From: a virus
Length of the DNA stretch: 20,226 bases
Strand: one strand, 5' to 3'
Virus record (IMG/VR): IMGVR_UViG_3300027752_000146
Coordinates: 1 to 20,226 of that record
Shown here: positions 1 through 20,226 of the stretch, one piece after another
How positions within the stretch are numbered: the stretch's first letter is position 1
Layout of the letters: the number at the start of each line of letters is the position of its first letter
The notes under the pieces: model-generated
What the model was told of the DNA's origin: nothing
Database searches by the model: none
Seen by the model: only the letters and a program-made list of their open reading frames with translations
Made by a program: the position numbers and the translations under genes

Positions 1-527
1 GCGCCTGTAGCGTCTTGTCTGGCTTTGTTAGCTGCTCCTAACCTTTGTTGAGACATTCCCATTAACGTTTCTACTTTCTCTTTATTCGCATCTCTAGAAA
101 TTAATTCTCCTTTTTTCTCATACAGTTGTAAGTTACCTGCCTGTTGTCTTTCAGCCATCTGGTTTGATTGCTCTTGCCTACCTATGTCAGCGGACGCTTG
201 TCTAGCTTGATTCTGTTGCTGACCCGCTAGTGATTGAGCTAAAGCCGCAATACCAGATCCACCTGCAGCACCTTGCATATTACCCATTATATTAGATAAA
301 CCTTGTTGAGATTGCTGAGCTTGAAAATCAGCTTGTTGTGTATTAACAGTTAAATCTTCCATAGTATTCTCCATGTTGGCATACACATTAGATGTATCCA
401 ATCCCTCAAAGCTAGCTTTTCTTTGATCATATTCTTTTTGAGCCTCTCGTTGTTCTCGTTTTCTTTTTCCAGACCCTATTATTCCTGAAGCAATGCCTGT
501 TAAACCGCCTATTACTTGTCCTACCAT
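1..527 (-). CDS. Gln-rich candidate internal virion / ejection protein (3' end outside window)
   Basis: An open frame starts at an ATG at 525-527 and runs without a stop to the window edge, giving at least 175 residues. The N-terminus is a glycine- and isoleucine-rich stretch (MVGQVIGGLTGIASGIIGSG), followed at once by a basic, charged segment (KRKREQREAQKEYDQRK). The rest is very rich in Gln, Ala, Met and Gly, with a flexible Gly/Ala patch near residues 87-96, and looks mainly helical. Such proteins, with a Gly-rich N-terminus and long Gln-rich helices, often lie beside the tail genes of short-tailed phages and are ejected with the DNA (P22/T7 internal proteins play this role). That role is inferred from composition and position only. 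The gene is last in the visible run, 31 bases after the 110-residue gene. Confidence 0.7.
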   Translation of the reverse strand, partial: MVGQVIGGLTGIASGIIGSGKRKREQREAQKEYDQRKASFEGLDTSNVYANMENTMEDLTVNTQQADFQAQQSQQGLSNIMGNMQGAAGGSGIAALAQSLAGQQQNQARQASADIGRQEQSNQMAERQQAGNLQLYEKKGELISRDANKEKVETLMGMSQQRLGAANKARQDATG

Positions 528-558
528 TATATTAGTTTTATAGTGTTATTATTACATA

Positions 559-891
559 TTATTTGCTACTTACAAAAATATCAGATCCTACGGAAAACAA
601 CTCTGCGTAATCCACAGAATTATTTTTAAATTGCATTTCAGCGTAATAACCTTTTAACCCACTGGTGTTTACACTAGCAGTTTTACTGAACAATATAAAG
701 CTAGTTAAATCAGGTCTTGCTGCACTTGTGCTTATTTCTGTTGTCACTGTATTTAAGACTCTATCAACAGCTGTTATTGCTCCCATAATCTGTATATCAG
801 CACCATTTATTTCATTACTGTAATAAGTTGTGTCTCCTACCTGTATAGATACATTTAAGGGTTGAGTAAATGTTAGTGTTATCAAGTCCAT
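559..891 (-). CDS. Small conserved phage structural-type protein, unknown role
   Basis: A 110-residue protein without Cys or a membrane segment. The N-terminal half alternates in a beta-strand pattern (MDLITLTFTQPLNVSIQVGD). The C-terminal half holds the segment SGLKGYYAEMQFKNNS followed by AELFSVGSDIF and the ending SSK. From memory, a protein ending in this style (SGL.GYYAE..FKN...AELF.VGSE) recurs in marine Bacteroidota phage contigs, but I cannot name a function. It sits between the Cys-module tail genes and the Gln-rich partial gene, which favours a virion or tail accessory role. Its start is preceded by three copies of TAAA on the coding strand, as in its upstream neighbours, so it seems to be expressed like them. 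Confidence 0.8.
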   Translation of the reverse strand: MDLITLTFTQPLNVSIQVGDTTYYSNEINGADIQIMGAITAVDRVLNTVTTEISTSAARPDLTSFILFSKTASVNTSGLKGYYAEMQFKNNSVDYAELFSVGSDIFVSSK

Positions 892-892
892 A

Positions 893-904
893 TTTATTTA
901 TTTA
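893..904 (-). repeat. (TAAA)3 leader before the 110-residue gene
   Basis: Three tandem copies of TTTA on the plus strand (TAAA on the coding strand) begin two bases beyond the ATG of the 110-residue gene. The repeat also supplies the TAA stop of the upstream 88-residue gene (902-904). It is the shortest gap in the cassette and carries no purine-rich Shine-Dalgarno sequence. Confidence 0.85.
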
Positions 905-1168
905 TTGAGGTGGTGCGCTACACGTTACATCGTCACTGTAATATCCATCTGCAGCAAGTGTGCCATCTGATTGATAAAGAACAGTCGCCGGATTGGCTCC
1001 GTCAAAAGTTTGCCCTGTTAAAATATATACGGTGACTGGTGTTGGATTTCCACAGCATAAGTCGTTGGAGCTTGTTTGCGAATAACATAATGGTATTGAG
1101 TATAAGCATGGAGTACAGGTATCTGTACTCTGCAGGGTACCTGTTTGTTGTCGTCTAAAAGTTGCCAT
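902..1168 (-). CDS. Small Cys-rich tail-cassette protein with leader and CC/GYYSD module
   Basis: An 88-residue protein of unknown function. Residues 1-21 (MATFRRQQTG to CTPC) form a leader shared with the 294- and 87-residue proteins, with Cys at 18 and 21. Next comes a Cys-rich module: LCYS with Cys 28, the pair Cys38-Cys39, a beta-like stretch (TVYILTG), GYYSD at 75-79 and Cys 83. All six Cys match those of the 87-residue protein at identical or near-identical positions, so the two are clear paralogues. There is no signal peptide or membrane helix. The Cys pattern could bind a metal or form disulfides; the sequence does not decide. Its position next to fibre-like genes suggests a small virion-surface subunit. 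Confidence 0.85.
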   Translation of the reverse strand: MATFRRQQTGTLQSTDTCTPCLYSIPLCYSQTSSNDLCCGNPTPVTVYILTGQTFDGANPATVLYQSDGTLAADGYYSDDVTCSAPPQ

Positions 1169-1172
1169 ATTG

Positions 1173-1184
1173 TTTATTTATTTA
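1173..1184 (-). repeat. (TAAA)3 leader before the 88-residue gene
   Basis: Three TTTA copies on the plus strand, followed by a T run at 1185-1190, lie just upstream of the ATG at 1166-1168. On the coding strand the leader is an A/T-only stretch with one C. The start-proximal bases (gttgccatat on the plus strand) match those before the 87-residue gene, so repeat and gene start look duplicated together. Confidence 0.8.
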
Positions 1185-1200
1185 TTTTTTATTAGTTTTG

Positions 1201-2085
1201 TTACGTACAGTTATTATCTGGGCAGCAAAGCCTAAAAACTTTCCATGCAGTATTAGCTGTTCCTGTGATCCTAACGGTAGCAATAGGATTTGATTGAAAG
1301 TCTGCAGTTGTGTACTCCCACCAAATTACTTGCTGATAGGTTGGGTTGCCACTTCCACCGGGGTTCAAATTAACCACTGTATAACCTGTAGCTGTATTAA
1401 ACTCCGTTAGCCTTGTAACAGTCCAAGGGCTTTGAATATCATCACCTATAAATTGAGCGTTAGCTATAGCTTGAGGCTTAGAAGGGATGAGGTTACTGGG
1501 CTCTGTTCCATAAGTGTTATCAAATGGCCCTGAATTACCGGTTGCAGACACACCAGATGTAGATACTTTAGTTCCATTAGAAGGATTACCATGTATAATC
1601 TCTAATTTGTCTGGAACAGAAGAAGCATAAAGAAGGAAAGCTAGAAGCCCTCCAGAGCTGTCTAGATTTATATTAGTATCCTGGACACCAGCATTACCGG
1701 AAATAGTTGCAGCTCCGCAAGTAAAACTAACAGCAGATACAAATTGTATTATTGCGCCAAAAGCAGTCCCGATTTCGTTTGTAGCAAAAGCTCTAACGTA
1801 GTAAGTACTATTAACGGTTAAGCCTGTAATGGAACTAGCGAAACTAGCAGTACCTGCTCCTACGGCTGTCGCTCCCATTTGTGTGGCGAAATTATCAGCA
1901 CTCCATTGTATACCCTTTTGAGATACTGTTCCACCTCCGTCTGTTATGGTTTCACCTCCGCTATCAGCAGCGGTGCCTGTCTCGTTTGACACGCTTGTAG
2001 TTACGATTGTAGGAAGCGCAACACACGAACTGCAAGTTGTTAAAACCTCTAGGTCTGTAGCTGTTTGTTCTCTATAGTTAGCCAT
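1201..2085 (-). CDS. Probable tail/fibre accessory protein: shared Cys leader, FN3-like domain, conserved C-terminal domain
   Basis: A 294-residue protein. Residues 1-21 (MANYREQTAT to CSSC) match the leader of the 88- and 87-residue neighbours, with Cys at exactly 18 and 21. Residues about 25-117 form an FN3-like repeat of Bacteroidota style: a GG..I.DGGG.V...GIQWS stretch, then STYYVRAFATNEIGTAFG, which matches the usual TYYVRAYATN..GTAYG signature. From about residue 123, a second domain contains VPDKLEIIHGN, GPFDNTYGT and a Trp-rich VIWWEYTTADF, a combination I associate with adhesin-like phage proteins but cannot name. The protein ends in a Cys cluster (LCCPDNNC). No signal peptide is seen, as expected for a virion protein. 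A role in host-surface contact is inferred from the domains and neighbours. Confidence 0.85.
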   Translation of the reverse strand: MANYREQTATDLEVLTTCSSCVALPTIVTTSVSNETGTAADSGGETITDGGGTVSQKGIQWSADNFATQMGATAVGAGTASFASSITGLTVNSTYYVRAFATNEIGTAFGAIIQFVSAVSFTCGAATISGNAGVQDTNINLDSSGGLLAFLLYASSVPDKLEIIHGNPSNGTKVSTSGVSATGNSGPFDNTYGTEPSNLIPSKPQAIANAQFIGDDIQSPWTVTRLTEFNTATGYTVVNLNPGGSGNPTYQQVIWWEYTTADFQSNPIATVRITGTANTAWKVFRLCCPDNNCT

Positions 2086-2090
2086 ATTTT

Positions 2091-2106
2091 TTTATTTATT
2101 TATTTA
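2091..2106 (-). repeat. (TAAA)4 leader before the 294-residue gene
   Basis: Four TTTA copies on the plus strand begin six bases beyond the ATG at 2083-2085 and extend into the stop codon (2104-2106) of the upstream 87-residue gene. There is no Shine-Dalgarno-like sequence. Confidence 0.85.
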
Positions 2107-2367
2107 TACCTGTGAGCACGGTCCATCAGCACTGTAAAAACCAGCAGCTGCTAACGATCCTCCAGATAAAGCAGTGGTTGCGTAAAGATTAGAAGCAGTT
2201 GTAAAATTTTCTCCTACTGGAACGTATACGTTAACTAGCGACACTACATTACAGCACACATCACTGGCGCTTGTTGAAGAATAACATAAAGATAAAGTGG
2301 TGTAACAGTTAGGGCAATTGTTGGAGCCTAGCAATGAAGAACCTGTTTGTTGTCTATAAGTTGCCAT
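2104..2367 (-). CDS. Small Cys-rich tail-cassette protein, paralogue of the 88-residue protein
   Basis: An 87-residue protein with the same plan as the 88-residue gene product at 902-1168: leader MATYRQQTG with Cys 18 and 21, LCYS with Cys 28, the pair Cys38-Cys39, a beta-like NVYVPVG stretch, GFYS at 76-79 and a last Cys at 84. The body has diverged more than the leader, so the duplication is not recent. The function is unknown. The leader suggests docking to a common partner, and the neighbourhood suggests a tail or capsid surface protein. Its start has the longest TAAA repeat of the cassette. It follows the 652-residue fibre-like gene, which contains a related Cys module. Confidence 0.85.
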   Translation of the reverse strand: MATYRQQTGSSLLGSNNCPNCYTTLSLCYSSTSASDVCCNVVSLVNVYVPVGENFTTASNLYATTALSGGSLAAAGFYSADGPCSQV

Positions 2368-2369
2368 AT

Positions 2370-2393
2370 TTTATTTATTTATTTATTTATTTA
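2370..2393 (-). repeat. (TAAA)6 leader before the 87-residue gene
   Basis: Six perfect TTTA copies (24 bases) on the plus strand begin two bases beyond the ATG at 2365-2367. They fill most of the gap to the stop of the 652-residue gene at 2399. This is the longest simple repeat in the window. Confidence 0.9.
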
Positions 2394-2398
2394 TTATT

Positions 2399-4357
2399 TT
2401 AATTATGAGTATAATTTGCAAGAATGTAATCCCAATCGCCAAGATTCAAGCCGGCAGCTCCATTTGGATTTCTATATTCCCAAGTAATTTTATCGAATAG
2501 TATTGTCGATGTTGATGTTATAACTACAGTGTAAGATTGATTTGGAAATTCTTGTAGGAAAGGCACATTCACTTTGTTATCGCCGCTTACGGGTCCTGAG
2601 CTAAGCACAACCACTGCAGGGCTTTCAGGTAATACGGTTGAAAAATCTGCACTTAGATTTGATGCTGCTGCAAATATTTCAAAACTATATGTTGCAGTCG
2701 ATGCTGTAACTATATTTAAACTAACTGAAGTAGTTGTAGTAGAGTAAGCCATGTAATCCCCAAAGGCATAGAACCTGTTATTTAAAATACCCGATGTGTA
2801 GAATGCAGAATAGTCCACCCACCCCGTTACACCTTCTTCAGGAACTGGAGCCACGCTGCAATCTATACCTGAATGATCACTATAATATCCATCAGGGGCT
2901 TTAGTTTGAAAGCTAGTATCCGTATATAAATCACCTGTTACGCCAGCTAAATTAGCTACATCTCCCTGCGCAAATACCGTGCGAGACTCCGGAGTACCAC
3001 AACATAAACCATCCTCAGTTAGCGCATAACATAAACTTAACTCTGTGTACGCTAGTAAGAAGTTATCAAGATTAAGCACACTTGATAAAGACTGAATTCC
3101 TACGTTAGCAATGTTTGTATTTAAACTTATAACTAAAGTTTTAGGATCTGATGAATTATTTACAGCTATTGTCAAAGGAGCTTGTACCGCTTGCTCAGTA
3201 ATAGGGAAGTCTCCATTTTGATTTGACCAGTCTAAATTAGTGGGTATTGTATCAAAAACAAAGTTTTGACTACTTCCTGGCTTCTCAGCTGATACGCTAT
3301 AAGCGGTAACACCAGGTGTCCCTAAAGCACTAAAAGACTTAATGTCAGCGGCCCCGACTGTTATGCTTGAAAACGTAGATGTTAAATTAAAACTAACGTC
3401 TTGCGTTGTATATTGATGTATTTGCCATACGGAAGGCTGTCCTGTAACGCATGGTGACGTTGTACAAAAAGAACTAGCTAAATCACCAGTTAATGTAAAT
3501 GTATAAACAACATCAACTGAAGATGCTGGAAAAATTACGCTTTCCGTAACTGAGCCACTACTGTCTATTGTCCCTGAAAATGACCCAATCGTTGTACCTA
3601 CAACACTTTCTGTAACTTGTAATTGCCACGCCGCTCCTGTTATACCGTAAATCGTAATAGGTCTAGTTTCCCCAGATACTATCACGTTTGCAAGATTCAT
3701 GGAATAAGATTGTATTTCTGTAGATGGACTATATATTTCAGCTGCATTAGCTGTAACTACTATACGGTCTCCAGTCACTGAGTAATTTGGAAACGTGTAG
3801 TTTACGGCAAAATTTACTTGTATAAGATTTCCTGCCGCGTCATTAATCAACGTTGGCACAATTGAGTAATCAGTTAACGAGCCGACAACTAAAGAAGCTG
3901 TGGGTAACTCTGGAAAATAATATCCGGTCGTAGCTGTTACAGTTAAGTTGGTTATCTCTGATGTAGAAGAAATTACGCCTGTACCATTATATGGAGCTGA
4001 TGATGAAGGAACTCCTGTTGATGCAAAAGTTGTGTAATAATTAACTACACCAGCTACAGATACTTCGCTTAAAGATGCCGATCCATTAATACATAAAGCT
4101 ATTAATACATTGCTGCTAGGCATTACACTGGGTGACGTGTATAATATTACGCACTCTATATTAGCCCCTGATTGTGAAAACGTAACAGAGTCAACATAGT
4201 TAGGCAATGTGTTTCTAGGCGAAAAATCCGCAACATTTATTACATACCCCGCATTAGGAGTTATAGTTAACGCTACGGAAGGACGACTCTGTGTCCAGTC
4301 TACTCCTCCCTCTTCATTAAAACTTACTACATTTACTGTAAAATTATCAAATGCCAT
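2399..4357 (-). CDS. Large beta-rich tail fibre / adhesin-like protein with internal Cys module
   Basis: A 652-residue protein, rich in Ser, Thr, Val and Asn, with many short alternating strands and no membrane segment. Two related N-terminal repeats are visible at about residues 28-94 (ALTITPNAGYVI, then NIECVILYTSPS) and 137-206 (NLTVTATTGYYF, then IQVNFAVNYTFP), suggesting tandem Ig-like or InlB-like units. A pair Cys298-Cys303 lies in FCTTSPC. Residues about 440-500 hold a Cys module (LSLCY at 440-444, Cys452-Cys453, GYYSD at 490-494, Cys500) related to that of the two small genes downstream. The C-terminal part (about 510-652) is another beta domain ending near FDKITWEYRNPNG. It directly follows the 1508-residue neck protein gene, so a tail fibre or appendage is the best reading. 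The exact virion position is unknown. Confidence 0.8.
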   Translation of the reverse strand: MAFDNFTVNVVSFNEEGGVDWTQSRPSVALTITPNAGYVINVADFSPRNTLPNYVDSVTFSQSGANIECVILYTSPSVMPSSNVLIALCINGSASLSEVSVAGVVNYYTTFASTGVPSSSAPYNGTGVISSTSEITNLTVTATTGYYFPELPTASLVVGSLTDYSIVPTLINDAAGNLIQVNFAVNYTFPNYSVTGDRIVVTANAAEIYSPSTEIQSYSMNLANVIVSGETRPITIYGITGAAWQLQVTESVVGTTIGSFSGTIDSSGSVTESVIFPASSVDVVYTFTLTGDLASSFCTTSPCVTGQPSVWQIHQYTTQDVSFNLTSTFSSITVGAADIKSFSALGTPGVTAYSVSAEKPGSSQNFVFDTIPTNLDWSNQNGDFPITEQAVQAPLTIAVNNSSDPKTLVISLNTNIANVGIQSLSSVLNLDNFLLAYTELSLCYALTEDGLCCGTPESRTVFAQGDVANLAGVTGDLYTDTSFQTKAPDGYYSDHSGIDCSVAPVPEEGVTGWVDYSAFYTSGILNNRFYAFGDYMAYSTTTTSVSLNIVTASTATYSFEIFAAASNLSADFSTVLPESPAVVVLSSGPVSGDNKVNVPFLQEFPNQSYTVVITSTSTILFDKITWEYRNPNGAAGLNLGDWDYILANYTHN

Positions 4358-4369
4358 GCTTTAGTTTTT

Positions 4370-7300
4370 TTAGTTCTCCGAACAATCTGGATCAATTTTA
4401 TTTGTTACTGTAAACGAAGTTTTTACTGCACCACTTATAGCACTTGCTCTTCCAATGCCCTGCACATTAAATTCATGTGAGTCTACATTGTTATTGCAGT
4501 CATCCACAAAAAACGTAGGTAATCCTTTTATATAATTGTAATATTTGCCTTCTTTATTTATAAGCTCTTTGGCTTCCCCCTCTTGCAAATCTGTTACTAT
4601 TGAATTAGCGTACCACCCTTTAGTTGTTGAAAATTCTGTAGGTATTAATTGCTGCGCTTGCACTTGAGCTAAAGAAAAAGTTTTAGCCCCCGTTGCTGTG
4701 GTCTTGTATATATATTCACGAGAGTTTGTTCCGCTGTAACTAATGGTTCTAAAATCTTTTACAGATGTAGGACTTTCATTAAAAATAGTAGTAAAAGAAC
4801 TTTCGTAATAAGATCCTAAGCTTACGTCAGATGGACCTATACCGAAAAAGTTATTATACGAAGTGTTAGAGTTCATTTCCCAAATCTTACCTAACTTGAA
4901 AGCGTAATAAGTATTGTTTAAACTAATTCCATTTTCTGGTATATATGTTTTCCTAGAGGTCCAACCGTTTAGATCGTCTTTAAAAGATATTGTAGTTGAA
5001 TAAGTTGGATACTCGTTAATAAAAGCACCACATTCTGGATCTTTATTTAGCCTATCTGTTTTGCCTGCTCCTAAGGTTTGTTGCCAATAGGGGGTGAGGG
5101 TGTTAAGAGTAATATTGTAATTTCTCATATTAGCATCCCACGAACCAATTATTTTTTTATTAATAGGTAGATTATCTTGAAAAAAACCTTCCATACCATA
5201 GTTTGAAATAGGCGTTATTCCGTCGTTAGATAGTCTTATAACAGTTCCTCTATTCGGATCTACGTAATACATTCTAAAGCCAAACTCCGCAAATGATTCT
5301 GGATTTGTACCAATACCGTATTCGCCTTGATATGTTATTGTTTGACCAAGAACAGCTCTATTAGATGTTACGTTTGCGCTTCCGTCAGCGTTAAATAAAG
5401 CATCCTTATTGGCTAAAATTTTCATTGACTTATTCTCGCACAATGTAATTAAATCAGTGTCTCTAGCGTACAGTTTTTGAATTGATCCATACTCTGGATT
5501 AACGTCTTTAGTTATGCTTTCAGCTTGAATAAATTGATTTAAACCATTTACCCCTGATGTTGAATTAAATATTTGTGAAAATATTAAACCATTAGACCTT
5601 GTTTCTTGCTGGTAAGGCTCGTCAAGAACAGCGCTTGCTTTAACGCCGTTATTCATAGTGGAAGCATTGTAATCATCCCTAATTCTGTCAGATTCAACTC
5701 CGTTTCCAAATGAATAGCAATTAAACCAGTCTAGTTTATGCACATTACCATGCTCGCTCATGGGATAATTACCTGCTATCTCGTAATAAATATCTAGATC
5801 AGTTGCTTCTTTCGGTTCTGTTTCAAAAATAGCTGGGTTTTCTGTTGTAAAAGCATCATCGCTTAAGTCTAAGCCAAGAAATTCAATACCTACGTAGGAA
5901 TCTGCGTAGTTATTCGGGCTAGGGTAAACCCATTTTGTAATTCCATCAGAAGCTGTTACTGGATTCCAACTTAAAGTGCTAAAATTGTCTTCCACTTGAA
6001 CAAATTCAAGAGACCATCTCACAAGTTGATTTAACTCATCGTTAAATCTCCCGCCTCCTTTACAGTCGTAACAGGTACCTAGCTGCTTCTTTGACTTTGT
6101 AATCTTATAAACTGTGCCATCTGGATCCTTTATTCCGTTTCCTGCGTCTATAAATCTAAATAGAGTACCGACTGAACTTAGTTGAGACACTAAAGCCGGC
6201 CTTGACAAATAAATACCTTTTTTAGTTGCCCCTCTTCCATAGCCTCCTGCATAAGATATGTCCATACTTCCCCCAGAAATACCCTGCCCTCTTCTGTTAG
6301 TTAATGATCTACCACAAGACGTGTACATTTTATCTATAAACATTCTGCTTCTCCCAGAAACAGCATCATTGTTTAACCAAGCTCCTCTCCAAAAACCCTT
6401 ACCTGTATACTGCCCATCTAAATAATAAACAGGCTCAAAAGCTTTTCTTACGTATTTAGTACTAGTTGTAGAATTGGCAGCAAGTACACTATTTCTCAAA
6501 GAAGCATCTTCATTTACTTTAACAAAAAATCTACCAGTAAACTCCGCTTTGTTTAAACTTTCAGTTCTTAATATCTCTAGTGATAACCCCGCTACTACAC
6601 CTCCAGAGCCATCGGGATTAGCTGTTGTAAAAAACATATCTTCTTCGAATGGTTTCGAGGATACTATTCTTACGTATTGATTTTTATCCCCTGCTAACCC
6701 AAAAGTTGAAATCTTATAATAATTACTTTGATTCGAAGCGCTAAGAACTCTAAGAAGCAAACTAGACTCTGTTCTTGTGTTCTCTCCAAAAACTTCATCA
6801 AACCCCGCCGGTGTTGACCCTTCTTTTAAAACCCATATTTCATTGGTACCCTCTATAGGTACACCTCCGGTAAAAAATTCCGTAGACATTATTCCCATTG
6901 ACAGTTTTGTTTCCTTTAAAAACAAAGGGGCTTCATTTTCAATAGCTATAACTTTATATCTAGCTTCTGCTGTTACTGCATTGTTATTATCATGCTCTTT
7001 TTTTAATATAAGAAAAGTCTCTCCATCTATTTTGTTTCTTTCAGCAGACGGAAATGATAACCATATATTACCATCTTCAGCATCATAAAACCGGTCTAAA
7101 CATATGTTGTAATACTCTTGGCTGGTTTCTTTTACATAATATTTAAAAGTAGAGAAAGTCTTACCTTGAGCATAATAAGGCTTAGTATTAATTAATTGAG
7201 CTGTTAAGCTGTTTGTAAGTGAAGCTCCTGATTTTTCTACTACAACAGATGCATCTTTACCTGTAAATACAGGGGTGGTTCTACCGTATTCATCCTGATA

Positions 7301-8896
7301 TCCAACACCTATCTGGTAGGTTCTAATACTTTTTACTGAGGGATATACACTTTTACCCTCTAAGCCTTGACCTGTGGTTTCGCCGGATACAGTGCTTAGT
7401 ATTGTATCAGACAACACGGAAACACTTAAGTTAACTTGCAGAGGGTCCAGAGTGGAGGTTAGCATGTCAAAATTCTGTGTGTAGTTTGCAAATATTAGTC
7501 TATTAGCCACTACTTCTTGTCCTAAAGCGAATCTAGGTACGTTGTCGTAAGGCCTTAATAACTGATTACTTTGTACAACAGAAGTTATTATTTCGGTTGA
7601 TATATTAAATGTATTGGAAATCCATTCTGAATCTGTTTCTTTAAAAGTGTCAACCACGTAAACATTAGCATTGTTTGATGCTTTGTATAGAATATCTACA
7701 TCTGTTACGTCGATTGGTATATCTATAGGTATAAATTCTGAAATTTCAAGCTGCCTTATATTATTAACCATACCTAGGTTGTAGCCTTCCTTAGGGGAGT
7801 AATTAAACTCTCCTGGAATAAATGCTGGATTAGAAAAAGGAGAATATGCTGATACTTCGTTGTTTTTATATTTGTATCTGTAGCCGAATCTAGCAAATCT
7901 AAATTCAAAAAAAGGTTTTTCTTCTTCTAGAGTAACATCGTATAAAGTTTGCTTGTTTAGTTCTCCATCGTCAGATAGACCGACTGAAAGGACCGTAACT
8001 GTAACCCCTGTTTGATTGCTTCCTGAACCTTCAATACTGTCAATACTAACGCGAATAATAGATTTAGGGTCCTGATCATCCGCAGAAGCACTAATTAATA
8101 TCAATACTTGGCCCACTTTATAGAAAGGTAAAGTATTACCTTGCCATTCTAAAATCTGAGGACCGCTAGTTGGAGTCATGGGGGTTCCTTGGCCAACCGT
8201 TCCCCCTGGTGCTTGCACATAGAATGAATATAAAGTTGCAGTATCCACAACTGCAGGGTCACCATTGTCGTCAACAGTGGCTGTAGAATAAGCGGTTATT
8301 ATAGGTGGTTTCAAGGGAAACTTTTTTATAACAGTAGTGTCTGATTCTATAAAATCCCTATTATAAATTTGTGAATGAGTAATAAAGTTAGGTGTAGACC
8401 CTGCCCATTCAGATATATATATTTGCTTAGGTTCTGTTTGATTGTCTGTCCAAAGCAATATACCTTCTAATATGTTTATACCTGTTATTAAGTTATCAGC
8501 ATTGAAATTAAAAATATTTTGTGTATCTACTATTAATGGCAAAGTAACTTGGGTAGTAGTGTTATAGCTGGCTATTGCATCATAAGTGTCTGAAGTAATA
8601 AACCAGTATATTATATCCGAATTAGGTTCCGCAATAGAGCCTATACAAGTAGCGTTAGTTAACTCACTTATATATACGTTTGGGTCCCACGTAGTATACT
8701 CGCCAGTGTTAGCATTATAATTAGAATATGCTTTTTCAGTATTTCCTTTTAAATTCTGAAATGTTCCCACCTGAGAAGTATCAGATGAAGCAACCTCTAA
8801 ATTTAAAGCATCTCGATATTCACCATTAGGAACCAATCTCTCGTCGAGATCTTTATTCATTTTCCCTCCGGTAAATGTATGTATTAATTCTGGCAT
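4370..8896 (-). CDS. Giant stabilisation / muzzle-type tail protein (crAss-like, P22 gp10-like role)
   Basis: A 1508-residue protein, the largest in the window. Residues 8-32 carry the signature FTGGKMNKDLDERLVPNGEYRDALN, broken here as FTGGKMNKDLDE and RLVPNGEYRDALN, soon followed by VGTFQNLKGN. This N-terminus is typical of the so-called stabilisation proteins of crAss-like and related podoviruses, compared with P22 gp10 and placed in the muzzle at the tail end. The remainder is beta-rich and resembles propeller-like strands (for example DIIYWFITSDTYDAIASYN and GILLWTDNQTEPKQIYISEW). A Cys pair, C942 and C945, lies before KGGG and may bind metal. The start at MPEL keeps the full signature; Met13 would cut it. 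It follows the two ring-type genes by five bases, as expected for a tail assembly run. Its length is large even for this family, as I recall it. Confidence 0.85.
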   Translation of the reverse strand: MPELIHTFTGGKMNKDLDERLVPNGEYRDALNLEVASSDTSQVGTFQNLKGNTEKAYSNYNANTGEYTTWDPNVYISELTNATCIGSIAEPNSDIIYWFITSDTYDAIASYNTTTQVTLPLIVDTQNIFNFNADNLITGINILEGILLWTDNQTEPKQIYISEWAGSTPNFITHSQIYNRDFIESDTTVIKKFPLKPPIITAYSTATVDDNGDPAVVDTATLYSFYVQAPGGTVGQGTPMTPTSGPQILEWQGNTLPFYKVGQVLILISASADDQDPKSIIRVSIDSIEGSGSNQTGVTVTVLSVGLSDDGELNKQTLYDVTLEEEKPFFEFRFARFGYRYKYKNNEVSAYSPFSNPAFIPGEFNYSPKEGYNLGMVNNIRQLEISEFIPIDIPIDVTDVDILYKASNNANVYVVDTFKETDSEWISNTFNISTEIITSVVQSNQLLRPYDNVPRFALGQEVVANRLIFANYTQNFDMLTSTLDPLQVNLSVSVLSDTILSTVSGETTGQGLEGKSVYPSVKSIRTYQIGVGYQDEYGRTTPVFTGKDASVVVEKSGASLTNSLTAQLINTKPYYAQGKTFSTFKYYVKETSQEYYNICLDRFYDAEDGNIWLSFPSAERNKIDGETFLILKKEHDNNNAVTAEARYKVIAIENEAPLFLKETKLSMGIMSTEFFTGGVPIEGTNEIWVLKEGSTPAGFDEVFGENTRTESSLLLRVLSASNQSNYYKISTFGLAGDKNQYVRIVSSKPFEEDMFFTTANPDGSGGVVAGLSLEILRTESLNKAEFTGRFFVKVNEDASLRNSVLAANSTTSTKYVRKAFEPVYYLDGQYTGKGFWRGAWLNNDAVSGRSRMFIDKMYTSCGRSLTNRRGQGISGGSMDISYAGGYGRGATKKGIYLSRPALVSQLSSVGTLFRFIDAGNGIKDPDGTVYKITKSKKQLGTCYDCKGGGRFNDELNQLVRWSLEFVQVEDNFSTLSWNPVTASDGITKWVYPSPNNYADSYVGIEFLGLDLSDDAFTTENPAIFETEPKEATDLDIYYEIAGNYPMSEHGNVHKLDWFNCYSFGNGVESDRIRDDYNASTMNNGVKASAVLDEPYQQETRSNGLIFSQIFNSTSGVNGLNQFIQAESITKDVNPEYGSIQKLYARDTDLITLCENKSMKILANKDALFNADGSANVTSNRAVLGQTITYQGEYGIGTNPESFAEFGFRMYYVDPNRGTVIRLSNDGITPISNYGMEGFFQDNLPINKKIIGSWDANMRNYNITLNTLTPYWQQTLGAGKTDRLNKDPECGAFINEYPTYSTTISFKDDLNGWTSRKTYIPENGISLNNTYYAFKLGKIWEMNSNTSYNNFFGIGPSDVSLGSYYESSFTTIFNESPTSVKDFRTISYSGTNSREYIYKTTATGAKTFSLAQVQAQQLIPTEFSTTKGWYANSIVTDLQEGEAKELINKEGKYYNYIKGLPTFFVDDCNNNVDSHEFNVQGIGRASAISGAVKTSFTVTNKIDPDCSEN

Positions 8897-8901
8897 ATAT
8901 C

Positions 8902-9816
8902 TTAGTGTTTAATCTGCTTAGACTTGTTGCGCATAACTTGAGCAATTTCCTCTATTTTAATATTTGATAATCTTAATTTAGTATTACGTCTAGCTACTGC
9001 AGCTTCTTTCTTAAACCTCATAACTAGATACTCAGGAGTGTTTGCTCGGGTAGCCAGTATCGCGTGTGCAATGTATTTATATAAAGCCTCTTCTGCAAAC
9101 TTATGTACAGTTAATTCTTCATCGTTACCTAAGCCGTCTGATATATATTTTAATGTAACTATCCTACCTACAAAGCTCGAATCAAAGTTTATAATACCCT
9201 TTGATTTGTCTATATAAAACACACCGTTGGACTGAGCATATTCAGGGATTAACCCGTAGCGTTGTCCAAAATGATTATTATTAAGTATATCGGAGTTGTT
9301 TATGTTGTTTAAATTCTGTTGCCTATCACCTCCAGCTGTTTGAAAAGTTGTTTTAGTAAGAGATTGTTCAGACAAAAGGTTTTCTCTGTTTTGCTCATCG
9401 AACATATACTCTTCAACCCCATCCTGCAATATAGGTTGATTAGGATTAGATGTCTTTCTAGCAGGGTATACAGTTCTCTCTATACCGCTATTATCCATCC
9501 ATGTAACCTTAACGTAATTTACATAGTCCTTAGGTAACACAAAGTTTAAAGATGGTCCAATTTCAATTTCTTGAGCTTGCACAGAAGGTAAAACATCGTA
9601 GCTAAATTCTTGTATTGCTCGTTGAGCGTGAAAAGCCACGTCTGTTCTTTTTATTTTGCTAATTATTTTGCTTTCTCCTACATAAGATATAATAAAATTG
9701 TTTATTATATCTTTTATACTTGTAAACTGGTAATTACCGTAATTCTCATCCCAGCTATCCCAAACGCCATCTGGCCCTAAGTAATACTGCTCATCATTCA
9801 TATCTATAAGTCCCAT
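8902..9816 (-). CDS. Neck / ring-type tail connector protein
   Basis: A 304-residue protein. Residues about 31-115 form the recognisable part: a helical start (IKDIINNFIISYVGESKI), then AFHAQRAIQEFSYDVLP, then a strand-rich stretch with FVLPKDYVNYVKVTWMD and a TVYPARK ending. This plan (helices, FSYDVLP, LP.DYV.Y..V) is one I associate with head-tail connector or tail tubular-type proteins in marine and crAss-like podoviruses. The C-terminal part (KFAEEALYKYIAHAILATR) is helical with basic residues (FKKEAAVARRNTKLRLSN), consistent with packing in a ring. The gene lies three bases after the 261-residue gene and five before the giant tail protein, so stoichiometric assembly with both is likely. 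The assignment rests on memory of the family and on context. Confidence 0.7.
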   Translation of the reverse strand: MGLIDMNDEQYYLGPDGVWDSWDENYGNYQFTSIKDIINNFIISYVGESKIISKIKRTDVAFHAQRAIQEFSYDVLPSVQAQEIEIGPSLNFVLPKDYVNYVKVTWMDNSGIERTVYPARKTSNPNQPILQDGVEEYMFDEQNRENLLSEQSLTKTTFQTAGGDRQQNLNNINNSDILNNNHFGQRYGLIPEYAQSNGVFYIDKSKGIINFDSSFVGRIVTLKYISDGLGNDEELTVHKFAEEALYKYIAHAILATRANTPEYLVMRFKKEAAVARRNTKLRLSNIKIEEIAQVMRNKSKQIKH

Positions 9817-9819
9817 GCG

Positions 9820-10605
9820 TTATGATTTTTCTTGTTGAATTTTCTGTTGTTCTTCTGCATTAAAAACTTGATATAGACTTAAATCTTTAATCAAAACTCC
9901 AGCAAGCTCTAATATTTTTATTACAAGTTCAGTCTCTTCCGATGGATCCAATTCAAAATCAACTGCAGATGTTGAATCGTATAAAGCCTCCCCATATATC
10001 ATTTGGTAGCCCCATTCAACTTTCGCTGGCTCACGTATGTAAGTTATGCTTACAGAACCTGCGGCAGTTATTTCTTCTGCTCCGTACACGTTAACACCTT
10101 TACTATTGGCAGTATACACTGGCCTAACATTTTTAGGTTTTGTTAAAGGCGAAGCGTTTATATACAAAAATTCATTCATATTAATTCGCTCAGCTTCTAT
10201 TAACTCATTTGTAGTCTGCCTATATACAGTAGGATTTGCTGCTGGGTAATTAGCGATTTGTGTTGGTGAAGGATACAGATCTTTAGTTGTAGTATTTTTG
10301 TAAATAACCGTACCTAATCGATACATATCAGTAGGCAATTTGTAGTGATCAGTATGGTAAGTCAACGCAGAGGAATCCTCAAACGCTGATATTTTTTTAT
10401 TTAAGACATCTAACATATCAGAGTACTCTGTATCATTACCAGGTATTCTTCCAAATTGATTAATGTCATAAAAGTATTGTTCAAACAAATCTAACTGTGC
10501 TTGATTTGCAAACAAATTAAATTCTTGAGGCGTAACGTACCCTCGTTGTTCTTTATTGAGTATTCCTAATACTCTTTGATAAACAGTATCTACACTTACG
10601 CTCAT
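9820..10605 (-). CDS. Head-tail adaptor / ring-type structural protein
   Basis: A 261-residue protein. It begins with VDTVYQRVLGILNKEQRGYVTP, then FNLFANQAQLDLFEQYFYDIN, an amphipathic helical opening that I recognise from the neck proteins of crAss-like and uncultured marine podoviruses. A middle segment contains YKLPTDMYRLGTVIY, and a later one VSITYIREPAKVEWGYQM, where strands precede a conserved-looking P..V.WGY motif. The C-terminus (LDPSEETELVIKILELAGVLIKDLSLYQ) is helical and ends in a Gln-rich tail. Function is inferred: a ring bound to the portal that extends the neck. It is the first gene after a hairpin-containing gap, so its expression may differ from that of the capsid genes upstream. 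Confidence 0.7.
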   Translation of the reverse strand: MSVSVDTVYQRVLGILNKEQRGYVTPQEFNLFANQAQLDLFEQYFYDINQFGRIPGNDTEYSDMLDVLNKKISAFEDSSALTYHTDHYKLPTDMYRLGTVIYKNTTTKDLYPSPTQIANYPAANPTVYRQTTNELIEAERINMNEFLYINASPLTKPKNVRPVYTANSKGVNVYGAEEITAAGSVSITYIREPAKVEWGYQMIYGEALYDSTSAVDFELDPSEETELVIKILELAGVLIKDLSLYQVFNAEEQQKIQQEKS

Positions 10606-10619
10606 ATTTTTTATTATTA

Positions 10620-10665
10620 TTTATAGTAAATTAGGCTACCTTAGAAGCAGCCTAACCACTATAAA
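10620..10665 (-). promoter_or_regulatory. Two-step hairpin in the gap before the ring-protein gene
   Basis: Two nested perfect inverted repeats are visible. The inner one pairs 10631-10637 (ttaggct) with 10649-10655 (agcctaa) around an 11-base loop. The outer one pairs 10620-10626 (tttatag) with 10659-10665 (ctataaa), with 4- and 3-base bulges between. On the coding strand the structure ends about 14 bases before the ATG at 10605 and is followed by A/T-rich sequence without a strong U run. It could be a weak terminator, an mRNA-processing or stability element, or a translation modulator. The sequence cannot decide between these. Confidence 0.6.
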
Positions 10666-10672
10666 AGGTAAC

Positions 10673-11494
10673 TTAGTAAAGTTTCTTTAAAATCGCTTTA
10701 TATACCTCCATACCTTCATCTGTTTTGAAGTATGCAGCTAATGCGGAGTATGGATGCTCATCAAACGGAATTGTTAAAAGTTTCCTGTTCGTTTCTCCAT
10801 AATTGAATGTTCGTTGATCTTGCGATAAACTTATGATATTAGCTTCAACAGCTTTAACACCAACATTTCTTAATTGTACATTATCATCATTTGCTAATTG
10901 TATAAACAAATGCGGTTGTCTTTTTGCGAAGATCATAAGATCTCTTTTAATTTCGCTAGAAGATAAATCGCTAACCTTGCTTCCAAATTCAACTCTTAAG
11001 ATCGCTTCAGCTTCGTCAACTGTCATTTCTCTTGCTGAGTTCAATGCTTCTAATTCTAGTTCAATCCAGTCTAATTCATTTTCTGAAATTCCTACCGGGT
11101 CAAATTCGTAATATACTTGGTCTTTAAATGGATGATATAGTGATAATAATTTTTGAAGAGCAACTTGTTCTTTGGGAACAACTAACTGTCCATTACGCAA
11201 TATAATTCTACCTAAGGTAGATGTGCCTTTCTGTTCGTCAGCAAAAACTGATGGCTGATTGGTTGCGTATCTTAATTCTCTATTGTAACCTAACTCTTTG
11301 TCAAAATACAATAAAGGTTTTCTTTGACTATGTTTAGATGGCATACTATATACCAACGGAGATTTACCCGTCTTTAAAACATAAGTTCTATCTTTAAATT
11401 CAAACACTGGTTTAGCAGGTGCTTGTGGAGCAGATTTTACTGCTACTGGCTGAGGAGCAACCTCAACTTTCTTTGCTACAGCTTGTTTAGCCAT
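10673..11494 (-). CDS. Conserved phage protein of unknown role, next to the capsid gene
   Basis: A 273-residue protein. Residues 1-30 are a low-complexity Ala/Pro/Lys/Val segment (AVAKKVEVAPQPVAVK and on), probably disordered. The body starts at VFEFKDRTYVLKTG and includes IILRNGQLVVPKEQVALQKLLSLYHP, an EFDP stretch, an acidic helical region (residues about 138-175), EIKRDLMIFAKRQP and an ending ALAAYFKTDEGMEVYKAILKKLY. I cannot assign a function. Its place between the major capsid gene and the first ring gene suggests a virion or assembly protein, but a regulatory role cannot be excluded. It is bounded on both sides by gaps with inverted repeats, so it may be a transcript unit of its own or be set at a different level from the capsid protein. 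Confidence 0.75.
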   Translation of the reverse strand: MAKQAVAKKVEVAPQPVAVKSAPQAPAKPVFEFKDRTYVLKTGKSPLVYSMPSKHSQRKPLLYFDKELGYNRELRYATNQPSVFADEQKGTSTLGRIILRNGQLVVPKEQVALQKLLSLYHPFKDQVYYEFDPVGISENELDWIELELEALNSAREMTVDEAEAILRVEFGSKVSDLSSSEIKRDLMIFAKRQPHLFIQLANDDNVQLRNVGVKAVEANIISLSQDQRTFNYGETNRKLLTIPFDEHPYSALAAYFKTDEGMEVYKAILKKLY

Positions 11495-11527
11495 AATATG
11501 ATATAATTAAATAGTTTTTAAAAGTGT

Positions 11528-11567
11528 GACGATAGCTTATATATATAATTAATAAGAGGCTATTGTC
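11528..11567 (-). terminator. Candidate terminator-like stem in the gap after the capsid gene
   Basis: Bases 11528-11536 (gacgatagc) and 11559-11567 (gctattgtc) are an inverted repeat of nine positions with one imperfect pair, around a 22-base A/T loop. On the coding strand the imperfect pair is A-C, so the stem has eight of nine pairs. It is followed shortly by ACACTTTTT, a modest U run. This fits a weak intrinsic terminator for the capsid-gene transcript, about 60 bases after the capsid stop codon. Confidence 0.45.
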
Positions 11568-11573
11568 GTATAA

Positions 11574-11609
11574 GGGTAATAATTACCCCCGTAGATTCAA
11601 CGAGGGTAA
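11574..11609 (-). promoter_or_regulatory. Overlapping, mutually exclusive hairpins just after the capsid gene
   Basis: The segment gggtaat (11574-11580) is perfectly complementary to attaccc (11582-11588). The same central arm can instead pair with gggtaa at 11604-11609: ttaccc at 11583-11588 pairs with it, and cgt (11590-11592) pairs with acg (11600-11602), across a one-base mismatch and a seven-base loop. The two structures share an arm and cannot form together. On the coding strand the second pairing is transcribed first, starting about 20 bases after the capsid stop at 11629. Such arrangements occur in attenuators and in 3'-end stabilising structures. The role here is open. Confidence 0.55.
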
Positions 11610-11628
11610 GAATTACATTAATTTAGTA

Positions 11629-13083
11629 CTAGGCTTTTTTCAACAATACAAAGTTGTTAGCAGCTTGTACACATAAACATCTTTCTGATAAGAAGTGAAC
11701 GTTCATTGCATCTTCGTCACTTGTATAGTTTCCACCAACAGATCCAGTAATCCAAGATTTCATCTTTCTATCATCTGCTTCAGAAGCTCTGTAACGGATG
11801 TGTAAGAATGGTCTTGAAATGTTCTGTCCTAATGATTGATCATATACAGTTGAAGTTCCAGCTGGTACAATAACTCCTTCAACATCTCCAACTAATCCTC
11901 TAGTTGTAGAGTCGTTTAAGTATTTCCAGTCAGTCTTATAGAAATCGTAAGATCCTCTACGGAATCCGCTAAATCCTAAGTTAAGTGCCATGTCTTCAGA
12001 ATTTTCGAATACTCCAAAAGAAGTTCCTCCTGCTCCGTAAGAATTTTGTGCAGCTAACATGTTGTCAATCCCTAAAGAAGTAGCTCTATCTAAGAACATC
12101 ATGTTCTCTTCAATAGCCCCTTGCTTATCTAGTTCTCCTAAAATAGCATCAAAGTCTTCAAGTCCAGTTGCTCCTGCTGCTATTGAACCGAAGTCAGCAT
12201 CAGTATAAACTAATCCTCTAGTTTCAAGTGCAGAGAAAAGACCGTCAGATCCAGTAAGAGCAGTTCCGCCACCTAATCCAGTAGCTGGAGCAATTGGGTT
12301 TACAGCTTTTTCAGCTTCAATCATACTCATCTCTAATTGATCTTCAAAACGAATTCTAGCTTCGTGCTCAGATTTTAAATACCATAAGTATCCAGAAGTT
12401 CCAGCTTCAGTTGTTACTTCAACCCACCCGATTTGAGCAGTGTCAGAACCACTTACAGCGTACTTATCTCTTAAGATAATTGGTTTGTTGTCAAATTTCT
12501 CAAAAGCAGCATCTACTGATGTTCCAGCGTTGCTTGTTCCTTTAGCATATTCAGAACCGTATACGAATACTTTACCAGCAGCTTGAGGAGTAAGAGCTCC
12601 AGCATATCCAGCTACAGTTAATATAACGTCTCCAGTTCCAGCGTTAGGTGCACCTACAGCTTGTACGTAAGCTTTTTCAACTGTTAATCCATTAGCAGAA
12701 GCTACTACTACAGTTGCTCCAGGGCCAATTAAATTAGTTGAAGCATTGTTAGCGTCCCCAGGGATTGTTATTTGCGCGGCTAAGACAGCTACAGGGTCAT
12801 ACGCAATGTGTAATCTTCCTTGCTCAGACCATACAACTACATCAGAAGCCATAGGCATTTCTGCTCCTACCATACGTAAGAATCCAGAGATAGTACGGTT
12901 TCCGTATCTTTCTACTTCTTTCTCGTATACTTCTGGTAAAAATTGTTGTGTAAAATCTAAATCAGTTAAAGTTAAATAGTTGTCATTAAATAATGTTTGT
13001 GTTGGGCGTGGAGTTAAATGATTTAACTGCGCGCCAGCAGGGGTACCTGGGGGTACTCCAAATTGTCCGTTTGGGTTTGCCAT
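11629..13083 (-). CDS. Major capsid protein (HK97 fold expected)
   Basis: A 484-residue protein placed directly after the scaffold gene, where tailed phages keep the shell subunit. The N-terminal arm is Pro/Gly/Asn-rich, then comes LTDLDFTQQFLPEVYEKEVERYGNRT and the segment ISGFLRMVGAEMPMASD VVVW. Residues about 100-185 are an Ala/Gly/Val-rich beta insertion, probably a surface domain. A helical spine-like stretch follows (LKSEHEARIRFEDQLEMSMIEAEK, residues 237-259), and the C-terminus holds FLHIRYRASEADDRKMKSWITGS with two Cys at 469 and 471. The overall plan matches capsid proteins of crAss-like podoviruses as I recall them. Codon choice is uniform (GCT/GCA, CCA/CCT, TCT/TCA preferred), as in a strongly expressed gene. 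No linked protease gene is seen, so maturation may not involve a phage prohead protease from this region. Confidence 0.88.
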   Translation of the reverse strand: MANPNGQFGVPPGTPAGAQLNHLTPRPTQTLFNDNYLTLTDLDFTQQFLPEVYEKEVERYGNRTISGFLRMVGAEMPMASDVVVWSEQGRLHIAYDPVAVLAAQITIPGDANNASTNLIGPGATVVVASANGLTVEKAYVQAVGAPNAGTGDVILTVAGYAGALTPQAAGKVFVYGSEYAKGTSNAGTSVDAAFEKFDNKPIILRDKYAVSGSDTAQIGWVEVTTEAGTSGYLWYLKSEHEARIRFEDQLEMSMIEAEKAVNPIAPATGLGGGTALTGSDGLFSALETRGLVYTDADFGSIAAGATGLEDFDAILGELDKQGAIEENMMFLDRATSLGIDNMLAAQNSYGAGGTSFGVFENSEDMALNLGFSGFRRGSYDFYKTDWKYLNDSTTRGLVGDVEGVIVPAGTSTVYDQSLGQNISRPFLHIRYRASEADDRKMKSWITGSVGGNYTSDEDAMNVHFLSERCLCVQAANNFVLLKKA

Positions 13084-13108
13084 AATATTGGTTTTGTTTT
13101 AAGTTTAA

Positions 13109-14284
13109 TTATTTTTTACTTTTAATTCTCAACTTAGAAGAACTTTGACCACCTGAAATTGACTTAACTGACCATCCGTTAGAAGCTACGACGTTTTCAT
13201 GAGTCCCTCTAGGATCCATATCGATATTCTTGGCTTTGGCCATTGAACCTTTAATTGCGTCGGATTTTCCTTGCTCATAAAAGTGATTTGCAATTGCATC
13301 AGCGTTCATAGCTGTGTATAAGGATTTGTGGTAACCTGCAGCATCACTCATTTCATTTTTATCATTCAAGAACTTCTTGACAAAATTTGTGATATCGCTT
13401 TGACTCTCCTTAACCTGGTCCGCATTGTTAACTTTAAAACGGAATTTCTTTTCGCCAACACTGAAATCAAAACCTTTGAAATCTTTAGAAAAAAGTTGTT
13501 CTGTCTTGCTATCGAAAGCAGACCTTTGTTTATCAGCTACTTTAGTAGCCTCCTCGTTGTTTTCTTTATAGCGATTAAAAAAATCAACCGCATTTTTTTG
13601 TTCTGGATTTAATTTTGATCCAGCTTTAATTTCTTGGTAATACTTGCCTTTTAGCCCGTCTAAATGTCCTTTAGCTTTTGCTAGTTCTTCTTTACGCGCT
13701 AATTTTTTTCTTCGAATGTCCCTATCCTCATCCATGTCTTCATCATAAGAAAAGTTGTCTTCCATTAAGAAGTTAATTTCTTCTGCATCCAAATGAGGTT
13801 TTGTTGATTCATAATATTCTCTAAGTAATTGCCCTTCATCTAAAGAAGAATAATCGGTATTGAGTTTTACGTAATCTTCCAAGCTTCCTCCGGTTTCATT
13901 CATAAATTCAACAACCTTCTGAATATTTTCCGGTAATTCAACACCAGATTCTTGCTGTTCAGCTATAGCTTCCTGGATATCTTCTTGTAATTCTTCCGCA
14001 ACTTCAGCAACTTCTTCATTTGTTATTTCTTCAAGAACGGACTCCTCAACGTGAATGGGCTCTTGTACTTGCTCAACCACTGCTTCGCTACTCTGCGTGC
14101 CCTCGGGTTGCTCGACAGTAACATCGCTTTCATCTGGGATTTGTTCTTGAACGGCATCCTCTTGAGATTTGTTTAGTTCTCCTAAATTTACTTTAATAAT
14201 GCCATCGTCAAATGACATTGGCTTTTGAACTTCCTGAGCTGTTTCTTCAACCACAGGTGTTTCTTGTGTTGTTTCTTCTGACAT
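13109..14284 (-). CDS. Acidic scaffold-like assembly protein
   Basis: A 391-residue protein between the portal and capsid genes, the usual place for a scaffold. Residues 1-120 are strongly acidic and low in complexity (many Glu, Gln and Val; for example EEVAEVAEELQEDIQEAIAEQ), probably helical or disordered. Residues about 188-260 are rich in Lys and Glu with coiled-coil character (IRRKKLARKEELAKAK). The C-terminal end is basic and Ser-rich (SSSKLRIKSKK), which would suit binding to the capsid shell, as in known scaffolds with a basic C-terminus. No catalytic Ser-His motif of a prohead protease is evident. The short gap to the portal gene and the 25-base gap to the capsid gene favour joint expression. 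The role is inferred from position and composition. Confidence 0.75.
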   Translation of the reverse strand: MSEETTQETPVVEETAQEVQKPMSFDDGIIKVNLGELNKSQEDAVQEQIPDESDVTVEQPEGTQSSEAVVEQVQEPIHVEESVLEEITNEEVAEVAEELQEDIQEAIAEQQESGVELPENIQKVVEFMNETGGSLEDYVKLNTDYSSLDEGQLLREYYESTKPHLDAEEINFLMEDNFSYDEDMDEDRDIRRKKLARKEELAKAKGHLDGLKGKYYQEIKAGSKLNPEQKNAVDFFNRYKENNEEATKVADKQRSAFDSKTEQLFSKDFKGFDFSVGEKKFRFKVNNADQVKESQSDITNFVKKFLNDKNEMSDAAGYHKSLYTAMNADAIANHFYEQGKSDAIKGSMAKAKNIDMDPRGTHENVVASNGWSVKSISGGQSSSKLRIKSKK

Positions 14285-14316
14285 GATAAAATATTATATA
14301 ATTATTACTATTATTA

Positions 14317-16743
14317 TTACCTAGGATCAAAGGAACCTAGGTCAAAATCTCCACTAAGTATATCGTTCCCGCTGGATTCAAAGTTTTGAGGCGGTAAATC
14401 GTTCTGTCTTTGATTTATTAATTCACTTTGTTGGGACGCTTGTATCTTAGTACGATCGTCTTTTCTATCTTCTTTTGATTGTAATTCATTTTTTCTTCCT
14501 TGAACCTCTACACCTTTTAGTTGCATGTTCATTTGGAATTCTAATTGCATTAACTCTTTCTTTAGAGTAGCTTCTTGCATTAGCTTTTGATAATCAATTT
14601 GAGCTTTAGCTTGTTCAAAAGAAATCTTTTGTTGAGTTAAGGCTTGTTGTTTTTGCACCTCAGATTGGGCCGCGGCTTGACTTGCTTGCGCGTTAGCTTG
14701 AGCTTGAGCCTGCATATTTTCTTGCTGCATCTTTTGATCTAACATTTGCTTTTCTTTCTTTCTTACTTTAAGCAATTGATTAGCTAGCTTAATATTTTTA
14801 ATATCGCGTAAGTCGATAGCATCAGATAAATCTATCATACCTGCGGATACAGCTGCTTGTATATTGTTTTCAAGAACAGCTCTTTCTTCATCGTCAGGAG
14901 TTAATTCTATAAATATACCAAAGTCGTACATATATAAATTACTCATCTCAGCTAAAACAGCTACATTTTGATTACCTATTTTATGAATAAAAGCTTCTCT
15001 TGTTGGAGAATACTCTATTATATCTGATATTCTTAACGATAAATTATCACATAAATCTGCTGTTAAAAACAAACTGCTATCCAGTATGTGTCTTGTAGCT
15101 ACGTTTGAATTAGCAGCAGCCAATTTTTGTACACCTACTAACGCTCTAGAATCTGGAGTGCTTCCATCTCTAGCTTCGTTTAATCCGGTAACATCCCGAA
15201 TCATCTGTAAATAATAATTATATGTTGCTATTAAACTTTGCAATTTAGCTCCTCCTGACCCAGTCTGTAATTCCTGAATAGGAACTTTACCAGGATTCAT
15301 GTCGCCTTCTTGGGTGAATGATCTACCTATAACAGAACCTGTTTGGAAATACATATTCAAAGCTTCCTGAGGATTGTAATTTGTACCATTACCTAAATCA
15401 ACCTCCGCTAAACCATCCGCATCTAGGTATACTCCATCAGGAACCATTCTTGACATAACTTGTTGTAACTTCAAATGTGTCAACTGAATCATGTCTGCAA
15501 ACCCCGTTATACGCGATACAATGCTTTCTATTCGGCCTTTATACATTCTTGGGGCAACAATGCTATAATTCATTTTAACCTTGCTGTAGTCGCTCTTTGG
15601 CCTTATCATATTTTTAGCCATTTCCCACTTAAGCATTTTTCCACCAAGTACTTTAACTCCTTCATACAAAACCTCCAGTGATTGCGACAATTTAGAAATA
15701 CCCATCTCTTCCATCATTTCTTCCGGAGGATTAAAAGCATCACTTTTGGGTATTGTTTTTTCAGCACCTGTAGCTGTTTCTTTTACTTTATAAACGTCAT
15801 TAGCAAACGTCTTGTAATTAAAATATAGTATTTGAACCGTATTGGAATCGTCTTCATTACTGTTTGTTAGCGTGCGATCATAAAATCCATTGTTACTAGA
15901 AGATTGACTTGATATTTCTTTTAAATCATCTTCTGTTAATCCTGGAAATTGTTTTTTAAGCTCATTCAAATGAACGCTTCGTATTTCGCCTACATAATAT
16001 ATGTCATCAAAATAGGGTGAGTCTGTATAAGACCACACTAAATTTACAGGGTCTACATATTCAACTTTAACCCCCTCTGCTTTTGTAAATGAATTTTTAA
16101 CCGCTCCAATACCTATAGTTGTAATATCGTAATTGCAACGTCTTTTTATTAAGTCATATTTGTTGCCTTCTAGCAATACACTTATAGCTTGTTCCTCAGC
16201 TAATTCTACTTGCTGTTTATAGCTAAGCTGCATGTGCAATTCTAACTCTTCTTTATTTTTAGGGAGTGTTTCTGGGTCTGTTTCAAATAAGTTAACGCCA
16301 AATTCCGCTTGAGCAAATTCATTTAAGTCTTTGGTTTGCATATCTCTTAATATAGACTCCATATATTTGGTACGCTTGTCTACGCCGTAAGGGTCCTGCG
16401 AATACGCTTTAATATCAAAAGATCTATCTGAAATACCATTAACCACTATATCTACAAACTTCGGTATAATAGGTACAGGCTTCCAGTCTAAATTTAAGTA
16501 AGATAAGTCACCATTAATAGATAGCTCGTCTTTGTATTTTTGAACACCCTGCTCTCCTCTAGCATAAAGTCTTAGCTCATGAAAAGTGTTTTGATTACTT
16601 TTAAATCTACTCGTACCACTACCTGTTTTAAACCATTCGTTTTCAATAGCTCTACCTATAGACCTTCCGTAATCTATAGAGATTTTTTCCTCATCGCTAG
16701 CAATCTGGCTTGGAAAATAACTTGTTATAACTGACTCAGCCAT
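14317..16743 (-). CDS. Portal protein with long Gln/Ala-rich C-terminal helix
   Basis: An 808-residue protein next to the terminase gene. The portal-like body spans residues about 45-650: DWKPVPIIPKFVDIVVNGISDR near 86-107, YVDPVNLVWSYTDSPYFDD near 229-247, then a clip/stem-like region around IRPKSDYSKVKMNYSIVAPRMYKGR, and the well-kept TGLNEARDGSTPDSRALVGVQKL at 519-541, which resembles the helical region of podovirus portals. Residues about 655-775 form a long, highly Gln-, Ala-, Lys- and Met-rich helix (for example NMQAQAQANAQASQAAAQ), expected to build a barrel or extend into the capsid. The C-terminus is an acidic tail (ILSGDFDLGSFDPR). The portal forms the dodecameric DNA gate, docks the terminase and carries the ring proteins. 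Four bases separate it from the terminase stop codon. Confidence 0.88.
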   Translation of the reverse strand: MAESVITSYFPSQIASDEEKISIDYGRSIGRAIENEWFKTGSGTSRFKSNQNTFHELRLYARGEQGVQKYKDELSINGDLSYLNLDWKPVPIIPKFVDIVVNGISDRSFDIKAYSQDPYGVDKRTKYMESILRDMQTKDLNEFAQAEFGVNLFETDPETLPKNKEELELHMQLSYKQQVELAEEQAISVLLEGNKYDLIKRRCNYDITTIGIGAVKNSFTKAEGVKVEYVDPVNLVWSYTDSPYFDDIYYVGEIRSVHLNELKKQFPGLTEDDLKEISSQSSSNNGFYDRTLTNSNEDDSNTVQILYFNYKTFANDVYKVKETATGAEKTIPKSDAFNPPEEMMEEMGISKLSQSLEVLYEGVKVLGGKMLKWEMAKNMIRPKSDYSKVKMNYSIVAPRMYKGRIESIVSRITGFADMIQLTHLKLQQVMSRMVPDGVYLDADGLAEVDLGNGTNYNPQEALNMYFQTGSVIGRSFTQEGDMNPGKVPIQELQTGSGGAKLQSLIATYNYYLQMIRDVTGLNEARDGSTPDSRALVGVQKLAAANSNVATRHILDSSLFLTADLCDNLSLRISDIIEYSPTREAFIHKIGNQNVAVLAEMSNLYMYDFGIFIELTPDDEERAVLENNIQAAVSAGMIDLSDAIDLRDIKNIKLANQLLKVRKKEKQMLDQKMQQENMQAQAQANAQASQAAAQSEVQKQQALTQQKISFEQAKAQIDYQKLMQEATLKKELMQLEFQMNMQLKGVEVQGRKNELQSKEDRKDDRTKIQASQQSELINQRQNDLPPQNFESSGNDILSGDFDLGSFDPR

Positions 16744-16747
16744 ATTT

Positions 16748-18961
16748 TTATTTTTCTATTAATTTTGATAAACCACCAGTATTAGTGTATTTAGCTATTT
16801 TTAAATTTAATTTTCTTTTTTCTGTTCGAGCAGCCGGGGCGTACAAGTGTCTATTGCAAGCCATGACAGCCAAACCAGAACTTATAGCAGCATCAAATTT
16901 TGTTCTATTATTTATATCGAATTTAGCCCAATCATTTAATGTTTCATTAAAATACATTGTACCATATTGTCCATCTCCTTTTAATCCCACATACTGATCT
17001 ATATAAGATTCTATAGCGGCAGCGTGTGATTGCTTAATGTCTTCAGAAGAGTTAGGTATACCACCTATTTCTTTTTCAGTAACAGAAAGCTTGTTCCATA
17101 ACTTATCCGGCCTATTCATAGAGTAACCTCTATATCCTCTTCTTTTAAAATAATACAAAAGCCTAGGTTTATTGTTTTCACACAATATAGGCATTCCATA
17201 GAATACACATGCCATCAGCACATCTTCAAAAAATATTTCTGCCGTTTGAGGTCTAGCTACATATTCTAAAAAGAATGTATGCGGTGGAGCATCTTCCATG
17301 CTAAACTTAGTTAATCCATGTAAAGCTCCCTTAGACCCTCTTCCGTCTGTTGTTCCTGAAATATCATAACTATCACAACCAAAAGCACCCATGTGCTCAT
17401 TTCCGGGGCTTTTTATATTGTTTCTAATGGTTTGTTTATTTTGTAAAGTAAGACCTGGCACCCAAGATATTTTAAACCTTCCACTAGGATTAGGTGTAAA
17501 TCTAACCATGCTATCTTTTATGCCATTTTCCCAACTAAAACTACCTGTTGTAATTACTCCAGAATTGCCAAGGTCTTCGTTGTAATCTATCTGTTCATAT
17601 ATTTTAACTAAATTAAATATACTGTTTTTTGTTTCATCCCTAAAAGCGTGTTCTTCTGTTCTAGGAAATTGTCTGTAAAATTCGTTTAAAGCATCCTGAT
17701 CACTTTTTAATCCGTCTACTTCATTGCTCCAATGCTCTATTACACCTACTTCAATCTTTTCATTGTTTGGTCCAACGCAATCCTCTGATGGGGTATCGAA
17801 TACAGGCATTCCATAAGAATCAATGAATCCCTCGTAATTCCATTCCATAGGTATGAACAAAGAATATAATCCTGACTTAGTTTGTCCGTTGCGGTTTCTT
17901 TTAGTGACAGCTGAATCATTGTAAAGTTTTTTAAAGTTTTCACCACCTTTATCTAAAGCGTTTGAGGTACTACCCATCATACACTTACCTATAATTCTAG
18001 CACCTAATCTTAAACAGGTTTTAGTTACACGCCAGTTATTTAATATATTATCCGGCCTTTCCCATTTACCCGATTCGTCGTGGACGAGAAGTTTGAGCTT
18101 CTCTCCATCGTAGGAATTATCACCCGTGTTCTTCCAGTCGATCGTCGTATCAAGTCCTTCGAGTAATTCCTGGTCGCTTCTATTCTGTATGCTTTTTCTA
18201 GTGAGTCTCGACGCTGGTATCCTGTAGGCAAGCTCTGTCTTCGGCCTGTCCATACCGTCTTGTATTGGTTTGAAGAAAAACGGGAAGTTAACACTAATGG
18301 GTACAACTTTATCTGTGAACATCTTTTTTGCATCGGATCCAGATTTGGACAAAATCCCAAACCGTGCATCGCTTGATATGGTTGCCATGTTAACTGTCTC
18401 CCCTGAAGCCATGAATGAAAATCCCGAACGTCTGTTCTTGAGATAGCACATACCATAAGCTCTGATGTCTGCTTTGCAAGCTTCCCAGAATATGTAGAAT
18501 AATCTGTTTGATTCCCGAAAGTCTGGGTTCCCAACGTCAATTTTGGACCACTGCAGGTACATAAAGTGAGTACCAGTAATGTAAGTATCCACACCTTTAT
18601 TATTAAACCAATACCCTTCGTCTCTGCGTTTGAATTGTTCATCTATATACGGTTCCCATTTTTTATGGAAATTCTCCGGATAGTCCCTCCACTCAAATAC
18701 GCTTTGTATTTGCTTGAGTTCTTTAGGGAATTCTTCGACAGTCCATTTATCATTAGATTTACTTATTTTAATAGGAGTTTTTGGTAAAGCTATTTTCAAG
18801 CCTTGTATATCGTATATATCACCAATTTCTCCAGTTTTGCTAATAACTACAACATCATGTTCCTTATTGTAGCCATACTTCCATTTCTTAGATCTATTAA
18901 GTCTAGATATTGTATTTCGCTTTATAGGCGTTATTACGCTATATAAATTCTGCTTATACAT
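16748..18961 (-). CDS. terL: Terminase large subunit (packaging ATPase and nuclease)
   Basis: A 737-residue protein that would power DNA packaging and cut the concatemer. A divergent Walker A lies at 174-182 (LKNRRSGFS), of the R-R-x-G-x-S type seen in crAss-like and other phage terminases rather than GxxGxGKT. Walker B is LKLLVHDE at 289-296, with Asp295 and Glu296 acidic. A coupling motif GSTSN follows at 330-334. The nuclease part has Asp530 in FGCDSYDISG, a likely second acid Glu595 in ILCENN, and a likely third Asp690 in KFDAAISSG, a set typical of RNase H-like terminase nucleases. Residues 1-110 are a long N-terminal extension with no assigned role. Its ATG overlaps the stop of the 91-residue gene (TAATG), which suggests translational coupling. 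Bases 18061-18540 have unusual composition (see separate entry). Confidence 0.92.
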   Translation of the reverse strand: MYKQNLYSVITPIKRNTISRLNRSKKWKYGYNKEHDVVVISKTGEIGDIYDIQGLKIALPKTPIKISKSNDKWTVEEFPKELKQIQSVFEWRDYPENFHKKWEPYIDEQFKRRDEGYWFNNKGVDTYITGTHFMYLQWSKIDVGNPDFRESNRLFYIFWEACKADIRAYGMCYLKNRRSGFSFMASGETVNMATISSDARFGILSKSGSDAKKMFTDKVVPISVNFPFFFKPIQDGMDRPKTELAYRIPASRLTRKSIQNRSDQELLEGLDTTIDWKNTGDNSYDGEKLKLLVHDESGKWERPDNILNNWRVTKTCLRLGARIIGKCMMGSTSNALDKGGENFKKLYNDSAVTKRNRNGQTKSGLYSLFIPMEWNYEGFIDSYGMPVFDTPSEDCVGPNNEKIEVGVIEHWSNEVDGLKSDQDALNEFYRQFPRTEEHAFRDETKNSIFNLVKIYEQIDYNEDLGNSGVITTGSFSWENGIKDSMVRFTPNPSGRFKISWVPGLTLQNKQTIRNNIKSPGNEHMGAFGCDSYDISGTTDGRGSKGALHGLTKFSMEDAPPHTFFLEYVARPQTAEIFFEDVLMACVFYGMPILCENNKPRLLYYFKRRGYRGYSMNRPDKLWNKLSVTEKEIGGIPNSSEDIKQSHAAAIESYIDQYVGLKGDGQYGTMYFNETLNDWAKFDINNRTKFDAAISSGLAVMACNRHLYAPAARTEKRKLNLKIAKYTNTGGLSKLIEK
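18061..18540 (-). other. GC-rich, differently coded patch inside the terminase gene
   Basis: My hand count gives 214 G+C in these 480 bases (about 45 percent), against about 28-38 percent in the 60-base rows on either side. The codons also change: within the patch C-ending codons are common (ctc, gtc, cac, gac, atc, acg), for example ctc gtc cac gac around Walker B, while flanking parts prefer A/T-ending codons. The patch covers the ATPase core from about residue 140 to 300, including Walker A and B. A long alternative minus-strand open frame (18040-18642, 200 codons) exists across it, most simply because GC-rich codons make fewer chance stops. The reading frame of terL is intact throughout. 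Confidence 0.65.
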
Positions 18962-19236
18962 TACTTAGATCTTTTTTCAGCAAATCCCTTAAAAGCTTCC
19001 TTTGCAACCTCTTCCTTAGGTCTATCTTCTAATATTCTTTCTTCTTCTTCAATACGTGAAAGTATTTCAAAAGCATCAAATATTGCTAGCTTTTTGGTAG
19101 CGGCAGCATTTTTAAGTTTATCCGCTGTTAAATCGTCATCTGAATCTACAATAGCCTCTTTGGCTACTTTTATCAATTCTTCAACTGCTCTATGCCCAGC
19201 TTGGATTATACTCCTTTTCGTTTCCTTGACGTTCAT
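18961..19236 (-). CDS. Small helical protein before terL; candidate small terminase subunit
   Basis: A 91-residue protein, predicted almost wholly helical from its pattern: GHRAVEELIKVAKEAIVDSDD, then DKLKNAAATKKLAIFDAFEIL, then an acidic/basic helix ending KGFAEKRSK. There is no Cys and no membrane segment. Its stop codon overlaps the terL start in TAATG, and its own start lies 47 bases inside the 196-residue gene. Coupling with terL is what a small terminase subunit would show, but I see no DNA-binding motif that proves this. From memory, proteins like it recur before terL in marine Bacteroidota phages without a tested function. The only Met is the start used here, so the overlap with the upstream gene is real if the gene is. 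Confidence 0.75.
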   Translation of the reverse strand: MNVKETKRSIIQAGHRAVEELIKVAKEAIVDSDDDLTADKLKNAAATKKLAIFDAFEILSRIEEEERILEDRPKEEVAKEAFKGFAEKRSK

Positions 19237-19780
19237 ATTTAATTGTGATTTGATTGGTGGGTACTCTGTAAAGCTTCTGCCCGTCTATTATAAATTCGTA
19301 TTCGCTTCCTGGTTTAAAACCTATTAAGTCCTCAACATCAACTGATGTTAGTTTAGGATCCTTTGTTTTTAACACACCTACTAGTGGCTTTTCAAAATCC
19401 ATCGAAAACATTTTAGTTTCTTCGATTGGCTTTACAAAATTGAAACCTCCACAAGCTTCCCATTCTTGCGATTTTTTATATGCGTATATTTGACTAGGGT
19501 CAACAAAGAACATATCTTCTTCAAAAAAACTTTTACTATTTTTCTCTACGCCTCTTATATCTCTATACCTTCTGAATACATTGTGATGAACTATAACCTC
19601 GTCACCTACTTCTATTCCGTTATAACTCTCAGCCGGAGCTGCTATAACTACACCTAATCTACTTACGTAATTATGGTTTTGTATTTCAGTATTTAATAAA
19701 AGAGTATTTCCGTCAATTTTCTTTACGTTATTGTTTCTACCATTTTTAGGCTTAACAATAAACTCGAACATCGCTTTCAT
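19190..19780 (-). CDS. GroES-like protein with two half-related barrel units
   Basis: A 196-residue protein. The first unit (about 6-101) opens FEFIVKP, then has GVVIAAPAES at 43-52, GIEVGDEVIVHH at 55-66, an RDIRG loop and closes FFVDPSQIYAYK at 91-102. This order of a promoter strand, a G-V-V-x-A-x-P turn, GD.VI.HH and a final ...P..I.A strand is that of GroES-type co-chaperonins. The second unit (about 113-182) repeats the outline with FNFVKP, VGVLKT and KPGSEYEFIIDGQKLYRVPTNQITIKY. Known GroES has about 95 residues per subunit, so a duplicated barrel would give this length. Whether it aids capsid folding, as phage GroES proteins do, is inference. The first Met or Met4 could be the start; the first abuts the upstream stop codon at 19781. 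Confidence 0.7.
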   Translation of the reverse strand: MKAMFEFIVKPKNGRNNNVKKIDGNTLLLNTEIQNHNYVSRLGVVIAAPAESYNGIEVGDEVIVHHNVFRRYRDIRGVEKNSKSFFEEDMFFVDPSQIYAYKKSQEWEACGGFNFVKPIEETKMFSMDFEKPLVGVLKTKDPKLTSVDVEDLIGFKPGSEYEFIIDGQKLYRVPTNQITIKYERQGNEKEYNPSWA

Positions 19781-20032
19781 TTAATACTCTAAATCAAATT
19801 CTACAGCAATAGCCATATTTTTATTGAATTCTTTCCAAGGCAATATTTCTTTACCTTTTTGTATATAAATAGAGTACTTATCTTCTTCTTCTATTATATT
19901 AACTATTGTATGACCACCATACACTTCCTGTCCAACAGCGTAGTGCATGGCGTCATTTTTATAGTCTTTACCTATACTAATCTTCCTTACTATCCCCATC
20001 TTCTTTCTTAATTTCGCCGGTAGTAATATCAA
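19781..20032 (-). CDS. Small protein of unknown function (83 residues or fewer)
   Basis: A short protein with a strand-rich body: MHYAVGQEVYGGHTIVNIIEEEDKYSIYIQ, in which a YAVGQEV turn is followed by alternating hydrophobic residues. Such a compact beta fold resembles small SH3-like or OB-like modules, but no specific family is recognised. The start is uncertain: the first ATG gives 83 residues and a 56-base overlap with the upstream gene, while Met12 (19997-19999) gives 72 residues and a 23-base overlap and begins nearer the conserved-looking body. Its stop lies against the ATG of the GroES-like gene, which suggests coupled translation. It has no signal peptide or membrane helix. Confidence 0.6.
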   Translation of the reverse strand: MILLPAKLRKKMGIVRKISIGKDYKNDAMHYAVGQEVYGGHTIVNIIEEEDKYSIYIQKGKEILPWKEFNKNMAIAVEFDLEY

Positions 20033-20219
20033 TGTTCACTTTCCCGTACTTCTTTTCCAACTCTGATTGAAATAATTTAAAAGAATTTACTGAAATTGTT
20101 ATTTCGTGTAATAAATTGTGCTTCTGAGATTCCAATCCACCGATCTTCATCTGTAAGCTATTTATTGTTTCAATACTTTCCCTTAATTCTTTTAACTCGT
20201 TGTCTTCTAATTTACTCAT
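19977..20219 (-). CDS. Short coiled-coil protein, unknown role
   Basis: An 80-residue protein made mostly of one long heptad-rich helix (NELKELRESIETINSLQMKIGGLESQKHNLL and on), followed by FQSELEKKYGKVNIDITTGEI and an acidic tail (KKEDGDSKED). The plan of a coiled coil ending in YGK.NI.I.TGE is one I recall from many marine Bacteroidota phage contigs, always small and unassigned, often near packaging genes. It is the first gene of the visible run, with its ATG seven bases from the window end, so its promoter and leader lie outside. The 3' end overlaps the next gene. The strong coiled coil argues for oligomerisation; the partner is unknown. Confidence 0.75.
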   Translation of the reverse strand: MSKLEDNELKELRESIETINSLQMKIGGLESQKHNLLHEITISVNSFKLFQSELEKKYGKVNIDITTGEIKKEDGDSKED

Positions 20220-20226
20220 TATATTT

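Follow-up and report, generated by a model that had tools for sequence, protein, structure and literature searches.

A shared leader of adjacent phage genes resembles the split-off hairpin of a cysteine module and probably docks interchangeable domains at the tail tip

Results

Three adjacent genes with a common leader in a crass-like tail locus

Why should three neighbouring genes of a phage tail locus begin with the same short leader and then continue into different proteins? The window analysed here is a whole virus record of 20,226 bases; L002, L004 and similar labels denote related loci. The three reading frames singled out by an initial annotation are real, all lying on the minus strand while the plus strand is interrupted by stops. 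Their products share the starts given in Table 1 and have cysteines at exactly residues 18 and 21. As that annotation had described, the bodies behind the leader differ: one Cys module is common to the 88- and 87-aa proteins, and the 294-aa protein carries an FN3-like and a second domain. In the order of transcription on the minus strand, the genes encode a muzzle-like protein (1508 aa), the 652-aa protein (p652), the 87-, 294- and 88-aa leader proteins, the 110-aa protein (p110) and a glycine-rich internal protein.

Table 1. Positions of the leader genes, their parts and their neighbours in the window.
Feature	Positions	Strand	Basis or remark
Muzzle-like tail-tip protein, 1508 aa	4370..8896	-	related to phi40:1 and Flavobacterium elemo phage virion structural proteins
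652-aa protein (p652): core and internal Cys module without leader	2399..4357	-	
Cys module within p652 (residues 437-495), without closing hairpin; candidate leader acceptor	2873..3049	-	
AATAAATAAATAAATAAATAAATA tract directly before the 87-aa gene	2372..2395		
87-aa protein: leader and Cys module with open end (GFYSADGPCSQV)	2104..2367	-	
Leader of the 87-aa protein (residues 1-21), MATYRQQTGSSLLGSNNCPNC	2305..2367	-	ORF call and leader profile
Open Cys module of the 87-aa protein (residues 22-81), without closing hairpin	2125..2304	-	
294-aa leader protein; residues 22-294, FN3-like and second domain	1201..2085	-	
Leader of the 294-aa protein (residues 1-21), MANYREQTATDLEVLTTCSSC	2023..2085	-	ORF call and leader profile
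88-aa protein: leader and Cys module with open end (GYYSDDVTCSAPPQ)	902..1168	-	
Leader of the 88-aa protein (residues 1-21), MATFRRQQTGTLQSTDTCTPC	1106..1168	-	ORF call and leader profile
Open Cys module of the 88-aa protein (residues 22-80)	929..1105	-	
110-aa protein (p110); in other phages the C-terminal domain of the muzzle polypeptide	559..891	-	

The muzzle, the capsid and the neighbouring genes of the window match phage virion families in Pfam and PHROGs (the muzzle phrog_14478, E 1e-122), and the gene order around the muzzle homologue, which takes in the portal, the MCP and internal proteins, is conserved, as in a crass-like muzzle locus. The cultured relatives, at ~30% muzzle identity, are the Cellulophaga phages phi38:1, phi40:1 and Calle and the Flavobacterium elemo phages, and the muzzle of phi40:1 is a virion protein by MS/MS. 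Phages phi40:1 and phi38:1 (Pervagoviridae) and the elemo phages share the gene order of the window, but they have no p652, Cys module or leader genes, and their p110 lies within the muzzle polypeptide. The Crassvirales profiles Crass_capsid and crAss_MUZ_C score 12.3 and 18.4 bits, short of the cut-off of 27 in each case, and the window phage is best called crass-like/Pervagoviridae-related.

Distribution and conservation of the leader

More than 100 related loci were gathered by muzzle- and p110-based scans. On 24 related marine phage loci, 41 leader genes were tabulated, one to three per genome, sitting between the p652-type protein and p110. The leader has the consensus M-x-[NTD]-YRQQT-GG-xLG-xxx-CxxC; its cysteines are exactly at residues 18 and 21 in 29 of the 41 genes and displaced by -1 to +3 residues in the others. 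A leader profile search of the related contigs recovered leader proteins at E values of 5e-15 to 3e-6, with no further plausible leader ORF in 2.4 Mb. The shared leader is not a matter of chance. Scanning all viral contigs for the pattern yielded 30 stretches, of which about 25 are real, and the new ones came from the same type of locus. When the leader DNA pattern was run against 85,000 bacterial and archaeal genomes, 21 matches were obtained, none of which proved on inspection to be a leader gene (the ORFs were short or unrelated); the leader is therefore seen only in these phages. Across 23 leaders, pN of the core residues is 0.047 against a pS of 0.71, and the mean identity of the leader DNA is 63%. 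The leader is under purifying selection and constrained at the protein level.

The leader corresponds to the last hairpin of a Cys module

By sequence comparison, the leader is the C-terminal β-hairpin, together with the CxxC, of a Cys module of ~80 residues. Tandem modules within one chain occur in six related loci, L139, L144, L155, L182, L071 (667 aa) and L141, the first four comprising muzzle ends and arrays. In the tandem arrays a 'GYYSDG' strand is followed directly by '[YV]R[QN]...GG.L....C..C', which is the leader motif, and in continuous proteins the hairpin comes right behind the module, as in GTYSDG-SIYRNYDGQTGLFL..CPGC and GDGTGVQPFRQISDGNGTLG..CDVC. In the split genomes, the upstream protein ends in GFYKQ, GFYRE or GYYSD(D..C), and the next gene begins with MATYRQQT. 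When the 489-aa and 85-aa proteins of L052 are conceptually joined, they align end to end with the continuous proteins. Six cysteines are invariant in all 13 of the joined or continuous pairs, and the conserved residues are the Cys pairs.

Where a gene ends in an open module, the next gene is a leader gene in 27 of 30 distinct cases; the corresponding count for the remaining gene ends is 11 of 166 (Fisher p 4e-21, a value inflated by relatedness, the genomes not being independent samples). The number of leaders equals the number of open modules per genome in 74 of 77 loci (57 at 0/0, 12 at 2/2, 4 at 1/1 and the window at 3/3). Two of the three mismatches are accounted for, by a weak third match that ends in its own hairpin (L006) and a second leader inside a protein (L064); the third is one surplus open module at the muzzle end (L020). 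There the muzzle (10001-14533) terminates in an open Cys module (GFYIKQTN), and no leader gene stands directly behind it. A 119-aa protein of L139 consists of a leader, a body and a closing hairpin of its own, so that the leader is surplus to its own body. The 88-aa protein of the window, the last of the series, ends open, and the next gene is p110 and not a leader gene.

Across modules, a cysteine in the first strand (LCY) and one just after GYYSDD, located in the short tail that closes many open modules, covary, with 20 modules having both, 45 neither and 2 only one. This suggests a disulfide between the two in a subset of modules, in which case open modules may be partly self-capped. In L195-L200 we observed a second split point: the muzzle ends in ..LCRRGTLEDSCCNCDETPT and the next gene, of 386 or 398 aa, starts with MSNFYIDGTTLNNATAVYDD, the break falling between CC and FYIDG. 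The Cys module has therefore been split more than once between adjacent genes. Searches of Pfam, PHROGs and PDB sequences returned no family for the small proteins, and DNA and tblastn searches with the two found nothing in annotated phages.

Bodies are exchanged behind the leader and fused to core proteins

The leader is carried by at least eight dissimilar bodies. The initial annotation had expected a constant leader with changing bodies in related phages, and this was borne out. Between L002 and L030, the p652 core is 76% and p110 86% identical, and the terminal bodies have no detectable similarity, with the leader in common; L005 and L108 likewise share the leader, with 83% identity in p110 and unrelated bodies. 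L005 and L008, on the other hand, have p652 cores of only 43% identity, yet their bodies are 75% identical. As judged from these comparisons, bodies are exchanged behind a constant leader. The 294-aa protein itself has no Pfam match, and its 373-aa relative in L002 is barely above the fn3 cut-off (25.8 vs 25 bits).

What happens to the leader when a body is joined to its neighbour? In L004, a 710-aa protein consists of the p652 core (residues 1-444) joined directly to the equivalent of residues 22-294 of the 294-aa protein of the window. Over this stretch the two proteins are 56% identical (E 2e-98), the homology starting right after Cys21. Three body families, the Cys module, the FN3 type and a 112-aa type, are fused without leader to p652-type cores at residues ~435-447, and in fusions to the p652 core the body homology begins just past the leader. 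The loss of the leader in covalently fused bodies is the behaviour expected of a docking tag.

Two further kinds of fusion bear on where these proteins sit. In seven genomes the p652 homologue and the muzzle form one fused protein, and p110 makes up the C-terminal domain of the muzzle itself in four contigs (L072 and L074-L076) and in cultured phages (phi40:1, elemoA). To judge from these fusions, the tail tip is very probably the place of the leader proteins. The bodies may be receptor or glycan binders, as their position and exchange would suggest. In the window p110 is a separate gene, and p652 and the leader genes are inserted between the muzzle and p110.

Predicted structures of the leader

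The AlphaFold2 models of the L139 array (pLDDT 83, pTM 0.60) and of the joined L052 pair (pLDDT 87, pTM 0.65) both have a moderate pTM. In the array, the free N-terminal leader is modelled as a hairpin with strands 3-8 and 11-17 (pLDDT 88-89 for the leader), and the internal copies show a strand 92-97 and short bridges 106-107 and 111-112. In the joined L052 model, the leader has strands 64-69, 72-73 and 77-78, adjoining the upstream strand 54-58; this is the pattern of an internal hairpin, not that of the free leader. Both in its sequence and in its predicted strands, the leader matches the missing hairpin. PDB fold searches with both models gave no match, and BFVD contains related predicted proteins from uncultured phages.

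A proposed docking of the leader in trans and its alternatives

By sequence, the Cys module is divided across a gene boundary into complementary halves. The upstream proteins, p652-type or small Cys-module proteins, contain or end in a module that breaks off behind the 'GYYSD' strand, and the downstream proteins start with the missing strand-turn-strand 'YRQQT-GG-TLG' and CxxC. We propose that the open module is the socket and the leader hairpin the plug, with completion in trans, perhaps locked by disulfides that may involve the CxxC and the CC of the module. The leader is probably a trans-complementing, donor-strand-like hairpin of this kind, which docks on the open module of a neighbour and thereby attaches interchangeable domains to the muzzle of the tail tip. 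A relay is likely, in which the terminal body protein is held by the small module protein and the latter by p652; exchangeable adhesin-like domains would thereby hang on the muzzle, with which p652 homologues form one protein in other genomes. The equality of leader and open-module counts was rejected as proof of such a relay, because closure of the small proteins in cis fits the counts equally.

The initial annotation had taken the leader for a docking tag that attaches interchangeable domains to one site on the virion. The tag itself survives, in that the leader is constant, the bodies vary and the leader is lost from bodies covalently fused to a p652-type protein. Its free-standing nature does not, the leader being the final hairpin of a repeated Cys module, from which it is detached. 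The single site may not hold either: the likely partner is the open module of a neighbouring protein, and the arrangement may therefore be a chain instead of one fixed site on the virion.

Could the small proteins close their own modules? In this alternative, their N-terminal hairpin acts in cis, as in a circular permutation, and only the terminal leader docks, on the open module of p652. The counts agree with this equally well, each genome having a single open module on p652 and a single terminal leader protein, and the high-confidence prediction of the leader in the L139 array speaks for it. However, the small proteins would be left unattached despite their genes lying between both partners, the leaderless fused bodies (p652 residues 437-495) would be incomplete, and the 119-aa protein of L139 has a leader in addition to its own hairpin. 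We consider closure in cis unlikely.

Less probable still is that the leader is a plain tail-fibre tag bound by one dedicated hub site of the virion, its likeness to module hairpins being coincidental or merely ancestral. A constant leader on variable bodies would be expected from such a tag, and the crAss001 tail fibre gp22 is held in its hub via residues 1-26 (PMC10172136). Against this, leader-like hairpins recur within continuous proteins directly behind modules, leader genes track open module ends, and neither leader nor module was present when crAss001 was searched.

Two other explanations are very improbable. Readthrough, frameshift or bypass might yield both halves as a single protein, with no need for docking in trans, and indeed the joined halves form a continuous module and some junctions are in frame; but the junctions are spread over all three frames (16/10/15), the stop is TAA in 40 of 41, an ATG stands at every leader start behind AT-rich sequence, and the AATA tracts place stops in several frames, which makes readthrough or frameshift unlikely. 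That the shared 5′ end is a scar of recent duplication or gene shuffling with no role for the protein, as the clear swapping of bodies and the AT-rich AATA tracts ahead of several leader genes might suggest, is already disfavoured by the saturated synonymous sites, the fixed core residues and the low DNA identity of the leaders.

Returning to docking in trans, a broader version of it would have a natural tag/catcher relay at the tail tip, with one domain family split at two points in different lineages, the halves of separate polypeptides coming together again, with disulfides perhaps locking them, and the detached hairpin serving as a universal plug for swapping unrelated receptor-binding domains. 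To this broader version we give an even chance.

Comparison with known systems

We are not aware of a described counterpart in phage tails, and a search of mainly open-access papers found no such mechanism there. The principle, whether as donor strand or as split-domain tag and catcher, is already known outside phage tails. In donor-strand complementation and exchange, known from chaperone-usher pili and TasA fibres (PMC9674648), an incomplete β domain is completed by an N-terminal segment that the next subunit supplies, so that chains are formed. At the sequence level, the present locus likewise has a domain without its terminal hairpin, since the modules end after GYYSD and fused homologues continue. 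It differs in that the donor would be a hairpin of two strands carrying a CxxC instead of one lone strand, that variable bodies stand behind it, and that the setting is a phage tail-tip cassette with no chaperone or usher gene. The module has no Pfam match and no PDB fold or sequence match, a pilin-type Ig fold included, and its neighbours at the locus are the muzzle and internal virion genes.

In split-domain pairs of the SpyTag/SpyCatcher type (split CnaB domains, PMC5487036), one end of a domain is grafted onto a different protein and, by docking on the rest of the domain, brings along whatever cargo that protein supplies. The difference is that the present pair would be natural and encoded by adjacent phage genes, with Cys pairs as the conserved residues where CnaB halves form an autocatalytic isopeptide bond. 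Gp22 of crAss001, docked in the fibre hub by its N-terminal residues (PMC10172136), resembles the leader proteins, as proposed here, in being a variable surface protein anchored through a short stretch at its N-terminus, and disulfides stabilise the crassvirus tail; it has no sequence relation to them, its hub site is at the barrel and not at the muzzle, and no split module is involved.

If docking in trans is true, tail-tip domains could be exchanged without re-engineering one long fibre gene, as a constant plug and an open socket accept any body. Each leader would acquire a testable partner, and cassettes could be read by a simple rule, an open end upstream and a hairpin start downstream. 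The pair might also offer a new disulfide-based tag and catcher for protein engineering. As a caution, a small phage ORF that looks like an 'orphan' may be one half of a shared domain.

Tetranucleotide tracts and muzzle ends

AATA/TAAA tetranucleotide tracts of 3-6 units stand just ahead of the start codon of each leader gene and of p110 (2372-2395, 2092-2107, 1176-1187 and 891-906), and the window has no others besides these four. In relatives, one such tract lies ahead of the first leader gene (L002 6633, L003 5981, L020 16308, L064 13464 and L141 7683). The tracts could be AT-rich translation signals or a slippage-prone tuning of expression.

The ends of the muzzle vary widely among relatives. 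The muzzle of L002 (1-4662) has a long C-terminal extension of repeats (WDVSNVTNM..FNQDI), which we take to be BspA/DUF285-like. In L083 (10001-19084), a muzzle homologue of 3028 aa ends in ..FFANSVLVHNKG, resembling the C-terminus of a Hint/intein domain.
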